Assembly (NCBI GenBank): GCA_937922675.1
Contig: CALAJN010000001.1
Span: 62,001 to 126,000 of the forward strand
Origin: an uncultured Granulosicoccaceae bacterium
Lineage (GTDB): Bacteria; Pseudomonadota; Gammaproteobacteria; Granulosicoccales; Granulosicoccaceae
DNA length: 64,000 bases
Direction: 5' to 3'
The notes below the pieces were generated by a model. That model saw only the letters and a list, made by a program, of their open reading frames with translations. It did no database searches and was not told where the DNA came from. Each line of letters starts with the position of its first letter. Positions within the stretch are counted from its first letter, which is position 1. Shown piece after piece: positions 1-64,000 of this stretch. Both the position numbers and the translations under genes were made by a program.

Positions 1-1144
1 TGTTCAAGCCGGAGCTTCTCAGGTCAGCAATCCGGGTTTGCATTGTGCTATCGGTAACCGCTTTGACACCGCCCCATTGCTTGCCGCTGCCGGCCCACGA
101 AAACCCGAGATCGCCCATCATTTCTTCTAGCTGGGCAAGCTTTTGGGTGTGCCGGCTGGTGTCTTCTTCGGCAAACTCCACAAGCAACAGGGCATCGGGC
201 TTGCCGCTGACAAATTCCTCAATGGTCTTGCGAAACATTGGAATGTCGCGCGCAAGGCCGATCATGGTGGCATCCACCAGCTCGACCCCCTGTGGCTTGA
301 GCGTCACCAGATGCTGGGCTGCATCCATGGCCTGATGAAACGTCGGAAAGTGACAAACCCCGAGCACCTTGTCAGCGAGTAGCGGCCAAAGTTTGAGTTC
401 GATCGCGGTGGAGTAGGCGAGGGTACCTTCTGATCCGACCAACAAGTGAGCAAGGTTGTTGGGACGATCCATCGGAACCAAGGCGTCAATATTGTAGCCA
501 CCCACCCGGCGCATAACTTTGGGGAAGCGGGCGTCGATTTCTGCAGCTTCACGTACGCCTAACTGCAGCAAATCATCACGCAGTGCAACATGCTCGGGCG
601 CTAGTTCCTCGCCTATCGGGCCAAAGTTGTGTTTGCTGCCATTGGCAAGAAAAGCATCGATAGACAGTACGTTGTCGCGCATCATTCCGTAACGCAGCGA
701 CTTGCCTCCGCAGGAGTTGTTGCCAGCCATACCGCCAATGGTGGCGCGTGATGCGGTTGAGACGTCCACCGGAAACCATAAGCCATATGGTTTCAGTGCG
801 CGATTCAGCGTGTCCAATACAATACCTGGTCTGACAACGCAACGCTGGCCGTCAACATCCAGCTCTAGAATGTCATTGAAGTGCGAACTGTTGTCGAGTA
901 CCAGCCCGTTGTTGACTGTCTGCCCGCACTGCGACGTTCCGCCTCCGCGTGCCAGCAGCGGTACGCCGTGTTCGCTGCAGACGGTAATGGCTGCCTGAAT
1001 ATCGTCTTCAGATTGTGGCGCAAGCACGCCCGCCGGCATCATCTGATACAGCGATGCATCAGTGGCATACCGACCACGCGAGAAGCGATCGAACTGAAGC
1101 TTGCCTTGAACTCGTGGTTTCAGGGCGTCGTGTAGCTGCTGCAT
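1..1144 (-). CDS. FAD-linked 2-hydroxyacid dehydrogenase (GlcD/Dld type), C-terminus outside window
   Basis: The gene starts at ATG 1144 and stays open to the left edge, giving 381 visible codons. The visible part is the FAD-binding domain of the family that includes glycolate, D-lactate and D-2-hydroxyglutarate dehydrogenases, which oxidise 2-hydroxyacids to 2-oxoacids. RGGGTSQCGQ (residues 66-75) is the pyrophosphate loop, IGGMAGNNSCG (136-146) and a later VGSEGTLAY stretch line the flavin pocket. The NNSCG variant is common in large members of about 1000 residues that carry a C-terminal Fe-S domain, so this may be one, but that part is not visible. It is transcribed divergently from a glyoxylate-type aminotransferase about 150 bp away, which suggests a shared substrate such as a hydroxyacid giving glyoxylate. 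The exact substrate cannot be read from the sequence. Confidence 0.85.
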   Translation of the reverse strand, partial: MQQLHDALKPRVQGKLQFDRFSRGRYATDASLYQMMPAGVLAPQSEDDIQAAITVCSEHGVPLLARGGGTSQCGQTVNNGLVLDNSSHFNDILELDVDGQRCVVRPGIVLDTLNRALKPYGLWFPVDVSTASRATIGGMAGNNSCGGKSLRYGMMRDNVLSIDAFLANGSKHNFGPIGEELAPEHVALRDDLLQLGVREAAEIDARFPKVMRRVGGYNIDALVPMDRPNNLAHLLVGSEGTLAYSTAIELKLWPLLADKVLGVCHFPTFHQAMDAAQHLVTLKPQGVELVDATMIGLARDIPMFRKTIEEFVSGKPDALLLVEFAEEDTSRHTQKLAQLEEMMGDLGFSWAGSGKQWGGVKAVTDSTMQTRIADLRSSGLN

Positions 1145-1290
1145 GCTGACGTCAGGTGCTGTCTGAGTTTGATTTCAATTGACTTGAATATAGAAACACA
1201 CATACGATGTAAAGGCACGAGTTGTCCCTTTTCAACAATGTCTCGATCGTGGCTGCTCTGCGGTACACGCCGGAAAACCGACCCGTAGTC

Positions 1291-2448
1291 ATGAGAAAAG
1301 CCGGCCGTCATTTTTTACAGATCCCGGGACCTAGCGCCGTTCCCGATCGGATCCTCAGTGCGATTGGTCAACAGACCATAGATCACCGCGGCCCGTCCTT
1401 CGCCGATGTTGGTTTGCGCTCGCTTGAAGGTCTTAAAACTATCTTCAAGACCGAGCAGCACGTCGTCATCTATCCCTCGTCCGGTACGGGTGCATGGGAG
1501 GCGGCACTGGTCAATACGCTTTCCCGTGGTGATCGAGTGCTGATGTTTGAAACCGGCCACTTCGCCACGCTGTGGAAAAAGCTTGCAGAAAAGCTCGGCC
1601 TTCAAGCGGAATTCATTGAAGGTGACTGGCGTAGCGGTGCCGACGCGGAAGCGATTGAAGCGCGTCTTGCTGAAGACAAGACGCACGATATCAAGGCGGT
1701 GTGCGTGGTACACAACGAGACGTCGACCGGATCGGTATCTGATATTGCTGAAGTCAGGCAGGCTATTGATCGCACCGGCCATCCCTGCTTGTTCATGGTC
1801 GACACGATTTCGGGTCTCGCATCCCTTGACTACCGTCATGACGAGTGGGGCGTTGATGTGACGGTGTCTGGTTCACAAAAGGGTTTGATGCTCCCACCAG
1901 GCCTGTCGTTCAACGCGGTCAGCGAAAAGGCGCTTGCTGCAAACAAGAGCGCCGACTTGCAGCGTTCCTATTGGGACTGGACAGAGATGCTCGGCCCGAA
2001 CAAAACGGGGTACTTCCCCTATACGCCGGCGACCAATCTGTTGTATGGCCTCAATGAAGCTATCGACATGCTGCATGAGGAGGGACTTGACAATGTTTTC
2101 AAGCGGCATGCACGACATGGGGCTGCTGCGCGAGCGGCAGTGCGCGCTTGGGGGCTTGAGGTGCTGTGCGCAAGACAAGGTCAGGAAAGTGGTGTACTGA
2201 CCGCTGTGAAGGTGCCGGATGGACACAGTGCAGATGCCTTTCGTGCCTCCACACTTGCGCACTACGATGTGTCGCTTGGCAATGGTCTGTCAAAAGTGGC
2301 TGACAAGGTCTTTCGTATAGGGCATCTCGGTGACTTCAATGATTTGATGTTGGTGGCGACCTTGGCAGGGGTCGAGATGGGATTGAAAAAGGCTGGTATT
2401 CCCCACAAAGCAGGTGGGGTGCAGGAAGCTATGACACTGCTTGATTGA
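1291..2448 (+). CDS. Class V aminotransferase, serine/alanine/aspartate-glyoxylate type
   Basis: A 385-residue PLP-dependent fold-type I aminotransferase of the alanine/serine-glyoxylate family. The N-terminus MRKAGRHFLQIPGPS is the usual family start, so ATG 1291 is preferred over an in-frame TTG at 1222. PSSGTGAWEAAL (about 61-72) binds the PLP phosphate, DTISGLAS holds the aspartate that pairs with the pyridine nitrogen, and SGSQKGLMLPPG holds the Schiff-base lysine. It closely resembles the aspartate-glyoxylate aminotransferase BhcA of the beta-hydroxyaspartate cycle (from memory of that family), but the other cycle genes (bhcB, bhcC, bhcD) are not in the window, so serine-glyoxylate aminotransferase is equally possible. 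It heads the same-strand run with the TRAP transporter and is divergent from the FAD dehydrogenase, which could supply glyoxylate. Confidence 0.85.
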   Translation: MRKAGRHFLQIPGPSAVPDRILSAIGQQTIDHRGPSFADVGLRSLEGLKTIFKTEQHVVIYPSSGTGAWEAALVNTLSRGDRVLMFETGHFATLWKKLAEKLGLQAEFIEGDWRSGADAEAIEARLAEDKTHDIKAVCVVHNETSTGSVSDIAEVRQAIDRTGHPCLFMVDTISGLASLDYRHDEWGVDVTVSGSQKGLMLPPGLSFNAVSEKALAANKSADLQRSYWDWTEMLGPNKTGYFPYTPATNLLYGLNEAIDMLHEEGLDNVFKRHARHGAAARAAVRAWGLEVLCARQGQESGVLTAVKVPDGHSADAFRASTLAHYDVSLGNGLSKVADKVFRIGHLGDFNDLMLVATLAGVEMGLKKAGIPHKAGGVQEAMTLLD

Positions 2449-2539
2449 TGTTCCAGGTACACGAGCAACGCAGTATTCGTTGCCAATGCAACATTGGAAC
2501 ACCCACAGTAAATAACCCTGTAATGACGAGGAGATACAC

Positions 2540-3520
2540 ATGAAGAAGACATTGACACTACTCGCGGCTACCACGGCGCTGGGCATCGCTGGCAGTGCGA
2601 TCGCCGCGGATACGGTACTCAAGTTTGGGCACGTGGGCGCGCCGGGATCACTATTTGAAGCCTCGGTTGATAATTTTGCTGCCTGTGTGAATGATTCAAT
2701 GGGTGATGCCGTTGAGGTACAGACCTTCGGCTCATCACAGCTGGGCAAGGACAAGGAGCTTTTGCAAAAGCTGAAACTGGGCCAGGTTGATTTTTCGCTG
2801 CCTTCCTCAGTCATGTCTTCAGTTGATGATGCCTTTGGCATCTTCGAGATGCCCTATATCATCAAGGACCGTGACCACATGCGACGCGTCCAGGCCGAGA
2901 TGATGGACACCTTTCAGGCTGCTGCTAACGCGAACGGTTATCACATCGTCGGTCTTGCAGAAAATGGCTTTCGCAACATTACCAACAACGTGCGGCCCAT
3001 CAATGTGCCAAGTGATCTGGACGGTATCAAGTTGCGCACACCAAACGGTGTGTGGCGCTTGAAGATGTTTCAGGAATACGGTGCGAACCCGACGCCGATG
3101 GCTTTCTCGGATGTGTTTACGGCATTGCAGACAGGCGTCATTGATGGCCAGGAAAATCCCTATGCACAGATTGCGTCGGCCAAGTTTCAGGAAGTGCAAA
3201 AATACCTATCGGTAACCGGACATGTGTATACCCCCGCCTACATCCTGATGTCCAAGAAATCATTTGACGGCATGGAGGCGGATGTGCAGGCAGGTTTGAT
3301 CGATTGCGCCAACCAGACGCAAGACTTCACCTACGAGAAGGCCGCAGAGCTTGAAGCCAGTCTACTGAAGGTCATCGAAGATGCAGGTGTTGCTGTGAAC
3401 ACCGCTGACAAGCAGGCTTTCATCGAGGCATCCGCCGGTATCTATGAGCAGTTTGGCAGCGAGGTCGAAGGAGGTCAGGACATGATCGACACCGTGCTTG
3501 GCCTTGGCGAAGGCAGCTAG
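2540..3520 (+). CDS. dctP: TRAP transporter substrate-binding protein (DctP family)
   Basis: A 326-residue periplasmic solute receptor of a tripartite ATP-independent transporter. It begins with a clear Sec signal peptide (MKKTLTLLAATTALGIAGSAIAA, cut into two blocks here: basic start then hydrophobic core ending in AIAA). The start is set by a strong GAGGAG ribosome site 7 bases upstream. The region GIKLRTPNGVWRLKMFQEYGA contains the family's conserved arginine (in LRTP) that salt-bridges the substrate carboxylate, and DGQENPYAQI is the other family signature. The ligand is therefore likely a carboxylic acid. Genes for the small and large membrane subunits follow. The receptor is placed directly after the aminotransferase, so uptake of a substrate processed by the island is likely. 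Confidence 0.93.
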   Translation: MKKTLTLLAATTALGIAGSAIAADTVLKFGHVGAPGSLFEASVDNFAACVNDSMGDAVEVQTFGSSQLGKDKELLQKLKLGQVDFSLPSSVMSSVDDAFGIFEMPYIIKDRDHMRRVQAEMMDTFQAAANANGYHIVGLAENGFRNITNNVRPINVPSDLDGIKLRTPNGVWRLKMFQEYGANPTPMAFSDVFTALQTGVIDGQENPYAQIASAKFQEVQKYLSVTGHVYTPAYILMSKKSFDGMEADVQAGLIDCANQTQDFTYEKAAELEASLLKVIEDAGVAVNTADKQAFIEASAGIYEQFGSEVEGGQDMIDTVLGLGEGS

Positions 3521-3665
3521 GCAAGCAAGTCGTTAATCAGGCGGCATTACTCATCTATTGGTCGCCAGTCCCCAGTGTGTGTCACCCCAGCCACGGCCCC
3601 TGTTCAAGGCCCGATTATTGACCGGGGTGGTGCACTTTTTTCGTCACCTCCAAGGTTGCCTTTGA

Positions 3666-4232
3666 ATGGAAAGCAACGCCTATCCGCGGCTGTCATCACT
3701 CAACCGTGTACTGAGTAGACTGCTTGAATGGGTCACCATCGGCTTGATGATCCTGTTGACTGTGGTGGTTACAGCTGCCGTGCTGGCTCGCCTTATGGGG
3801 CAGAGTTTTTCATGGTACGACGAGGTGGCTGCGATCATGCTGGCGTGGATCACGTACTACGGATCGGCGCTGGCTGCTTTGCATCGTCGTCATATCGGCT
3901 TTGATTCGGTGCTGCTGAAGATGCCGCGTCATCTGCGAGTGGCGGCGGTGCTGGTCGGTGAGGGCACTGTCTTGTTGTTCTTTTTCTTGATGGCGCGAGC
4001 AGGGCTGCAGGTACTGGACGTACTCTCGGGCGACACCCTGGTGTCACTGACATGGGTACCTATCCAATTCACCCAGTCTGTCATTCCGATCGGCGCTGTC
4101 TTGTTCATGCTGTGTCAGATACTCAGCCTGCCGGGCTATTTGCACATCACCGCCGCGGGCATTTCGCTCGAACACGCCGAGATTGAGGAAGAGGTGGAAT
4201 CCGAGCTCGCCAAGAACACGGGGCGCAGCTGA
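3666..4232 (+). CDS. dctQ: TRAP transporter small permease subunit (DctQ)
   Basis: A 188-residue protein with four predicted membrane segments (about residues 22-44, 57-75, 93-115 and 138-158), matching the small DctQ subunit of TRAP systems. The motif SWYDEVAAIMLAWITYYGSALA is typical of the second helix region in this family. The C-terminus is acidic (EIEEEVESELAKN). The stop codon overlaps the first base of the next start, giving translational coupling with dctM. The 145-base gap before it, after dctP, shows no recognisable gene; it may hold an mRNA processing or attenuation site but no clear hairpin-plus-T-run was seen. Confidence 0.92.
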   Translation: MESNAYPRLSSLNRVLSRLLEWVTIGLMILLTVVVTAAVLARLMGQSFSWYDEVAAIMLAWITYYGSALAALHRRHIGFDSVLLKMPRHLRVAAVLVGEGTVLLFFFLMARAGLQVLDVLSGDTLVSLTWVPIQFTQSVIPIGAVLFMLCQILSLPGYLHITAAGISLEHAEIEEEVESELAKNTGRS

Positions 4233-5512
4233 TGTTGATGGCAGCTATCTTCATTGCGATGCTGATCATGATCTGCATCAATATCCCGATTGCCGTGGCG
4301 CTCGCGATGTGTGGGGTACTAGGCCTGTTACTGACGGAAGGAAGCGACAGCCTCGTGTCCATCGCCCTCGATATGTACGATGGATCTACCAAATTTTCCT
4401 TGATCGCCATACCGATGTTTGTGCTCGCCGGCGCGATCATGAATGCCGGTGGTATCACCGACCGTCTGATCAACTTTGTCAGTGCGGTGATCGGGTTTAT
4501 TCGTGGGGGCCTTGCGATGGTCAACATCGGCGTGTCACTGTTTTTTGCAGAGATATCCGGGTCTGCTGTTGCAGATGTCGCTGCGATGGGGTCGATTCTC
4601 ATCCCGCAGATGAAAAAGCGGGGCTACAGCAAGGAGTTCTCTGCTGCGGTGACGTCTTCCTCGGCGTCACTTGCCATCATCATTCCACCTTCGATACCCA
4701 TGATCCTGTACGCAGCCTCTGCCAACACCTCGGTAGAGCAGTTGTTCGTGGCGGGTATCGTACCTGGCCTGCTCGGCGCCTTTGGTTTGATGACGGTCGC
4801 TTATCTGTTTGCCAAGCGCTACAACTTCCCGACAGAGCAAGCGTTTCAGCTTGCGCGACTGCGCACCACCTTCATCGATGCGCTACCAGCCTTTACCTTG
4901 CCAGTGATCATCCTTGGTGGCATTTTTGGTGGCTTTGTGACCGCTACGGAGGCTGCCGGGCTTGCGGTTATTGCGGCGGTGATCGTGTCAGCCTGGTACC
5001 GCAATCTTAACTTCAGTCATCTACGACGGGCCATGCTCGACGGGGGCATTCAGACCGCTGTGGTCATGTTGCTGGTGGCGGCTTCTGTATTGATGGGCGG
5101 TTTTCTGACGCGTGCGCAAATCCCGCAACAGTTAGCTGAGTCGATCCTTTCCATCACGACGCAGCAGTGGGTCATTCTTCTGATTCTCAATTTCTTCTTC
5201 CTGTTTGTCGGTTTTTTTCTGCACTCGGCCGCAGCCATCATCCTCGTTGTACCGATCGTTATACCCTTGATCAACGCAGCCGGTATCGATCCTGTCCACT
5301 TTGGTCTGGTGGTGACCTTGAACCTGGCTATCGGCCAACAGACACCGCCGGTAGCCTCGGTGTTGATTACGGCGTGTTCGGTGGCGCGCGCTAATATCTG
5401 GGACGTCTCGAAGGTCAACGTGTGGTTTGTAGGTGTGCTGCTGGCCGTGTTGATGCTGTGCACCTACGTGCCAGCTGTGCCGATGTTTCTTGTGGAATAT
5501 TTCTACCGATGA
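4232..5512 (+). CDS. dctM: TRAP transporter large permease subunit (DctM)
   Basis: A 426-residue, highly hydrophobic protein of about 12 membrane segments, the normal length for DctM. Family signatures visible include SLIAIPMFVLAGAIMNAGGIT near the start, FFAEISGSAVADVAAMGSILIPQM (broken here: FFAEISGSAVADVAAMG then SILIP), SSASLAIIIPPSIPMILYA, and GQQTPPVASVLITACSVA near the C-terminus. It forms the sodium-driven transport channel together with DctQ and receives substrate from DctP. It starts on the last base of the dctQ stop and its own stop overlaps the start of the crotonase gene by four bases, so transport and the CoA-linked enzymes are one translation-coupled operon. Confidence 0.94.
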   Translation: MLMAAIFIAMLIMICINIPIAVALAMCGVLGLLLTEGSDSLVSIALDMYDGSTKFSLIAIPMFVLAGAIMNAGGITDRLINFVSAVIGFIRGGLAMVNIGVSLFFAEISGSAVADVAAMGSILIPQMKKRGYSKEFSAAVTSSSASLAIIIPPSIPMILYAASANTSVEQLFVAGIVPGLLGAFGLMTVAYLFAKRYNFPTEQAFQLARLRTTFIDALPAFTLPVIILGGIFGGFVTATEAAGLAVIAAVIVSAWYRNLNFSHLRRAMLDGGIQTAVVMLLVAASVLMGGFLTRAQIPQQLAESILSITTQQWVILLILNFFFLFVGFFLHSAAAIILVVPIVIPLINAAGIDPVHFGLVVTLNLAIGQQTPPVASVLITACSVARANIWDVSKVNVWFVGVLLAVLMLCTYVPAVPMFLVEYFYR

Positions 5513-6306
5513 GCGACCCGGTTGCTCAGTTGTCTGCAGAACTTACTGCCGAGCATCGTGACGGTACATTGTGGATTGCGTTCAACCGACCTCAGGCGCG
5601 CAATGCCCTTACGTTTGCGATGTACGAGGCATTGGCGAGGTACTGCAGCGATGTGCCGGTGGATGGCTCGGTGAAAGCCATCGTTATCACTGGCGCTGGT
5701 GGCAAGGCCTTCGCAGCCGGTACGGATATGACTCAGTTCCGTACCTTTGATACCGCTCAGGACGCGCTCGACTATGAGCAGCTTATCGAGAGTGTGCTCG
5801 ACCGAGTGGAACGCTGCCCGGTCCCGACCATCGCTGCCATGAACGGCGCCTGCACAGGTGGTGGTGCGGCTATCGCTGCGGTATGCGACCTGCGAATCGC
5901 CACCGAGAGTCTGCGCTTCGGTTTCCCGATTGCGCGCACCCTGGGCAACTGTCTTGCGGCTGCAAACCTAGCACGACTTGCAGGTGTTATCGGCGCTGCG
6001 CGTGTCAAGGAGATCATCTTCACGGCACGTTTGATCAAGGCGGCTGAGGCATTGCAGATCAATCTTGTCAGTGAGATTCTGGCGGATGAATCGGCGATGC
6101 TTGAACGTGCTGCGTCCCTGGCCGAGCACGTGGGTTCCATGGCACCACTGACATTGCGCGCCACCAAGGAGGCGATGCGGCGCAATCGCAATGCGCAACA
6201 GGTTGACGACTCTGATCTGCTTCTGTCGTGTTATCGGAGCGAAGATTTCCGCGCAGGTATGGAAGCCTTTCTTGCCAAGGAGGCACCGGAATGGAAGGGC
6301 CGGTAA
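5509..6306 (+). CDS. Crotonase-fold protein (enoyl-CoA hydratase/isomerase family) lacking both canonical catalytic Glu
   Basis: A 265-residue crotonase-superfamily protein. AGTDMTQF (70-77) and NGACTGGGAAIAAVCD (112-127) supply the oxyanion hole and CoA-binding turn, so acyl-CoA binding is expected. In hydratases two glutamates do the chemistry: one directly after the GGGC turn and one in FGQPE. Here these positions are Ala121 and Ile141 (GGGAAI, FGFPIA). A standard hydration reaction is therefore unlikely; isomerase, decarboxylase, hydrolase or another crotonase chemistry remains possible. The ATG overlaps the dctM stop (ATGA), and the next gene, a CoA-transferase, starts inside this gene's last codons, so the pair probably acts in one acyl-CoA route on the transported acid. 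Confidence 0.85.
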   Translation: MSDPVAQLSAELTAEHRDGTLWIAFNRPQARNALTFAMYEALARYCSDVPVDGSVKAIVITGAGGKAFAAGTDMTQFRTFDTAQDALDYEQLIESVLDRVERCPVPTIAAMNGACTGGGAAIAAVCDLRIATESLRFGFPIARTLGNCLAAANLARLAGVIGAARVKEIIFTARLIKAAEALQINLVSEILADESAMLERAASLAEHVGSMAPLTLRATKEAMRRNRNAQQVDDSDLLLSCYRSEDFRAGMEAFLAKEAPEWKGR

Positions 6307-7529
6307 CCGTCGATACAAAAACCAAATCTGGCCCCTTGGCAGGTATGCGGGTCATCGAGCTGGCCCACATCATGGCAGGTCCTGCCTGTGGGGTAATGCT
6401 CGCTGATATGGGTGCTGAAGTGATCAAGGTGGAGAAGCCCACAGGCGATGACAGTCGGCGCTTCGTGCCACCGGCTGTGGGTGATGAGTCTGCCGCCTAC
6501 ATGATGATGAATCGCAACAAGCGAGGCATATCCCTGAACTTGAAGGACCCCGCCGGTGTTGAGGTCTTGCGAAAGATGCTGGCAGAGGCTGATGTCGTAG
6601 TCGAGAACTATCGCAAGGGCACTATGGAGAAGCTTGGCCTTTCGTATGAAGTGCTTTCGGCAATGAATCCGGGCCTGATCTACTGCGAGATATCCGGCTT
6701 TGGGCGTACAGGGCCATACGGCGAGCGCGGTGGGTTTGATCTCATCGCGCAGGGTATGTCGGGCTTGATGTCTATCACCGGAGAGGGGCCCGGGCGACCT
6801 CCCGTCAAGGTCGCAGCCCCTATATCGGATATCAATGCCGGCATCCTGGCAGCGATGGGTATCTGTGCTGCTCTTGCCAATCGGCTACAGACAGGTTGCG
6901 GTCAGAAAGTCGATACGTCACTCTACGAGGCGGCGATCGTGCAGACCTACTGGCAGTCCGCTATTGCTTTTGCCACTGGTCAAAGACCGGAACCTCTCGG
7001 TTCAGCGCACCCTATCAATGCGCCCTATCAGTCTTTTCAGACCAGCGATGGGTGGATCAATGTGGGTGCTGCCAATCAGAGCAATTGGCTACGGTTTCTG
7101 GAGGTTATCAACGCGCCGGAGCTGGACCATGACGAACGTTTTTCGTCGAATGCGGCACGCCAGCAAAATTTGTCCGAGTTGATCGGGTTGCTGAACGAAC
7201 AGTTGGTGAAGGACACAACAGACAACTGGCTCAGACGTATGGAGGAGGCGGGACTGCCAGCAGGTCCGGTTAACGACATCCTGCAGATGCATCAGGATCC
7301 TCAGGCATTGGCGCGCCAGATGATCGTTGATGTCGAGCATCCCACGGTAGGCACCGTCAAGTCGATTGGGCACCCGGTGAAATTCAGTAAGACACCGGCC
7401 TCGGTCGATCATGCTGCGCCTCTTCTGGGCCAACACAGTCGGGAAGTCCTTGCAGAATACGGATTTAGTGAATCACGCATAGAGGAGCTGATAACGTCAG
7501 GAGCGGTGATCGCTGCTGATCGAGCCTGA
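6291..7529 (+). CDS. Class III CoA-transferase (CaiB/BaiF family)
   Basis: A 412-residue family III CoA-transferase, which moves CoA between carboxylic acids by an aspartyl-CoA intermediate. The start ATG 6291 is preceded by a near-perfect AAGGAGG seven bases upstream, inside the crotonase gene, which it overlaps by 16 bases. Family features are LAGMRVIELAHIMAGP at the N-terminus, ADMGAEVIKVEKP, NRNKRGISLNLKDPAG, and the active-site aspartate in GGFDLIAQGMSG. The C-terminal GLPAGPVND motif is also typical. The last gene of the transporter operon, it would activate the imported acid to its CoA ester for the crotonase-fold enzyme (inference). The substrate is unknown. Confidence 0.92.
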   Translation: MEGPVTVDTKTKSGPLAGMRVIELAHIMAGPACGVMLADMGAEVIKVEKPTGDDSRRFVPPAVGDESAAYMMMNRNKRGISLNLKDPAGVEVLRKMLAEADVVVENYRKGTMEKLGLSYEVLSAMNPGLIYCEISGFGRTGPYGERGGFDLIAQGMSGLMSITGEGPGRPPVKVAAPISDINAGILAAMGICAALANRLQTGCGQKVDTSLYEAAIVQTYWQSAIAFATGQRPEPLGSAHPINAPYQSFQTSDGWINVGAANQSNWLRFLEVINAPELDHDERFSSNAARQQNLSELIGLLNEQLVKDTTDNWLRRMEEAGLPAGPVNDILQMHQDPQALARQMIVDVEHPTVGTVKSIGHPVKFSKTPASVDHAAPLLGQHSREVLAEYGFSESRIEELITSGAVIAADRA

Positions 7530-7645
7530 ACTTGTGTCGGACAGACGATTTTCCATCGGATTGACCGGTAGCTGACGCCAGTGTCTGGTGCTGAACCCAA
7601 GGTTCTGTAGTAAGTTTCACGACCCGCCACAAATAGCCCTTAGTG

Positions 7646-8182
7646 ATGCAAGTTCCCAACGGGCGTGAAGCCCCTCCCAGGATCGCCATGGCGCTGGCTA
7701 TGGATATCAACCGACTCATCGGTAAGGAGGGTGGCATGCCTTGGTGGATACCCGGAGAGCTGGCACACTTCAAGAAGATCACATTTGGCAAGCCTGTCAT
7801 CATGGGCCGCAAAACCTATGATTCGATCGGTAAGCCTTTGCCGGGACGACCTAATATTGTTGTCACCGGCAATACTGCATGGCAGTCTGATGACGTTGCA
7901 GTTGCCCATTCGCTCGAAGAGGCCTTGAGCCTGGGGCGCGAGCAGGCGCGGCGCGATGGTGTCGAAGAGGTTTTTGTTATCGGAGGAGCGGGGCTCTGCC
8001 GGGATGCGATGCCCTTGATCGAGCGTTTCTATCTGACCCGAATTGATCAGGCATTTGAGGGTGACACGTGGCTGGACTCATTTGACGAGGAAGAGTGGGA
8101 CGAGGTTCAGCGAACATCACCACCGCCGTCAGACACAGGCGGCACACCCATTCACTATTGCGTGCTCGAGCGACGCGTTTGA
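7646..8182 (+). CDS. folA: Dihydrofolate reductase
   Basis: A 178-residue dihydrofolate reductase, which reduces dihydrofolate to tetrahydrofolate with NADPH. IAMALAMDINRLIGKEGGMPW is the N-terminal strand and Met20-type loop region; the active-site acid is Glu38 in IPGELAHFK, where E. coli has Asp27 and many other enzymes have Glu. VIMGRKTYDSIG binds the cofactor and VIGGAGLCRDAMP is the second NADPH signature. A GTG three bases upstream is an alternative start. There is no strong ribosome site. In E. coli folA converges directly on apaH; here the same convergence exists but three extra genes lie between. Confidence 0.95.
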   Translation: MQVPNGREAPPRIAMALAMDINRLIGKEGGMPWWIPGELAHFKKITFGKPVIMGRKTYDSIGKPLPGRPNIVVTGNTAWQSDDVAVAHSLEEALSLGREQARRDGVEEVFVIGGAGLCRDAMPLIERFYLTRIDQAFEGDTWLDSFDEEEWDEVQRTSPPPSDTGGTPIHYCVLERRV

Positions 8183-8208
8183 GAGAGTCATCGCCCAGGC
8201 CATCATCC

Positions 8209-9123
8209 ATGCCAGAGCCTCGGCAAGCGGACAACCTGCGAGGGGCTGGGTACATGGTGCTGGCTATGGCCGGGTTTACCATCAACGATGCCTTTGTCAA
8301 GAGTCTTGGCGATATGTTGCCTGTGACTCAGACCATGTCGGTCAGGGGTGTATTTCTGTTGGTACTGATGTCCTTGTGGCTCGGTTTGCCACAAACAAAC
8401 AAGGCTCGGTCACTGCCTTTGCGCGATCTTGCCAAAATCGCCAGGAACCCGACTGTACTGCTGCGAGCGGCATGTGAGCTGTTGGCGACCTTGTTCTTTC
8501 TACTGGCTTTAACACGCCTGCCTTTTGCTGTAATCATTGCAGTATTGCAGGCTATGCCCCTATTGGTAACAGCGGGTGCCGCGATGTTCTTGAAAGAGCA
8601 TGTGGGCTGGCGCCGTTGGGTAGCGATTTCAGCAGGCCTGGCAGGTGTCTTGATCATTCTGCGCCCGGGAGCCGAACAAGGGTTTGAAGCTGCGGCTCTG
8701 GTGTTTGCTGTTGGGTGCGTGGTTTTCTCAGCGGGCCGTGATCTTTTCACACGTCGTGTTCCGACATCGATACCGTCCCTTGGAGTCACGGTGGTTTCTG
8801 CGACTGTTATTACGATTGGTGGTTTTGCAGGCCTGATCCTGACCGAATCATGGGTGCCGTTGTCAGCGCATGGTCTGTTGGTGCTTGCAAGTGCCTCGGT
8901 CTTTCTATTCGTTGGGATGCAGGGCATCGTGATGGCCATGCGAACCGGACAGGTCGCGTTTATCGTGCCGTTTCGCTATACCGGACTGATCTGGGCGGTC
9001 GCGATAGGTTGGGTTGTCTTTGCCGAGACTCCGGATCGACTAACGCTTTTAGGTGCGACTATCGTGGTAGGAACGGGTATCTACACCTTTGCTCGCGAAC
9101 GTCACCTCGGTATGAGTGAGTGA
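8209..9123 (+). CDS. EamA/DMT-family permease
   Basis: A 304-residue integral membrane protein of the drug/metabolite transporter superfamily, with ten expected membrane segments in two EamA repeats. The first repeat ends near LKEHVGWRRWVAISAGLAGV, the conserved boundary of such repeats, and the second near AETPDRLTLLGATIVVGTGIYTF. NDAFVKSLGDMLPVTQ near the start is typical of the S-adenosylmethionine/metabolite exporter-like subgroup. ATG 8209 was chosen because the hydrophobic core begins about 10 residues later; an upstream in-frame start would add arginine-rich sequence lying inside folA. It lies 26 bases after folA on the same strand. Substrate unknown. Confidence 0.88.
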   Translation: MPEPRQADNLRGAGYMVLAMAGFTINDAFVKSLGDMLPVTQTMSVRGVFLLVLMSLWLGLPQTNKARSLPLRDLAKIARNPTVLLRAACELLATLFFLLALTRLPFAVIIAVLQAMPLLVTAGAAMFLKEHVGWRRWVAISAGLAGVLIILRPGAEQGFEAAALVFAVGCVVFSAGRDLFTRRVPTSIPSLGVTVVSATVITIGGFAGLILTESWVPLSAHGLLVLASASVFLFVGMQGIVMAMRTGQVAFIVPFRYTGLIWAVAIGWVVFAETPDRLTLLGATIVVGTGIYTFARERHLGMSE

Positions 9124-9167
9124 GTGCGTTGCAGAGCCGTGCTGGATAGTCCGCCGCGACTTAAGCT

Positions 9168-9557
9168 TCATGGCTCTTCGGGCAGCATGATCAGGATGTC
9201 CTGATCTGTAGCCTCGAGCATCAAGCTTGTATCGTTGATGGCTGTCAGTACGGCGCCACCTGGAAGCTCATCACCGACCATGAAGCGTATGCCATCAGCG
9301 CGCGTGACTTGAACTGAAGGTGCGGTTTCTATCAAGGATATCTGTCCACCAAAGTGATCAGTTGCCTCATGGTCAGTGACAAACAACTGAATGCTGCTGT
9401 CACCGGATGTGCTGCTGTTGAGCGTCTGAACGCCGAGAACAACAAAGGCACCAACAGCCAGCAGCATGAAGGCCACATCAACGTACGCCGTCGATGCACG
9501 GCTCTCCTTGCGCGCTGCCTTGGTGCTGCTTGTCTGTTCAAGGTCAACTCGGTTCAT
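9168..9557 (-). CDS. Single-pass membrane protein with GspC HR-like periplasmic domain
   Basis: A 129-residue protein with a basic cytosolic start, one membrane segment (about residues 24-46, AYVDVAFMLLAVGAFVVLG) and a small C-terminal domain. The C-terminal pattern, GIRFMVGDELPGGAVLTAI followed by DTSLMLEATDQDILIMLP, resembles the homology region of type II secretion GspC (and PilP), in which a VGD turn precedes a strand and an inhibitory loop. The gene follows, 52 bases downstream, a protein with secretin N0/N1-like domains, the natural partner of a GspC homology region. This assignment rests on pattern only and is tentative. No other secretion genes are nearby. Confidence 0.5.
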   Translation of the reverse strand: MNRVDLEQTSSTKAARKESRASTAYVDVAFMLLAVGAFVVLGVQTLNSSTSGDSSIQLFVTDHEATDHFGGQISLIETAPSVQVTRADGIRFMVGDELPGGAVLTAINDTSLMLEATDQDILIMLPEEP

Positions 9558-9609
9558 TGTCGGTGCCTGTTCAATGTCGAATCACTGTGCACTTTCAATA
9601 CACCCGGGC

Positions 9610-10419
9610 TTACTCGGTGTAGTCGGTGTCGAATCCAGGGACATCGGTGATCGAGCGTATGACTCGTCGACCCACAGCTGGTTTCGATACAGGCGCCTTG
9701 TCAAGTACAACAGGCTGCAAGCTTGAGGCGGTAACAGGCTCGCTCAGGGCTTTCTCGCCTGCAAGATCCCCCGCTGCTGCCCGGCTTTTGGTGTCCGGCT
9801 GATCGGTTCGAGGCGTCTTGTTTTGAGGTTCTTCGGCTGCTGCCTCGGTCATGATTGTGTCGATGATCGAGCTGGCGCGTCGCGCAGTCAGTTGAACGAA
9901 AGCACGTGTGCCGGTCAATTCCAGTGTGCCGCGATTTTGCCGCACAAGCCCTTCATCAACCACTGGCTGTTCAACGAGCAGGTCGTACACTTTGGCAGCG
10001 ACATCACGCGACGACACGATCGTGGCTGAATGCCGTTTATTGACGTCATCAATCCACGCAACATTGCCATCGATGAACAACGCGAGACCGTGACTGCCGG
10101 CGATACGCCGCAGCTCGCCTTCGCTCGATCCGTTCAAGGTATCCGTGATGGTTGTGGTGTTGCTTGCTGCGCGGGAATCTATACGCACCTCAAGTCCGGC
10201 ATTGTTTGCCAGAGTTTCGAGCACCAGGGGAAGCGGTGCATCGATGACACGTATTCGGATCTGTGCATCGACTTCCGTTGTCTCGTTTGCCTCTGATGTC
10301 TCGCTCGTCGCTGGCGCCACAACAGCCGCGCCCAGCCACAGAGCAACAAGAGCCACGCACCTCACGGCGAGTGCACTTGCCTGCGACAAGAGTGTGTGTT
10401 GTGCGTCGGTCTCGAGCAC
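9610..10419 (-). CDS. Exported protein with secretin N0/N1-like domains, no secretin channel
   Basis: A 269-residue protein starting at GTG 10419 with a signal sequence or anchor (ALAVRCVALVALWLGAAVVAPAT). Residues about 50-110 look like the secretin N0/STN domain: RIRVIDAPLPLVLETLA then AGLEVRIDSRA, then a strand pair ending LALFIDGNVAWID, similar to the YDG-x-x-LYV segment of type III secretins (SctC). A second small domain with LELTGTRAFVQL (about 165-176) resembles the first KH-like N1 domain. The rest is a low-complexity linker rich in Thr, Pro and Ala. The long C-terminal beta-barrel domain of true secretins is absent. It is co-directional with the GspC-like gene downstream. Confidence 0.6.
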   Translation of the reverse strand: MLETDAQHTLLSQASALAVRCVALVALWLGAAVVAPATSETSEANETTEVDAQIRIRVIDAPLPLVLETLANNAGLEVRIDSRAASNTTTITDTLNGSSEGELRRIAGSHGLALFIDGNVAWIDDVNKRHSATIVSSRDVAAKVYDLLVEQPVVDEGLVRQNRGTLELTGTRAFVQLTARRASSIIDTIMTEAAAEEPQNKTPRTDQPDTKSRAAAGDLAGEKALSEPVTASSLQPVVLDKAPVSKPAVGRRVIRSITDVPGFDTDYTE

Positions 10420-10589
10420 CAGATGGATACGATGAATTCTGAGTTGGAGCAGTGTATGTGCACTTATGTGACAAATGATGTGACAAGTCCATCGACAGTC
10501 GATTTTCCGGTGTTAATCGGGTCACAGGATGTGGACTGTGTCGCAGAGTGGCGGCCAAGCGGCTTGTTTCACACATCGACTCACACCGT

Positions 10590-11399
10590 TCATGCGGTGA
10601 AGCGAACACTTCGCATGCTGCCTCCCTCGGCGTTGAAACCGGCCAGCCAGCCTCCCCAGACGCATCCGCGATCGGTGGGGATGATCCCCGCCGGAGCGAT
10701 CGCCGGATGCGCTGACCAGTGACCGAATACAACAGGTTTTTCCCATCGCCTCCGGTCCGGCAGGGCATACCAAGGGAGCAGCTGCGACGGCGCACCGGAA
10801 GGTGGGCCGCTTTGCTCGAAATCCAGGCGGCCATCTCGATGACAAAAGCGCATGCGAGTAAACACGTTAACGCTTGCTCGCAAGCGCTGATACCGCGTGT
10901 TCGCATCTTTTGGGTGCGCAGGCTCCGAGCCGTACATGTGGGCCAGAAAATCTGCGTAGTCATCAGCAGCGAGCGCTTGCTCCAGTTCGCGCGCCATCTT
11001 GCGCGCGTAGTGAAGTGTCCAGTGAGGGTGGATTCCTGCGTGCACCAGTACAAAGCCTGCCTTGTTGTCGTGCAGTATGGGCCGCGTGCGCAACCAGTCA
11101 ATGATGGTGGTGCGATCCGGTGCGGCCAGTATCTCGTCCAGGGTATCGCGCTTGCCCGTGCGTCTGACGTCATGCAAGGTGGCGAGCAGATGCAGATCGT
11201 GGTTTCCGAGAGTGACGCTGGCTCGGTCTCCGAGACTCATGACCCAACGCAGACTGGCGAGTGATGCAGGGCCTCTGTTCACGATATCGCCGGCAAAGCA
11301 GAAGTGATCGTGTTCCGGGTCAGCGCCGAGCTGTTCGATGAGCGCTTCAAGCTCCCCAAGGCAACCGTGAACATCGCCTATGACCCACGAACGGCTCAT
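10590..11399 (-). CDS. apaH: Bis(5'-nucleosyl)-tetraphosphatase, symmetrical
   Basis: A 269-residue metallophosphoesterase that cleaves Ap4A (and can decap Np4-RNA) to two ADP. The metal-binding signatures are GDVHG (residues 8-12), GDIVNRGP (39-46) and GNHDLHLLA (65-73), followed by VHAGIHPHW and GHWSAH for the remaining histidines. The length matches E. coli ApaH (280). It is the last gene of the lptD-surA-pdxA-rsmA-apaG-apaH operon, as in other gammaproteobacteria. About 170 bases separate it from the secretin-N0-like gene downstream on the same strand; that gap holds no gene and no clear terminator. Confidence 0.95.
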   Translation of the reverse strand: MSRSWVIGDVHGCLGELEALIEQLGADPEHDHFCFAGDIVNRGPASLASLRWVMSLGDRASVTLGNHDLHLLATLHDVRRTGKRDTLDEILAAPDRTTIIDWLRTRPILHDNKAGFVLVHAGIHPHWTLHYARKMARELEQALAADDYADFLAHMYGSEPAHPKDANTRYQRLRASVNVFTRMRFCHRDGRLDFEQSGPPSGAPSQLLPWYALPDRRRWEKPVVFGHWSAHPAIAPAGIIPTDRGCVWGGWLAGFNAEGGSMRSVRFTA

Positions 11400-11441
11400 G
11401 GTGTTACCGCAGAGCGCGTATAGCGCCGCATTCGCATTGAC

Positions 11442-11825
11442 TCAGTGCAAGGTGCGTGGCGTTGACAGCAGAAAATCAGCAATGGGTGCGCGAAATTCAT
11501 CCCCGTCATCGGTGATCATCATGTAGCTACCACCCATGGTGCCCATCGAGGTCTCCAACATGGTTCCGCTGGTGTATTGAAAACCCTCGCCAGGTTTGAG
11601 GTGAGGTTGCTCTCCGACAACGCCCTCTCCCTGAACTTCCTGAATCTTGCCGTTGGCGTCACGAATGACCCAGTGGCGGGTTAAAAGCCGAGCGGGGCGA
11701 TCGCCAACATTGCGAATGGTGACCGTGTAGGCGAACACAAAGCGGTTGCTTGTCGGGTCACTTTCAGATTCCACATACAGCGTCTCGACATCAACGCTTA
11801 TGCCCTCGCTGTTTTCACCGTGCAT
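11442..11825 (-). CDS. apaG: ApaG protein (Co2+/Mg2+ efflux-associated, DUF525)
   Basis: A 127-residue beta-sandwich protein of the ApaG/DUF525 family. Visible family blocks are FVFAYTVTIRNVG, ARLLTRHWVIRDANG, VGEQPHLKPGEGFQYTSG and TSMGTMGGSYMMI. It lies between rsmA and apaH in the conserved operon. Its biochemical role is not settled; in Salmonella the corC/apaG region is linked to Co2+ resistance and Mg2+ efflux, and the fold resembles fibronectin type III. The start ATG 11825 has a GAGGAG ribosome site upstream. Confidence 0.95.
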   Translation of the reverse strand: MHGENSEGISVDVETLYVESESDPTSNRFVFAYTVTIRNVGDRPARLLTRHWVIRDANGKIQEVQGEGVVGEQPHLKPGEGFQYTSGTMLETSMGTMGGSYMMITDDGDEFRAPIADFLLSTPRTLH

Positions 11826-11846
11826 GAGCCACTCCTCGCGGCGATT

Positions 11847-12668
11847 TCATTTTTTTTGGTCTGCCATCGTAGCACTGGCAGACCTTGGTAACACCTCAGC
11901 AAGGGCTCGTAACTGCGACAACTCCAGCCGCTCGGCGCGCTCTGCCGGGTCGACTCCGGCTTGAATCAGGGTCTCAGGTGACAGAACACCCTTGAAATTG
12001 TTACGCAGTGTCTTGCGACGGTTCGCGAACGCGAGCCGCGTGACTTGTTCAAGAGCGTCCAGCTCATCTGCTGTAGGTATAACCGCTCGCGGCACTAGAC
12101 GCGCGAAAGCTGACTGGACCTTGGGCTGCGGATCGAAGGCTTCCGCTGGCACATTAAAAAGAGGGGTGATATGAAAGACTGAGTTGGTCATTACTGACAG
12201 TCGCCCCCAGTGCTTGTGCCCAGGCGTTGCCGCTAGTCTTTCTACCACCTCGAGCTGCAGCATGACGTGCAAGTTGCGCACAGCCGTATGCTGCCTGGCC
12301 AGTTTGAGTATCAGTGGCGTACCGATGTTGTAGGGCAGATTTCCGACAAGGCGCAGTTGCGCGGGATCCCCGTCTGTGTCGAGCTGCCGGGCCAGGGCTG
12401 CGAAATCAACATCCAAAGCATCGCCTTCATGCACGACCAGCCCGTCGAGCTTGCGCGCCTCCAGCCGGCTTGCAAGATCTCGATCTACCTCGATGACGTG
12501 GAGATGCTTGTGCCGTTGCAGCAGAGGCAGCGTGAGTGCTGCAAGGCCGGGGCCGATTTCAAGCAGTGGTGTGTCGTCAGGTTTCCCGACCGCATCAACG
12601 ATGCGCTCGACGATGCTGCGATCCTTCAGGAAATTTTGCCCGAATCGTTTACGAGCGCGATGGCTCAT
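11847..12668 (-). CDS. rsmA: 16S rRNA (adenine1518/1519-N6)-dimethyltransferase
   Basis: A 273-residue Rossmann-fold methyltransferase (KsgA) that dimethylates two adjacent adenosines near the 3' end of 16S rRNA. HRARKRFGQNFLKD is the family N-terminus, LLEIGPGLAALTLPLL is motif I for S-adenosylmethionine, with Ala where many orthologues have Gly (GPGLGALT), and LVGNLPYNIGTPL contains the NLPY catalytic motif. FDPQPKVQSA is the conserved basic loop. The start overlaps the pdxA stop by four bases (ATGA), so the two are translation-coupled. Confidence 0.96.
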   Translation of the reverse strand: MSHRARKRFGQNFLKDRSIVERIVDAVGKPDDTPLLEIGPGLAALTLPLLQRHKHLHVIEVDRDLASRLEARKLDGLVVHEGDALDVDFAALARQLDTDGDPAQLRLVGNLPYNIGTPLILKLARQHTAVRNLHVMLQLEVVERLAATPGHKHWGRLSVMTNSVFHITPLFNVPAEAFDPQPKVQSAFARLVPRAVIPTADELDALEQVTRLAFANRRKTLRNNFKGVLSPETLIQAGVDPAERAERLELSQLRALAEVLPRSASATMADQKK

Positions 12669-13708
12669 TGTGACGGTGCGTCGGCGTTGTCGCTCAGCGG
12701 TTGACTCTTGTTGGCAAGCCTGGTCGCCAGATCCAGTGCTGCAAACAAGCTGCCCGGATCAATGTCGCCTTTGCCAGCCTTGTCGAGGGCCGTGCCATGA
12801 TCAACCGAGGTACGAATCAGTGGTAGCCCCAGTGTCACATTTATGCCTTGGCCAAAGCCTGCATACTTCAGGACCGGCAGGCCTTGATCATGGTACATCG
12901 CAAGAACGGCGTCAGCATCGTTCAGATGCTGCGGGGTAAACAGGGTGTCGGCAGGTAAGGGGCCAATCAGCTGCATGCCCTCGGCCGCCAGCTGGGCAAG
13001 GCTCGGCTCGATGATGTCTATTTCCTCGCGGCCGAGGTAGCCATTCTCGCCGGCATGTGGATTCAGGCCAGCGACAAGGATGCGCGGATCTTCAATCGCA
13101 AAGGTCGTCACAAGGTCGGCGTGCAGTGTGCGAATGGCGCGCGTCAGGCGTTCCTTTGTTATCGACGCTGCCACTTCGGCAAGCGGTAGGTGCGTCGTCA
13201 CCAGGGCTACGCGCAGATCACCCGCGACCAGCATCATTACCGGTATGGCATTGACGCGCTCGGCAAGATATTCAGTGTGCCCGGAGAACGCGACGCCTGC
13301 CTGGTTGATCACGCCTTTATGCAGCGGCGCAGTAACCATCGCGGCAAACGTACCGTCCATACAGCCATCCACAGCGATGTCCAGAGTCTTCAGGACGCTG
13401 TGCGCATTCTCTGGATCCAGAGTGCCGGGCGTTACAGCTGTTGCCGTCGCGACATCCAGCACACACAGGGTACCCGGGGGGTCGTCGGACGTGGGAGCCT
13501 CGGGGTCAAACGGACGGACCTCCAGAGGTAGATCGAGTGCGTCCGCGCGAGCTGCAAGTACGGCCGTATCCCCGATTGCAATAACCTCAGCCGAGCGCCA
13601 GGTCTGGGCGAGCAAGACAGCGAGGTCGGGACCGATACCGGCCGGTTCGCCCGGTGTCAATGCGATGCGCGGGGCGCTATCAGCCTGCTGTTTTGTTGAA
13701 TCTTGCAC
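12665..13708 (-). CDS. pdxA: 4-hydroxythreonine-4-phosphate dehydrogenase
   Basis: A 347-residue NAD-dependent, metal-binding enzyme of pyridoxal 5'-phosphate synthesis that oxidises 4-phosphohydroxy-threonine. The N-terminal IALTPGEPAGIGPDL, the metal histidines in SGHTEYLAE, VTTHLPL and MYHDQGLPVLKY, and the GINVTLGLPLIRTSVDHGTALD block (shown here as GINVTLGLP and RTSVDHGTA) are all present. The start is taken as GTG 13708, two bases after the surA stop; longer in-frame starts would overlap surA by up to 160 bases and add arginine-rich sequence. It matches the conserved operon order. Confidence 0.94.
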   Translation of the reverse strand: MQDSTKQQADSAPRIALTPGEPAGIGPDLAVLLAQTWRSAEVIAIGDTAVLAARADALDLPLEVRPFDPEAPTSDDPPGTLCVLDVATATAVTPGTLDPENAHSVLKTLDIAVDGCMDGTFAAMVTAPLHKGVINQAGVAFSGHTEYLAERVNAIPVMMLVAGDLRVALVTTHLPLAEVAASITKERLTRAIRTLHADLVTTFAIEDPRILVAGLNPHAGENGYLGREEIDIIEPSLAQLAAEGMQLIGPLPADTLFTPQHLNDADAVLAMYHDQGLPVLKYAGFGQGINVTLGLPLIRTSVDHGTALDKAGKGDIDPGSLFAALDLATRLANKSQPLSDNADAPSQ

Positions 13709-13710
13709 CG

Positions 13711-14982
13711 TCAACTGCGAATATCGATAAAGGAATCTGCTCGCAACTGCAGCATCCAGCGCTCCGCTTCCTGCTCCACCCGCCGCTGGCGAATGACGTC
13801 CTCGGCTCGTGAGCGGATATCGGCTGTATCGATGTCCCGGCTGCGTCGATCCAGTACTTCGAGCACGTGCCACCCAAAGCGCGTTCGAAAAGGAGCGCTG
13901 ACCTGCCCAATGGCGGCGCTGGCCGCCGTGGATTCCATCTCCGGTGGCATTTCACCAGTGGCAAACCAGGGAAGCTCGCCGCCATCGGGTGCGCTGTTAG
14001 GGTCGTCACTGCTGTCCGAGGCAACAGCTGCGAAGGATTCGCCAGCAGACAGACGTGCGCGTATGGCGCGAATACGTTGCTCGGCTTGCTGATCATCCCC
14101 GGATATGAAGATATGCCGAGCCAGAGTTTCCTCACGTTGACGGGGATCGCTACTGCGCGTATCGCTTAACGTAATGATGTGCAGGCCATTGGGGGACTCC
14201 AACGGACCTGCCAGATCACCGATGCTCATTGATCGCACGGCGGTGGCGATAAATTCAGGCACCTCTTGCAGCGTGCGATAGCCCAGATCCCCGCCGTCCA
14301 GAGCTCGAGCTCCGTCAGATTCGGCGGCAGCAACAGCTGCAAACTCGCGACCGTTGGTCAGTTTCGCAAGTATGTTGTCGGCGCGTTCTTTTGCTGAGGC
14401 ACGTTCAGAAGCCGAGGCGGTTGTAGCAATGGCGACAAGAATATGCCCAATGCGGTAGCGCCGCTGCTCGGCAACATCGCTGTCGAGCGCGTCGACAAAG
14501 TCGTCAATCTCCTGCTCCGAGACGTTGATGCGTGCGGCTACGTTTCGCTGTACCAGCTGCTGCAACAGCAGTTCTTGCTCGATATTGCGCCTGAATCGGC
14601 TGTAGTCAAAGCCCTGAGCGCGCAGGGTCTCGCGCAAGCGTGGTACATCGATGTTGTTATTGCTCGCGATCTGTTCAATGGAGCGATTGACCGCGTTGGC
14701 ATCCACGGAAATACCCTGACGACGCGCCTGTTGCTTGCGCACTTCCTGGTCTATCAGTCTATCCAGAACGCGCTGTGTCAAGGCCTCCCCCGAGGGCAGG
14801 GTGTTGCCCTCGCTTTGCGCCTGATTGAGCAGAAATCGGGTCTCGGCAGCTACGTCGCTTGCCAGTACTACGTCATCGTTGACGACCGCTGCAATTGCGT
14901 CGATAACCGTATCCTGTGCCAGGGTCGCCGTACTGGACAACAGCACAATGGCTGCCAGGACTGATCGTTTGGTAAATCGCAT
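13711..14982 (-). CDS. surA: Periplasmic chaperone / peptidyl-prolyl isomerase SurA
   Basis: A 423-residue outer-membrane protein chaperone. It has a Sec signal peptide (KRSVLAAIVLLSSTATLAQ), an N-terminal SurA domain beginning IDAIAAVVNDDVVLASDV, two parvulin domains (about residues 174-275, starting YRIGHILVAI, and 286-388, starting ARHIFISGDD) and a C-terminal helix that packs on the N-domain. The second parvulin holds FGWHVLEVLDRR, the usual end motif. It sits between lptD and pdxA, and LptD is itself a SurA client, which fits the co-transcription. Confidence 0.95.
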   Translation of the reverse strand: MRFTKRSVLAAIVLLSSTATLAQDTVIDAIAAVVNDDVVLASDVAAETRFLLNQAQSEGNTLPSGEALTQRVLDRLIDQEVRKQQARRQGISVDANAVNRSIEQIASNNNIDVPRLRETLRAQGFDYSRFRRNIEQELLLQQLVQRNVAARINVSEQEIDDFVDALDSDVAEQRRYRIGHILVAIATTASASERASAKERADNILAKLTNGREFAAVAAAESDGARALDGGDLGYRTLQEVPEFIATAVRSMSIGDLAGPLESPNGLHIITLSDTRSSDPRQREETLARHIFISGDDQQAEQRIRAIRARLSAGESFAAVASDSSDDPNSAPDGGELPWFATGEMPPEMESTAASAAIGQVSAPFRTRFGWHVLEVLDRRSRDIDTADIRSRAEDVIRQRRVEQEAERWMLQLRADSFIDIRS

Positions 14983-14999
14983 AAGACGGCTGTGTCGTG

Positions 15000-17252
15000 T
15001 CAGTAAAGGTCGCGATAGCCGGTAATGGCGTTCTCGACTATGGCTCCGTAATTCTGGCCGATTGGGCTGAGTCCCTTCAACACCAGCTGCAAATACACAC
15101 TGGTGTCATGTTCTTCATCATCGTCGGAGATATAGCGCCTTGCTGCAAATCTCAAGGCGTAGCAGCAGCTGTCGTACTCAATGCCCAACAGTGACTCAAG
15201 ACTGATGTCGGCATCCAGTGAGTAATTCCAACGAGCAGCAATTCGCAAATTGTCGAACACGGGCCACAGTACCGAAAAATCCAGTTGTTCGGTTTCCGCG
15301 CGGCTGCCGGTGTTGACGACGCGGTGCCCAAAATTCAACACACGATTATCGTCGGGTTGGTAGCTCACCAGCAGGGATCCACGGGCGGTCTCATTGCGAT
15401 CAGGGTTCCATTGCAGGTTGCCTCGTGCTAACCAGTCGCGTCGCAGTCTGGTCGAAACCTCGGCAACAAAGTCTGATGTGTCTCGCGTGTCGATCAAGTC
15501 TCCGTCATCGAAGGTTTCATCCGGCAGGCGGACGCGGCGATCCTGGAAATAGAGTATTTGTCCTATCGCTGCACTCAGGGTTTCTCGGCCATCAGAGCCA
15601 TCGATGATTCTTGATGTCAAGGCAAGCGACAGCTGGTCAGCGTCGGCGATGCGATCTGCACCGCTAAAACGGTTTTCACGAAAGAGCTGGGAGAAATTGA
15701 AATCAAACGCACTCGAGTCAAACACCGGCACGTTTTCCTGATTCTCGAAAGGTACTTTCAAAAAATAGATCCGAGGCTCAAGTGTATGCACCGAGCCATC
15801 GCTGTTCAAAACCCGATCGAAATACAAGCCTGTGTCAACCGAGACTGTGTTGATACTGCGGCTCGATGCGCTCGGCAATTCGGGGCCGCTGTCATTCAGG
15901 CCATACCAGGTAAAGCGATGTGAGATGCTGGGCTCAAAGAACCAGGCGTCACCCCCTAGCGGCAGTGACAATCGAGGAGACAGATCAATACGTGTGCCGG
16001 TAACCGAGTCGCGTCTGTCAAAGTAGACAAACTCCCCATCCAGGCTTGCAGATATGCCGAAAGGCTGCTGGCGCGCACGAGTTGATAGCGTGACCTGCGG
16101 TACGCGGCGATAAGGTGTGTCTGCGATGTTTACCTGGTCGTTTTCATCGACGCTGGCCAAGTCAACGGTGTCAAAACCTTGAAAACGTGCAGCGGCCTTG
16201 GTCCAGCTGTCTTCATAAACCAACTCAGCTACCCGCTCAAGATGTGTGACACGGGCTAGCTGAAAATTATTGCCAAGGTCATCGAAATAGTCTTTGTCAC
16301 TTACGATTGATGCATCTACGCGCGTACTGATATTCGATCCAAATCCGCCATTGTGAGTCAGACGAGAAAAGCTGCGCCATTGGTGATCGTCGTCGCGATC
16401 TTTCAGGGTTTCGTTGAATAAGGCCCAGCTGCCTTGCGTGTCGAGGTAGCGAACTTCACTTTGTAATTGCAGCCCCCTTTTTGTCAGCAATCTAGGTGTC
16501 AGAGTGGCATCCAGATTGGGGCGTATGTTCCAGTACCACGGCAGGATGAACTCAAAGCCGGTGTTGTCGGATCGTGCTATGGCAGGTGCCAGAAAGCCTG
16601 TCTTGCGTTGTGTCCCAATGGGAAAGCTGAACGCAGGAAGTGCAAAGATTGGTACCTCCTTGAATCTCATGCTGATGCCGTAGGCGACTCCAACACCGGA
16701 TTCGGTGTTAAGCGACAGGCGGTCAGCGCGGATGTACCAATCCAGTTTTTCAGGGGGGCAGGTTGAGTAGGTTGCGCCTTGCAGCGAGAACTTGCCCCCC
16801 GGCTCTCCGGACATGCTTTCGGCGCTACCTGTGGCGCTGCGTCCGTCGAGCCCGATACGGTAGCGCGTTTCACCGGTTGAAAAACGATCGTCGTCAAGAT
16901 CAAGATCGGCATCCTCGCTAGACAGCTCGATACCCTCGCCAGCAAGTCTCAGGTCCCCTTCTATGGAAACCTCTCCGGTGACAGTGTTGTATTCAGCGGA
17001 TTCAGCCGAGATACGCCGGTCCTGATAGCCCAGCTCTGCTCCACCGTTCAGAAAGATGATGCCGTTTTCGCTGATTACTTCCTCAGCTGAAGCGGATATT
17101 GCGTCGTCTGCGACTACCGTGTCACTCGCTGTGGCGCTTGCGTCGCGGTCCAGTCGGAAGTCATTGCGGGGCTCGATAATCGGGCACAGCGCAGCGGCGG
17201 CGGCCGAGGGCAGGGCCGCTACAACAAGCACTGTCAGATAACCGACGCGCAA
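15000..17252 (-). CDS. lptD: LPS-assembly protein LptD
   Basis: A 750-residue outer-membrane beta-barrel that inserts lipopolysaccharide at the cell surface together with LptE. It has a signal peptide ending near SAAAAALC, an N-terminal OstA/LptA-like jelly-roll (about 60-170, with GGAELGYQDRRISAESAEY), and the large C-terminal barrel with the family block VPIFALPAFSFPIGTQRKTG then FEFILPWYWNI. Near the C-terminus LGIEYDSCCYALRF contains the conserved Cys-Cys pair used in the inter-domain disulfides. The start is a TTG at 17252; an in-frame stop lies not far upstream and no ATG is available. It is the first gene of the operon, divergent from ung. Confidence 0.94.
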   Translation of the reverse strand: MRVGYLTVLVVAALPSAAAAALCPIIEPRNDFRLDRDASATASDTVVADDAISASAEEVISENGIIFLNGGAELGYQDRRISAESAEYNTVTGEVSIEGDLRLAGEGIELSSEDADLDLDDDRFSTGETRYRIGLDGRSATGSAESMSGEPGGKFSLQGATYSTCPPEKLDWYIRADRLSLNTESGVGVAYGISMRFKEVPIFALPAFSFPIGTQRKTGFLAPAIARSDNTGFEFILPWYWNIRPNLDATLTPRLLTKRGLQLQSEVRYLDTQGSWALFNETLKDRDDDHQWRSFSRLTHNGGFGSNISTRVDASIVSDKDYFDDLGNNFQLARVTHLERVAELVYEDSWTKAAARFQGFDTVDLASVDENDQVNIADTPYRRVPQVTLSTRARQQPFGISASLDGEFVYFDRRDSVTGTRIDLSPRLSLPLGGDAWFFEPSISHRFTWYGLNDSGPELPSASSRSINTVSVDTGLYFDRVLNSDGSVHTLEPRIYFLKVPFENQENVPVFDSSAFDFNFSQLFRENRFSGADRIADADQLSLALTSRIIDGSDGRETLSAAIGQILYFQDRRVRLPDETFDDGDLIDTRDTSDFVAEVSTRLRRDWLARGNLQWNPDRNETARGSLLVSYQPDDNRVLNFGHRVVNTGSRAETEQLDFSVLWPVFDNLRIAARWNYSLDADISLESLLGIEYDSCCYALRFAARRYISDDDEEHDTSVYLQLVLKGLSPIGQNYGAIVENAITGYRDLY

Positions 17253-17389
17253 GGCGCCTGCTGACGGGGGCCGCTGAACGGCCGACGGGCGAGAAAGAGG
17301 AATGACGGCGAGTCCGGCACTTGATCAGTAGCCCCCGATGATAGTCGCCCAATGACCATGGCTCAATGCAGGGCGGTTAGACTGCCTGT

Positions 17390-18199
17390 ATGCAGACTGA
17401 TGACGCTATTACCAAAGAGCCAGCTGTGTCAGCGACCGGCGTGGAAGGCTCTGCCGAGCCGCAAGTCAACCCGGGGTCGGGCACGACTGAAAGGCGGGCA
17501 GCGGTGATCGACCGTAGCTGGCGAGCCTGTACCGAGGCAGAATTTGCCAAGGATTACATGCAGGAGCTGCGGGCTTGGCTTGCAAGCAGGAAATCCCGAC
17601 GCGCTGTGGTGTACCCGCACAGCACCGATTGGTTTCGTGCCTTTGCGCTCACGGCGGTAGAGGATGTGCGCGTGGTCATCCTCGGGCAGGATCCCTACCA
17701 TGGTCCTGGTCAGGCAGAAGGTCTGAGCTTTTCAGTGCCTGATGGCGTGGCGCCTCCGCCTTCTCTGCGCAACATCTTCAAGGAGATCGACGCGGACCTT
17801 GCGGGTGGTGAGCCCCGCTTGCAGCGCACGGGTCGGGGATCACTGGTGGGCTGGGCTCAGCAGGGTGTATTTCTACTGAACAGCGTGTTGACCGTGGAGC
17901 ATGGGCAGGCTGCGGCCCACCAGGGGCGTGGCTGGGAGACCTTTACAGATGCCGTGGTCGAACACCTGAGTGTGCATGGACAACCGATGGTGTTCTTGCT
18001 GTGGGGCAGTTACGCGCAGAAGAAGGGGCAGGTGATTGACGCCTCTCGGCATCTGGTGCTGCGTGCCCCTCACCCCTCGCCACTGTCGGCTCGCCGCGGC
18101 TTCTTTGGCTGCCGGCACTTCTCGGCCGCCAATGCCTGGCTTGAGGAGCAGGGCAGAGGCCACATTGATTGGTACGCAACCACAGGCAAGTCGTCGTGA
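17390..18199 (+). CDS. ung: Uracil-DNA glycosylase
   Basis: A 269-residue family 1 uracil-DNA glycosylase that removes uracil from DNA. The water-activating loop GQDPYHGPGQAEGLSFSVP and the HPSPLSARRGFFGCRHFS leucine-loop motif with its catalytic histidine are intact; LLWGSYAQ is the strand that holds the uracil-binding asparagine region (here Gly-Ser-Tyr). The N-terminus carries about 35 extra low-complexity residues compared with E. coli Ung (229), which could also mean a later start. It is divergent from lptD and its stop overlaps the mltB start by one base. Confidence 0.95.
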   Translation: MQTDDAITKEPAVSATGVEGSAEPQVNPGSGTTERRAAVIDRSWRACTEAEFAKDYMQELRAWLASRKSRRAVVYPHSTDWFRAFALTAVEDVRVVILGQDPYHGPGQAEGLSFSVPDGVAPPPSLRNIFKEIDADLAGGEPRLQRTGRGSLVGWAQQGVFLLNSVLTVEHGQAAAHQGRGWETFTDAVVEHLSVHGQPMVFLLWGSYAQKKGQVIDASRHLVLRAPHPSPLSARRGFFGCRHFSAANAWLEEQGRGHIDWYATTGKSS

Positions 18200-19245
18200 T
18201 GATCCTTTCACTTGCACGATCCGTGATGCCCAGTCGAGCCGCCGGTGTAGCGCCAAGCGCTGCGTTGATCGCCGCGCTCCTCACCACGGTCAGTGGTACG
18301 GCGCGCGCTGACAGCATGCTGCAACGGGCGCAGGTGCGCGACTACCTGCAGGACGTGGCCACTGAGCACGGCCTCGATCATGCTCGCTTGGTGGGCTTGT
18401 TTGCCGATCTGCAGACCAATGAGGACGTACTGGAGTTGATTCGGAGGCCTGCGGAAAAGCGCCTCGAATGGCCCGCCTATCGTTCGATCTTTCTCGGTGA
18501 AGATCGCATTGCGGACGGGCGGGCCTTTCTCGTCAAACACGCCAATCTCTTTGCCGCGGCCTTCGACCGCTACGGTGTGCCCCCCGCTGTAATTGCAGCG
18601 ATTATCGGGGTTGAGACCTTTTATGGCCGGATTACCGGGCGCTTCGGTGTCCTGGACGCCCTGACTACCCTGTCTTTCGATCATCCTCCGCGCGCGGCCT
18701 TCTTTCGCTCGGAGTTGACCGAGTACCTGATATTGGGTACCGAGCAAAATTGGGCGTTGGACGAAATGCTCGGCAGCTACGCGGGTGCCATGGGATTGCC
18801 GCAGTTCATCTCCAGTAGCTATCGTGCTTACGCGGTGGACTTCGATGACGATGAAAAAATTGATCTGTTCAGCAGTATTCCCGATGTCATTGGCTCGGTA
18901 GCCAACTACCTCGCGGAACATGGCTGGCAACGTGGCGAGTCGGTGGCCGAACTATGGAAGGCAGCGCCGGCGTCGATGGCCAACTGGGAGCGCGATGCGC
19001 TAAAACCATCCGTTGATCCGCGTGAGATTGCGGCAGCGGGGTTTGCTACAGAAGCTCTGGCGCGTGCCATTGCCTCGAGCAGCCCGATTTCGGTCATGCG
19101 TTTTGACAATGGCAATGGCGAAGATACGCTCATCGGCTATAACAATTTCTACGTAATCACGCGCTACAACCACAGTCGGTTGTACGCGCGTGCCGTGCTC
19201 GAGCTGGCTCGTGAACTCGACCCACAGCTCGACTTAGTGCGCTGA
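18199..19245 (+). CDS. mltB: Lytic murein transglycosylase B
   Basis: A 348-residue peptidoglycan lytic transglycosylase that cleaves the MurNAc-GlcNAc bond with a 1,6-anhydro product. IIGVETFYGRITGRFGVLDAL includes the catalytic glutamate, and YAGAMGLPQFISSSYRAYAVD is the family's second signature. A signal peptide runs to about TARAD (ALLTTVSGTARAD), without a lipobox, so this one is probably soluble and periplasmic rather than a lipoprotein. The ATG is on the last base of the ung stop; a longer start inside ung is possible but would spoil the signal sequence. It leads the mltB-rlpA-dacA envelope cluster. Confidence 0.94.
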   Translation: MILSLARSVMPSRAAGVAPSAALIAALLTTVSGTARADSMLQRAQVRDYLQDVATEHGLDHARLVGLFADLQTNEDVLELIRRPAEKRLEWPAYRSIFLGEDRIADGRAFLVKHANLFAAAFDRYGVPPAVIAAIIGVETFYGRITGRFGVLDALTTLSFDHPPRAAFFRSELTEYLILGTEQNWALDEMLGSYAGAMGLPQFISSSYRAYAVDFDDDEKIDLFSSIPDVIGSVANYLAEHGWQRGESVAELWKAAPASMANWERDALKPSVDPREIAAAGFATEALARAIASSSPISVMRFDNGNGEDTLIGYNNFYVITRYNHSRLYARAVLELARELDPQLDLVR

Positions 19246-19290
19246 TCGGTGCCCGTCCTGGGCGCCGCAGTGGCGCTCACCGGACATCCT

Positions 19291-20211
19291 ATGACAGTGC
19301 ACTCGCTACGATCGCCATGTCGCCCAGGTCTTGGGCTGCCGCCATTGGTTCTGGCCCTTGCAGCGCTCGCCCTGAGTGCTTGTGGTACGCCCGCCGGGAT
19401 CAGCAAAGGCCTGCCCGGTGATGGGCCTGGTAATGCGCGATTGGCGCATACCGGGCTCACTGAACCTGTACGCAACTTGCCAAAGTCCCGTATTGGAAAC
19501 ACGGCTGAGTACACGGTATTCGGGCAACGCTATGCCGTGCTTGACTCGGCGGCAGGCTTTGTCGAGACAGGCGTCGCCTCCTGGTATGGGTCCAAATTTC
19601 ACGGGCGCGATACCTCCAGCGGTGAGCCCTACGACATGCACGCTATGACCGCGGCCCACAAGCATCTTCCGCTGCCGACCTTTGTACGCGTCACCCGTAC
19701 CGACACGGGGCAGAGTCTGATCGTCAAGGTCAATGATCGTGGGCCGTTTGTTGACGACCGCATCATCGATCTGTCCTACGGCGCCGCGGTACGTCTCGAC
19801 ATGCTCGACAGCGGCACCGCTCCGGTCCATATCGAAGCGATATCGACCCATCATGTGTCACCAGAAGAGCCGCAACACGCTGCGACTGGCGCTACAGACC
19901 CGCTTGACGGCTCTTCGACGTCCAGGCCCCCGTCCAGTGCTGCCGCGACGAGTGTCACGGCGCCGCAAGGCCACTGGATTCAAATCGGGGCTTTCCGAGA
20001 CGACGGCAGTGCAACCGATGAGCTGCAGCGCGTTGCCAGTCAACTTCAAGTGCCGGGTCGCGTCGAGCACGACTCGCAGGTTGAGCTGTATCGCGTGCGG
20101 CTCGGACCGTTGAACGCCAGCAGCGTCGACGCAACGGTAGCGGCACTGGCATCTGTTGGTGTTCAAAGCTATACCATGGTGCGTGCCGCGCGTTTAACGA
20201 CGGTACGCTGA
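19291..20211 (+). CDS. rlpA: RlpA lipoprotein (DPBB + SPOR)
   Basis: A 306-residue outer-membrane lipoprotein. The signal ends in the lipobox LSAC with the modified cysteine about residue 32. The double-psi beta-barrel spans about 95-180, with GVASWYGSKFHGRDTSSGE and VKVNDRGPFVDDRIIDLS holding the conserved His and Asp of the lytic transglycosylase active site. A Ser/Thr/Pro linker leads to a C-terminal SPOR domain (about 232-300, GHWIQIGAFRDDGSA then YRVRLGP), which binds septal, stem-peptide-free glycan. In some bacteria RlpA cleaves such strands to separate daughter cells. A 14-codon longer start at 19249 is possible but no lipoprotein signal would change. Confidence 0.94.
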   Translation: MTVHSLRSPCRPGLGLPPLVLALAALALSACGTPAGISKGLPGDGPGNARLAHTGLTEPVRNLPKSRIGNTAEYTVFGQRYAVLDSAAGFVETGVASWYGSKFHGRDTSSGEPYDMHAMTAAHKHLPLPTFVRVTRTDTGQSLIVKVNDRGPFVDDRIIDLSYGAAVRLDMLDSGTAPVHIEAISTHHVSPEEPQHAATGATDPLDGSSTSRPPSSAAATSVTAPQGHWIQIGAFRDDGSATDELQRVASQLQVPGRVEHDSQVELYRVRLGPLNASSVDATVAALASVGVQSYTMVRAARLTTVR

Positions 20212-20230
20212 CGCTCCAGACTTGAGACTC

Positions 20231-21451
20231 ATGACCCGATTGATGTTTTCACGCATTCCCCTGTCAACTCGCCAGTCCGCTCGTGCAAAGGCCCCTTGGC
20301 ACCTGAATATGCGTCTGCATGCTGGCCTGCATGTTGTTCTGCTCGTGAGTGCGCTATGGGCACCCCTGGCCAATGCCGGGGCGCCTTTGCCGTCTCCACC
20401 GCAGCTTTCGGCTGACAGCTTCCTGCTGCTGGATCACACCAGCGGTGCAGTTCTCGCATCCAAGGATCCGGACAAGCGGGTAGAGCCTGCGAGTTTGACC
20501 AAGATCATGACAGCTTATCTGGTAGCGGCAGAACTGGACCGTGGCAGTCTGACGCTGGATGAGCCGGTGATTATCAGCGACGCTGCGCAAGCCATGCCGG
20601 GTTCAAGGATGTTTGTAGAGTCAGGCTCGGTCGTACCGCTGGCCGATCTGCTTAGAGGTCTGATCGTTCAATCGGGCAACGATGCAAGTGTGGCGCTCGC
20701 AGAGCACGTGGCTGTGAGTGAGCAAGGCTTTGCAGACATGATGAATCGCATGGCCGACTCGCTGGGCATGACAGACACAAACTATGTCAATGCCTCAGGC
20801 TTGCCACATCCAGACCACTACACCACGGCCAGTGATCTGGCAATACTCGCACGGTCGATGATCCGCGAGTTCCCCACAACCTATGCGCTCTACAGCGAGC
20901 GGGAATTCACCTGGAACGAGATTACCCAGAAGAACCGCAACACACTGCTGTGGCGTGATGACCGGGTGGATGGGATGAAGACAGGCCACACGGAATCCGC
21001 GGGCTACTGCCTTGTGGCGAGTGCGGTTCGTGAGGACATGCGTCTGATCAGCATCGTGCTCGGCACGGCCAGTGACAAGACGCGCATCGCTGAGAGTCAA
21101 CGCTTGCTCAACTATGGCTTTCGCTTCTTTGATACACGTCGTGTCTACGCGGCCGGGGAGCAGATCAGCGAGGCCCGGATGTGGATGGGAGAGCAGGAGT
21201 CGATTGCCCTTGGTGTCGCCGAAGACTTGTATTTGACCTTGCCTCGTGACGCCTTCGAGGAGTTGCACAGCCAGATCGAGGTCAGCGATTACATTCGCGC
21301 ACCGACACGTATCGGTGATGAGTTGGGGCGCAGTGTGTTGTCATCCGGAGATCGTGTGTTGGAAGAGGTCCCCTTGTTGGCCTTGCAGAAGGTCGAGGAG
21401 GGTGGGTTTTTCCTGCGTATGCGTCACTCGATCATGCGGCACTTCGACTAG
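20231..21451 (+). CDS. dacA: D-alanyl-D-alanine carboxypeptidase (PBP5/6 family)
   Basis: A roughly 400-residue low-molecular-weight penicillin-binding protein that trims the terminal D-Ala from peptidoglycan stems. The three active-site motifs are in place: SLTKIM (SxxK), SGND (SxN) and KTGHT (KTG). The C-terminus ends in an amphipathic helix (GGFFLRMRHSIMRHFD) that anchors PBP5 to the inner membrane. The start is uncertain: ATG 20231 is given, but ATG 20309 begins the best-looking signal sequence (MRLHAGLHVVLLVSALW, cleaved near ANA). It follows mltB and rlpA, and precedes ybeD and lipB in the usual order. Confidence 0.94.
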   Translation: MTRLMFSRIPLSTRQSARAKAPWHLNMRLHAGLHVVLLVSALWAPLANAGAPLPSPPQLSADSFLLLDHTSGAVLASKDPDKRVEPASLTKIMTAYLVAAELDRGSLTLDEPVIISDAAQAMPGSRMFVESGSVVPLADLLRGLIVQSGNDASVALAEHVAVSEQGFADMMNRMADSLGMTDTNYVNASGLPHPDHYTTASDLAILARSMIREFPTTYALYSEREFTWNEITQKNRNTLLWRDDRVDGMKTGHTESAGYCLVASAVREDMRLISIVLGTASDKTRIAESQRLLNYGFRFFDTRRVYAAGEQISEARMWMGEQESIALGVAEDLYLTLPRDAFEELHSQIEVSDYIRAPTRIGDELGRSVLSSGDRVLEEVPLLALQKVEEGGFFLRMRHSIMRHFD

Positions 21452-21509
21452 CGTTGGTAAGAGGCACGGCTGACTTGCAACGCGGCAGCCTTGCCACCAG
21501 AGTGCCTAC

Positions 21510-21824
21510 ATGAGCACAACAGACACAAACGGCGGGCACCGTGGGCTGGATGGCGAAGAGTCGCTGATCCGCTATCCCGCTGAGCTCTCGGTCAAGGCTA
21601 TGGGTTTGAACGACACGTTCGACGGTGTGCCATTTCAAGACCTGGTCGAGTCATTGGTGTTACCGCTTGTCGCGCCCGGCGAGCCACAACGCATAGACAC
21701 GCGAGAGTCCAGCGGTGGCAAATACCTCTCGGTGCGTGTGTATTTCACGGCCACCAGTCAAGGACAACTCGAGGCAATCTATACCGCCCTGCACGCCGAA
21801 TCCAGGGTCTTGTTCACCTTGTGA
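21510..21824 (+). CDS. ybeD: YbeD-like protein (DUF493/UPF0250)
   Basis: A 104-residue protein of the YbeD/DUF493 family, a small ferredoxin-like alpha/beta fold resembling regulatory ACT-type domains. SLIRYPAELSVKAMG and SGGKYLSVRVYFTATSQGQLEAIY carry the family pattern, the latter matching the KYxSV core strand. The function is not established. It lies between dacA and lipB, as in E. coli, and its stop overlaps the lipB start (GTGA), which supports a link with lipoate metabolism or simply operon conservation. Confidence 0.92.
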   Translation: MSTTDTNGGHRGLDGEESLIRYPAELSVKAMGLNDTFDGVPFQDLVESLVLPLVAPGEPQRIDTRESSGGKYLSVRVYFTATSQGQLEAIYTALHAESRVLFTL

Positions 21825-22471
21825 CGCCCGCGCCCGACACGCTGCTCGTTGATTATCTCGGTCAGCTCACGCAGCCGGATGCGTGGCAGCGTATGCGTGA
21901 TTACACAGACAACCGCGACGCTGACACGCCAGATGCGCTTTGGGTGTGCGAGCACCCACCCGTTTTCACCCTGGGGCAGGCAGGACGTGCACAGCACGTC
22001 CATGATGTTGGCGATATTCCTCTGGTGTCGACGGACCGAGGTGGGCAGGTGACCTATCACGGGCCGGGGCAGATCCTTGTGTACACGCTGATTGACCTGC
22101 GACGCCGGGGCATGGGCATCAGGGACATGGTGAGTCTTTTGGAAAACTCGGTTATTGATCTGCTCGCGAGCCACGATGTCACCGCGGTCGCGCGCAGCGA
22201 TGCTCCTGGGGTTTATGTGGACGGCGCCAAGATCGCTGCACTCGGCCTACGCGTTCGGCGTGGTTGCTCATATCACGGGTTGGCGCTCAATGCCGACATT
22301 GACCTGGCACCTTTCGCGCGTATAGACCCCTGTGGTTACCGCGATATGGCAGTCACTCGCACGCAGGATCAGGGTATTGGCACCGCTACTGCCCAGCTGG
22401 CAGAACAGTTGGTTGCCAATATCACCTCCGCACTCACCAGCCCTTGCCCCGATGGATGCTCGAATCGCTGA
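21821..22471 (+). CDS. lipB: Octanoyl-[acyl-carrier-protein]:protein N-octanoyltransferase
   Basis: A 216-residue enzyme that moves octanoate from acyl carrier protein to the lipoyl domains of 2-oxoacid dehydrogenases and GcvH. PVFTLGQAG and DRGGQVTYHGPGQILVYTLID are the substrate-binding blocks; the acyl-enzyme cysteine is in DPCGYRDM and the catalytic lysine in DGAKIAALGLRV. The GTG start overlaps the ybeD stop. lipA follows 55 bases downstream, so the two steps of endogenous lipoate synthesis are adjacent. Confidence 0.96.
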   Translation: MTPAPDTLLVDYLGQLTQPDAWQRMRDYTDNRDADTPDALWVCEHPPVFTLGQAGRAQHVHDVGDIPLVSTDRGGQVTYHGPGQILVYTLIDLRRRGMGIRDMVSLLENSVIDLLASHDVTAVARSDAPGVYVDGAKIAALGLRVRRGCSYHGLALNADIDLAPFARIDPCGYRDMAVTRTQDQGIGTATAQLAEQLVANITSALTSPCPDGCSNR

Positions 22472-22526
22472 TCAGGCGCCGCTCAAGGCGTCGTGGGCGG
22501 GCTGACGACACTGGTAGACTGAACCC

Positions 22527-23516
22527 ATGAGCGATATTTCCAGCACTGAGACGGTCATTGCGCCGTCCCGATTCGACCCCGAGGGTCACCAGCGCGGCGC
22601 GGATAAGCTCGCACGCATCCCGATCAAGGTCCAGAAGCCAGAGACGCTGCTCAAGAAGCCATCGTGGATTCGAGCACGCGTATCGAACAACCCGCGCGTG
22701 CAGGAAATCAAGCGCATGATGCGGGAGCTGGACCTGTCTTCTGTCTGCGAGGAGGCCGCGTGCCCCAACCTCGGTGAGTGCTTTGGTCAGGGCACAGCCA
22801 CGTTCATGATCATGGGTGATATCTGCACTCGGCGTTGCCCTTTTTGCGATGTGTCGCACGGCCGCCCCCAACCGCTCGACACCGACGAGCCGCGCAAGCT
22901 CGGCGAGGCGGTTTCGAGGTTGGGTCTTGAGTACGTTGTCATTACCTCGGTTGATCGCGATGATCTGCGTGATGGTGGAGCAGGGCATTTTGATGCCTGT
23001 ATCCAAGCGGTTCGTGAGGCTGCACCCGGCATTCGCATAGAGGTGCTGGTGCCTGACTATCGTGGTCGCATGGACATGGCGCTTGAAGCGATGTCGCATA
23101 ACCCACCCGATGTGTTCAATCACAACCTCGAGACTGTTCCGCGCTTGTACAAGGAATGTCGGCCAGGTTCGGACTATGCCTGGTCGCTTGACCTGCTGCG
23201 ACGGCACAAGCAGCGGTTTGCTTCAGTGCCAACCAAGTCGGGATTGATGCTTGGGCTGGGTGAAACCATTGAGGAAGTCGAGGTCGTGATGGCTGATCTG
23301 CGTGAACATCAGGTTGACATGCTGACGTTGGGTCAGTACCTGCAACCCAGCGCCGATCATCTGGCTGTCAAGCGTTTTGTGCACCCGGACGAGTTTGATG
23401 CGCTGGCAAAACTCGGGCAGTCAATGGGCTTTGCGCATGTGGCCAGTGGCCCCATGGTGCGTTCCTCCTATCACGCTGACAAGCAAGCGGCATCTGCAAC
23501 CGGGCATCAGGCCTGA
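22527..23516 (+). CDS. lipA: Lipoyl synthase
   Basis: A 329-residue radical SAM enzyme that inserts two sulfurs into protein-bound octanoate. It shows both cluster sites: the radical [12 protein letters not shown] motif and the auxiliary cluster cysteines in [13 protein letters not shown]; the C-terminal RSSYHADK region contains the serine that ligates the auxiliary cluster. [18 protein letters not shown] and [11 protein letters not shown] are further conserved blocks. The start ATG 22527 gives a leader of about 75 residues before the first cluster motif, usual for the family. Confidence 0.97.
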
Positions 23517-23665
23517 AGCGTCGAGCGGGTTCGCTTGACGTTTCCTGGTGGCGCATCACACCGGCCCTCGGGCAACTGTGATGCAGATCCCGCAACGGTT
23601 TAGCGTGGGGCCGCTGGGCTTTGTTTTTCTCGCTTGTCGGACGTTAACGACTGTGTAAGAGGTGA

Positions 23666-25570
23666 TTGCCTCCGGCACATGAGTCCAGACGCTTGAACGT
23701 ATTTCGCAGACCATCAGATGAGGAAGAGCTTGCTGTTCGGCGGGAGCTGATACGCGGCCTGTTCGAGCAAGGTCGCATGGCCGCTATGGTCAGTGCGATT
23801 TCCTTTTTATTTGCGGTGTTGATGCTCGGCAGTCAGATGGGGGCGAACACACTAGCGCCATGGGCAGCCTGCGGTATCGTGTTGATTGTGACTCGCTTGG
23901 TCGTTTCCGAGTGTGGTGATCGTTTGTTCAGCTCACTACGTTTGCGAGTGTATGCAAGTGTTGCTTGTATAGGTGCGATGGGTTGTCTGTGGGGCTCGAT
24001 CGTCTTTTTCTGGCGGCCTGATCTCAGCTTTGCCATACAGATGATGATCACGTTCTTTCCAATCGCCGTTAGTCTCGGCTCGGTTGCAGCCTATGCACAC
24101 TGGTTGCCGGCGTTCTACGCGATGGTCTTCCCGGCACAGCTGCCGTTGTTGGCGCTATTCGCCTTGCAGCCTGACCCACAGGTCAAGTTGTTGGTGTTTC
24201 CGGCTTTGATCTTCATCATCGGTCAACTGGTTGTCGTCAATCGACTGCATGCGCAACTGCGTAAGTCAGTTCTGCTCAAGTTCGGAAATGAGGTACTGGT
24301 ACGCGATCTTTCAGGGCGCAATCATGAGCTGCATGAGGCGCACAAGCTTGCTTCAGTAGGCAGTGAAGCCAAGTCTGAGTTCCTGGCTCGAATGAGTCAT
24401 GAATTTCGCACACCGCTCAATGGCGTTATCGGTATGACCAACGTTCTGGCTGCGAGTGACCTGAACGACAGCCAGCGCGCCCACCTTGATTTGTTGGTAG
24501 CCTCCAGCAACGAGATGCTCGCACTGGTCAACGAACTGCTCGACGCGACACTGTTGCACGCGGATGCGACGAAGCTTGAGCCGGTCGCGGTAAGCCCGCA
24601 AGCCATGCTCGACGCGATCGACCGCTCGGTACGACCGCTTGCAACAATCAAGGGGCTTAGCCTGTCATTCACGATAGACAAGGGCGTGCCCGCCTGGCTG
24701 CACGCAGATCCTGACAGGCTTCGTCAGATCCTGTTCTCTCTGGTAGACAACGCTGTCAAGTTCACTGAGACTGGAAGTGTCGAGCTGCGTCTGGCGGCGG
24801 CGCGCGGTGACAACCCGCGGCTTCACGTTATCGTTGAGGATACCGGGGTCGGTATCCCTGCAGACCGCTTGGCGGATGTTTACGAGCTCTTTACCCAGGG
24901 CGACGGCTTTCGTAACCGCAAGCAAGGCGGGATGGGCATCGGCCTGACGGTGGCTCGTCAGTTGGTAGAGCTCATGGGTGGCACGATCGACTTGAGCAGT
25001 ACGCCTGACATTGGTACACGATTTCTGGTCGAGCTCCCCATGACAGAAGCCAAGGCGCCGCGCTTGTCCGCGAGTGGACTGTTCGCGCAAAAGCCAGCGA
25101 TCTCCAGTGAGAGCCCAGCTCAACAGGTGGGCGCTGGAGCGCAGGCCTCCGGCACCTACGTGCCCGCTGAGAAAGCGCCTGGTCAGCCTATCGATGTGTT
25201 GGTTGTTGAGGACAACAGCATCAACCAATTGGTTGTAGAGAGTATGCTCGACGCAGACAAGATGTCGGTGCGATTTGCGGACAACGGCCGACAGGCCGTT
25301 GATGCGGTCGATGCTCAAGTGCCCGATCTGATTCTGATGGATTGTCAGATGCCGGTCATGGATGGTTTTGATGCCACCCGGCACATTCGGTCACGCGGTA
25401 TAGCGGTACCGATCATCGCGGTTACCGCCAACGCGCTCGCAGGTGATCGCGAGCGGTGTCTGACGGCCGGGATGAATGACTATATTGCCAAGCCGCTTGA
25501 GCCGCTTGAGCTTGCGGAGACGCTCACCCGTTGGTTGGGTGACAGGCTCTCGGATCGCACTGCTGCCTGA
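23666..25570 (+). CDS. Hybrid sensor histidine kinase with receiver domain
   Basis: A 634-residue membrane-bound hybrid kinase. Six hydrophobic segments between residues 40 and 195 form the N-terminal sensor, with no sizable periplasmic domain, so the signal is probably sensed in or near the membrane. A short helix leads to the dimerisation domain with the phospho-accepting His245 in MSHEFRTPLNG, the N box LVDNAVKFTETG, and the ATP-lid glycines in EDTGVGIP and GGMGIGLTVARQ. A Ser/Ala-rich linker connects to a receiver domain with LVVEDNSINQ, the phospho-Asp in LMDCQMPVMDG and the lysine in YIAKPLEP. No Hpt domain is present, so a separate phosphotransferase is needed. Start is a TTG with AGAGG just upstream; TTG 23693 is an alternative. 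Confidence 0.9.
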   Translation: MPPAHESRRLNVFRRPSDEEELAVRRELIRGLFEQGRMAAMVSAISFLFAVLMLGSQMGANTLAPWAACGIVLIVTRLVVSECGDRLFSSLRLRVYASVACIGAMGCLWGSIVFFWRPDLSFAIQMMITFFPIAVSLGSVAAYAHWLPAFYAMVFPAQLPLLALFALQPDPQVKLLVFPALIFIIGQLVVVNRLHAQLRKSVLLKFGNEVLVRDLSGRNHELHEAHKLASVGSEAKSEFLARMSHEFRTPLNGVIGMTNVLAASDLNDSQRAHLDLLVASSNEMLALVNELLDATLLHADATKLEPVAVSPQAMLDAIDRSVRPLATIKGLSLSFTIDKGVPAWLHADPDRLRQILFSLVDNAVKFTETGSVELRLAAARGDNPRLHVIVEDTGVGIPADRLADVYELFTQGDGFRNRKQGGMGIGLTVARQLVELMGGTIDLSSTPDIGTRFLVELPMTEAKAPRLSASGLFAQKPAISSESPAQQVGAGAQASGTYVPAEKAPGQPIDVLVVEDNSINQLVVESMLDADKMSVRFADNGRQAVDAVDAQVPDLILMDCQMPVMDGFDATRHIRSRGIAVPIIAVTANALAGDRERCLTAGMNDYIAKPLEPLELAETLTRWLGDRLSDRTAA

Positions 25571-25599
25571 GGCGTGAGCTCGCTATCAGAGCTCTACGT

Positions 25600-26328
25600 T
25601 CAGGGCTGCATGCGTGTGACATCCCACTGCGAAGGCGCAACCTCGGCATTCGTTGCGCGATACTGAAACCGATCGTGCAATCGGTCGCTGCGACCCTGCC
25701 AGAACTCAAAGCGATCAGGCACCAGGCGATAGCCACCCCAGACTTCAGGGCGCGGGACGTGGCCGTCAGGATACTGCTGGTGCAGCTCGGCAACACGTGC
25801 CTCCAGTACCGCACGATTGTCAACCGGTGCTGATTGCTGTGATGCAGCGGCGCTGAATCGACTGCCCTCAGGGCGCGAATAGAAATAGTCGTCCGCCTCT
25901 GCCGGATCGAGTCTCTCCACGCGTCCCTCGATGCGTACCTGACGTTCAAGGGCGCACCAGTAGAACAGCAGGGCGGCATACGGCTGCGCTGCGAGTTGGC
26001 GACCCTTGTCACTGTCCTGAAAGGTGTACCAGACAAAACCGGAAGCGTCTGCGCGCTTTAGCAGGACCACGCGCGAGTGCGGCCGGCTACCCTCGTCAAC
26101 GGTTGCCAGTACCATGGCCGTTGCATCGACCAGTTTGGCGGCACGCGCATCGGCCAGCCAGTGCCGAAACTGTGTAAGCGGGTCTGCATCCAGATCATGG
26201 CGCGACAGGCTACTGGCTGTGTAGTCCCTGCGTGGTTCGATCAAGGCGTCGTTGCTGTCTCCGGCTGGTTGGCCAAGTGCGGGGTCCAAGCCATCTTTTG
26301 TGGCTTCCTTTGGTGTGTCCGTATTCAT
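25600..26328 (-). CDS. pdxH: Pyridoxamine 5'-phosphate oxidase
   Basis: A 242-residue FMN enzyme that oxidises pyridoxine or pyridoxamine 5'-phosphate to pyridoxal 5'-phosphate. RRDYTASSLSRHDLDADPL is the family N-terminal block; RVVLLKRADASGFVWYTF and ALLFYWCALERQVRIEGRVE bind FMN; and RLHDRFQYR carries the substrate-binding His/Arg near the C-terminus. The first 30 residues are low complexity and longer than in E. coli PdxH (218). It is divergent from yajQ, with a 92-base intergenic region. Confidence 0.96.
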   Translation of the reverse strand: MNTDTPKEATKDGLDPALGQPAGDSNDALIEPRRDYTASSLSRHDLDADPLTQFRHWLADARAAKLVDATAMVLATVDEGSRPHSRVVLLKRADASGFVWYTFQDSDKGRQLAAQPYAALLFYWCALERQVRIEGRVERLDPAEADDYFYSRPEGSRFSAAASQQSAPVDNRAVLEARVAELHQQYPDGHVPRPEVWGGYRLVPDRFEFWQGRSDRLHDRFQYRATNAEVAPSQWDVTRMQP

Positions 26329-26420
26329 GTGGTGAGCATACCGGAGCCAGCTTCGCTACCCTGTGGCCTTGCAGCTATTTCTCGTGATCAACGGTCAAGC
26401 ATTCCCGGGAGGACATTTAC

Positions 26421-26903
26421 ATGCCGTCTTTTGATGTGGTATCCGAAGTCGATTCGCACGAACTCGCCAATGCTGTTGATCAGGCAAGCCGAGAGATCGG
26501 CAACCGTTTTGACTTCAAGGGCACCTCTGCCAAGGTGGAGCTATCGGACACGCGTGTGATGCTGCATGCGGACAGTGACTTTCAGGTGCAACAGATGCAC
26601 CCGGTGCTCTACCAGAAGCTGGTGTCCAGAGGTATTGATATCGAATGCCTTGATGCCAAGCCGGTTGAGAACAGCGGCAAAGGCGTGCGTCAGGCGCTCG
26701 ATGTGCGCCAGGGCATCGACAAGGAGATCGCCAAAAGAGCCACGACCACCATCAAGCAGTCCAAGTTAAAGGTACAAGCGCAGATTCAGGGCGAGCAATT
26801 GCGTGTGACTGGCAAGAAACGTGATGATCTGCAAGCTGCCATGAAGTTGCTCAAGGATGCTGAGCTGGGCATCCCGCTACAATTTCAGAATTTCAGGGAT
26901 TAG
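26421..26903 (+). CDS. yajQ: YajQ family nucleotide-binding protein
   Basis: A 160-residue protein of the YajQ/UPF0234 family: two RNP-like alpha/beta domains that bind nucleotides. MPSFDVVSEVDSHELANAVDQ, FDFKGTSAKVEL and the C-terminal GKKRDDLQAAM segment are typical. Orthologues in Xanthomonas and Pseudomonas bind cyclic di-GMP and affect virulence gene expression; whether this one does cannot be told. A GGAGGA ribosome site sits about 10 bases before the start. Confidence 0.94.
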   Translation: MPSFDVVSEVDSHELANAVDQASREIGNRFDFKGTSAKVELSDTRVMLHADSDFQVQQMHPVLYQKLVSRGIDIECLDAKPVENSGKGVRQALDVRQGIDKEIAKRATTTIKQSKLKVQAQIQGEQLRVTGKKRDDLQAAMKLLKDAELGIPLQFQNFRD

Positions 26904-26928
26904 GTTGCGACGCCATGAGGGGAATTCA

Positions 26929-27171
26929 ATGGGCATCGAAATACTGATCGGCTTTTTCAAGTGGTGCACGCTCATCAATGGCGGGCTACTGGTTTTCTGG
27001 ACAGCAATGTGCGCCTTTGTGCCGGACACTGTCTATCGCTTGCAAAGCCGATGGTTTCCTATGTCGCGCGATCACTACAACCTGTTGATGTACGCCTTCC
27101 TCGGTTTGTTCAAGATCGTCTTTCTGGTCTTCAATGTGGTGCCACTGGTGTCATTGCTGTTGATGTCGTGA
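26929..27171 (+). CDS. Small two-helix membrane protein (DUF6868-like)
   Basis: An 80-residue protein with two hydrophobic segments (about 5-30 and 54-78) and a conserved-looking middle RLQSRWFPMSRDHYN, which matches my recollection of the DUF6868 family of small proteobacterial membrane proteins. The function is unknown. ATG 26929 is supported by GAGGGG about six bases upstream; the longer frame into yajQ is coding only for yajQ. It lies 25 bases after yajQ on the same strand, so it is probably co-transcribed with it. Confidence 0.78.
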   Translation: MGIEILIGFFKWCTLINGGLLVFWTAMCAFVPDTVYRLQSRWFPMSRDHYNLLMYAFLGLFKIVFLVFNVVPLVSLLLMS

Positions 27172-27186
27172 GCGTGCCGGGTTTGG

Positions 27187-27963
27187 CTACTTTGGGGCCA
27201 GGTAGCGATCCCAACGCGTGTTTGGCGCCCTGACAGGATCCGGGTTTACACCAAAGGTGTTTGCCAGGGGCGGCGCGCCAACAGGACGTTTGACCACGAC
27301 ACGAACCGATGCAGCCAGAAGTGCTGCGTCCAACAGGCCCTCGTCATCACCTGGTGGTACCAGCGCATGCAGCGACTCGATGCCCTTGCGGGAGCGGGCG
27401 CGTCGACGTTGAGCGGGGTACATCGGATCGAGATAGACCAACTGTGGGCGCGGGACTGAGGCGCCACCTGAGCCGTGTCTCAGCCAGGCTCTCGCATCCG
27501 TTCGAATCAGGTGCATACGCTGTGCAAGCACTTGCACGCGCGAATCCCTGCACGCCCGAGCGCGCGCCAGGGCATCGGCCAACAAGGCGTGCACGATGGG
27601 GTTTTGCTCTAGCAAGGTCACATCAGCACCCAATGCTGCTGCCTGCCAGGCATCCACGCCCAGCCCTGCTGTGGCATCCACAAGCGTCACCTGCCGCCCG
27701 GTCGCTTGCAGCCGAGCGATACCGAGCGCCCTGGCAAGGGGTTGACTTGCCAATGAGGCCTCGCGAGCACGTGCTGCGCTGCGTCCCTGCACAAACTCTG
27801 CGTTGATCCTGACGCCATCATCGCGACGCAAAGCGAGCCCGGCAGCATCGCGAAACAATAGCCATGCGTGTGTGTCGTCACTGCTGGCAGGCAGCTCGGG
27901 CAACCCCAGTTCGTCACCAAGTTCACGACTCTGCACGATGATTGTCGGCACGGGGCTTGTCAC
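27187..27963 (-). CDS. rsmJ: 16S rRNA (guanine1516-N2)-methyltransferase
   Basis: A 258-residue methyltransferase of the RsmJ family, which methylates G1516 of 16S rRNA. LVDATAGLGVDAWQAA is the S-adenosylmethionine motif, VTLLEQNPIVHALLADAL holds motif II, and LVYLDPMYPAQRR is the DPMYP catalytic motif. GIESLHALVP and VVVKRPVGAPPLA follow. It is convergent with the small membrane gene before it and divergent from the Rieske-like gene: the two start codons are only 14 bases apart, so their promoters must lie inside the coding sequences. Confidence 0.93.
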   Translation of the reverse strand: MTSPVPTIIVQSRELGDELGLPELPASSDDTHAWLLFRDAAGLALRRDDGVRINAEFVQGRSAARAREASLASQPLARALGIARLQATGRQVTLVDATAGLGVDAWQAAALGADVTLLEQNPIVHALLADALARARACRDSRVQVLAQRMHLIRTDARAWLRHGSGGASVPRPQLVYLDPMYPAQRRRARSRKGIESLHALVPPGDDEGLLDAALLAASVRVVVKRPVGAPPLANTFGVNPDPVRAPNTRWDRYLAPK

Positions 27964-27977
27964 GATATGGTGCTGCC

Positions 27978-28583
27978 ATGAATTCGATCAATGAATCCAC
28001 AGTTAATCAGACGCGCCGCCTGCGTTTGCGCGTGGTGGTCAAAGCCATGTTGAGCCTGGCGGTGTGTGCGGTTCTGTTTGTGTTGTTCGCGTTTTTCTTC
28101 TCTGGCGAGGACGAGCGCCCGAGAGTGCCAGGTCTGAAAGTGGATGTCAGCACCTTGAACCCCGGGCAAACGCGGCGTCTCTTGTGGGAGGGGCGGCCGG
28201 TATTGATTCAGCGGCGAAGCACCGAGATGATCGCCGCTCTGCAATCCGCTGAGGTAACCGCTACGCAGCGCTTGCGCGATCCCGATTCGCTCGATTCCGA
28301 GCAACCAACGGCCATGACCAACTCGCTGCGCTCGCGCGAGCCCGAATGGTTTGTTGCCATTGCGCTGGGTACCGATCAGGGGTGCCCTGTCGCCGAGGCC
28401 AGCATCGAGACCGATCAGCGTGTTGATCCAGCAGCGCCGGGCTTTGTCGATGAGTGTCGAGCCTCTCTTTACGACGGGGCTGGAAGGGTCCTGCGCGACC
28501 AGTACGCGGACCGAAATCTGGCGGTGCCTCGCTACGTTCTCGAGCGCACCGGCGCCGGGCTGTCGGTTGTACTGGGGCGCTGA
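27978..28583 (+). CDS. Rieske-like membrane protein that has lost all four cluster ligands
   Basis: A 201-residue protein with one N-terminal membrane helix (about 20-41) and a domain that aligns along its whole length with the Rieske subunit of the cytochrome bc1 complex (PetA): VDVSTLNPGQTRRLLWEGRP, LIQRRSTEMIAAL, LRDPDS, SREPEWFVAI and YDGAGRVL. In true Rieske proteins CTHLGC and CPCH hold the [2Fe-2S] cluster. Here they read GTDQGC (131-136) and DECR (158-161), so the ligand Cys and His in each are Gly, Asp, Asp and Arg. The two remaining cysteines, C136 and C160, are the disulfide pair of the fold and are kept. It probably cannot bind a cluster. No twin-arginine signal is seen. Role unknown. 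Confidence 0.75.
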   Translation: MNSINESTVNQTRRLRLRVVVKAMLSLAVCAVLFVLFAFFFSGEDERPRVPGLKVDVSTLNPGQTRRLLWEGRPVLIQRRSTEMIAALQSAEVTATQRLRDPDSLDSEQPTAMTNSLRSREPEWFVAIALGTDQGCPVAEASIETDQRVDPAAPGFVDECRASLYDGAGRVLRDQYADRNLAVPRYVLERTGAGLSVVLGR

Positions 28584-28652
28584 GGGGGTTGGTTCCTGCG
28601 TTGGAAATGGGGTTGGGGATAGGGTGGCCATCAGTTGCCGGCGAGTGCGCAC

Positions 28653-28889
28653 TCAGTAATGCGGCGGCAACTCGTGAACAATGGCGCCTCCCTCGGCGCT
28701 GTCTGAGTCGTCAGGTGCGTCAGGTTTGCTGGCATCCAGGCGAGCCAATGCCGCCTCGAGCGCCTTGGTCAGTTGACTGATTTCTGCACCTTGGCTGATT
28801 ACGACGGCATCGAGCTCGCTTTGCGCCAGTTCAAACTCCATGATCTTGAGTTCCAGAGCCTCGAGTCGGCCATCGCGATCATCTGGCAT
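28653..28889 (-). CDS. slyX: SlyX-family small coiled-coil protein
   Basis: A 78-residue protein with a heptad-patterned helix (RLEALELKIMEFELAQSEL then VVISQGAEISQLTKAL) and the C-terminal PPHY found in SlyX proteins. The start ATG 28889 gives the normal SlyX length; ATG 28925 would add 12 residues. The function of SlyX is not known. It is divergent from gatC. Confidence 0.88.
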   Translation of the reverse strand: MPDDRDGRLEALELKIMEFELAQSELDAVVISQGAEISQLTKALEAALARLDASKPDAPDDSDSAEGGAIVHELPPHY

Positions 28890-28998
28890 GTAAGGGGTGT
28901 CATTCAGCCGGTGTAGAACCCTCATTATGCTAGATTCCGCGGTCGCCTCGCGACGCATTGCGCGCGGGCTCACTTGCACAAGCTCCCGGGGATAACCT

Positions 28999-29286
28999 GT
29001 GTCACTCGACAAGGAAGAAGTGCGGACCATCGCCCATCTGGCGCGTTTGTCCGTTGAAGAATCGCGGCTCGAGCCGATCGCCGCCGAGCTCTCGCGTGTG
29101 CTCGAATTCGTCGATCGGCTGAACAGTGTCGATACCCGTGACATAGAGCCGATGTCCAACCCAGTATCCAGCGAGCTGGTGTTACGAGAGGACGTCATTA
29201 CGGAGACCGACGAGCGTGAGCAATTGCAAAAGCCCGCGCCAGCGGTTCACGAGGGGTATTTCACCGTGCCGAGGGTCATCGAATGA
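28999..29286 (+). CDS. gatC: Asp-tRNA(Asn)/Glu-tRNA(Gln) amidotransferase subunit C
   Basis: A 95-residue GatC, the small scaffold subunit of the GatCAB amidotransferase. The pattern [22 protein letters not shown] and [16 protein letters not shown] is typical, as is the [15 protein letters not shown] ending. It starts with GTG and its stop overlaps the gatA start (ATGA). Together the three genes form one operon that makes Gln-tRNA(Gln) and/or Asn-tRNA(Asn) from misacylated tRNA. Confidence 0.95.
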
Positions 29287-30767
29287 GTGTTGTCGGCAAC
29301 CGCGAATTGCACCAGCTCACATTGACCGAGCAATCCGCGGCTCTTTCAGCGGGGGAAATCTCAAGTGTCGAGCTGACCCGACACTGTCTTGCGCGCATAG
29401 ATGCGCACGACAAGACTCTGAACAGTGTCATCAGTGTCGGTGCTGGTGCGGCGCTAGAGGCGGCGGCCGTGGCAGATGTTTCTCGCACCGAGGGTGATTC
29501 GGGGCCACTGCTTGGTGTGCCACTGGTTCACAAGGATATCTTCTGTACTCGTGCGCTACCCACAACCTGCGGCTCGCGCATGCTTGAGTCGTATACCTCA
29601 CCCTTCGACGCCACCGTCGTCGAACGGCTGAACGCTGCGGGTATGGTGACGCTCGGTAAGGCGAACATGGATGAATTCGCCATGGGCTCATCCAACGAAA
29701 ACAGCTTCTTCGGGGGCGTGGACAACCCTTGGCGAGCAGGCACCGTGCCCGGCGGTTCTTCAGGGGGCAGCGCGGCTCTGGTAGCCGCACGCCTGGCAAG
29801 TGTCGCGACAGCCACTGATACAGGAGGCTCGATTCGTCAGCCAGCGGCCTTTTGTGGCGTAACAGGCATCAAGCCAACCTACGGCCGCGTCTCTCGCTAC
29901 GGCATGATTGCCTTTGCCTCCAGTCTTGATCAGGGTGGTGTCATTGCCACCACTGCCGAGGACTGCGCGCAAGTCTTGCAAGCGATGTCTGGTGCGGATC
30001 CGCGAGATGCAACCTGCAGTGCTGACCCTGTACCTGACTGGCTCGCTGCGATGCGCTCGGTCAAGGACCTGAAGGGCTTGCGGGTGGGCGTGCCCGAGGA
30101 GTTTTTTGCAGATGGTCTGGATGAGGCGGTTGCTATCGTTGTAAGGGACGGACTTGCAGAGTTGGAGTCCCTCGGGGCTACACTGGTGTCGATTTCGCTG
30201 CCCAAGCAGTCACTTGGTATCTCGGCCTACTACGTCGTTGCGCCTGCAGAGGCCTCAAGCAACCTGTCGCGCTTTGACGGCGTGCGCTTTGGCCATCGCT
30301 GTGAAGATCCGCAGGACCTGACCGATCTATACCAGCGCTCGCGAGCAGAAGGCTTTGGTAGCGAGGTTCAGCGACGTATTCTCATTGGCGCCTATGTGCT
30401 CTCGGCAGGTTTTTACGATGCCTATTACAAAAAGGCACAGCAAGTCCGGCAGGTGATCGCGGATGAATTTGATGAGGCCTTTGCCTCGGTGGATGTCATC
30501 GCCGGGCCTACGACACCCACAGTTGCCTTTAACCGCGGGGCCAAGAGTGATGATCCTGTGGCGATGTACCTGAATGATCTCTATACCGTGTCGGCCAATC
30601 TGTGTGGGCTGCCTGCACTGTCGATGCCCTGCGGATTCGCTGATGGAATGCCTGTAGGTCTGCAACTGATCGCTCGTGCATTTGATGAAGAGCGCCTCCT
30701 CAACACAGCTCATGCCTTTCAACAAGCGACAGGGTGGCACGCTGTCATACCGGAGGCCACCTCATGA
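29283..30767 (+). CDS. gatA: Asp-tRNA(Asn)/Glu-tRNA(Gln) amidotransferase subunit A
   Basis: A 494-residue amidase-signature enzyme that releases ammonia from glutamine for the transamidation. The catalytic triad is visible: lysine in [12 protein letters not shown], cis-serine in [15 protein letters not shown], and the nucleophile in [38 protein letters not shown] (broken here as [13 protein letters not shown] and AFASSLDQ) is the characteristic block after the active site. It overlaps gatC and gatB by four bases at both ends, which suggests equal expression of the subunits. Confidence 0.97.
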
Positions 30768-32203
30768 GTGCTGCCTGGGAATGTGTCATCGGTCTTGAGA
30801 TTCACACGCGGCTGCAAACGCAGTCAAAATTGTTCTCGGGGGCAGCCAATGCGTTTGGTGCAGAGCCCAATAGTCAGGCTTGTGCCGTTGATCTGGGCCT
30901 GCCTGGTGTGCTGCCGGTGCCCAACCGTGAGGCAGTTGCCCATGCTGTGCGTCTGGCAACAGCGATAGGGGCAGACTTTGCTCGACGCTCGGTGTTTGCA
31001 CGCAAGAACTATTTTTATCCTGATCTTCCCAAGGGCTACCAGATCTCACAAATGGCGCTACCGGTCGTTGGCCCGGGTGTTGTCGAGTGCGCGCTGAACG
31101 ATGGCACAACGGTGCAGGTTGGTGTCACTCGCGCGCACCTGGAAGAAGACGCAGGGAAGTCGGTGCACGACTTGCTCGATGGCTTTACCGCGATTGATCT
31201 GAATCGGGCCGGGACGCCTTTGCTTGAGATTGTCTCTGAGCCTGACATGCGCTCGGCGGCTCAAGCGGTGGCCTATGCGCGTCACATGCATGCGCTGGTT
31301 CGCTGGATCGGCGTGTGCGACGGCAATATGCAAGAGGGTTCGTTTCGATGTGATGCCAATGTTTCGATCCGCCCTGCAGGTAGCGAGACACTCGGCACCC
31401 GCACCGAGGTCAAGAACCTCAACTCGTTTCGATTTCTGGAACGCGCCATCGAGTTCGAGTACACCCGGCAGGTCGAGCTGCTCGAAGACGGCGGTACGGT
31501 GACACAGGAGACGCGGCTCTACGACCCCGAAGCCGATGAGACGCGCGCCATGCGCTCAAAGGAAGAAGCCAATGACTACCGCTACTTCCCGGACCCGGAC
31601 CTGCCTCCCGTGGTGGTTGATGAGCGTTTTGTTACAGCAGTTGTCGAGGCGATGCCAGAGTTGCAACACGTTCGCCGAGCACGGTTTGTCAACAGTCTGG
31701 GTGTGGCGCCAGGCGACGCTGCGATTCTGACCAACGATCGCGCAACCGCCGACTGGTTTGAAGCGGCCGTGGCCGCGGGTGCGCCAGCGCGACTTGCCTC
31801 TACCTGGCTCATCGGAGAGGTGTTCGGTCGACTCAAACGAGATGAGTTGAATCTTGAGCACATTCCGCTCACACCCGAGCGCTTTGCCGGGCTCTTGCTG
31901 CGCATTGAGGATGACACCATCTCCGGGAAGATCGCCAAGCGCGTGTTCGAGGCCTTATGGGAGAGTGGCGATACAGCCGATGAGATCATCGAGCGCGAAG
32001 GGCTGAAGCAGATCACTGACAGCGGTGCGATCGATTCGCTGGTCGATGAGGTCATCGCGGCTAACCCCTCTCAGGTGGCTGAATACCGTGCAGGCAAGAC
32101 AAAGTTGATGGGCTTTCTGGTTGGTGCCGCCATGAAGGTCTCTGCTGGCAAGGCCAACCCGGCCCAGCTAAACGCCGCCTTGAAGGCAAAACTGGACATT
32201 TGA
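30764..32203 (+). CDS. gatB: Asp-tRNA(Asn)/Glu-tRNA(Gln) amidotransferase subunit B
   Basis: A 479-residue GatB, which binds misacylated tRNA and phosphorylates its side chain before amide transfer. [17 protein letters not shown] and the cradle motifs [29 protein letters not shown] and [15 protein letters not shown] are intact; the C-terminal YqeY-like domain covers about 330-479. ATG 30764 overlaps the gatA stop and has GGAGG upstream. The window also has a tRNA-Gln gene (45.9 kb) but no gltX, glnS, aspS or asnS, so which tRNA is the substrate cannot be decided here. Confidence 0.97.
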
Positions 32204-32331
32204 GCCAGGTACCTGGAGAGACTGTTGAGCGTGTGGAGAGGCCAGAGCGTACGCATCGGTAGTGCATCTGGGATGTCGCGGTTTTCTGACTGTGCGCTAC
32301 CATGCCGCAGGTGGCTTGAGGGAATTTGCGT

Positions 32332-32676
32332 ATGTTGAACGAGGCTTCTATGTCGTTGAAATTCGCTGTGCGTAGACGCGCTCTATTGCTTGCCGTGGGT
32401 CTGCCATGGCTTGTCTTGAGTGCCTGCGAGAACAACTCCGGAATTACTTTTGGTGCAGCCCTGGAGGATGACGCTGAGCTGTCCGGGCGCGTACGTGAGG
32501 CGCTGGCGGCATCACCGCTGACAGCTCATCAGGGCATTTTTGTCAGCACACGCCCAAACAACGTCATACGCCTGGCCGGTACTGTGGATACCTCATCAAT
32601 CAAAGGCAGCGCGGAGCAAATTGCCCGGCGCGTTGAAGGCGTCAACCTGGTGATAAACACCCTGCATGTCGAATGA
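32332..32676 (+). CDS. BON-domain lipoprotein
   Basis: A 114-residue predicted lipoprotein. A basic N-terminus (KFAVRRRALLLAVGLPWLV) leads to the lipobox LSAC, and the mature protein (about 80 residues) has the alpha/beta pattern of a BON domain: VREALAASPLTAHQGI, VSTRPNNVIRLAGTVDT and ARRVEGVNLVINTLHVE. BON domains are found in OsmY and in secretins and usually sit at the periplasmic membrane face. ATG 32332 (GAGGGA eight bases upstream) is preferred over ATG 32350, which also has GAGG. It overlaps the hslO start by 11 bases. Confidence 0.8.
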   Translation: MLNEASMSLKFAVRRRALLLAVGLPWLVLSACENNSGITFGAALEDDAELSGRVREALAASPLTAHQGIFVSTRPNNVIRLAGTVDTSSIKGSAEQIARRVEGVNLVINTLHVE

Positions 32677-33613
32677 TCCGGATAGGGCATTGATGGTGAC
32701 CTCGACCGATGAGCGTCGGCGATTCTTGATCGAGAGTTGTGATGTACGCGGCGATCTTGTGCGTCTCGGAGACAGCCTGCGCGAGGCCACTGCCAATACC
32801 GACTACCCGCCGGTCATCGAGCGATTACTCGGTGAGGCTTTTGTCTCCGCGGTATTGCTGGCAGGGACAATAAAGTTTGATGGACGCATGACCTTTCAAG
32901 TACGGGGTGATGGCGCCGTACATTTGCTGGTGGTCCAGGTAGCAGCCGACGCGAGTTATCGCGGACTGGCGCGATGGAGTGGCGTGCCGGCGGCAGAGGC
33001 GACGCTGGTTGACTGCTTTGGACCTGACGCCCGCTTGACTATCACGATTGAAGCGAGAGACGGTGCTGAGCCGTATCAGGGGATCGTGCCGCTCGAGGGT
33101 GACACTCTGGCTGACGCCATTGCCGCCTACTTTCGCAGCAGTGAGCAGTTGCCCACAGAGCTGACGCTCGAAGTGAATCAAAACGCTGCCAGCGGTTTGC
33201 TATTGCAACGCGTGCCGGCAGCCTCGGATCCAGAATCCGCAGATGAGGGCTGGGCGCGAGCGACGTTGTTGGCGAGCACACTGGAGTCAAGTGAGCTTGT
33301 CTCACTTGCGCCCGACACCCTGTTGCGCCGGCTGTATCACGAGGAAGACGTGCGCCTGCTCGATAGCCACGAGCCGCGTTTCCACTGCAGTTGTTCGCGA
33401 CATAGAACCGATGGCATGTTGACAGGGCTCGGGCAAGCAGAGGTGGAATCCATACTCGAAGAGCGTGGAGACGTCGAGATAACCTGCGAGTTCTGTGATG
33501 CCAGGTATTGCTATGACGCCGTGGATGTCGGCGCACTGTTCAGCTTGGCGCCGGGTCATCTGAGCGGTGACGAGTCATTGCAAGAATCAGACGACGGTCC
33601 GACGCATCATTGA
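32666..33613 (+). CDS. hslO: 33 kDa chaperonin Hsp33 (redox-regulated)
   Basis: A 315-residue Hsp33, a holdase chaperone that is switched on by disulfide formation after oxidative and heat stress. The N-terminal domain, with EAFVSAVLLAGTIKFDGRMTFQ then GDGAVHLLVVQV, is followed by the C-terminal redox zinc centre with CSCS (residues about 251-254) and CEFC (about 284-287), and by the HCSCSRHRTDGML block. The start ATG 32666 overlaps the BON gene; ATG 32693 is an alternative. The C-terminus has about 20 extra residues. Confidence 0.96.
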   Translation: MSNDPDRALMVTSTDERRRFLIESCDVRGDLVRLGDSLREATANTDYPPVIERLLGEAFVSAVLLAGTIKFDGRMTFQVRGDGAVHLLVVQVAADASYRGLARWSGVPAAEATLVDCFGPDARLTITIEARDGAEPYQGIVPLEGDTLADAIAAYFRSSEQLPTELTLEVNQNAASGLLLQRVPAASDPESADEGWARATLLASTLESSELVSLAPDTLLRRLYHEEDVRLLDSHEPRFHCSCSRHRTDGMLTGLGQAEVESILEERGDVEITCEFCDARYCYDAVDVGALFSLAPGHLSGDESLQESDDGPTHH

Positions 33614-33666
33614 GTTGTCACCCTGTAGTGCCGAGTCATCTTCGGGTCGGCCTTGAGCCGCGGCCA

Positions 33667-34440
33667 CTAGGTGTTGCCAGTCTGCGTGCCGCAGACAGGA
33701 CAATCCGGTCGGCGACTCAACTGGATTTCATTCCACTGCGCTGCCAGCCCGTCGAATAGCAGCAAGCGACCGGCCAGGCTGTCCCCGATACCCACCAGCA
33801 GCTTGATCGCTTCAAGTGCCTGCAGGCATCCGATAACCCCCACCACGGGACCGAGAATGCCGGCTTGCACGCAGTTGTCAGCTGTCTCATCACCTTCGCT
33901 GTAGAGACATCGATAGCAAGGCGCATCCGGGGCTCGGCTGTCAAAAACGCTGATCTGTCCGTCAAACCGAATGGCGGCGCCGCTCACCAACGGTACTCGA
34001 TGCGCCACACAGGCGGCATTTAGCGCAAAACGCGTGGGAAAATTGTCCGTGCAATCGAGTACCAGATCCGTGTCTGGCAACAGACTCTGAAGATCCTCAT
34101 CGTCGAGCCCGTGGTCAATGGTGGCAATGTTCAGTTCCGGATCGATGGCGAGGCAGGCAGCTTGTGCTGAATGCGTTTTGAGCATGCCGGCACGTGTCGT
34201 GTCGTGGGCAATCTGGCGCTGCAGATTGGACAGCTCAACGGTGTCGAAGTCTGCCAGCACAAGTCGCCCAGCCGGTGCTCTTCCGATACCTGCTGCCGCC
34301 AGGTACAGACTAACCGGTGATCCGAGCCCCCCGAGGCCCACAACCAGCACGCGTGCCGACTCCAGAGCTTGCTGACCCTCAGAGCCGATTTGGGGGAGTG
34401 TCAGATGCCGGGCGTGTCGTATGTGTGTGGAAGAATCCAT
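33667..34440 (-). CDS. moeB: MoeB/ThiF-type adenylyltransferase
   Basis: A 257-residue E1-like enzyme that adenylates the C-terminus of a ubiquitin-like sulfur carrier (MoaD or ThiS). The nucleotide loop VVGLGGLGSPVSLYLAAAG, DFDTVELSNLQRQI, LVLDCTDNFPTRFALN and the zinc cysteines CYRCLY and CPVCGT are all present. The window also encodes a MoaD-like protein at 58.4 kb. In other gammaproteobacteria moeB often follows prmC in the hemA-prfA-prmC operon; here it is about 5 kb away and alone. Whether it is MoeB or ThiF cannot be decided without the carrier. It is divergent from acpH by 34 bases. Confidence 0.88.
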   Translation of the reverse strand: MDSSTHIRHARHLTLPQIGSEGQQALESARVLVVGLGGLGSPVSLYLAAAGIGRAPAGRLVLADFDTVELSNLQRQIAHDTTRAGMLKTHSAQAACLAIDPELNIATIDHGLDDEDLQSLLPDTDLVLDCTDNFPTRFALNAACVAHRVPLVSGAAIRFDGQISVFDSRAPDAPCYRCLYSEGDETADNCVQAGILGPVVGVIGCLQALEAIKLLVGIGDSLAGRLLLFDGLAAQWNEIQLSRRPDCPVCGTQTGNT

Positions 34441-34474
34441 ATTCTCGTAGCATATAGCGATGTAGCATGAGGCG

Positions 34475-35083
34475 ATGAACTTCCTTGCGCACTCCCTGCT
34501 CGCCTTCGATGATGACGAGGTGATGGTGGGCCAGTTTGCCGGTGACTTCGTGCGCGGCAGAGACCTCAGTGCTCATCCGAGGCGGGTGGCCCTCGGCATT
34601 CGTTTGCACCGCCATGTGGACGCGTTTACCGATCGGTCGACGTGGATGGCAACTCTCAGAGCGCGCTTTCCGCAATCCTTGCGGCGTTTTTGCGGCATCG
34701 CTATCGATGTGGGTGCTGACTATCACCTCGCCGCGCATTGGAGCCTGCATACGGCAAGCCTCGGGCGCGGTACTCTGGCTGAGCATGCGCTGGAGGTTGA
34801 TCGGGTGCTAACGCTCTACCGAGCGCAATTACCGCCTGGCCTGGACCGGCTTGCCGAGGTCATGCGTGAGCAGCAGCTACTGGAGCGCTGGGCAACTCGA
34901 GAGGGGGTGGAGCAGACCTTGCAACGTTTGTCGCGTCGCTCTGCTGCCATGGCGCCACTGGCGCGATGCAGTGAGCAGCTGTGGGCTCTGGAGGACGAAC
35001 TGGCCGATTTTGTGGCGCAACTGTGGCCTGCACTGCTGGCATCGACATATCAGCGTTATCACATTCTGGACAACGGTCAATGA
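34475..35083 (+). CDS. acpH: Acyl carrier protein phosphodiesterase
   Basis: A 202-residue protein of the AcpH family, HD-like metal phosphodiesterases that remove the phosphopantetheine from acyl carrier protein. MNFLAHSLLAFDDDEVMVGQFAGD (here MNFLAHSLLAF and VGQFAGDFVRG), GIRLHRHVDAFTD and DVGADYHLAAHW contain the metal histidines and aspartates. It overlaps the ppk1 start by four bases (ATGA). Confidence 0.9.
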   Translation: MNFLAHSLLAFDDDEVMVGQFAGDFVRGRDLSAHPRRVALGIRLHRHVDAFTDRSTWMATLRARFPQSLRRFCGIAIDVGADYHLAAHWSLHTASLGRGTLAEHALEVDRVLTLYRAQLPPGLDRLAEVMREQQLLERWATREGVEQTLQRLSRRSAAMAPLARCSEQLWALEDELADFVAQLWPALLASTYQRYHILDNGQ

Positions 35084-37293
35084 GCGAGGAGAAAAAACCG
35101 GGACGCCGTTCAGCGAGCGACGCGCACAACCGCCGACATGACAAGTCAAAAGCCGAAACCCCGGTTGGCTCACCGCCTGCCGACCGGATGCTGCGCCCCC
35201 AGACGTTTCAACGCCCGACGACGCGCGATCTGCTACTCGCCAATCGCGAGACGAGCTTTCTCGCTTTCGATGAACGCGTGCTTGAGCTGGCCTCCGACCC
35301 GCGAGTCCCGTTACTCGAGCGCATGCGGTTTCTCTGTATCTCGAGTAGCAATCTGGACGAGTTTTTTGAAGTCCGGGTAGCTGGTATCAAACAAAAGATT
35401 CTCGGTGGTGTTGAAGGGGGAGGGATCGATGGTTTGTCTCCGATGCAGGAGCTTTCCATGATTCGTCGGCGCACGCATGCGCTGGTCAAGCGTCAGTATC
35501 AGGTGCTTAATGACCTTCTGTTGCCAGAGTTGGCAAATGAAGGCTTGCATTTTTTGCCCCGAACGCAGTGGAACGATGAAACCCGAGTCTGGGTGCGCGA
35601 CTACTTTCAAAACGAGATTGCTCCAGTGTTGAGCCCTCTCGGGCTGGATCCGGCACATCCGTTTCCGCGCCTCACCAACAAGAGTTTGACGTTCATGATC
35701 GACCTTCGTGGCGTTGATGCCTTTGGTCGAGACTCGGGTTATGCGCTGGTGCGTGCGCCGCGCTCTCTGCCACGTGTGATCGCTGTGCCCTCATCGATCT
35801 CTGGCAAGCCTCACGCCTTCGTATTCCTCTCGTCGATCCTGCATGCTGAGATTGCACAGCTGTTCAGTGGCATGGAGCCTCTCGGTGTCTACCAGTTCAA
35901 GATCACCAGAAATAGCGAGTTGTATGTACAGGACGAGGAAGTAGCCAATATTCGCCGCGCGCTCGAGAGTGAATTGATGCAGCGCAATTTTGGTGATGTG
36001 GTGCGCCTTGAGGTCGCGTCCAATTGCCCGAACCGCGTTATCAAGTTTTTGCAGAAACAGTTTCGGCTTGACGATGGGGATGTATATCGCGTGGATGGGC
36101 CGGTCAATCTGAATCGGCTGATCTCCATACCCGATTCAATCGACCGCCCTGATCTCAAGTTCGAGCCTTTCGTACCGGCGGTACCCAACACGGTGCACCA
36201 GGGAGCGGATCTTTTCGCAGTAATCAAACAACGGGGTGACATCGTGTTGCATCACCCGTACGAGTCCTATGAGCCGGTTATAGAGTTGGTCCGTCAGGCG
36301 GCATCTGATCCTGATGTGCTCGCGATCAAGCAAACCTTGTACCGCACCGGGCACCGCAGCGCTTTTGTGAAGTCCTTGATGGACGCCTCGCTGGCAGGCA
36401 AGGATGTGACGGTCGTGATCGAGTTGCGGGCACGCTTTGACGAGGAGGCCAACATCGCTCTGGCCACTCGCCTGCAGGAAGCGGGGATTCAAGTGGTATA
36501 CGGGGTGGTCGGGTACAAGACCCACGCCAAGATGTTGTTGGTGGTGCGACGCGAAAAGAACCGCCTCCAGAAGTACGTGCACGTCGGTACCGGTAATTAC
36601 CACGCAACTACGGCGCGTCTTTACACGGATATCAGCTTGCTGTCGTCGAGTAAATCGCTGACTGATGACGTACAAAAAATATTTACGCAGTTAACGGGTC
36701 TCGGCCAGACACAGAACCTCAAGCGAGTGGTGCAAGCACCGTTCTTTATGCATTCATTTGTGCTGGAACGAATTCAACAGGAAACGCGCATCGCGCAAGA
36801 AGGCGGGCAGGGGCGAATCCTTGCGCGGATGAACTCACTGGTAGATGCACGTGTAGTCGAGGCCTTGTACCAGGCGTCTGCGTCGGGGGTCAAGGTTGAG
36901 CTGATAATCAGAGGTATCTGCGTTTTGCGCGCTGGTGTGCCTGGTCTCTCAGACAACATCCGTGTGGTGTCAGTGCTGGGACGGTTTCTGGAGCATTCGC
37001 GGGTGTGGTGGTTTGGTGCAGATGCCGATGAACGGGTTTACATCGCCAGTGCCGACTGGATGCCCCGCAACTTCTTCAACCGGGTAGAGATAGCGGTCCC
37101 GGTAACCGGTGAGGCCGGGATTCGCATTCGCGAGGAGTGTCTTGAATATTATTTGCGCGATGACGCCTTTGCCTGGAATCTTGACAGCGATGGTGCGTAT
37201 CGGCGTGTGCAGCATCGCAGTGACGAAGGCGAGCCCTTCAGTGCACAGCAGACGTTGATCGATCGCTTTAACGGACGAGATCTTTCGGATTGA
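35080..37293 (+). CDS. ppk1: Polyphosphate kinase 1
   Basis: A 737-residue enzyme that builds inorganic polyphosphate from ATP. The N-domain starts at NRETSFLAFDERVLELA; the two catalytic phospholipase-D-like domains hold the histidine in VGYKTHAKMLLVV (the autophosphorylated residue) and VHVGTGNYHATTARLYTD; LIRGICVLRAGVPGLS and the C-terminal ADWMPRNFFNRVE are also present. An extra N-terminal tail of about 40 residues rich in charged residues precedes the usual start. It is convergent with ppx/gppA, with only about 40 bases between the stops, so synthesis and breakdown of polyphosphate are encoded side by side. Confidence 0.97.
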   Translation: MSEEKKPGRRSASDAHNRRHDKSKAETPVGSPPADRMLRPQTFQRPTTRDLLLANRETSFLAFDERVLELASDPRVPLLERMRFLCISSSNLDEFFEVRVAGIKQKILGGVEGGGIDGLSPMQELSMIRRRTHALVKRQYQVLNDLLLPELANEGLHFLPRTQWNDETRVWVRDYFQNEIAPVLSPLGLDPAHPFPRLTNKSLTFMIDLRGVDAFGRDSGYALVRAPRSLPRVIAVPSSISGKPHAFVFLSSILHAEIAQLFSGMEPLGVYQFKITRNSELYVQDEEVANIRRALESELMQRNFGDVVRLEVASNCPNRVIKFLQKQFRLDDGDVYRVDGPVNLNRLISIPDSIDRPDLKFEPFVPAVPNTVHQGADLFAVIKQRGDIVLHHPYESYEPVIELVRQAASDPDVLAIKQTLYRTGHRSAFVKSLMDASLAGKDVTVVIELRARFDEEANIALATRLQEAGIQVVYGVVGYKTHAKMLLVVRREKNRLQKYVHVGTGNYHATTARLYTDISLLSSSKSLTDDVQKIFTQLTGLGQTQNLKRVVQAPFFMHSFVLERIQQETRIAQEGGQGRILARMNSLVDARVVEALYQASASGVKVELIIRGICVLRAGVPGLSDNIRVVSVLGRFLEHSRVWWFGADADERVYIASADWMPRNFFNRVEIAVPVTGEAGIRIREECLEYYLRDDAFAWNLDSDGAYRRVQHRSDEGEPFSAQQTLIDRFNGRDLSD

Positions 37294-37333
37294 GGGCTGC
37301 TCGCCTGGTCTCAGTCAAGACTCGTCGAACAAG

Positions 37334-38842
37334 TCAAGACTTGTCAATCTTGAGTCGGATATTTACGTGTAACAGGCGCTCAGCTTCGGCGGTGAGCTCC
37401 GCTGCTGTCAGAGGGTGATTGTCCAACCAGTCCTGGCTGGCGCTCACTGTAATGCGACCCTCGCTAATACGAAGTCGGATATCGTCCAGGGGCTCATCGT
37501 GGCGACCACGATGCATCAACGCTGCGAGCCTCAATAGACCGAGCAGTTTTAACAAGCGCTCACGATCTGAGTCCGGCAGTGTGTCAAAGGCTTCAAAATC
37601 AATCTTGCGCCGATGCCACCGTACCAGCAGCGCCAGAGCGTTCTGCTCACCGAGACTGAAGCCGAGTAGATCTGAGTGCTCAAGGATATAAGCGCCATGC
37701 TTGTGGTATTGAGTATGTGCGACCCCCATGCCGAGCTCATGTAGGCGGGCTGCATTGATCAGCAAGTCTAGGTCAGCGTCGGGGTCTAGATTCCAGGTCT
37801 TGGCAACGTGATCAAACAACTCATGAGCTGTGCGCTCTACGCGTGCCGCCTGGTTAGTATCGATCAGGAAGCGTGATTGAAGATTCTCAACCGTCTGTGT
37901 TCTGACATCAAGATAGTCACTGGCACCGATCATGTCGAAGATCAGCCCTTCACGCAGGGCTGCATTGCAGGCTTGCAGTGTCTGGATATCGAGAATCTTC
38001 ATCAATCCGTAGAGCGCGGCCAAGCCACCGGGGATGACATCCCGGCGACTCTGACTGATGCTCTCAAGCTGTAGTGCTTCAGTGCCGCCGGCTTCTGCAA
38101 TATCAAAGATCAGCTCGTGCAGTGCTGCGCGTTCGATGACACCGTCAGTCAGGCCAAGCTCGGCCAGCATGCGAGCGGCCGCCTTGATCGTTCCGGAGCA
38201 ACCTACTACGTCCTGCCACTCAAGATCTCGATAGGCCTTTGCAACAGGCTGTAGCTCAAGCTGTGCCGCTGTTATGGCCTCCTTCATGCTCGATGGCTTG
38301 AGCTTGCGCCGCGAAAAGACTGACTGCATCAGACTGACACAACCAATGTTGAGACTCTCCATCAGAATCGGTGAAAGCCCTTTGCCGATGATCAGTTCAG
38401 TGCTGCCGCCACCGATGTCGATAACCAGACGGTGGTTTGCAGTCTCGGGTAGTGTGTGTGCAACGGCAGACCAGATCAGACGAGCCTCTTCTCGGCCTGA
38501 GACAATGTCTACCGGGCAGCCAACAAGCTCTGCGGCACGCTGCATGAACCGCCGAGCGCCACGTGCACGTCTCAGGGTATTGGTGCCTACCATACGGATA
38601 TTCTCTGACGGTACGCCACGCAATCGCTCCGCGAAGCGAGCGAGGGTATCAAGAGCACGTGCCTCGGTTTCCGGCAAGAGACGTTTGCGATGATCCAGCC
38701 CGGCACCGAGTCTTACCGCATCGCGAATGGAATCGATATGTCGGATAGAGCTTCCATCCTGCACTGCCACCACCATGTGAAAACTGTTGGAGCCGAGATC
38801 AATGGCAGCCCAGCTATCGGCCTTTGCATCTGTGGTTATCAT
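37334..38842 (-). CDS. Exopolyphosphatase / guanosine pentaphosphate phosphatase
   Basis: A 502-residue Ppx/GppA-family phosphatase that degrades polyphosphate from its ends and may remove a phosphate from pppGpp. AAIDLGSNSFHMVVAV is the ASKHA nucleotide-fold start, SGREEARLIWSAVAHTLP the E-rich motif, VIDIGGGSTELIIG the second phosphate loop, and LHELGMGVAHTQYHKHGAYI the HD-like C-terminal domain. ATG 38842 has CAGGAG upstream and lies just past the prmC stop; ATG 38866 would overlap prmC. Ppx and GppA cannot be separated by sequence alone, so no symbol is given. Confidence 0.94.
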   Translation of the reverse strand: MITTDAKADSWAAIDLGSNSFHMVVAVQDGSSIRHIDSIRDAVRLGAGLDHRKRLLPETEARALDTLARFAERLRGVPSENIRMVGTNTLRRARGARRFMQRAAELVGCPVDIVSGREEARLIWSAVAHTLPETANHRLVIDIGGGSTELIIGKGLSPILMESLNIGCVSLMQSVFSRRKLKPSSMKEAITAAQLELQPVAKAYRDLEWQDVVGCSGTIKAAARMLAELGLTDGVIERAALHELIFDIAEAGGTEALQLESISQSRRDVIPGGLAALYGLMKILDIQTLQACNAALREGLIFDMIGASDYLDVRTQTVENLQSRFLIDTNQAARVERTAHELFDHVAKTWNLDPDADLDLLINAARLHELGMGVAHTQYHKHGAYILEHSDLLGFSLGEQNALALLVRWHRRKIDFEAFDTLPDSDRERLLKLLGLLRLAALMHRGRHDEPLDDIRLRISEGRITVSASQDWLDNHPLTAAELTAEAERLLHVNIRLKIDKS

Positions 38843-38843
38843 T

Positions 38844-39713
38844 CTATGTGCTCCTGATGTCAGCAAGCCGAGCGCCCGTCACACGGTCGTGTTTGGCGAG
38901 ATCCTGATGGCAAACGATGTCAACGTAGCCAGCCGCTTCGAGTAGCTCACGGACTGCGTTGCGTTGATCGTAGCCATGTTCGAGCAACAGCACACCCTGG
39001 CGACGCAAGACACGCTTCGCATCTATCACTAATTCTCTGATTGCGTCCAGACCGTCGACGCCCGAAACCAACGCCACCTGTGGCTCGTTTTTCAGCTTCT
39101 GCAGGTGCGAGTCTTCGAGTGGGATATACGGTGGGTTGCTGATCAGCACGTCCACACTTTCTGCAGCCAGGGCGCGTATCCAGTGACCCTGAATGAATGT
39201 GATAGCCGCATCAAGCGAGCTGGCATTTTCGCGGGCAAGTTGCAAAGCGGCACTGTCGCGGTCACTGGCCATCACCACAAGGCCAGGGTGCAGCACCTCC
39301 TTGCACAGGCTGATCGCAACGATGCCACTGCCGGTGCCGGCATCCAGCGCGGAGCATTTACCCTCCGCCGCCAGACGTTGAGCGATGGCGGTTGTTGCGG
39401 CGTCTACGAGTACCTCGGTATCGTCTCGCGGTATGAGCACCGCCGGTGTGACCCGGTAGTTGCGCGAACGAAACTCGGAGTCGCCGGTGATGTAGGCCAT
39501 GGGTTCTTGAGCCAGGCGCCTGAGCAGCAAGGCATCAAGCCGATCTACAACAGCGGCGTCGAGCACGGTATCGGAGTGTGCGAATAACCAGCTGCGTGAT
39601 TGCGACAGCACGTGACAGAGCAAGACATCCGCCTCGATGAAGGCAATAGCCGTCTCGTCGGCTACAGCGGCAAGCTCGTGAGTTGCCTGGCGTCGCCAGT
39701 CAGCGAGTTTCAC
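38844..39713 (-). CDS. prmC: Peptide chain release factor N5-glutamine methyltransferase
   Basis: A 289-residue methyltransferase that modifies the glutamine of the GGQ motif in release factors. [15 protein letters not shown] is the N-terminal family block, [15 protein letters not shown] binds S-adenosylmethionine, and [14 protein letters not shown] holds the NPPY motif that binds the glutamine side chain. It overlaps the prfA stop by four bases, so enzyme and substrate are encoded together, and the ppx gene starts directly after its stop. Confidence 0.96.
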
Positions 39714-40792
39714 GCCTCAAAGGCCGCCAGCAACTCCGCTTGGTGCTCGGCAATCAAGGGGTCAATAACCTCATCCAGAGCGCCGGTCATGATTTCATCA
39801 AGCTTGTACAAGGTCAGCGTGATGCGATGATCGGTCAGGCGACCCTGAGGAAAGTTATAGGTACGAATACGTTCTGAGCGATCACCACTGCCGACCTGCA
39901 GGCGACGCGACTCCGAGCGTTCAGAATCCTGTTTGCCGCGTTCGGCGTCGAGGAGCCTTGCTTGTAGCAAGGCCATGGCCTTTGCGCGGTTCTTGTGTTG
40001 AGAGCGCTCGTCCTGGCACTCGACAACGACGCCTGTGGGTAGATGAGTGAGGCGAATGGCTGAGTCTGTCTTGTTCACGTGCTGCCCACCTGCACCCGAT
40101 GCACGAAAGGTATCAACACGAAGATCAGAGCTCGCGATGTCGATACCCTCGACGACATCTGCCTGTGGCAGGATCGCAACTGTCGCAGCCGAGGTATGCA
40201 CACGCCCCTGTGACTCGGTCTCCGGCACACGTTGCACGCGATGGGCGCCAGACTCAAACTTCAAGCGCGAGAACACACGTTCACCGGATAGCCTGCAGAC
40301 CACCTCTCGGTAGCCGCCGTGCTCTCCGGTGCGTTCGCTGATCATTTCACTGCGCCAGCCAACGCGTTCGGCATAACGCAAGTACATGCGCAACAAGTCC
40401 CCGGCAAACAAGGCCGCCTCATCACCGCCTGTCCCGGCCCGAATCTCCAGAAATACATCGCGCTCATCGTTGGGATCTTGCGGAAGCAGTAGCACCTGCA
40501 GCCGCTCTTCGAGTGCGGCAAGTTGCGACTCAAGCTCGGGCAATTCCTCGGCACCGAGTGCGCGCATCTCCGGATCCGCATCCTGGGCGAGTTCGCGTGC
40601 AGCAATCAGGTTTTGATCAACCGATACCCAGGCTGCGAAGGCGGTGGTGATAGGCTCCAGGCTTGCATATTCGCGCGACAGATCCCTGAATCGATTCTGA
40701 TCAGCGATCGTGTCAGGATCGCCTAGCAGTATGCCGACTTCTTCATGTCTTTCGCGCGCGCTCTCGAGTCGACCGCGTATCGAATCCTTCAT
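39710..40792 (-). CDS. prfA: Peptide chain release factor 1
   Basis: A 360-residue RF1 that ends translation at UAA and UAG. The codon-recognition domain should include its PxT-type motif; the GGQ motif is visible in [20 protein letters not shown], and the glutamine is the PrmC target. The start [10 protein letters not shown] matches typical RF1 starts and sets ATG 40792, about 10 bases after the hemA stop; longer starts would overlap hemA. Confidence 0.96.
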
Positions 40793-40802
40793 GCGAGGAT
40801 CG

Positions 40803-42068
40803 TCATGTGCGAGGAGGCCTTTCAAGTCCGAGTATGTGGCGAGCCTTGTCTACCAGCTCATGCTCACCGCGCGCCGCCGCTTCGCGCAAGCGGGTTGTCG
40901 GTCCATGCATGAGCTTGTTGGCCAAACCGTGGGCCAGTTGTTCGAGCACGGCGTCTGCATCTCGGCCCGCCGCCAATTGGCGCTGTGCTTTGAATAGCGC
41001 TTCTATCCGAATGGCGTCGACGCTATCGCGGTAATCTCGAATCGCATCCTTGGCGCCAAGCGATTGGACACGGCGCATGAATCGATCAGCTTGATGGCGA
41101 ACGATTTCCTCGGCTTCAATCGCCGCTGCCTCACGTGACTGACGATTTTCTTCAATGACACTGGACAGATCATCGACGGTGTAGAGGAACACCGGATCAA
41201 GCTCGCCGACCTCAGCTTCAATGTCTCTGGGCACGGCGATGTCTACGAACAGCATCGTGCGTTGCTTGCGTTGTCTGAGCGCCTTGGTCACCGTACCCTT
41301 GCCGATGATGGGCAGAGGCGCCGCTGTTGAGCTGATCACCAAATCGGCGTCTGCGAGTCGCTTGGGTATGTCCCCAAGGGTGATCGCCTCGCCTCCAACC
41401 TCGTCAGCGAGCACCGCGGCGCGTTCAATGGTGCGGTTGGCAATCACGAGCTTGCCGATACCTGCGCTGCGTAGATGGCGCGCCGCCAGCTGTACGGTTT
41501 CACCCGCACCGACAAGCAAGGCGGTATGACGGCTGAAGTCTGCAAATATCTGGCGCGCCAGGCTGACCGCTGCAAAGGCGACCGAGACCGGATTGGTGCC
41601 GATAGCCGTCTCGGTACGCACCTGCTTGGCGACCGAGAATGCGGTTTGGAACAGGGGCGAGAGCTCTGATCCAAGGGTGCCAGCGCTCTCGGCATCCCGG
41701 TAGGCGCGTTTGATCTGGCCCAGAATCTGAGGCTCCCCCAGCACCATGGAATCCAGTCCACTGCAGACGCGCATGAGATGCGTGACCGCATGCAGATCCA
41801 GGTGGTGGAAGAGGTAGGGCTCTGCGGTGTTACTCGCAAGGCCGGTCCACTCGCTCATCCAGTTACTGATGACCGTGGGGTCGCCATCGTCTGTGCCGCA
41901 ATAGATTTCTGTGCGGTTGCAGGTGGAGACGATCGCTGCCTCCTTGACTTGAGTAATGCCGCGCAGGTCCTGCAACGCAGCCTCCAGGCGATCGTCTGCG
42001 ATTGCCGCGCGCTCGCGCACCTCGACCGGAGCCGTGTGGTGATTAAGTCCTAGAGCGAGTAGGGGCAT
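40803..42068 (-). CDS. hemA: Glutamyl-tRNA reductase
   Basis: A 421-residue NADPH-dependent enzyme that converts glutamyl-tRNA to glutamate-1-semialdehyde, the first step of C5 heme synthesis. The start [20 protein letters not shown] is the usual N-terminus, followed by the catalytic cysteine in [11 protein letters not shown], the [11 protein letters not shown] block, and [13 protein letters not shown] for NADPH. An upstream in-frame extension of about 90 codons is noncoding by this comparison. It is divergent from the TPR gene, separated by 163 bases that hold no gene. Confidence 0.97.
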
Positions 42069-42231
42069 AGGGGTGCGAGGATAGCAAACGCACCGGTCGC
42101 ACTGTCGACACGTATATATCCTCCAGAATGGTTTGCGCGCACCAAGCATGGGAGAACGGTGAACGCGGTTTACAATCGAGCTGTGATCCTGGGGTCGCGG
42201 CCCAACTCCGGTCAGAAGGTACACTCGGGCC

Positions 42232-44082
42232 ATGCGAAAAATAAGGTGTAGTGCGCCGCGCTTGAGCGTCTCTGGCCGAAAACTGGGTCGTTGGGCCCCC
42301 TTTGGTCTTCCAGCCTTGCTGCTTGGGTGCACTGCCGTGCCCATGGCAACCGGGTCGGCGCTGGCTCAGGATACGACCAAGGATGAGGCCAGAGACAGCG
42401 CGCGCAGCGCCGCTTTCCCGGCCGATGGCGTCAGGTCGGATTCGCTCGCTGGCACCAGTGCTGATTCGCAACTGATGTTCGACATCATGATCGCCGAGTT
42501 GGCTGGCCGCCGCGGTCAGTTTGATCTGGCGCTTGAGGGTTATCGCCTGGCTTACCCGCGCACCGCCGATCCACGCGTTGCAGAGAGAGCGGCGCGGCTG
42601 GCTATCTATGCACGTAGTTGGGACGAGGCAGATGCAGCGGTGAGCTACTGGCTTGATCTTGAGCCAGAGTCGAGCGAGGCCCTGGAGTTACGCGCGCAGG
42701 TCCGGCTGCGTCAGAGGCGAGTGTCTGAGGCGGCAGAGGGCTTCGCTGCGCTTATAGAGAACGCATCAGACTCCGAAGAGGCAGGGGGGGCGACCAGCGA
42801 TATCGCGTGGGCAGAGGTCTCCGCGGTCCTGCAGACTGACCCGGACCCGGTGTCAGCCAGAGCGGTTGCTGACAGTCTGGCGGAGATTTTTCCGACGGCG
42901 CCGCAAGCGCACATGATCGCAGCTCGAATGGCGCTTGCAGCCGGGGACTCGGCTGCCGCGGATGCCGCCGTCGAGCGGACCTTGTTGCTGGCACCTGGTG
43001 ACCCTGATGCCCAGCTCATGCGAGCTCAGCAGCAAGCCAATGAGGGCGATATCGATGCGGCTTTGAAGACGCTGGCAGAGGCGCGCGAGCGGGCGCCCGA
43101 GAACACGCAGTTGCAACTGGGCGAAGCGCAGCTATTGGTTCAAGTGGGACGTATCGAAGAGGCGACTCTGGCGCTTGAGCGCATGGCTGAGCGTCTGTTG
43201 GCTGATGGTGCAGACGCGAGTCCGGATACCTTGTTGAACGGCGGCACTCTGGCGTTGCAGGTCGGGGCACTTCAGGGCGCCGAGCGCTGGTTCAGAGGTC
43301 TGCTGCAAACCGGGGAATACGTTGACCGCGCGCTCTTTCAGTTGGCGCGAATCAGCGATTTGCAAGGCGATGCCAGCCGTGCCATCGATCGCTATGAGTC
43401 GGTGCCGCTAGGTGATATGTACGTCACCTCGCAGGTGCGTGCCGCCGAATTGCGGGCAGCGGCCGGCGAGCTTGACTTGGCACGGGAGCAACTCCAATTG
43501 CTGCGCGACAACGTGTTTGATCCCATGTTGAAGCCGCAGATCGTCGCCACTGAGGGACGCATGCTACAGGAGGCCGGAGCCTACACCGACGCCATTGACG
43601 TACTGACCTCCGGTCTGGAGGAGTTTCCGACCAACAGTGTGTTGCTCTATGCGCGGGCTTTGGTGGCTGACCCTGCAGGGCGGCCCGAGCTACTCGAACA
43701 GGATCTGCAGACCCTCATCGGAGCGGAGCCGGAAAACGCTCATGCCTTGAATGCCCTCGGTTATCACTACGTCGACAATGCCATTAAGCTGGACGAGGCT
43801 GAACTGCTTATAGAGAGAGCCATTGAGCTGCGCCCCGACGATCCAGCGATCATGGACAGTCTGGGTTGGTTGCGTTTTCGACAGGGTCGCAATGACGAAG
43901 CAATCGAGCTGCTGGAAGAAGCGCTTGAGAGGCTTCCCGACCCGGAAATCGCAGCTCATCTGATTGAAGTGCTGTGGCGCGAGGGGCGAGAGGCTGAGGC
44001 TCTGGCGGTACGCGAAGCGGCACTTGCACGTACGCCTGAAGATCAACGCTTGCTCGATCTGCCTGACGTCCTGTCGCAGTGA
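42232..44082 (+). CDS. Exported tetratricopeptide-repeat protein
   Basis: A 616-residue protein with an N-terminal signal (FGLPALLLGCTAVPMATGSALAQ) followed almost entirely by TPR helices: blocks such as LALEGYRLAYPRTADPRVAER, AADAAVERTLLLAPGDPDAQL, AIDRYESVPLGDMY, and near the C-terminus HALNALGYHYVDNAIKLDEAE then PAIMDSLGWLRFRQGRNDEA, the most conserved pair in this family. The signal includes LLLGC, which could be a lipobox. Genes of this type commonly sit between hemA and lolB in gammaproteobacteria and probably serve as an envelope scaffold, but the partner is not known. Confidence 0.88.
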   Translation: MRKIRCSAPRLSVSGRKLGRWAPFGLPALLLGCTAVPMATGSALAQDTTKDEARDSARSAAFPADGVRSDSLAGTSADSQLMFDIMIAELAGRRGQFDLALEGYRLAYPRTADPRVAERAARLAIYARSWDEADAAVSYWLDLEPESSEALELRAQVRLRQRRVSEAAEGFAALIENASDSEEAGGATSDIAWAEVSAVLQTDPDPVSARAVADSLAEIFPTAPQAHMIAARMALAAGDSAAADAAVERTLLLAPGDPDAQLMRAQQQANEGDIDAALKTLAEARERAPENTQLQLGEAQLLVQVGRIEEATLALERMAERLLADGADASPDTLLNGGTLALQVGALQGAERWFRGLLQTGEYVDRALFQLARISDLQGDASRAIDRYESVPLGDMYVTSQVRAAELRAAAGELDLAREQLQLLRDNVFDPMLKPQIVATEGRMLQEAGAYTDAIDVLTSGLEEFPTNSVLLYARALVADPAGRPELLEQDLQTLIGAEPENAHALNALGYHYVDNAIKLDEAELLIERAIELRPDDPAIMDSLGWLRFRQGRNDEAIELLEEALERLPDPEIAAHLIEVLWREGREAEALAVREAALARTPEDQRLLDLPDVLSQ

Positions 44083-44115
44083 TCTGCTGATGTTATCCGA
44101 AGGATACGGGTGCGC

Positions 44116-44808
44116 ATGAGGGGCATCAGCGTTTGTGTCTTGGCGATGCTGCTCGTCGGTTGTGTTACCTCGGGAGGTGACTCGGTCGAGAAAGGGTCAT
44201 CGGGTCCTGTTGATATCGCCGAGCGCGACGCTCACCTGGCGTCGCTCGATGCATTTACGGTCAAGGGCTCACTCGGTTTCTGGGACGATCAACAGAATGC
44301 GACCGCGCGGATTATCTGGCAGGAGCTTGCCGGGCAGCGTGACATTCTGTTGGTGGCACCGCTTGGAATTGGACGTCTACGCGTCGTGCAGACCGAGGCG
44401 GGTGCACGTATTGAGCGTGGTGACCGACCCGCGGTGACCGGTAGCGACGCAGGGGTGCTGCTCGCACAGGCTCTCGGGCTTGCAGCTCCGGTGCCATTGC
44501 GGGTCGTAAGCGAATGGATCCGCGGGCTGCCGGGGGAGCAGGCGACGCAAGTTGAGCGCGATGAGCGCGGCCGTCTTGAGCGTTTGCGCTGGCAAGACGA
44601 GCGTGGCGGTCGCTGGAGTGCCAGGGTATTGCGTTATCAAGCGGTTGATGGTCAGGACCTTCCGGCACTGGTGACCGCCAACAGTGGCGGGGCAAATTTG
44701 CGTCTGGCCTTGTCCGGCTGGGAATTTGACTTTTCCGAACCAGCACCTGAAAAGGCCGGAACTGGCGTTGTTGACAGCGTGGAGAGGCTTGGAATACCTG
44801 GCCGCTAA
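44116..44808 (+). CDS. lolB: Outer-membrane lipoprotein LolB
   Basis: A 230-residue lipoprotein that receives lipoproteins from LolA and inserts them in the outer membrane. Its own lipobox is LVGC (VCVLAMLLVGCVT), and the mature domain starts with FTVKGSLGFWDDQQNATARIIWQ, the usual LolB core. ATG 44116 is given; GTG 44110 is a slightly better spaced alternative to AAGGA. Position between the TPR gene and ispE agrees with gammaproteobacterial order. Confidence 0.93.
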   Translation: MRGISVCVLAMLLVGCVTSGGDSVEKGSSGPVDIAERDAHLASLDAFTVKGSLGFWDDQQNATARIIWQELAGQRDILLVAPLGIGRLRVVQTEAGARIERGDRPAVTGSDAGVLLAQALGLAAPVPLRVVSEWIRGLPGEQATQVERDERGRLERLRWQDERGGRWSARVLRYQAVDGQDLPALVTANSGGANLRLALSGWEFDFSEPAPEKAGTGVVDSVERLGIPGR

Positions 44809-44839
44809 CCGGTTGCCGCAGATTTTGAGCGATCAAATT

Positions 44840-44867
44840 TTGCTATATCGCGTCAGAGCGGTACAAT
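44840..44867 (+). promoter_or_regulatory. Candidate sigma-70 promoter upstream of ispE
   Basis: TTGCTA (44840-44845) and TACAAT (44862-44867) are separated by 16 bases, 40 bases before the ispE start. The region between lolB and ispE is also AT-richer than its surroundings. This is inference from the consensus only. Confidence 0.45.
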
Positions 44868-44907
44868 TAGATGTTCGCTGTCGCTCTCTTTAAGGCGTAA
44901 CACCAAC

Positions 44908-45750
44908 TTGACCACGAACTGGCTGGCTCCTGCCAAGATCAATCTCTTCCTGCACGTGACCGGCCGTCGTAACGACGGCTACCACACGCTCCAAACGCTA
45001 TATCAGTTCGTCGAACTCAACGACGTGCTGCAGTTTTCGGTGCGCGAAGACAACGAAATTCATCTCGATAGTGACTTCAAGGAAGTCCCGCCCGAGCAGA
45101 ATCTCGTTGTACGAGCAGCGCGCGCGTTGCAACAGCACTCGGGCACGCGAGCGGGTACGGACATCAAACTCACCAAGCGCATTCCCACCGGGGGCGGACT
45201 TGGCGGTGGTAGCTCGGATGCGGCAACCACCCTGGTTGCGTTGAATGAGTTCTGGCGCCTTGGGTTGAGCATCAAGGAGTTAGCCGACATTGGTGTCACA
45301 GTCAGTGCCGATGTGCCCGTCTTCGTCTATGGTCAATCCAGCTGGGCAGAAGGGATCGGCGAGAAGCTCACACCAGTGGCTCCGCCTGAGCCTTGGTATC
45401 TGGTCATCGATCCTAATGTTCAAGTTTCTACACAAGCATTGTTCAACGCTCCTGAATTGACACGGAACACGAGTCCGATCACAATTCGTGACTTCATGGA
45501 CGGACGCAGTCGTAACGTGTTCGAGCCGGTGGTTTCTTCTCGCTATCCCGAGGTGCGTGCGGCGCTGGAATGGCTGCGGCGTCATTACCGGGCCAGTCCC
45601 GCTAAAATGAGTGGAACGGGGGCGTGTGTGTTTGCGGCTTTCGATTCCGAGGCGCGGGCGCGAGAATTGGCCGAAAAATTGCCGGATGGAATGACCGGTT
45701 ATGTAGTTAAGGGGAGGAACGCCTCGCCGTTGTACGATTTCGCGGGTTAA
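44908..45750 (+). CDS. ispE: 4-diphosphocytidyl-2-C-methyl-D-erythritol kinase
   Basis: A 280-residue GHMP kinase of the non-mevalonate isoprenoid route. APAKINLFLHVTGRRNDGYH is the N-terminal block and PTGGGLGGGSSDAATTL the ATP-binding glycine loop; SGTGACVFAAF is the C-terminal GHMP motif. The start is a TTG at 44908. It is followed by tRNA-Gln and prs, the standard order. Confidence 0.96.
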   Translation: MTTNWLAPAKINLFLHVTGRRNDGYHTLQTLYQFVELNDVLQFSVREDNEIHLDSDFKEVPPEQNLVVRAARALQQHSGTRAGTDIKLTKRIPTGGGLGGGSSDAATTLVALNEFWRLGLSIKELADIGVTVSADVPVFVYGQSSWAEGIGEKLTPVAPPEPWYLVIDPNVQVSTQALFNAPELTRNTSPITIRDFMDGRSRNVFEPVVSSRYPEVRAALEWLRRHYRASPAKMSGTGACVFAAFDSEARARELAEKLPDGMTGYVVKGRNASPLYDFAG

Positions 45751-45869
45751 CCGCGGAATTGCTGAGTAAGCCGGGCTCTCAGGTAGTGTTCCGGGTAGTG
45801 TTTCCAAGGGGCGGTCTTGTTTGACTAGTCCTGTGTGGCCTTGACAGGGCACGCGAAGTTGTTGACGAC

Positions 45870-45945
45870 TGGGCCGTAGCCAAGCGGTTAAGGCACCGGG
45901 TTTTGATCCCGGCATGCGTAGGTTCGAATCCTACCGGCCCAGCCA
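45870..45945 (+). tRNA. tRNA-Gln (anticodon TTG), CCA encoded
   Basis: A 76-base cloverleaf. The acceptor TGGGCCG pairs with CGGCCCA at 45935-45941, followed by G and an encoded CCA (43-45). The anticodon loop TTTTGAT (45901-45907) is closed by CCGGG/CCCGG, giving anticodon TTG at 45903-45905, which reads CAA/CAG. The T-arm contains GGTTCGAATCC. Its location between ispE and prs is common in gammaproteobacteria. No separate promoter could be assigned, so it may be processed from the ispE transcript. Confidence 0.96.
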
Positions 45946-46050
45946 CATTCTCAATCTTCGTCAGCAGACACTCGCTAAGAGGCACACCCTCGGTGTAGCC
46001 AGTTGCGGGCCATGGTTTGGCTGTCGAGCCGAGTGGTTCGGATTCAAGGC

Positions 46051-47004
46051 ATGGCTGATCGACGACTGATGATCTTCGGGGGTAACGCCAACCCGCGACT
46101 GACCCAGAATATTGCAAGCTACCTGCATCAACCGATAGGCAAGCTTGCGCTCTCGCGATTCAGTGACGGCGAGACCAGCGTAGAGATTCAGGAAAACGTG
46201 CGCGGCGGTGACGTGTTTGTCGTCCAGCCCGTCTGTTATCCGACTAACGACAACCTGATGGACCTGTTGGTCACAGTGGACGCTCTCAAGCGTGCATCGG
46301 CTGATCGCATCACAGCTGTCATTCCCTACTATGGCTATGCGCGTCAAGATCGTCGAGTACGCTCGGCGCGCGTGCCGATAACGGCCAAATTGGTAGCTAA
46401 TATGCTGTCGGTGGCTGGCGTGGACCGTGTGCTTACTGTTGACGTGCACGCAGAGCAGATCCAGGGCTTTTTCGATATCCCGGTAGACAACGTGTATGGC
46501 TCACCCTTGCTGCTGCTCGACATCTGGCGAGCCAAGTACAACAACCTTGTTGTGGTCTCTCCGGATGTTGGTGGAGTGGTGCGTGCCCGGGCGGTTGCCA
46601 AGCAGCTGGACGATGCGGATCTTGCGATCATCGACAAGCGTCGGCCCAAAGCCAACGAGGCACAGGTAATGCACATCATCGGTGATGTAGAGGGGCGGAC
46701 CTGCATCATCATCGACGACATGGTCGATACGGCAGGCACCTTGTGCAAAGCCGCCGAGGCGCTCAAGGAACATGGCGCAGAAAAGGTTGTGGCCCTTGCC
46801 ACACACCCGGTGCTCAGCGGCAATGCCATCAGCAATCTTGAAGGGTCGATGCTTGACGAGTTGGTGGTCACCGACACGATCCCCTTGTCCGAGGCAGCAG
46901 GTGCCTGTTCGCGCATCCGCCAGCTCTCCGTGGCCGATCTGCTTGGCGAGACCATTCGCAGAATCCACGAAGACGAATCGGTCAGCTCGGTTTACATGGA
47001 TTGA
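46051..47004 (+). CDS. prs: Ribose-phosphate pyrophosphokinase
   Basis: A 317-residue enzyme that makes phosphoribosyl pyrophosphate from ribose 5-phosphate and [33 protein letters not shown] (the RQ flexible loop), [12 protein letters not shown] and the PRPP loop [13 protein letters not shown] are conserved. The start [17 protein letters not shown] matches PRPP synthetases, so ATG 46051 is chosen; earlier in-frame starts would add 16 residues next to the tRNA. Confidence 0.97.
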
Positions 47005-47080
47005 GCGCTTCGGCTTGGTGGTCTGTGTTGACGTTATTGGCTTTCAGATGACGGTTGATTCACTGAGCGGCTGGCAGTTC

Positions 47081-47089
47081 TGCTAAAAT
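47081..47089 (+). promoter_or_regulatory. Candidate extended -10 element upstream of rplY
   Basis: TGCTAAAAT fits an extended -10 (TGn followed by TAAAAT), in a 236-base gap between prs and rplY that has no gene. There is no good -35 at 17 bases. The gap probably contains the rplY leader. Confidence 0.35.
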
Positions 47090-47240
47090 TCGCCGGCTCT
47101 GCCTGGTCGCGGGTAGAGATTGGCCCGACTCGATCGTGGCCGCGGGCATTCAGTGGAACGTGTCAACCGACACCGCCGCCACCTAATGCCCTTGATCTGA
47201 TGCCAATTCGGGTGTCATTTCATTCTCCGGAGGAATAGAC

Positions 47241-47918
47241 ATGTCCGACGACATAAGTGTCGCCGCCACGTCACGCAAGGTATTCGGGAAGGGTGCGAGC
47301 CGCCGCCTGCGTCGTGACAATCTGGTACCAGCCATCCTGTATGGCGACAGCAAGGATCCAGAGCCGATCCTGCTCAAGCACAACGAGGTCACCAAGCACC
47401 TGGAAAGCGACGCTTTCTACTCGCAGCTTTTGATGGTCAGCGTTGACGGTGGTGAGCCTGTTCGCAGTGTTTTGCGCGATGTGCAACGCCATCCCTACAA
47501 GCAACAGATTTTGCATCTTGATTTCATGCGCGTCGTCGCAGGTGCCGAGCTGCAGGTCACCGCGATGCTTCACTTCGTGGGTGAAGACGTCTGCCCGGGC
47601 GTCAAGAACGAGGGCGGCATCATCGTACACAGTGAGAATGAAGTCGCGATTGCCTGCCTGCCGCGCAACATTCCGGAGTTCATTGAAGTTGACATGTCCG
47701 CGCTGCAGGTTGGTGACGCCGTGCACCTTTCGGACCTCAAGCTACCTGAAGGTGTCCGACTGGTTGACCTGCAAGAAGCCGGCGACGATAGCGATCGATC
47801 GATCGCTGCTGTCAACAAGCCACGCGCAGCAGCAGCTGAAGAAGACGCCGACGCAAGCGAAGGCGAAGAGGCAGAGGCACCCGCTGCTGGGGCCGCAGGG
47901 TCGGACCCCGATAGCTGA
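47241..47918 (+). CDS. rplY: 50S ribosomal protein L25 / general stress protein Ctc
   Basis: A 225-residue long-form L25 that binds 5S rRNA. The N-terminal domain (KVFGKGASRRLRRDNLVPAILYG, then VLRDVQRHPYKQQILHLDFMRV) is L25, and the C-terminal TL5-like domain (about 100-190, with EFIEVDMSALQVGDAVHLSDLKLPEGV shown as EFIEVDMSALQVGD and HLSDLKLPEGV) ends in an acidic Ala-rich tail. A strong GGAGGA ribosome site precedes ATG 47241. It follows prs and precedes pth. Confidence 0.96.
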   Translation: MSDDISVAATSRKVFGKGASRRLRRDNLVPAILYGDSKDPEPILLKHNEVTKHLESDAFYSQLLMVSVDGGEPVRSVLRDVQRHPYKQQILHLDFMRVVAGAELQVTAMLHFVGEDVCPGVKNEGGIIVHSENEVAIACLPRNIPEFIEVDMSALQVGDAVHLSDLKLPEGVRLVDLQEAGDDSDRSIAAVNKPRAAAAEEDADASEGEEAEAPAAGAAGSDPDS

Positions 47919-48012
47919 TTGATTTAGAACGATATTCGCCTCGAATATGGCCTGATCGGGCTCTTGTTCGAAGTGAATTGACGGCTAATGTGATCGTTTA
48001 GGGAGAAGTCGT

Positions 48013-48615
48013 ATGCCAGGCGAACGCGTACAGTTCCAGCTCGTGGTTGGCCTTGGCAATCCTGGTCCTGATTACGCCAAAACCCGGCATAACGCGGGTT
48101 TCTGGTGGATAGATGAGCTTGCTCGGCAGCTGGGCGCAAGCTTCAATCTGGACAAGCGCTACCATGCATCCATTGCACAGGCGAGCGTTGAGGGGCGACG
48201 CGTGCATCTGGTCAAACCGATGAACTATATGAACAACAGTGGTCAAGGTTTGGCCGCTGTTGCAAAATTTTACAAGATCGACCCCTCTCGAGTACTGGTA
48301 GCGCACGACGAACTTGATCTGCCGCCGGGTGAAGTAAGGGTAAAGCGCGGTGGCGGTCATGGCGGCCACAACGGCTTGCGCGATATCGTGCCTCGTTTGG
48401 GTAGCAAGGAATTCTGGCGTTTGCGCATTGGTATCGGGCACCCGGGACACAGGAGTGCTGTGTCCGGTTACGTGCTCAAGCGGGCCGGCTCAGATGATCA
48501 ACAGCGTATCGATGAGGCGATCGATATCGCACTTCGCGAGTCAACGACGTTGATCGACGGTGATGTCAATGTCGCTACCAAGGCCATCAACGGTCATCGC
48601 CCTGGCGGGCTCTGA
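48013..48615 (+). CDS. pth: Peptidyl-tRNA hydrolase
   Basis: A 200-residue enzyme that recycles peptidyl-tRNA. [20 protein letters not shown] contains the catalytic histidine, [14 protein letters not shown] and [29 protein letters not shown] are the substrate-binding blocks. ATG 48013 is preceded by AGGGAG. It lies between rplY and ychF, as expected. Confidence 0.97.
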
Positions 48616-48674
48616 CCGCTAGACGACCGCACTCGATAGGCAGTGCGGCAACATCGAACAGGACTGACAGTCAG

Positions 48675-49766
48675 ATGGGTTTCAAATGCGGCATTGTGGG
48701 GCTACCCAACGTTGGCAAGTCGACTCTTTTCAATGCCTTGACCAAGGCTGAGATCGCGGCTGAAAACTACCCGTTTTGTACTATCGAGCCCAATGTAGGT
48801 ATGGTGCCGGTGCCGGATTTACGCCTTGATGCGCTAGCCGAGATCGTTAGTCCGGAGCGCATTCTGCCCACGACAATGGAGTTCGTTGATATCGCCGGCT
48901 TGGTTGCCGGTGCGTCCAAGGGAGAGGGCCTGGGTAATCAGTTTCTTGGCAACATTCGAGAATGCGATGCCATCGCGCATGTTGTGCGTTGCTTTGAGGA
49001 CGAGGACGTCATCCACGTTGCCGGAAAGGTTGACCCGCAAGACGATGTAGAAACAATCGATACGGAGCTGTTGCTCGCTGATGTTGATACTGTGGACAAG
49101 GCGATACAACGTGTGGCGCGTGTTGCCAAGAGTGCCAACAAGGAGGCCATTGCCGAGAAGGCCTTCCTTGAGCGCCTTGCAGCAGAGCTCAACCAGGGCT
49201 GTCAGGCACGACAGGTCAAGACCGATGAGCGTGAGCATGCTTGGCTTAAACAGTTACATCTGTTGACCATCAAACCTGTGATGTATATCGCAAACGTTGC
49301 TGAAGACGGCTTTGAAGATAATGCAGCTCTGGATGCACTGGTGGCACGTGCGACGGAAGAAGGTGCACAGGTAGTGCCCGTTTGTGCCGCGATTGAGGCT
49401 GAAATCGTCCAACTGGATGATGCCGACAAGGCCGATTTCTTGTCAGAGATGAACCTTGAGGAGCCAGGTCTGAACCGTGTTATCCGTGCCGGTTACGCGT
49501 TACTGGGTCTACAGACGTTTTTTACTGCAGGTGAAAAGGAAGTGCGGGCCTGGACCGTGCAGGCAGGGGCGACCGCACCGCAAGGCGCGGGACGCATCCA
49601 CACCGATTTCGAGAAGGGTTTTATCCGTGCTGAAGTCATCAGCTACGATCACTACATAGAGCATCGCGGCGAGTCAGGCTCCAAGGACGCGGGGAAGTGG
49701 CGTCTGGAAGGCAAGGAATATGTGCTGGTTGAAGGCGACGTGGTGCACTTTCGCTTCAACGTCTGA
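48675..49766 (+). CDS. ychF: Redox-regulated ribosome-binding ATPase YchF (OBG family)
   Basis: A 363-residue OBG-like ATPase. [20 protein letters not shown] is the P-loop, [21 protein letters not shown] the switch II region, and the C-terminal TGS domain covers about 280-363, ending [42 protein letters not shown] (given as [11 protein letters not shown] and [14 protein letters not shown]) is the OBG-specific block. It binds ATP rather than GTP in characterised homologues. Confidence 0.97.
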
Positions 49767-49843
49767 CCAAACAATCCCCTGTATCGGCGTTTGGAGCCGT
49801 TCAGGATGTTGCGTCAGGGGCCACTAGAAACGGAGTACACGCG

Positions 49844-50428
49844 GTGATTACGATTCCAGCCCGACGAGGCAAGGCTGTACGTTTGGAAGCAGGGCAGGCC
49901 TTGCGTATCGTGAACACGCATGGCCATCAGGTTGTGGATTTTTGGGTATTCGTCGCGGGCCATCTTACCGAGTTCAGCGGTATGGAACAAAGCCGGGCCA
50001 CCTGGGAGCGTCTTTATCCGCGTGTCGGTGACGCCTTGTATTCGAATCGGCGTCGCGCTTTGGTAACGCTTGAGGAGGATACGTCACCAGGCCGTCACGA
50101 TACGGTCATGGCCCCGTGCGACAACGAGAGGTATGCACTGTTGGGCTGCAACGACTACCATGACAACTGCAAGGACAACCTGCATGCGGCCCTGCTCGAG
50201 TTGGGTCATGCCATTCCTTACACACCTGGCTCGATCAATCTGTTCATGAATATTCCGTGGGAAGAGGACGGGTCTCTCGCGTGGAAAGCACCTATTTCAT
50301 CGCCGGGTGATCACGTGGTGTGGCGCGCGCAGATTGACTGCATAGCGGTTATGTCCTGCTGCCCACAGGACATTCTCGACATCAACGGGCGCAAGCCTGT
50401 CGAGGCACATGCGGAAATCCTCGATTAG
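49844..50428 (+). CDS. DUF1989 / urea carboxylase-associated family protein
   Basis: A 194-residue protein of the DUF1989 family, often annotated as urea carboxylase-associated. GKAVRLEAGQALRIVNTHGHQVVDFW and EFSGMEQSRATWERLYPRVGD match the family core, and CNDYHDNCKDNLHAALLELG holds conserved cysteines, with VWRAQIDCIAVMSCCPQDI near the end. Its function is unsettled; relatives occur near urea or guanidine carboxylase genes, but none is present here. The start is a GTG at 49844. It is followed after four bases by the tRNA-Met promoter. Confidence 0.85.
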   Translation: MITIPARRGKAVRLEAGQALRIVNTHGHQVVDFWVFVAGHLTEFSGMEQSRATWERLYPRVGDALYSNRRRALVTLEEDTSPGRHDTVMAPCDNERYALLGCNDYHDNCKDNLHAALLELGHAIPYTPGSINLFMNIPWEEDGSLAWKAPISSPGDHVVWRAQIDCIAVMSCCPQDILDINGRKPVEAHAEILD

Positions 50429-50432
50429 TTGC

Positions 50433-50461
50433 TTGACAGGCATTGTGCAGCTCTTGATAAT
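50433..50461 (+). promoter_or_regulatory. Strong sigma-70 promoter for tRNA-Met
   Basis: TTGACA (50433-50438) and GATAAT (50456-50461) are separated by exactly 17 bases and lie 16 bases before the tRNA-Met gene. The stretch between the -10 and the tRNA (TCGGGCGCGACGC) is GC-rich, the kind of discriminator found in stringently controlled tRNA and rRNA promoters. Confidence 0.85.
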
Positions 50462-50477
50462 TCGGGCGCGACGCGAC

Positions 50478-50551
50478 GGCTACATAGCTCAGTTGGTTAG
50501 AGCACAACACTCATAATGTTGGGGTCCCTAGTTCGAATCTAGGTGTAGCCA
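50478..50551 (+). tRNA. tRNA-Met (elongator, anticodon CAT), no encoded CCA
   Basis: GGCTACA at the 5' end pairs with TGTAGCC (50544-50550), followed by A and then TTCC, so CCA is not encoded. The anticodon stem CAACA/TGTTG closes loop CTCATAA, with anticodon CAT. The body closely matches E. coli elongator tRNA-Met (AGCTCAGTTGGTTAGAGCAC shared), so tRNA-Ile with lysidine is less likely. The preceding promoter is strong. Confidence 0.95.
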
Positions 50552-50815
50552 TTCCCTGTCTCTCCCTTTGCGTGCCAACCCGTGTCTGATCTGGGTCGGT
50601 GCTCGGGGCGTGTGATTGAGATAAGCGTTCAAGCTACTGGTCACTCGTAACCGTATCGGCTGGCGAGTTCGCCTGGACTGTGCAGCGTAGACACGCGTGG
50701 CATCACGCATGTCGCCTGACAACACATGCGTCCTGTAAGTCTCGTCACGTCAGAGGCTGTGCAAGGGGAGTATTCTTGCGGGCGGTATTCACTTCAACCT
50801 TCAGGACGGTATTGG

Positions 50816-51571
50816 ATGACGTCTGTCGAGATGCCAGGTACAGATGATCGCGCAGTAGCACTTATCGCCTCTGATAGTGCAGACCGCGAACATCTTGCTG
50901 CTCTGGTGGCCGGTCTCGGGTACGTCTGCAATGGCTACGACAGCGCGGAAGAGTTTGATCGGTGCGAAGAGCCATCGCGAGCTGTCATCATATGCTTTCG
51001 GGTCGCCTCTGCCACCTCACGCGTGCCTGACATGCCGCATACGCTCAGAGGCCAACGTGTGCTCGTATATTCGGACCTCGACGATGAGCGTCATATCGTT
51101 GAATCACTGAATTCCGGTGCCCATCACTTCTTCAACATCGATGAGTCGCTCACTATCATGCGTGCTCGCATGACTGCGGCGCTGCGTCGTTATGATCGAG
51201 TGAGAGTCGATTCGCTATCGGTGCCTCCGTTTCGATTTGATCTTGCGCGCCGTCGGGTAAGTCTTGATGGCAAGCCACTGGATCTGAGTCCGCGAGAATT
51301 TGACCTCGCGTTTTACCTGTTCGACAATCGCGATCGCGTGGTGACCAACGCAGAGCTGCTGACATCGGTGTGGTCGCTGCCCAAGGACATGGATACGCGT
51401 CGCATAGACACAGCAGCGTGCCGGGTTCGTGGAAAGATGTCTCTGGGCGATCGTACCGGTTGGGTGTTGCGGCGGTTCCGGCGCGAAGGCTACGGGCTTT
51501 ACTCGGATACCAGAGACGCGGAAAAAGCCGTTCCTGCTGCCGAAGAGAGACGCGAGCTGGAGCCGAACTAG
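50816..51571 (+). CDS. OmpR-type transcription regulator with degenerate receiver domain
   Basis: A 251-residue protein. The first 120 residues have a receiver-like alpha/beta pattern (AVALIASDSADREHLAALVA, then AVIICFRVA and VLVYSDLDD), but the usual phospho-Asp strand position holds ICFRV and there is no DD pair or conserved Lys, so it probably cannot be phosphorylated. The C-terminal domain (about 145-235) is a winged helix of OmpR type with LSPREFDLAFYLFDNRDRVVT and RGKMSLGDRTGWVLRRFRREGYGL. ATG 50816 has AGGA upstream; an ATG 30 codons earlier is possible. No kinase gene is next to it. The 264 bases before it, after tRNA-Met, show no other gene. Confidence 0.8.
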   Translation: MTSVEMPGTDDRAVALIASDSADREHLAALVAGLGYVCNGYDSAEEFDRCEEPSRAVIICFRVASATSRVPDMPHTLRGQRVLVYSDLDDERHIVESLNSGAHHFFNIDESLTIMRARMTAALRRYDRVRVDSLSVPPFRFDLARRRVSLDGKPLDLSPREFDLAFYLFDNRDRVVTNAELLTSVWSLPKDMDTRRIDTAACRVRGKMSLGDRTGWVLRRFRREGYGLYSDTRDAEKAVPAAEERRELEPN

Positions 51572-51604
51572 CTTATTGCAGCCAACCGTATCGTTAGCCC
51601 TGAC

Positions 51605-53002
51605 TCAGTGGCCGCCTGACACGGTGGGGCTTTGTTTGCGTTGATTGATGCGTTGCAATCCCTTGCGCCCAACACCAAGTCGCCCAACAGGAACCGCACC
51701 CCGCCGAATACCGGGTGTAGGGGCGAGGCTGAACAAGTCGCCGTTGCGGCCCACGAGGCGTCGCTCAACGCCCGCTGTCAAGGCCACATCGGCCTGGGCG
51801 TCAAGGTGCTCAGGCTCGCCATGAACTGGTACCAGGACGGTCGGTTTGATCCAGCCGTAGAGCTGACGGAGTTCGTCGGCGCTGGGGTGCCCCGAAGCAT
51901 GAATCGGTTGTGAGGTCATATCAGGTGACACAACACGAACACCTCGTGCCTTCAGTTTGGCCACGAGAGCAGCGATGGCTGCTTCATTGCCTGGTATTGC
52001 GCGAGCGCTGAAGATTACGGTGTCGCCAGCCTCAAGGCTGAGCTCTCTGAAGGCGTCGCGGGACAATCGATCCAGTGCAGTACGGGGCTCGCCCTGGCTG
52101 CCGGTGGCCACCAACAGTAGCGATTCCGGGGGTAGATAACCGAGATGTTCAGACGCGACCAGTGTTTCGCGCTCTGTCCAGAGCCCAACCGCGCGCGCAG
52201 CCCCCGCCGTATTGATGAGTGAGCGCCCGAGCAGGCCAATATGGCGGCCGGTTGCGTGAGCGACATTGGCCAGTGTTTGTAAACGCGCGATGTTGCTGCC
52301 AAAGCAAGCAACGATCACACGCTTCTCGGCTTGCGAAATGACATCCAGCAGGCCGGGGTAGAGCGTGCCCTCCGAGAGTGACCAGCCTTCACGGTCGGCG
52401 CAGGTGGAGTCGCATACCATCGCAGTCACGCCCTCGGTCCCGATGCGTTGGTAGGCTTCGCGATCATAGCGATGTCCTACCACCGGTTCAGCATCAAGCT
52501 TCCAGTCTGCGGTGTGGAATACGGTCCCTGCGGGCGTGCGAATGGCGAGGGCGCATGGATCCGGAATCGAGTGGGTGTTGGCCACCCATTCCACATCAAA
52601 AGCGCCATGTTGATGACGCTCCCCCGGCGCCACTATCTGGACGGGTACGCGGGACGCCAATCCGTGCTCCGCCAATTTGCGCTTGAGCATCTCAGCGGTG
52701 AATCGGGTCGCCCATACCGGACACTGCAGGCGCGGCCAAAGGTGAGCTACAGCGCCTATATGGTCCTCATGGGCGTGCGTCAGCAGCAGCCCTTGCAACT
52801 GCTCGCGGCGCGCGACAATAAATTCCGGATCGGGCATCTGAACATCGAACCCGCTGCCTTTGCCCCCGTCCGCATCACGGAATGTGACGCCACAGTCCAC
52901 GATCAACCACTGCTCATCATGGCCATAGAGGCTGAGATTCATACCGATCTCACCACAGCCGCCTAGCGGTACAAACCAGAGATCGTTGCGTTCAGGTGTC
53001 AT
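51605..53002 (-). CDS. Ribonuclease J-like metallo-beta-lactamase nuclease
   Basis: A 465-residue protein with a metallo-beta-lactamase/beta-CASP fold. The zinc-binding LLTHAHEDHIGAVAHL (H-x-H-x-D-H) and DWKLDAEPVVG region match RNase J, and beta-CASP motifs follow (CDSTCADREGWSLSEG; SGHPSADELRQLYGWIKPT). The length is that of the catalytic core plus beta-CASP; the C-terminal domain of Bacillus RNase J (about 555 residues) is not present. RNase J is rare in gammaproteobacteria that also use RNase E, so its role in RNA decay here is unclear. It is convergent with the regulator before it and divergent from the CNNM gene. Confidence 0.85.
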   Translation of the reverse strand: MTPERNDLWFVPLGGCGEIGMNLSLYGHDEQWLIVDCGVTFRDADGGKGSGFDVQMPDPEFIVARREQLQGLLLTHAHEDHIGAVAHLWPRLQCPVWATRFTAEMLKRKLAEHGLASRVPVQIVAPGERHQHGAFDVEWVANTHSIPDPCALAIRTPAGTVFHTADWKLDAEPVVGHRYDREAYQRIGTEGVTAMVCDSTCADREGWSLSEGTLYPGLLDVISQAEKRVIVACFGSNIARLQTLANVAHATGRHIGLLGRSLINTAGAARAVGLWTERETLVASEHLGYLPPESLLLVATGSQGEPRTALDRLSRDAFRELSLEAGDTVIFSARAIPGNEAAIAALVAKLKARGVRVVSPDMTSQPIHASGHPSADELRQLYGWIKPTVLVPVHGEPEHLDAQADVALTAGVERRLVGRNGDLFSLAPTPGIRRGAVPVGRLGVGRKGLQRINQRKQSPTVSGGH

Positions 53003-53134
53003 GTTTCAATGCTTTCACGGAGGCGCGTTAAACTAGTACGGCGCCTCGATTGCCATTCGCGGCCAGTGGAATGGATGGCTTCAGTTACCATCCGGGCGCG
53101 GAACTGTAACCGACACGAGACCATCGACAAACAC

Positions 53135-54241
53135 ATGTACACAATGCTGGGCTTGTTCTTCGCCGTTTCCATCGTGTTTTCGTTCCTGTGTTCGATCTGG
53201 GAGGCGGTGTTACTCAGTATCACGCCTTCGTTTACGGAAACGGAAGTGCAAAATGGTGGCTCGCTGGGGCGCTCCCTGCAAGAGTTCAAATCCAATATTG
53301 ACAGGCCTCTGGCTGCCATCCTGACCTTGAACACTATCGCCCACACGGTTGGCGCCATTGGTGTTGGCGCTCAGGCGACCAAGATCTGGGGGGCGTCGTT
53401 TGTCGCAAGCGCTGTGGTGCCAGTCGTCATGACACTGGCAATTCTGTTTCTGTCAGAAATCATTCCAAAGACCATTGGTGCAAACAACTGGCGGCAATTG
53501 GCAAAGTTCACAGTAGTCAGCCTCACGTGGCTGCTCAAGGTGCTTGCCCCGTTGGTCTGGGTCAGCCAATTGATTACGCGATTGCTGAAAAAAGACAAGG
53601 CGGCCAGTGTATTCAGTCGTGCCGATTTCACGGCAATGGCGGAGATCGGTACCCGTGAGGGGGTATTTGACGCGAGCCAGTCGACCATCCTGCGAGGGCT
53701 TCTGCGTTTTGACACAGTCCTTGCCGAGCATGTCATGACCCCGCGCACGGTACTGATTGCGGCAGATGTGTCGGTAACCGTTGCAGAGTTTCACAGGCTG
53801 CACCCCAACTTGCGCTTCTCGCGTATCCCTGTATACGAGGGATCCAAGGATCATGTGACAGGTTATGTGTTGAAGGATGCAGTGCTCGGTGCCTTGGTCA
53901 ACGGCCAGGGGGGCACCAAATTGGGTGCGTTACGCCGAGAGATTGCAGCGGTGGGAGGGCAGACGCCGATCCCTGAGCTGTTTGATCACTTCACCAGCCG
54001 GCATGAACATATCGCTCTTGTGGTGGATCAATTTGGCGGTCTGTCGGGGATTGTCACAATGGAGGACGTGATCGAAACGCTGATCGGTCTTGAAATTGTT
54101 GATGAGCGCGATGGATCAGTCGACATGCAGGCGCTGGCTCGCGATCAATGGGAGCAACGCGCCAGCCGCATCGGGATGTTGGAGTCGCTGGATGCCCAGG
54201 TCGAGAAAATGGACGCGGACAGCATCAATGAAAAAGACTGA
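53135..54241 (+). CDS. CNNM/CorC-type membrane protein with CBS domain pair
   Basis: A 368-residue protein with the DUF21/CNNM membrane domain (three to four helices, with LAAILTLNTIAHTVGAIGVG and LSEIIPKTIGANN) followed by two CBS domains (EHVMTPRTVLI, and VVDQFGGLSGIVTMEDVIETLIGLEI). Relatives act in Mg2+ or Co2+ efflux and in Mg2+ sensing. The short C-terminus lacks a CorC_HlyC domain. The family's exact ion is not decided. ATG 53135 is chosen because it begins the first membrane helix; upstream in-frame starts add arginine-rich sequence. Confidence 0.85.
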   Translation: MYTMLGLFFAVSIVFSFLCSIWEAVLLSITPSFTETEVQNGGSLGRSLQEFKSNIDRPLAAILTLNTIAHTVGAIGVGAQATKIWGASFVASAVVPVVMTLAILFLSEIIPKTIGANNWRQLAKFTVVSLTWLLKVLAPLVWVSQLITRLLKKDKAASVFSRADFTAMAEIGTREGVFDASQSTILRGLLRFDTVLAEHVMTPRTVLIAADVSVTVAEFHRLHPNLRFSRIPVYEGSKDHVTGYVLKDAVLGALVNGQGGTKLGALRREIAAVGGQTPIPELFDHFTSRHEHIALVVDQFGGLSGIVTMEDVIETLIGLEIVDERDGSVDMQALARDQWEQRASRIGMLESLDAQVEKMDADSINEKD

Positions 54242-54256
54242 AGCGATTTGAAACGC

Positions 54257-54274
54257 GCGGTGGCGCGCCACCGC
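54257..54274. terminator. Perfect 18-bp palindrome between convergent genes
   Basis: GCGGTGGCGCGCCACCGC is self-complementary and sits between the stop of the CNNM gene and the stop of the DUF808 gene. It may be a bidirectional terminator hairpin, but no T-run flanks it, so this is inference. Confidence 0.4.
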
Positions 54275-55240
54275 TTAGTGGGGCGCCGGTTTTCCCACAG
54301 CTCGACTTGCGACGGTCACAACGCCCAGTACCAAGAACCCAGCGATGAGCCCTACCAGTGTGTGCAGCAAGGTCGATATAGATCCCGACAGTATGCTGCT
54401 GACGCTGGGTAGCCAACTACCGACCGATCCGGCAGTCGACAGGATCCAGTCTGCCAAGCCGTGAAAACCATGCGTGATGATTCCGCCACCGACTATGAAC
54501 ATCGCAGCGGTACCAACGATTGACAGCATCTTCATGAACAGTGGGGCAAACCATAAAATGCCTTGGCCGACCGCCCGACTGATAGCTGAGCGATCAGCCA
54601 AGGCCTCATCTGCCTGTGTCGGCGTGCCCACCAACCAACGCCCCAGATCATCCAGTTTGACGATGCCTGCGACCAGTCCGTAGACGCCGACGGTCATGAT
54701 CATCGAGATGCCGATCAACACCCCAAGTTGTACGGCAAAGCTTGCATCTGCGACTGTCCCGAGAGAGATGACGATGATTTCGGCAGAGAGAATGAAGTCA
54801 GTGCGAATCGCACCTTTTATCTTTGTTTTCTCAAGCGTTGCAAGATCTACGTCGGTATTGGCGACATTTTTGCGCAATTCGGCAACCTCAGCCTTGCTAC
54901 GGGCCGGGTACAGGAATTTATGCGCGATCTTTTCCGCACCTTCGTAACACAGGTAGAGACCACCAAGCATCAACAAGGGAGTTATTGCCCAGGGAGCGAT
55001 GGCGCTGATAGCGAGGGCTACTGGCACCAGAATCAATTTGTTGATCGCTGATCCGCGTGCCACGGCAGCTACGACCGGAATCTCACGGTCAGCCGCAACT
55101 CCCGCAACCTGATTGGCGTTGAGCGCAAGATCGTCACCGAGCACGCCCGCTGTCTTGCGAGTGGCTACCTTCGTCATCACCGCGACATCGTCAAGTACGA
55201 CGCTGATGTCGTCGAGAAGTGTCAACAAACTTGTGGCCAT
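54275..55240 (-). CDS. DUF808 (YedI-like) inner-membrane protein
   Basis: A 321-residue hydrophobic protein. SLLTLLDDISVVLDDVAVMTK and KTAGVLGDDLALNANQVAG are the family N-terminal motifs, and LGGLYLCYEGAEKIAHKF is the second conserved region. The C-terminal half has about five more membrane segments. No function is known for YedI. It lies convergent with the CNNM gene, 34 bases away. Confidence 0.88.
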   Translation of the reverse strand: MATSLLTLLDDISVVLDDVAVMTKVATRKTAGVLGDDLALNANQVAGVAADREIPVVAAVARGSAINKLILVPVALAISAIAPWAITPLLMLGGLYLCYEGAEKIAHKFLYPARSKAEVAELRKNVANTDVDLATLEKTKIKGAIRTDFILSAEIIVISLGTVADASFAVQLGVLIGISMIMTVGVYGLVAGIVKLDDLGRWLVGTPTQADEALADRSAISRAVGQGILWFAPLFMKMLSIVGTAAMFIVGGGIITHGFHGLADWILSTAGSVGSWLPSVSSILSGSISTLLHTLVGLIAGFLVLGVVTVASRAVGKPAPH

Positions 55241-55275
55241 GCGGGGTTCCTTGAGCGCGGCTTGTTTGACCGGCG

Positions 55276-55316
55276 AAAAAAAAGGCCGCGCCCCTGGATA
55301 TCAGGTGGCAACGGCC
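55276..55316 (-). terminator. Intrinsic terminator downstream of the HiPIP gene
   Basis: Read on the minus strand, GGCCG pairs with CGGCC across a roughly 23-base inner region with further GC pairing (GCC/GGGGC), followed by eight T residues. It lies about 36 bases after the HiPIP stop and before the DUF808 gene start, so it would isolate the two. Confidence 0.75.
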
Positions 55317-55351
55317 TCGTACTCTGCCTCAGATGAGGCGAGGAGGGCCAA

Positions 55352-55654
55352 TCAGGCTTTGGGGACGTACGCGCTGCACCACGCCTCGGCACCGACAGCG
55401 ACGCCCGGGAAAAGCGGGCAGGGGCCTTGAGCTTCGCCTTCAGCACCTTGATAAAGCGTGCAATTGCCACAGTTGGTGGCCGGGTCGGGGGACTGCTCTG
55501 CGTACTGTAGAGCCGCAGCTGCGGGTGATGCCGGATCGACCATCGGAAGGTCATCCGCGTGACTCGGCAAGGTGCCGACGACCGCGCTCAGCGGAACGGC
55601 GGCTGCGCCAGCGCCCATCAGGTTCATTATCTGGCGGCGTTTCTTGTCGACCAT
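55352..55654 (-). CDS. High-potential iron-sulfur protein (HiPIP)
   Basis: A 100-residue periplasmic electron carrier with one [4Fe-4S] cluster. The four cysteines C62, C65, C79 and C93 have the HiPIP spacing (CxxC, 13, 13). The leader KKRRQIMNLMGAGAAAVPLS has a twin-arginine followed by a hydrophobic stretch, so Tat export with the cluster already in place is expected, as for other HiPIPs. HiPIPs pass electrons from the cytochrome bc1 complex to photosynthetic reaction centres or terminal oxidases; no photosynthesis gene is in the window. An AGTATA (-10 TATACT on the minus strand) lies near 55688-55693. Confidence 0.92.
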   Translation of the reverse strand: MVDKKRRQIMNLMGAGAAAVPLSAVVGTLPSHADDLPMVDPASPAAAALQYAEQSPDPATNCGNCTLYQGAEGEAQGPCPLFPGVAVGAEAWCSAYVPKA

Positions 55655-55806
55655 GCTATCTCCATTGAGTTTGTGTGGGTACAGCAAAGTATACGGGTGA
55701 CTTTGGGTTTTGGTTGCAACAAGTTGCCCAAACTGAGTGACTTTCGAGACAGAATTGCCCGTATGTACCCCGTGGGAACGGGCTCGGCGGTCCGAAGCCG
55801 GTGATA

Positions 55807-57873
55807 TTACCGATCGTTGCTGCGCTGTTCTCGCTCGGCCAGGGCCGCGATGGCGTTGCGCGCAATACCTACCGCTCGCTTGGTTGCCGCTTCTTGCTGC
55901 TCGCGCGCTACACGTTCGCTAGCGGCCTCGGCCTCGGCGGCGCGGAGCGCTACCATAGCAGCCTGCGCTCGTTGCTCGAGCTCAAGTTGCGTGCCTTGGC
56001 TGGCCTCCAATGTCTTGAGGCGATTGTTGTATTGCTCGATATCCAGGCGCAGCTCCTCAATCAGCATACGCTGACTGTTGACAAGAGTTTCTGCTGCCTT
56101 GCGAGCTTCACGATCGCCAGCAGCAATACGTTCTGCGCGTAGCAGTCGTGATTCCAGTTCCGCCTCGCGTGCAGCCATTGCAACGCTTGCTATCCCGGCC
56201 TCGTGACTGTCATTTTGAGTAGCGTATTCGTCGTGCCTGTCGGCACCCTCGGCGTCAGATCTCGGTGCCGCATAGTCGCGCTCATCAGCAGGTCTGGCGG
56301 GCGCAGTCGACGACGCGCGCGGTTTGCCGTACAGCAGTGACGGTTGTTCTGGCCGGGTTGGATAAGTCTCGTTTTGATCGCCGGGAGCTTGGTCGACCGG
56401 TTGTTTGGAGGCTGGCCTGTCCTGTCCAGACAGCTCGCGCTCACCGCCAGGGGTGTCAATTGAATCAAGCGCACTGAAAAAAGATTTTTTCTGCTCATCA
56501 ACTTCGTGCTCGATTGCACCAAGTGTTGCCGAGGGTTCTTGCCCTGCAGTAGCGGAATCAGCAGTATCTACGGTGCGTGGTTTGTTGTTCATCAAAGCGT
56601 CTTGAATCTCCGGATGCAGTGCCTCATCTCGTCGATCGGCGTCAGAGCTGTTGTCGGCATCGATGCTGACGCGTGACAGTCTGTCGCCGACTACCTCACT
56701 CGGCTCGGTGTGTAGGACGCCACTGACTTTGGATTGCACGGGATTTGTCTCGCTGTCACTCAGGTAGTGATCGTCGAGTTCGCTCAAGCCGGTTGAATCG
56801 TCTGGGCTCGATTCCGAGAGCTGTTCGTCGAGAAGCTCGTTGATTTCCTTGTCAAGTAGCTCGTCGGACTCGTCGTCAAGCAGATCGGTAGTCTCCCCGA
56901 GGGCTAGCTCGTCGGCTTCATGGTCGAGCAAAATATCGGAATAGTCGCCGGTTAGATCGTTGGCCTCGTCGTCGAGCGCATCGGTAGTCTCATCGCTGGT
57001 CAGGTCGCTGGTCAGGTCGCTGGTCAGGTCGCCGGTCAGGTCGCCGGTCTCGTCATCCAGCAGATCGCTCATCTCGCCGCCGGGTAGATTGGCAGCCGTA
57101 TCGTCGAGCAGATCGCCGGTTTTGTCGTCAATCATGTCGCTGGTCTCGTCATCCAGCAGATCGCTCATCTCGCCGCCGGGCAGATTGGCAGTCCTATCGT
57201 CGAGCAGATCGCCGGGGTTGTCGTCAATCATGTCGCTGGTCTGATCGTGGAGCAACTCGCTGATATCGTCAGACTCGTTATGCAGCAGGTCTCGTGTCTC
57301 ATCCCTGATCTGAACGCGCTGTTTGTCTGAGAAAACCGCGCCCGGCTGTTCCAGGATCTCGTCCTGTTGTTCAGCAAAGAAGGCATTGCTCGACTCACCG
57401 CCGATTAATGCGCGTTGATCGTCGGTGAAAAAGGCATTGGATTCGGTGCTTGTCAGGCTTGTATCGGGTTCGATAAGACTCGCCTCGGCCCTCATGGAGT
57501 CAGTCTCCGTACGGCCGGGCTCTGATTGATTTCGCCAGCCAGTTTCCACAGGGATGTAAGCGGTGGGCTGTTCTACGTCCCAATCGCCTGCTTCCTCGCT
57601 GTCGCTAGTCGGACTTGCCAACAATGCGAACAGAGCGATCGCTGCCACGCCGCCGGCAGCGACAACGGCACTTCGGGTGAAAAGCTCGACGACGTCGGCC
57701 GCGCCAAAGTGAGCCACGGCAAAGGGTGCGCCAGCGCAAACCAAGGCTGCGCCAGCCGCAATCCAGTGACGGAAGGGGCGGGTCCGGGCGTACACACCAA
57801 AGCCAATAGCGCAGGCAGTGAAGACCACTGCTGCAGAAACTGCCATGTAAAAATAAACTTGCGTCGACGTCAT
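55807..57873 (-). CDS. Membrane-anchored, acidic repeat protein with C-terminal coiled coil
   Basis: A 688-residue protein of unknown function. The N-terminus has three membrane segments (about 6-28, 38-60 and 66-90). Residues about 110-400 are a very acidic, repeat-rich region built of DLLDD-type units: a 32-residue block (LPGGEMSDLLDDETSDMIDD plus about 12 residues) occurs twice, and GDLTSDLTSDLT repeats follow. Earlier, NAFFTDDQRALIGGESS and NAFFAEQQDEIL are a diverged pair. The last 130 residues are a charged coiled coil (ESRLLRAERIAAGDREARKA, then EQRAQAAMVALRAAEAEA). ATG 57873 is preferred to an upstream start that adds a Ser-rich leader. It may act as a scaffold or spacer at the membrane (inference). 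Confidence 0.7.
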   Translation of the reverse strand: MTSTQVYFYMAVSAAVVFTACAIGFGVYARTRPFRHWIAAGAALVCAGAPFAVAHFGAADVVELFTRSAVVAAGGVAAIALFALLASPTSDSEEAGDWDVEQPTAYIPVETGWRNQSEPGRTETDSMRAEASLIEPDTSLTSTESNAFFTDDQRALIGGESSNAFFAEQQDEILEQPGAVFSDKQRVQIRDETRDLLHNESDDISELLHDQTSDMIDDNPGDLLDDRTANLPGGEMSDLLDDETSDMIDDKTGDLLDDTAANLPGGEMSDLLDDETGDLTGDLTSDLTSDLTSDETTDALDDEANDLTGDYSDILLDHEADELALGETTDLLDDESDELLDKEINELLDEQLSESSPDDSTGLSELDDHYLSDSETNPVQSKVSGVLHTEPSEVVGDRLSRVSIDADNSSDADRRDEALHPEIQDALMNNKPRTVDTADSATAGQEPSATLGAIEHEVDEQKKSFFSALDSIDTPGGERELSGQDRPASKQPVDQAPGDQNETYPTRPEQPSLLYGKPRASSTAPARPADERDYAAPRSDAEGADRHDEYATQNDSHEAGIASVAMAAREAELESRLLRAERIAAGDREARKAAETLVNSQRMLIEELRLDIEQYNNRLKTLEASQGTQLELEQRAQAAMVALRAAEAEAASERVAREQQEAATKRAVGIARNAIAALAEREQRSNDR
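56999..57046. repeat. Four tandem 12-bp units in the acidic repeat gene
   Basis: GTCAGGTCGCTG occurs twice and GTCAGGTCGCCG twice, directly end to end. In the coding strand they encode repeats of the type DLTS/DLTG. Unit length is a multiple of three, so copy changes keep the frame. Confidence 0.9.
57046..57237. repeat. Tandem 96-bp duplication in the acidic repeat gene
   Basis: Two near-identical 96-base units begin at 57046 and 57142 (both start GGTCTCGTCATCCAGCAG). They differ at a few positions. Each encodes a 32-residue acidic block. The close match implies a recent duplication. Confidence 0.88.
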
Positions 57874-58040
57874 AGCGGTGTCCAGCCGACTCCTGTTGGA
57901 TGACAGCAGGAATTCTAGGGCGAATGTACAACCAGACGTAGACGGGCCCCGCAAAAAGCCGGTCGATCAGGTCGCGTGTTTTGACAACAATGACATAACA
58001 CGGACCGTGCCAAGCACCGCTGTGCGGTACTTCACATAAT

Positions 58041-58214
58041 TTAGCGCTGGAGGTTCCGCGCCCGCTCGGCCAGGCGATCGTAGCGTCCTTGAAAGTGCTT
58101 GATCAGCGCAACGTGGCGCCCTATCGCATCGCTGGAGGCATGCTGGCGTATGGCGGGCAGCGCCTTGACCAGAGAGTGCAGCGTGCGGGTGATGTTGTCG
58201 AGATTGTCGTTCAT
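58041..58214 (-). CDS. Small basic protein of unknown function (57 residues)
   Basis: A short gene with ATG 58214, preceded by a consensus AGGAGG six bases upstream, and stop TAA at 58041. The product starts MNDNLDNITRTLHSLVKALP and is mostly helical, with many Arg and His (HFQGRYDRLAERARNLQR at the end). There is no signal or membrane segment. No family was recognised. The strong ribosome site and intact frame support expression. It lies about 170 bases beyond the MoaD-like gene and about 170 bases before the acidic repeat gene, on the same strand as both. Confidence 0.6.
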   Translation of the reverse strand: MNDNLDNITRTLHSLVKALPAIRQHASSDAIGRHVALIKHFQGRYDRLAERARNLQR

Positions 58215-58369
58215 GAGAGCCTCCTGACCGGTGCGAGCTGCGCCCTGTCGTTGGCGCCACGTTCAGGTATAGGCCCAGATCTTCATTTTTGCCAGCCATA
58301 AGCTGCGAAAAACTGCCAATCCGGCTCGTATGTGCGAAGTAGTGCCGGCGCAATGCGCTCAAGGATGAA

Positions 58370-58386
58370 CTGAAGTTGGCCTTCAG
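58370..58386. repeat. Short inverted repeat at the end of the AOR operon
   Basis: CTGAAG and CTTCAG flank a five-base spacer, overlapping the stop of the MoaD-like gene. It lacks a T-run on either strand, so a terminator role is not supported. It may be a weak hairpin. Confidence 0.3.
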
Positions 58387-58646
58387 CCGGCGCGTATAGG
58401 TGGCATCAGCGCTACCAGGCTTGCATCGGACAACGCTCTGGTGGAACGACTGTCAATGGGGACAGACTGCCCGTCAAGCACACAGACAATGGCCTGATTG
58501 GCACATCCAAGCGCTGCGATCAGTTCACCGAGTGTTGTTCCATCCGGTACTTCTGCACTGAATTGCCCGGCCGAGGTTTGTGTCACCAGTGGGGCTGCGG
58601 CAATCAGTCGAGCAAGCGACCCGCTAGAGCAAATGGTGATGTTCAA
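58383..58646 (-). CDS. MoaD/ThiS-like ubiquitin-fold protein, ending in Ala-Gly
   Basis: An 87-residue beta-grasp protein. FSAEVPDGTTLGELIAALG and IVCVLDGQSVPIDSRSTRAL then VALMPPIRAG follow the MoaD/ThiS pattern. The last two residues are Ala-Gly, not the Gly-Gly that is adenylated and thiocarboxylated in MoaD. The start is a TTG at 58646 overlapping the AOR stop by four bases. In AOR operons of Aromatoleum a MoaD-like protein (AorD) is present, and a tungstopterin role is plausible. With a single terminal Gly it may be a non-sulfurated scaffold, or still be usable. Confidence 0.75.
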   Translation of the reverse strand: MNITICSSGSLARLIAAAPLVTQTSAGQFSAEVPDGTTLGELIAALGCANQAIVCVLDGQSVPIDSRSTRALSDASLVALMPPIRAG

Positions 58647-60493
58647 GCGACATCCGCGGCCTGCGATCTTGGCGGGATACCCAGACGAGCCAGGGTTGTT
58701 GTCGTTGGACGACCGTCCGCTGACCATCCCCGCAGTCCGTAGTATTCCGGGAGCATACGGTCGATCTCTGCAACGCGTCCGGCTGCTGTACCAGCGGGCG
58801 CCGGAGTAGTCAAAAGACGATCGGGCAGAGTGTCGTCGGCGACGGTGAACCCGGCCTCCAGGTTGAACAATCGCTCAAGGTTCCAGATACGTTCCCCGGT
58901 TTGCACAAGCCGCTCGTCGGTCCATGCATCACCTAGGTCAGCACGAACCAATGCGCCGAACTCGGATGTCCCCCATGCACCCATCGTGAAAAGGCAGGTA
59001 CCTGTCGAGTCCACCATTGCAATGACATCCTGACTGTTCTTGCAAGGCTCGGCTTTGCCTTCGCCACTCTGATCGGCCATATCTGCGGCAAAGACGTCGT
59101 GTCGAAGATGGCAGGCGCCTCGGTTACTTGTCGCGTATCCGAGCCCCATTCCTTGTAGAGCCCGCCCGTCATAGCCGGCGAATTCCTGGCCCTTGACGAC
59201 CATCGCAAGTTCGGGGCGACCATAGTGTTCACACAGCCGTTTTGCGCCAAGACCAAGCTTCTTCCCAAAGCCCTCCTGCAGGCCGGTTTTCTCAGCCATC
59301 TGCACCAGCGCTTGAGCGCTTCCAAAGCGCAGCTCGATGTTGTCTGTCTCCGTGAGTCCAATGACACCTAGCTCGAACAATTCCATGGCTGCAGCCAAGG
59401 TGACGCCGAAGCTGATCGGGTCCATGCCATGCTCATTCATGAGAAAACCTGCAAAAGTCAGCGCATCGATATCATCTACACCAATTACTGGACCGAATGC
59501 AAAAGCGGTTTCGTACTCGAGTCCACCTGACGCGTGGTGGTATTGGGCGCGATCTCTTACGGAGAAATGTGCCTTGTCAACATGGGCTATGCGGCCACAA
59601 CCGATAGTGCATCCAAAACAGGCCTTGTTAGTCAACAAGTTAACGTGACCATTGGGCCTGACCTCGCTCATGGCCGCCGGATTGATATTGCTGGTGCCCT
59701 CAAACGTCACTTCCTGGAAATTTCGCGTTGGCAGCCCACCGAATGCGTTCATGCTGTCGATCATTGCATTGGTGCCGTACTCTGTAAGCTCACGACGCCC
59801 CTCGTTGTCGGCGAGTTTTTGATGGGTGTCCGTGACGGCATCCATGAACACGCTCGTATTGGCAAGCCTGACCCCACGCGTCCCGCGCACCGCGATTGCC
59901 TTCAGGTGTTTGGCTCCCATGACAGCACCAACTCCCGAGCGGCCAGCTGCACGATGAAGATCGTTGACGATGCAGGCATAACGCACCCCTTGCTCTCCCG
60001 CAACACCAATGGAGGCGACCTTTGTTTGCGGATCCGTATGCGCTGTCTTGATGCCTTCTTCGGTATCCCAGACCGTGCGTCCCCACCAGGGTGATGCGTC
60101 AAGCAGCTGCACCTCTTCGTCGACTATCGACAAGTACACAGGTCGTTCGCTACGTCCCGTGATGATCACCAGGTCATAACCTGCGTACTTGAGTTCAGCG
60201 CCGAACTTGCCGCCGGAGTTTGAGCAGGCGATAGCGCCCGTCAAAGCGCCCTTGGTAACGACAGTCCAACGCCCACCGGTCGAGGCTCGGGTTCCGGTCA
60301 AGGGACCGGTGGCGAAGATCAGCGGCATCTCTGGCGCCAAGGGATCAGTCAGTGGATCGACCTCTTCATACAGATATCGCGTCGCAAGACCGCGCGCACC
60401 AAGGTACTGCTCGGCCCAGTCCTGGTTTAGCGCCTCGATGCGGGTGCTGCCTTGATCCAGATCGACCCGCAGAACACGACCTTGCCAACTCAT
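58643..60493 (-). CDS. Aldehyde:ferredoxin oxidoreductase (tungsten-type)
   Basis: A 616-residue AOR-family enzyme that oxidises aldehydes to carboxylic acids using a tungsten (or molybdenum) bis-pterin and a [4Fe-4S] cluster. Cluster cysteines are C292, C295 and C299 (CFGCTIGC) and C500 (DSTGTC); SNSGGKFGAELKYAGYD (91-107) and GGLEYETAFAFGP (about 323-335) bind the pterin. The length matches characterised AORs. Its stop overlaps the MoaD-like start and its own start overlaps the ferredoxin-like gene stop by four bases. In the Aromatoleum system the electron partner includes an FAD protein (AorC), which is not visible here. Confidence 0.93.
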   Translation of the reverse strand: MSWQGRVLRVDLDQGSTRIEALNQDWAEQYLGARGLATRYLYEEVDPLTDPLAPEMPLIFATGPLTGTRASTGGRWTVVTKGALTGAIACSNSGGKFGAELKYAGYDLVIITGRSERPVYLSIVDEEVQLLDASPWWGRTVWDTEEGIKTAHTDPQTKVASIGVAGEQGVRYACIVNDLHRAAGRSGVGAVMGAKHLKAIAVRGTRGVRLANTSVFMDAVTDTHQKLADNEGRRELTEYGTNAMIDSMNAFGGLPTRNFQEVTFEGTSNINPAAMSEVRPNGHVNLLTNKACFGCTIGCGRIAHVDKAHFSVRDRAQYHHASGGLEYETAFAFGPVIGVDDIDALTFAGFLMNEHGMDPISFGVTLAAAMELFELGVIGLTETDNIELRFGSAQALVQMAEKTGLQEGFGKKLGLGAKRLCEHYGRPELAMVVKGQEFAGYDGRALQGMGLGYATSNRGACHLRHDVFAADMADQSGEGKAEPCKNSQDVIAMVDSTGTCLFTMGAWGTSEFGALVRADLGDAWTDERLVQTGERIWNLERLFNLEAGFTVADDTLPDRLLTTPAPAGTAAGRVAEIDRMLPEYYGLRGWSADGRPTTTTLARLGIPPRSQAADVA

Positions 60494-60939
60494 GGCCCTG
60501 TCTGCCCGGTCTCGGCGGGAACATCAAAACGTATGGCGCCGGTCGGGCAGGCTTCGCTGCACTTGGGGTCACCGCCACAGAGGTTGCACTTGACTGCCTT
60601 ACCGGTGCGGGTGTTCATGTTGATGGTGCCGTAAGGGCAGGCGATCGTGCACACACGACACCCGACGCACAGCGACTCATCAACAGCTTTGATCCCAAGC
60701 GTGTGATCCACGCGTATGGCGTTGGTCGGGCAGGCGTGCAGACACCAGGCTTCCTCGCATTGGGTGCAGGTATAGGGCACGTTGCGTCGACCGTGTTCAA
60801 ACTCAAACACCTTGATTCTGGAGAAGGCCGGCGAGATAACGCCCTCATGCTCCTGGGAGCAGGCCATCTCGCACTGCAGGCAACTCGTGCAGCGGTCAGC
60901 ATCCAGTATGAGCTGACGAAGAGGTGCTGTATCGGTCAT
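60490..60939 (-). CDS. Four-cluster ferredoxin-like electron transfer subunit (AorA type)
   Basis: A 149-residue protein with 16 cysteines in four CxxC-type groups (CTSCLQCEMAC, CTQCEEAWCLHAC, CVGCRVCTIAC, CNLCGGDPKCSEAC), enough for four [4Fe-4S] clusters. This matches polyferredoxins such as AorA and HycB/DmsB relatives. It directly precedes AOR and overlaps it, so it is the likely electron acceptor. The start follows the DUF937 stop by six bases. Confidence 0.92.
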   Translation of the reverse strand: MTDTAPLRQLILDADRCTSCLQCEMACSQEHEGVISPAFSRIKVFEFEHGRRNVPYTCTQCEEAWCLHACPTNAIRVDHTLGIKAVDESLCVGCRVCTIACPYGTINMNTRTGKAVKCNLCGGDPKCSEACPTGAIRFDVPAETGQTGP

Positions 60940-60945
60940 GCCGCC

Positions 60946-61494
60946 TTAGCGCAGCATGGTACGTGCGGCCATTCCAAGCACATCGTCCCAGATTGAGCCA
61001 TCGCGGTCGCTGTCGAGCAGAGAGCCGATCAATCCGCCAGCGCCAGAACGACTGCTGGCATTGGATCTTCCGCCGCCAAGCACTGACTTGCTGATCGCCC
61101 CCATGGCCACCGTGGCGAGGACAGGCAGCATTTTTTTCAGCAGTGAGTCGCTGATACCGGTCCTGGACGAGGCACGCTTGGCAACCTCGCGGCTGACCTC
61201 TTTCGTGCCAAAGATGTGTCCGAGAATGTCGTTGCCGTCGCGGGTGGTTGTCTCTGCGCCCAACGTGCTTGGCTGATCGAGGTAGCGATCATGCTTGCCA
61301 GTGCGCAGCGCCTCAAGAAGATCATCCATTCCCGGCTCAGCGGCCGTATTTTTTTGAAGTCCGCGAGATAGCGCCGGTATCAGCTCCTTGACCGCCGAGC
61401 GTGTCTGGGAATCGTCCAGGCCAAAATTTCGTGACAACTGGTCGAGAGATGACTTGTTTTCGTCGGACAACAGAAGATCAACTAGGGAACTCAT
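60946..61494 (-). CDS. DUF937 family protein
   Basis: A 182-residue protein with the DUF937 pattern: VDLLLSDENKSSLDQLSRNFGLDDSQTRSAV (shown as LLLSDENKSSLDQLSRNFG and DSQTRSAVKELIPALS), TGISDSLLKKMLPVLATVAMGAIS, and a Gly/Ser-rich stretch before GSIWDDVLGMA. It has no signal or membrane segment. The function is unknown. It is co-oriented with and just upstream of the ferredoxin-AOR genes, which may simply be operon sharing. Confidence 0.85.
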   Translation of the reverse strand: MSSLVDLLLSDENKSSLDQLSRNFGLDDSQTRSAVKELIPALSRGLQKNTAAEPGMDDLLEALRTGKHDRYLDQPSTLGAETTTRDGNDILGHIFGTKEVSREVAKRASSRTGISDSLLKKMLPVLATVAMGAISKSVLGGGRSNASSRSGAGGLIGSLLDSDRDGSIWDDVLGMAARTMLR

Positions 61495-61527
61495 GGTAAC
61501 GGTCTCGGGCAGGGTGCCGAATGGCTT

Positions 61528-61947
61528 TCAGACGGGAAGGTCGTCATCCAGCATGGGTGCGTCGATCTGGTCATCGAGAATGAAGGCTTCCCAATCTTCC
61601 AGAATCTCGCGAAAGTGTTTTAAAGGAGCCTCATAACGCGTGACAGGTGGCTCGGACGTCGTCTGTGGATTGGGAGAAGTGTCGTCTTCGAGCTCCTCCT
61701 CGGCGGCGAGGCATTCGAGCACGATGCCATCCAGCGTCAAGGTCACCGAATGGGCGTTGCCTATGAACTCGCGGGATTCGTCCGTACCGTCTTCAACGGC
61801 CGTCAGATCATCCATGAGGTCGTGGCAGATATGATCACTGCCCTGTACGTCTGTTTCCAGAAAGGTCATCAGCAAACGCTCTGATGCCGGCCCGCGCGCG
61901 CGCGGGGTACCGTCTGGATCGAAAAAGAACCTGTGATTGCGCGCCAT
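61528..61947 (-). CDS. YacL/UPF0231-like protein (tentative)
   Basis: A 139-residue acidic protein. The pattern ESREFIGNAHSVTLTLDGIVLECLA followed by an acidic stretch and RYEAPLKHFREILEDWEAFI resembles the E. coli YacL family (UPF0231) by pattern only, so this is tentative. It has no signal. It precedes the DUF937 gene by 33 bases on the same strand and is divergent from the two-component regulator; the 218-base intergenic region holds no other gene. Confidence 0.5.
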   Translation of the reverse strand: MARNHRFFFDPDGTPRARGPASERLLMTFLETDVQGSDHICHDLMDDLTAVEDGTDESREFIGNAHSVTLTLDGIVLECLAAEEELEDDTSPNPQTTSEPPVTRYEAPLKHFREILEDWEAFILDDQIDAPMLDDDLPV

Positions 61948-62165
61948 TGTTGCTGCAGGTGAGCTCCGCTCGAGAGGTGAATCCTACCGGATGATACGCA
62001 GGAGTTCACAACAGGCTTTGGTTTGGCTGCATGAGCCTGATGCGCGACTGGGGTTCAGGTGTCCGCTCAGCTCGCGATACACTTAAGCTGCAGCGGTAAG
62101 ATTCCCCCCATTCAATGGACTCAGATGCGATCGAATGATCCAAGCCCGATGCGCAAGATCCGACC

Positions 62166-62840
62166 ATGAGATTGCTGCTCGTCGAAGACGATATCGAGCT
62201 TGCGACCGGCCTGAGAGCAGATCTGGTGAAGGCCGGTTTCGCCGTGGATACCTGCGATAACGGCATCGACGCAGAGCATCTGGGCGATACCGAGCCATAT
62301 GATGCGGTCGTACTCGATCTGGGGCTACCGGCCAAGCCTGGCATCGATGTGTTGCGCGCCTGGCGCCAACGCGACAACCGGGTGCCGGTCATCGTTCTGA
62401 CCGCTCGTGACGCCTGGTACGAGCGTGTCGATGGTTTTCGTGAAGGTGCTGATGACTATCTCGGCAAACCGTTTCATATCGAGGAGCTGATTGCTCGAAT
62501 TCGTGCCTTGATCCACAGGCGACACGGCCAGGCCGTCAATAGTATCAACGCCGGTGGACTGCACCTTGATGAGGACCTGCAACAGGTTCGGTTGGCAGAC
62601 GGGGAAATGCGAGAATTGACCGGCACCGAATTCCGCATGCTTCGCTACATGATGCTCAACGCCGGCAGAATTCTGTCCAAGTCCACGCTGTCGGAACATG
62701 TCTACGATCAAGACTCGGATAGAGACAGCAACTTGATCGAGGTCTATGTGAGGCGTCTTCGCGAGAAAATCGGCGCGTCCATGATTTTGACCAAACGCGG
62801 ACAGGGTTATGTGTTCGTCGACGGGTCGTCTCGCTCCTGA
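62166..62840 (+). CDS. PhoP/QseB-like response regulator
   Basis: A 224-residue OmpR-family regulator. The receiver has DD (residues 8-9), phospho-Asp51 (VVLDLGLP), and Lys101 (YLGKPF); the C-terminal winged helix has ELTGTEFRMLRYMMLNAGRILSK and EVYVRRLREKIGAS. It pairs with the histidine kinase immediately downstream, with overlapping stop and start codons. The PhoP resemblance is by overall similarity, including the PhoQ-like kinase. No known operator was recognised. Confidence 0.94.
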   Translation: MRLLLVEDDIELATGLRADLVKAGFAVDTCDNGIDAEHLGDTEPYDAVVLDLGLPAKPGIDVLRAWRQRDNRVPVIVLTARDAWYERVDGFREGADDYLGKPFHIEELIARIRALIHRRHGQAVNSINAGGLHLDEDLQQVRLADGEMRELTGTEFRMLRYMMLNAGRILSKSTLSEHVYDQDSDRDSNLIEVYVRRLREKIGASMILTKRGQGYVFVDGSSRS

Positions 62841-64000
62841 ACTCTCTCGCGCGTAGCTTGCAGGTCTGGCTGATAGCCTGTGTCGGGCTGATGATGGCCG
62901 TTTTTTGGTGGGCGGGAAGTCTGACTGCTCGCCAGCTGGCGGAGTCTCTGGTCTTCGATCGACTTGCCAGGGATGGAGCCAGTGTTCACGCCGCCTACAT
63001 CAGCCGCTCCGCAGAACAGCAGGGTCACAGGTCACTTAACCTGTATCCCGAATACGATATACCGGGCTCGGATCGTCTGTACTGGGTAAGTACTGGGCAA
63101 GGCAAGGTTCTATCGTCGGTCTCGGCGGCTGAGCGCACACCAACACCGACCTTGCTGGCTCCCGGGCAATCGAGGCGCGGGAGATGGGTGAGCGACACCA
63201 ACGAGCGCTTTTTGTATTGGTCTGGCGGGTTTTCCCGCAATTCGAGCAATGTCACAGTGACTGTCTACAACGAGCTATCACCGCTATACCGGCGCCTGGA
63301 TGTGGCCGCATGGTATGTCGCTGGTGCATCCGTGCTGCTGCTTGTTTCCCTGCTGAGCGTTCAACAACTGATCCTGCGTCGTACCACGCAACGTCTCGAT
63401 GCCATACGCGCTGATGTTGAGCGACTGGGTCACGGTGAAATAATGTCGCTGCCTGAGGATGTGCCCGAAGAAGTTCGTCCTCTGGTGGTTGAATTCAATC
63501 AACTGTTGCAGCGATTCGACCATCGCTTGCGACAATCGCGAAACGCCGTGGGTAATCTTGCCCATGCGCTCAAGGGGCCGCTCAATCTCATGATTCGGGC
63601 GGCAGACAACACACCAGGCGAGCACGGGGTTCAGCAAAATGCTGAACGTATTCGCCAGCTGATTGATGGAGAACTGCGACGCGCCCGGCTGGTCGGTCGC
63701 ACCAGTGTCGGTCGCCGCTTTGATCTGGCTGCAGAAGTCGAGACTCTGTCCGGCTTGCTGGCACAGGTCTACGGCGACAAGGCTGTTGAGGTTCGTCTAG
63801 CCGAGGGAGCCGGGGTAGAGATCGTGCACGATCGGCAGGACATGCTCGAGCTGATCGGTAACTTGCTGGACAACGCGGTCAAATGGGCACGCTCGCTGGT
63901 GATGGTAAACGCTCGCTATGCCGATGGCCTTCTGCTTGAAATCGAGGATGATGGCCCGGGTACGTCTGAGTACGAACTGACGCGCTTGACCGAGCGTGGC
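62837..64000 (+). CDS. PhoQ-like sensor histidine kinase, C-terminus outside window
   Basis: The kinase of the pair above; the frame stays open to the window edge (388 codons). Two membrane segments (about 8-28 and 160-182) flank a periplasmic sensor of about 130 residues (SLTARQLAESLVFDRLARDG at its start). A HAMP-like linker leads to the phospho-accepting His in GNLAHALKGPLNLM, and the N box is IGNLLDNAVKWA. The start is unclear: the frame shows no ATG, and CTG 62837 overlaps the regulator stop (CTGA), while TTG 62858 is an alternative. The final ATP-lid motif after EIEDDGPG is cut. Confidence 0.85.
   Translation, partial: MNSLARSLQVWLIACVGLMMAVFWWAGSLTARQLAESLVFDRLARDGASVHAAYISRSAEQQGHRSLNLYPEYDIPGSDRLYWVSTGQGKVLSSVSAAERTPTPTLLAPGQSRRGRWVSDTNERFLYWSGGFSRNSSNVTVTVYNELSPLYRRLDVAAWYVAGASVLLLVSLLSVQQLILRRTTQRLDAIRADVERLGHGEIMSLPEDVPEEVRPLVVEFNQLLQRFDHRLRQSRNAVGNLAHALKGPLNLMIRAADNTPGEHGVQQNAERIRQLIDGELRRARLVGRTSVGRRFDLAAEVETLSGLLAQVYGDKAVEVRLAEGAGVEIVHDRQDMLELIGNLLDNAVKWARSLVMVNARYADGLLLEIEDDGPGTSEYELTRLTERG

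What the first reader, a model, noticed from the sequence alone, without database searches (positions are those of the whole stretch)
9168..10419. Orphan pair: secretin N0/N1-like protein plus GspC-HR-like protein
One gene has N0- and N1-like domains but no secretin channel; the next has a single membrane helix and a GspC/PilP-like HR pattern. In type II secretion the HR domain binds N0, so the two would be natural partners. Finding them alone, with no ATPase, pseudopilin or secretin channel nearby, suggests a small envelope complex that is not a classic secretion system.
Basis: partly seen in the sequence, partly recalled or inferred. Interest (0 to 1): 0.68.

Follow-up and report, generated by a model that had tools for sequence, protein, structure and literature searches.

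The report
Channel-less remnant of type III secretion rings
Two small neighbouring genes in a marine Granulosicoccus bacterium encode only the two pieces by which the inner- and outer-membrane rings of a type III secretion machine normally grip each other, without any channel, motor or needle, which suggests that a piece of an injection machine was kept as a separate envelope-spanning clamp.

Summary
The 269-aa protein (10419-9610, minus) is predicted to have an export helix, N0 and N1 domains and a long disordered tail, with no secretin channel. The 129-aa protein (9557-9168, minus) has one membrane helix and a C-terminal domain of HR fold. The best relatives are type III rather than type II. 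N0-N1 aligns end to end with EscC/InvG/MxiD (Z up to 13.7, 140 residues). The small protein matches the C-terminus of SctD (TIGR02500, E 4.9e-7) and branches with SctD, apart from GspC (100/100). The genus is Granulosicoccus. Of 27 genomes searched, 15 carry this kind of protein and 3 more a second channel-less SctC/SctD pair; in 11 of the 13 best-placed cases a third gene, a lipoprotein, precedes the pair. Full type III loci exist in 7 of 27 genomes, at other places; none was found in the window's genome. Among close species the genes are under purifying selection. I read the pair as a type-III-derived, non-secreting clamp: the SctD stub in the inner membrane holds the SctC N0 domain, whose tail reaches an outer-membrane partner. 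Origin is well supported; binding and function are inferred. The closest known case is rhizobial RhcC1.

The parts
9610..10419 (-). Gene C: channel-less SctC-like protein, 269 aa (GTG start as listed; in-frame TTG/GTG codons further in are possible starts)
10045..10263 (-). N0 domain, residues 53-125
   Evidence: AlphaFold2; VIA
9835..10032 (-). N1 domain (KH-like), residues 130-195
9625..9648 (-). Conserved C-terminal motif TDVPGFDT (residues 258-265) after a disordered tail
   Evidence: pattern [TS]D[IV]PG[FY]xT in all 13 aligned members, searched for
9168..9557 (-). Gene D: SctD-like stub, 129 aa
9423..9488 (-). Single membrane helix, residues 24-45
9186..9389 (-). HR-fold domain corresponding to the SctD C-terminal domain, residues 57-124

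Best explanation
The pair is a reduced, stand-alone derivative of the two ring proteins that join the membranes in a type III secretion system. Gene C keeps only the SctC N0 and N1 domains; gene D keeps only a membrane helix and the SctD C-terminal (HR-fold) domain. Proposed working: D sits in the inner membrane with its HR domain in the periplasm; C is exported; the HR domain joins N0 as in SctD-SctC and GspC/GspB-GspD; N0-N1 may form a ring; the flexible tail of C, with its conserved end motif, reaches an outer-membrane partner (in most relatives the co-encoded lipoprotein; in the window genome possibly one of three such lipoproteins encoded elsewhere). The result would be a non-secreting inner-to-outer-membrane clamp. 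Shown: domains by prediction, family relation, gene coupling, purifying selection among close relatives. Inferred: binding, ring, tail partner, function.
For: Structure: N0-N1 as in EscC/InvG/MxiD; HR. Family: TIGR02500 E 4.9e-7 and TIGR02516 E 2.3e-3 for the window pair; relatives up to 9.9e-8 and 9.8e-7. Profile-profile: C vs genus SctC 98.1%, E 6e-14, 172 columns, against GspD 62.2%, 80 columns; D vs SctD C-terminus 97.7%, E 1.7e-12, against GspC 95.3%, E 2e-8; three mismatched controls under 1%. D, SctD and second-type D rows are split from nine GspC rows at 100/100. The window genome has its own GspC/GspD and a PilQ locus, so D is not a missing GspC. Conservation: 15 of 27 genus genomes (with 34, 70, 81, 90). 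C-D gaps of -7 to 99 bp in 12 genomes; lipoprotein-C overlap of 1-4 bp in 6 of 10 trios. NG86 dN/dS: C 0.19-0.24, D 0.12-0.18, lipoprotein 0.08-0.10 among three close species. Lipoprotein paralogues 194 bp from sctT in one type III locus and close behind another two. SctD C-terminal strands join the N0 sheet in Shigella (PMC10019453, passages).
Against: No complex was modelled and no binding tested. HR matches are modest (Z up to 5.6; Foldseek E at best 0.15). The N0-N1 tree does not resolve: window and one sister row group near SctC and the other 11 C rows near GspD, with weak support (44/41) and long-branch warnings. The window and its sister lack the lipoprotein beside the pair and share only about 20% identity with the others. 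dS is saturated between window and its sister, so selection on the window copy itself was not measured. The SctC/SctD comparison set comes from the same genus, most GspD/GspC rows from other families, which favours the former.
Confidence: 0.6

Rival explanations
1. RhcC1-like adaptor: C and D dock an inner-membrane platform onto one of the cell's other secretins that lacks an N0 docking domain, for example the Tad-type CpaC, as proposed for rhizobial RhcC1 between SctD and RhcC2.
For: RhcC1 is a channel-less SctC N-terminal fragment described as a linker (PMC3459982, passages). The window genome has a CpaC-type secretin (named by eye) and D weakly matches the Rhizobium Y4yQ C-terminal family.
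Against: The pair is not near the CpaC-type gene (other contig). All 27 genus genomes have secretins, so co-occurrence is uninformative. In most relatives it is coupled to a lipoprotein instead.
Confidence: 0.2
2. Decaying relic of a lost type III system without present function.
For: Type III loci are patchy in the genus (7 of 27 genomes) and the window genome shows none.
Against: dN/dS well under 1 among close relatives, intact frames, operon overlaps, a C-terminal motif kept in 13 of 13 rows, 15 of 27 genomes, and the same reduction in a second lineage.
Confidence: 0.07
3. Type II-derived GspB/GspC-like scaffold that serves the cell's own GspD secretin.
For: HR fold and single membrane helix are those of GspB/OutB, which binds GspD N0 (PMC9239104, passages); the D profile hits GspC HR in the class search.
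Against: It would not explain the N0-N1 partner; profile and tree place D with SctD.
Confidence: 0.08

Closest known systems
RhcC1 of rhizobial type III systems (PMC3459982, passages read)
   Same: N-terminal SctC part kept without the channel
   Different: RhcC1 lies among the core genes of a type III locus with the Tad-like secretin RhcC2; here no export apparatus is near, and D is reduced too
SctC-SctD interface of injectisomes (EscC, InvG, MxiD; MxiG C-terminus)
   Same: N0-N1 fold and order; SctD C-terminal domain
   Different: no channel, no N3, no FHA, no SctD ring domains, no export apparatus
GspC/GspB HR with GspD N0; PilP with PilQ
   Same: HR fold on one membrane helix, N0 partner
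   Different: sequence nearer to SctD; GspB has a C-terminal peptidoglycan-binding extension that D lacks; no secretin partner gene
Needleless T3SS* of Myxococcus (PMC12075869, passages read)
   Same: type III parts reused without secretin or needle
   Different: that locus keeps the components for a sorting platform; here only the interface pieces remain
DotD and N0-bearing VirB7 (search listing; DotD also as a structure match)
   Same: stand-alone N0 domain in a channel-less protein
   Different: lipoproteins of type IV systems, recalled as without an SctC-type N1

Membership tests
SctC (type III secretin) | N0-N1 tandem of SctC type | tested here: met
SctC (type III secretin) | secretin channel domain PF00263 | tested here: not met
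   no PF00263 match; 65 disordered residues follow N1; genome hits lie elsewhere
SctD | C-terminal periplasmic domain (end of TIGR02500; Y4YQ_C) | tested here: met
   (below curated cut-offs on its own)
SctD | cytoplasmic FHA-like domain and periplasmic ring domains | tested here: not met
   only 23 residues before the helix and about a dozen between helix and HR
Type III secretion system | export apparatus and inner ring (SctV, SctJ) in the genome | tested here: not met
   one FHIPEP frame of 692 aa and one YscJ_FliF frame of 561 aa, about 12 kb apart on contig C14, read as flagellar FlhA/FliF
GspD/GspC (type II) | secretin channel; closest sequence match to GspD and GspC | tested here: not met
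   own gsp genes are separate
HR domain fold (GspC/PilP/GspB) | fold of two small beta sheets on a single membrane helix | tested here: met
   (Z 3.9-5.6 in ten rows)
RhcC1 | encoded within a type III locus with a separate Tad-like secretin | tested here: not met
   neighbours are apaH/apaG/ksgA/surA/lptD and a DMT-type transporter (names by eye from the translations)
DotD/VirB7-N0 | lipoprotein N-terminus | tested here: inconclusive
   no lipobox seen in the window protein by eye, but start codon uncertain; one relative (G006) has one by eye
N0-HR complex | physical binding of D to C | not testable with these tools

The most novel reading that the evidence does not exclude
A new kind of envelope bridge: at least two lineages of one genus separately cut the SctC-SctD pair down to the parts that touch, dropped the secretin channel, export gate and motor, coupled the result to a lipoprotein, and kept it as a non-secreting clamp between the two membranes, even in cells with no type III system. 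The [IV]PGF peptide found at the mature N-terminus of the genus' full SctC has a counterpart at the C-terminal end of C, as if a docking peptide had changed ends.
Probability: 0.35. Interest if true: 0.75.

Novelty: new variant of a known kind. Interest (0 to 1): 0.6.

Why it matters
Secretion machines are usually seen as gaining parts. Here the type III envelope interface appears on its own, in species with and without an injectisome, and in two differently cut versions. That gives a minimal natural system to ask what SctC N0 and SctD C-terminal domains do alone, supports a common HR-type module in the partners of type II, type III and type IV pilus secretins, and points to undescribed type III systems in Granulosicoccus (no paper in the held library has both terms).

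Tried and rejected
Type II assignment: considered first, rejected as the nearest family because SctC and SctD profiles score higher and the genome has its own gspC-gspD.

Missing GspC or PilP of the cell: rejected; a GspC gene precedes gspD (L121, T2SSC E 2.9e-24) and a small lipoprotein gene read by eye as pilP precedes pilQ (L122).

Single-sequence searches against the PDB led nowhere: no hit for C, one irrelevant hit for D. The first genome-contig scan with the window protein found no relative.

OmpA-like C-terminus of the lipoprotein: looked OmpA-like by eye, but profile-profile with genuine OmpA-type neighbours gave 4%, and Pfam OmpA only E 0.0021 on one paralogue, below its cut-off. Left unproven. 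The N-terminal part weakly matches conjugation lipoprotein TrbH (E 1.4e-5 and 6.7e-4).

Tree of N0-N1: unresolved, with long-branch warnings. It neither supports nor excludes one origin of all C rows.

Search of 369 class genomes with TIGR02516: matched nearly all secretins by the channel domain, none over the cut-off, so it gave no outgroup SctC set. One strong hit (L171) was read but not used.

Class search with A1: 29 of 369 genomes hit, 3 of them Granulosicoccus. Of the other 26 I read five: one GspD, one other secretin, two short proteins (227 and 246 aa) with a lone N0-like stretch and one chance-like hit. Class search with A2: 20 of 369, 3 of them Granulosicoccus. Eight of the other loci were read: seven show a gspC frame followed by gspD; in L120 the GspC frame was not resolved.

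I found no evidence for one fixed wider operon: the window and its sister have the pair after apaH, the others elsewhere.

Full report
WHAT IS THERE. Two minus-strand genes, C (10419-9610, 269 aa) and D (9557-9168, 129 aa), lie 52 bp apart between apaH-apaG-ksgA-pdxA-surA-lptD on one side and a convergent transporter gene on the other (names by eye from the translations). That identification is an inference.

DOMAINS. AlphaFold2 with 11 rows gives C an N-terminal helix (7-30), N0 (53-125), N1 (130-195) and a disordered tail from 205. Foldseek's best PDB match is EscC (E 6.3e-7), then InvG and MxiD. VIA gives EscC Z 13.7 over 140 residues, rmsd 3.6; most type II rows cover N0 only, or both domains with large rmsd. 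D has a helix 24-45 and a beta domain 57-124. Its ten best VIA rows are all HR domains (GspC 3OSS Z 5.6 over 61 residues, PulC 5.1, PilP 4.9, LspC 4.8, GspB 4.7), against 3.4 for the first unrelated row. By the tool's own note such Z values are middling; the weight lies in all ten being HR. Foldseek alone gave no E under 0.15.

FAMILY. Against NCBIfam the window pair hits TIGR02500 (SctD) at E 4.9e-7, over its last positions, and TIGR02516 (SctC) at E 2.3e-3, over its first; relatives reach 9.9e-8 and 9.8e-7. All are under the curated cut-offs, as expected for fragments. A profile of 13 C proteins finds EscC first in the PDB (E 0.013), then GspD and InvG; the D profile gives GspC (LspC) second, at E 1.1. 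Profile-profile comparison favours type III for both genes: C with eight genus SctC N-termini 98.1%, E 6.4e-14, 172 columns, against nine GspD 62.2%, E 7.5e-5, 80 columns; D with eight SctD C-termini 97.7%, E 1.7e-12, against nine GspC 95.3%, E 2.1e-8. Three mismatched controls gave 0.1-0.7%. In the HR tree, all D, second-type D and SctD rows are split from GspC at 100/100 (the bootstrap had not fully settled). The N0-N1 tree is unresolved.

DISTRIBUTION. In 27 same-genus genomes, 13 have a strong C match (E under 1e-60). G008 adds a contig-edge tail followed by D, and G022 a 580-aa protein with two N0-like stretches, one N1-like stretch, a long repeat-rich tail and the end VDQIPGFY, with a convergent D-like gene of 208 aa: 15 of 27. 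Three more (G002, G040, G021) have a second type: a channel-less SctC-like protein with N0-like and N3-like parts (Secretin_N E 4.8e-9 in G002) and an SctD-like protein with an N-terminal cytoplasmic part, one helix and the same C-terminal domain (Y4YQ_C E 2.1e-7 in G002), without the ring part. Full type III loci, with SctC over 650 aa and SctD over 300 aa side by side or close, occur in 7 of 27 (G015 twice, G016 of another kind, G019, G020, G021, G022 twice, G023). One of them (G023) was checked by NCBIfam for SctC, D, V, N and J. First-type C and a full type III locus meet in 4 genomes (G016, G019, G022, G023); 11 of 15 have C without a full-length SctD hit. In G000 itself the only FHIPEP and YscJ_FliF frames are of FlhA and FliF size. 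Outside the genus no relative of the pair was found in genome contigs; that scan used one pattern, the C-terminal motif, so it is narrow. Searches of 369 class genomes gave only weak hits, which, where read, were mostly secretin N0 or GspC.

THE THIRD GENE. In 10 of the 12 genomes laid out a lipoprotein gene (about 340-390 aa) stands directly before C, overlapping it by 1-4 bp in 6 of the 10; a thirteenth genome (G007) shows the same on split contigs. The window and G003 lack it there, but the window genome has three related frames elsewhere. The family is multi-copy: 26 of 27 genomes match. Paralogues lie 194 bp from sctT in one G015 locus, about 0.8 kb behind the type III block of the other, about 1.1 kb behind sctT in G020, 6.5 kb away in G021 and 12 kb in G023, and about 5 and 4 kb from the second-type pairs of G002 and G021. 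I take this as a link to type III parts; its molecular role is not shown.

SELECTION. Nei-Gojobori counts among G012, G018 and G041 give dN/dS of 0.19-0.24 (C), 0.12-0.18 (D) and 0.08-0.10 (lipoprotein), ratios taken from dN and dS. Between window and G003 the synonymous sites are saturated, so the window copy itself could not be judged.

MECHANISM. In Shigella two of three SctD C-terminal domains form a three-stranded sheet that joins the N0 sheet of SctC (PMC10019453, passages); GspB HR binds GspD N0 (PMC9239104, passages). D's model ends in three strands (103-107, 111-116, 119-124). I therefore propose that D holds C at the inner membrane through HR-N0. C's tail ends in [TS]D[IV]PG[FY]xT in 13 of 13 rows, which I take for a docking peptide. 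A related pattern [DEQ][IV]P[GNS][FYL] stands at the predicted mature N-terminus of 7 of 8 genus SctC (by eye); the pattern occurs 24 times in 198,080 residues of held frames, these cases included. This parallel was noticed after the fact and may be chance.

COMPARISON. RhcC1 of rhizobia is the nearest published case: the N-terminal part of SctC kept without channel, proposed as a linker between SctD and a Tad-type secretin (PMC3459982, passages). The present pair differs by lying outside any type III locus, by the reduced SctD, and by occurring in genomes without a detected type III system. Paper searches with the terms showed no description of this pair; only titles, abstract starts and the passages named were seen.

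VERDICT. A real, conserved, type-III-derived pair; origin likely, function open.

Noticed in passing
L151 8640-19823, L152 1-6693 (G023); also L155, L157, L158-L159, L160, L161, L164, L165, L166: Type III secretion loci in 7 of 27 Granulosicoccus genomes (two each in G015 and G022), G016 of another kind; no paper in the held library has both Granulosicoccus and type III secretion.
   Followed up: partly
L153 13796-15606, L154 2727-4537, L170 9558-11227: A second, differently cut channel-less SctC/SctD pair (N0 plus N3-like; cytoplasmic part plus helix plus C-terminal domain) in G002, G040 and G021.
   Followed up: partly
L163 9055-10797 and 8255-8881: G022 has a 580-aa protein with two N0-like stretches and an N1-like stretch, a long repetitive acidic tail and the end VDQIPGFY, beside a convergent D-like gene.
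   Followed up: no
L020 8560-9585, L055 8325-10669, L157 246-1358 and others: Multi-copy lipoprotein family in 26 of 27 genus genomes, weakly TrbH-like at the N-terminus and possibly OmpA-like at the C-terminus, often near type III genes.
   Followed up: partly
SctC N-termini (L151, L155, L157, L158, L160, L161, L164) and C protein C-termini: Similar [DEQ][IV]P[GNS][FYL] peptide at the mature start of full SctC and at the very end of the channel-less C proteins.
   Followed up: partly
L084 1444-2127, L095 1003-1743: Short secreted-looking proteins (227 and 246 aa) with a lone N0/STN-like stretch in two other gammaproteobacterial families.
   Followed up: no
L062 3309-4794 and the same place in L019, L020, L022, L024, L067, L068: Two tandem OmpA-type genes and a GTPase-like gene recur near the lipoprotein-C-D trio in several species, not near the window pair.
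   Followed up: no

Follow-up and report, generated by a model that had tools for sequence, protein, structure and literature searches.

RieX, a Rieske-fold paralogue of the cytochrome bc1 iron-sulfur subunit that lacks the cluster ligands and recurs across gammaproteobacterial families

The window analyzed here is a 64,000-nucleotide stretch of DNA from an uncultured Granulosicoccaceae bacterium. It harbors an open reading frame (27978-28580 plus stop, ATG start) encoding a PetA-like protein of 201 residues, referred to as RieX. The gene, its motifs and its neighbors are:

27978..28583, + strand: RieX, clusterless Rieske-fold paralogue, 201 aa (TIGR01416 and PDB sequence matches, AlphaFold model, Foldseek)
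28017..28103, + strand: N-terminal membrane anchor, residues 14-42, with R14, R18 and K22, modelled as one helix over residues 3-42 (AlphaFold model, alignment)
28368..28385, + strand: GTDQGC, counterpart of CTHLGC; G131 and D133 stand where PetA has the ligand Cys and His, disulfide C136 retained (alignment)
28449..28460, + strand: DECR, counterpart of CPCH; D158 and R161 stand where PetA has the ligand Cys and His, disulfide C160 retained (alignment)
28503..28511, + strand: Y176-A177-D178, counterpart of the PAP proline loop of PetA, both prolines gone (alignment)
26421..26903, + strand: yajQ (DUF520), conserved neighbor of RieX and rsmJ (neighborhood comparison)
27187..27963, - strand: rsmJ (SAM_MT), divergent neighbor of RieX, with linkage kept across families
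28653..28868, - strand: slyX-like coiled-coil gene, downstream neighbor of RieX in Granulosicoccaceae (neighborhood comparison)
28999..32203, + strand: putative gatC-gatA-gatB, downstream neighbors of RieX in its own genus

The called starts of the divergent genes rsmJ and RieX (27963 and 27978) are just 14 bp apart, which implies either that their promoters lie inside the neighboring genes or that one start was called too long. Scans for promoters and terminators found nothing.

Residues 12-189 of RieX matched TIGR01416, the model of the bc1 iron-sulfur subunit (2e-24, 86 bits), a score just short of the curated equivalog cut-off of 97 bits, and the same model was matched by all 20 diverse RieX members at E ≤ 0.001. 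The best sequence match among solved structures was the Rieske subunit of the Pseudomonas aeruginosa bc1 complex (8smr_C, 7e-19, residues 27-189), so that the end-to-end alignment with PetA described in the original prediction was nearly reproduced by both searches. The Pfam Rieske model PF00355 matched neither the window protein nor 19 diverse members, and RieX is not among the four PF00355 genes of the source genome. As it is missed by this model, RieX is probably counted as a hypothetical protein or as PetA. A true petA was found elsewhere in the genome (G000:C9, ~286991); it carries CTHLGC and CPCH and lies directly upstream of the cytochrome b gene.

AlphaFold models, both built from clusterless sequences only, were obtained for the window protein (pLDDT 89, pTM 0.74) and for a relative from Thioalkalivibrio sulfidiphilus (pLDDT 90). 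Both show a long N-terminal helix followed by a Rieske head, and in Foldseek searches the best PDB matches of both were Rieske subunits of bc1 complexes, including 8smr, 7yr9 and 1rie. The zinc-containing immature PetA of Thermochromatium tepidum (TtPetA, 7yr9) was matched with a TM score of 0.86 on the target (2.2 and 1.8 Å for the two models), and 1rie with TM scores of 0.82 and 0.80. By descent and predicted structure RieX is a Rieske-fold protein, and since the defining ligands are absent it stands outside the [2Fe-2S] Rieske proteins.

The pattern of loss was analyzed in an alignment of 71 RieX rows and 59 PetA rows. RieX rows were defined by the lack of the full ligand motif, so that every row must by construction have lost one ligand or more; that all four ligands and the prolines are gone and that the disulfide stays does not follow from this definition. 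Aligned with the PetA of its own genome (L004), the window protein has G131, D133, D158 and R161 in place of the ligands and retains C136 and C160, as had been proposed from the sequence. Ligand loss is common to the 71-sequence family and not a feature of one strain, and no orthologue in the clade was seen to have its ligands intact. G, D, D and R are the commonest residues at the former ligand positions, with two exceptions: L219 retains the second histidine (H161), and the atypical L226 retains both. Seven of the 31 columns held at ≥90% in the 59 PetA rows are lost in RieX, namely the four ligands and three prolines, one of which follows shortly after the first disulfide cysteine while the other two belong to the PAP loop. 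In known Rieske structures this loop covers the cluster.

One further sequence (L221, G402:C1:871700-873300) was considered as a RieX member and left out, as it groups with PetA of its family. This PetA relative carries CTF..C / CPCC, in which both histidine ligands are replaced (Phe, Cys) and extra cysteines occur.

Both disulfide cysteines are present in 71/71 RieX rows, the bond itself being deduced from homologous positions. Such an invariant pair could belong to a thiol-disulfide switch in which C136-C160 is redox-active and senses or transfers disulfides. However, this pair is the structural disulfide of every such Rieske fold and its invariance is expected without redox chemistry, which makes a switch quite unlikely. 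The former ligand positions could also hold another metal through new acidic residues, given that the ligand cysteine at position 158 has become Asp or Glu in nearly all rows, that the atypical L226 retains both histidines and that zinc can occupy the cluster site of TtPetA (PMC10492824). Most members, though, have no His or Cys at the four ligand positions, where the other residues are Gly and Arg, and we judge metal binding by the family to be very improbable. L226 itself (G131:C5:73100-74900) has a signal peptide and the motifs GPHYGC / DPCH, with the ligand cysteines gone and both histidines kept; a candidate mononuclear metal site is possible in this protein.

Several positions are conserved in RieX and not in PetA: K22 (98%), R18 (85%), D158 (82%) and G131. 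These positions indicate that RieX is under constraints of its own, which for K22 and R18 act outside the old cluster site and for D158 inside it. Positions 133 and 161 form an acidic/basic pair in 40 of the 71 rows (Fisher 3e-10 by plain count). When the pairing was counted on the tree, 2.7 independent pairs on average agreed in direction, with 0 opposed (p ~0.25), and a possible D133/R161 salt bridge is no more than a lead drawn from the alignment.

The anchor is unlike that of PetA in sequence apart from R14/L17. In a comparison uncorrected for relatedness, its best 19-mer has a mean Kyte-Doolittle value of 2.40 in RieX versus 1.84 in PetA, it contains 1.3 versus 3.1 glycines, and the RR pair before the anchor, present in the window protein, occurs in 62% of RieX versus 98% of PetA. 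PetA uses the Tat route, which is needed for its cluster. The composition of the RieX anchor fits a shift from the Tat route to an ordinary signal anchor.

RieX shares the architecture of PetA (anchor, hinge and head) and retains the PetA base-domain residues in the alignment, as would suit an alternative Rieske subunit that takes the Rieske place in some bc1 complexes and thereby switches off or regulates them. Yet the docking patch has lost the proline and histidine of the cluster tip, and the proline loop, the flexible hinge sequence of PetA and its Gly/Pro-containing anchor are not kept either; nor are RieX and the pet genes co-located. Because the docking-tip residues are missing and the anchor differs, RieX would not bind bc1 as PetA does; replacement of PetA is made less likely by the lost tip and proline loop together with the retention of an intact PetA, and we regard it as unlikely.

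In a tree calculated without the motif columns, all 71 RieX rows lay on one side of a branch and the 59 PetA rows on the other, with modest internal support and three long branches. These data fit a single origin of RieX long before the present families, and the synteny with rsmJ agrees with one old origin. For close RieX pairs dN/dS was 0.06-0.24; judged by these ratios, RieX is under purifying selection.

Within the family Granulosicoccaceae, which here equals the whole sampled order (named members Granulosicoccus and Granulosicoccaceae), RieX was detected in 42 of 48 genomes (24 of the 28 good genomes), usually together with a separate PetA. The other 4 of the 28 good genomes have PetA without RieX, showing that RieX is dispensable. 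One genome (G001) contains two RieX copies (L027 and L047), 91% identical and located on two contigs, and another encodes a second, divergent and ligand-complete PetA (L058, G045:C45) in addition to a normal PetA and a clusterless gene.

In the class sample, clusterless relatives were detected in 24 genomes of at least 16 gammaproteobacterial families, a lower bound because the genomes read were those with multiple hits plus 30 low-scoring ones with a single hit. Beyond the family, the carriers that have names are species of Ectothiorhodospira and Thioalkalivibrio. PetA was found in 24/24 of these RieX genomes and its motif was read in 23; no RieX genome without PetA was seen among the 30 low-scoring single-hit genomes. 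As PetA is common in these lineages, this co-occurrence is weak evidence for a link between the two proteins. In the phylum sample the other classes gave mostly single matches, and the second matches that were read, a part of them all, were ordinary PetA. Plasmid records gave just weaker matches, the best of which is annotated as petA.

The patchy distribution, with absence from four good family genomes, could be taken as the mark of a petA duplicate that is decaying on its way out. This is contradicted by the age of the single clade and its spread over many families, by intact frames, by dN/dS far below 1, by conserved synteny and by the residues conserved in RieX alone, and decay is hardly credible. 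The original prediction, which named bc1 assembly, subunit replacement or a non-redox function as possible roles, had suggested selection for the fold without the cluster instead of decay, and this is supported by a ligand loss common to the orthologues, the kept disulfide, the low dN/dS and two predicted Rieske folds. Neither of the two outcomes that it gave as refuting, orthologues with all ligands or a predicted structure of another fold, was observed.

Among the loci read, RieX was never seen in a pet operon, its neighbors being rsmJ, yajQ, slyX and gatCAB. A cox/pet cluster, considered for some families, was dropped; by eye, the neighbors of L219 are lolB- and ispE-like and those of L220 resemble genes for a LysM protein and an aminotransferase. 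rsmJ adjoins RieX in 41 of the 42 family loci and also in Ectothiorhodospira, Thioalkalivibrio and several further families, often together with yajQ. It is divergent from RieX in the family of the window and mostly convergent elsewhere. In one genome yajQ and RieX are adjacent and co-directional with a gap of 24 bp (L116:9504-10564) and in another they overlap by 4 bp (L207:77-1104), an arrangement that suggests co-transcription in these two genomes. In family f52 (L208, L240, L201) RieX has changed position and follows a gene with weak similarity to those of sppA-like membrane peptidases, and no rsmJ was found within the short stretch read at these loci.

This neighborhood bears on the main rival to the reading favored below, namely that the Rieske fold was co-opted for work in the periplasm or envelope that has nothing to do with respiration, such as that of a scaffold or chaperone bound to the membrane. 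The linkage kept in different families to rsmJ, and in many cases to yajQ, the adjacent or overlapping yajQ genes, the position behind the sppA-like gene in one family and the loss of the PetA docking tip would all suit such an exaptation, in which the rsmJ/yajQ neighborhood is either irrelevant or a pointer to a new partner. On the other hand, the neighbors are unrelated housekeeping genes whose linkage may reflect mere vertical inheritance, and PetA accompanies RieX in every class-sample genome read. We consider this explanation possible, if doubtful.

Every cluster-holding residue of RieX is lost while the fold is kept, from which it follows that its job is other than electron transfer. We favor a role without redox chemistry in the respiratory membrane, either structural or in assembly, to which we assign a probability of roughly 40%. 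It is suggested by the descent from PetA, the retained base domain, the constant company of PetA and two parallels discussed below, mFDX-like and the Acidocella Rieske protein; it is weakened by the location of the gene beside unrelated genes, the loss of the docking tip and the dispensability of RieX. In this proposal RieX is viewed as an old paralogue of the bc1 Rieske protein whose fold was retained after electron transfer had ceased to be its task. Being cofactor-free, it would no longer need the Tat route, which serves folded proteins, and could be inserted as a Sec-type signal anchor, after which the head would fold in the periplasm around its disulfide, and the hole at the vacant iron site would be filled by local residues, in many members the D133/R161 pair. 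With less certainty, the anchored head may support the structure or assembly of a respiratory membrane complex in a non-redox capacity; the most probable candidate is bc1, or a supercomplex with bc1 in it, and the clusterless mFDX-like, which serves plant complex I, would be a comparable case. More tentatively than the general role, RieX may represent a subunit of bacterial bc1 complexes or bc1 supercomplexes, so far undescribed, which has an accessory or assembly function without redox chemistry and is conserved across many gammaproteobacterial families.

Bacterial cytochrome bc1 is regarded as a machine of three or four subunits, and its Rieske protein is defined by the cluster. By retaining the shape of this protein and discarding precisely the cluster apparatus, the old and selected RieX family offers a natural experiment in which the structural value of the Rieske fold can be told apart from its redox value, and its presence in culturable hosts, e.g. 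Ectothiorhodospira and Thioalkalivibrio, makes a clear test possible. No literature on the RieX family was found among open-licence papers, and no earlier description of a separate ancient clusterless paralogue family beside intact PetA was encountered; a Rieske iron-sulfur protein without ligands and with its disulfide kept is itself known from Acidocella.

The closest known system is PetA (TIGR01416), with which RieX shares the domain order, the long proteobacterial insertion D..S....QP.......R, the YD.AGR and N..P landmarks, the disulfide pair and the predicted structure. It differs from PetA in having no cluster ligands, no proline loop and a less Tat-like anchor, and in being encoded outside the pet operon beside an intact PetA. 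A Rieske-like fold without cluster residues is also known from NirD, the small subunit of NADH nitrite reductase, which is soluble and cytoplasmic and belongs to the Rieske_2 family, whereas RieX is of the membrane-anchored bc1 type. The immature TtPetA, among the best structural matches of RieX, has all ligands present and holds zinc chloride (PMC10492824), showing that the fold stands without [2Fe-2S].

In the 'deranged' Rieske iron-sulfur protein of Acidocella, three or four ligands are absent and the two disulfide cysteines are kept; it is the bc1 Rieske protein of that genome, and the cytochrome b of the same bc1 is damaged too (PMC10715153). Compared by its published description, it resembles RieX in ligand loss and kept disulfide, whereas RieX comes in addition to a PetA that is intact. 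The plant mitochondrial ferredoxin paralogue mFDX-like, which lacks a cluster, has been tested and serves the assembly of complex I and supercomplexes (PMC10069907). Both it and RieX are clusterless paralogues of electron carriers; fold and complex differ, and the role of RieX is proposed by analogy. If the bc1 accessory reading is true, the complex would have recruited a paralogue of its own electron carrier as a structural component.
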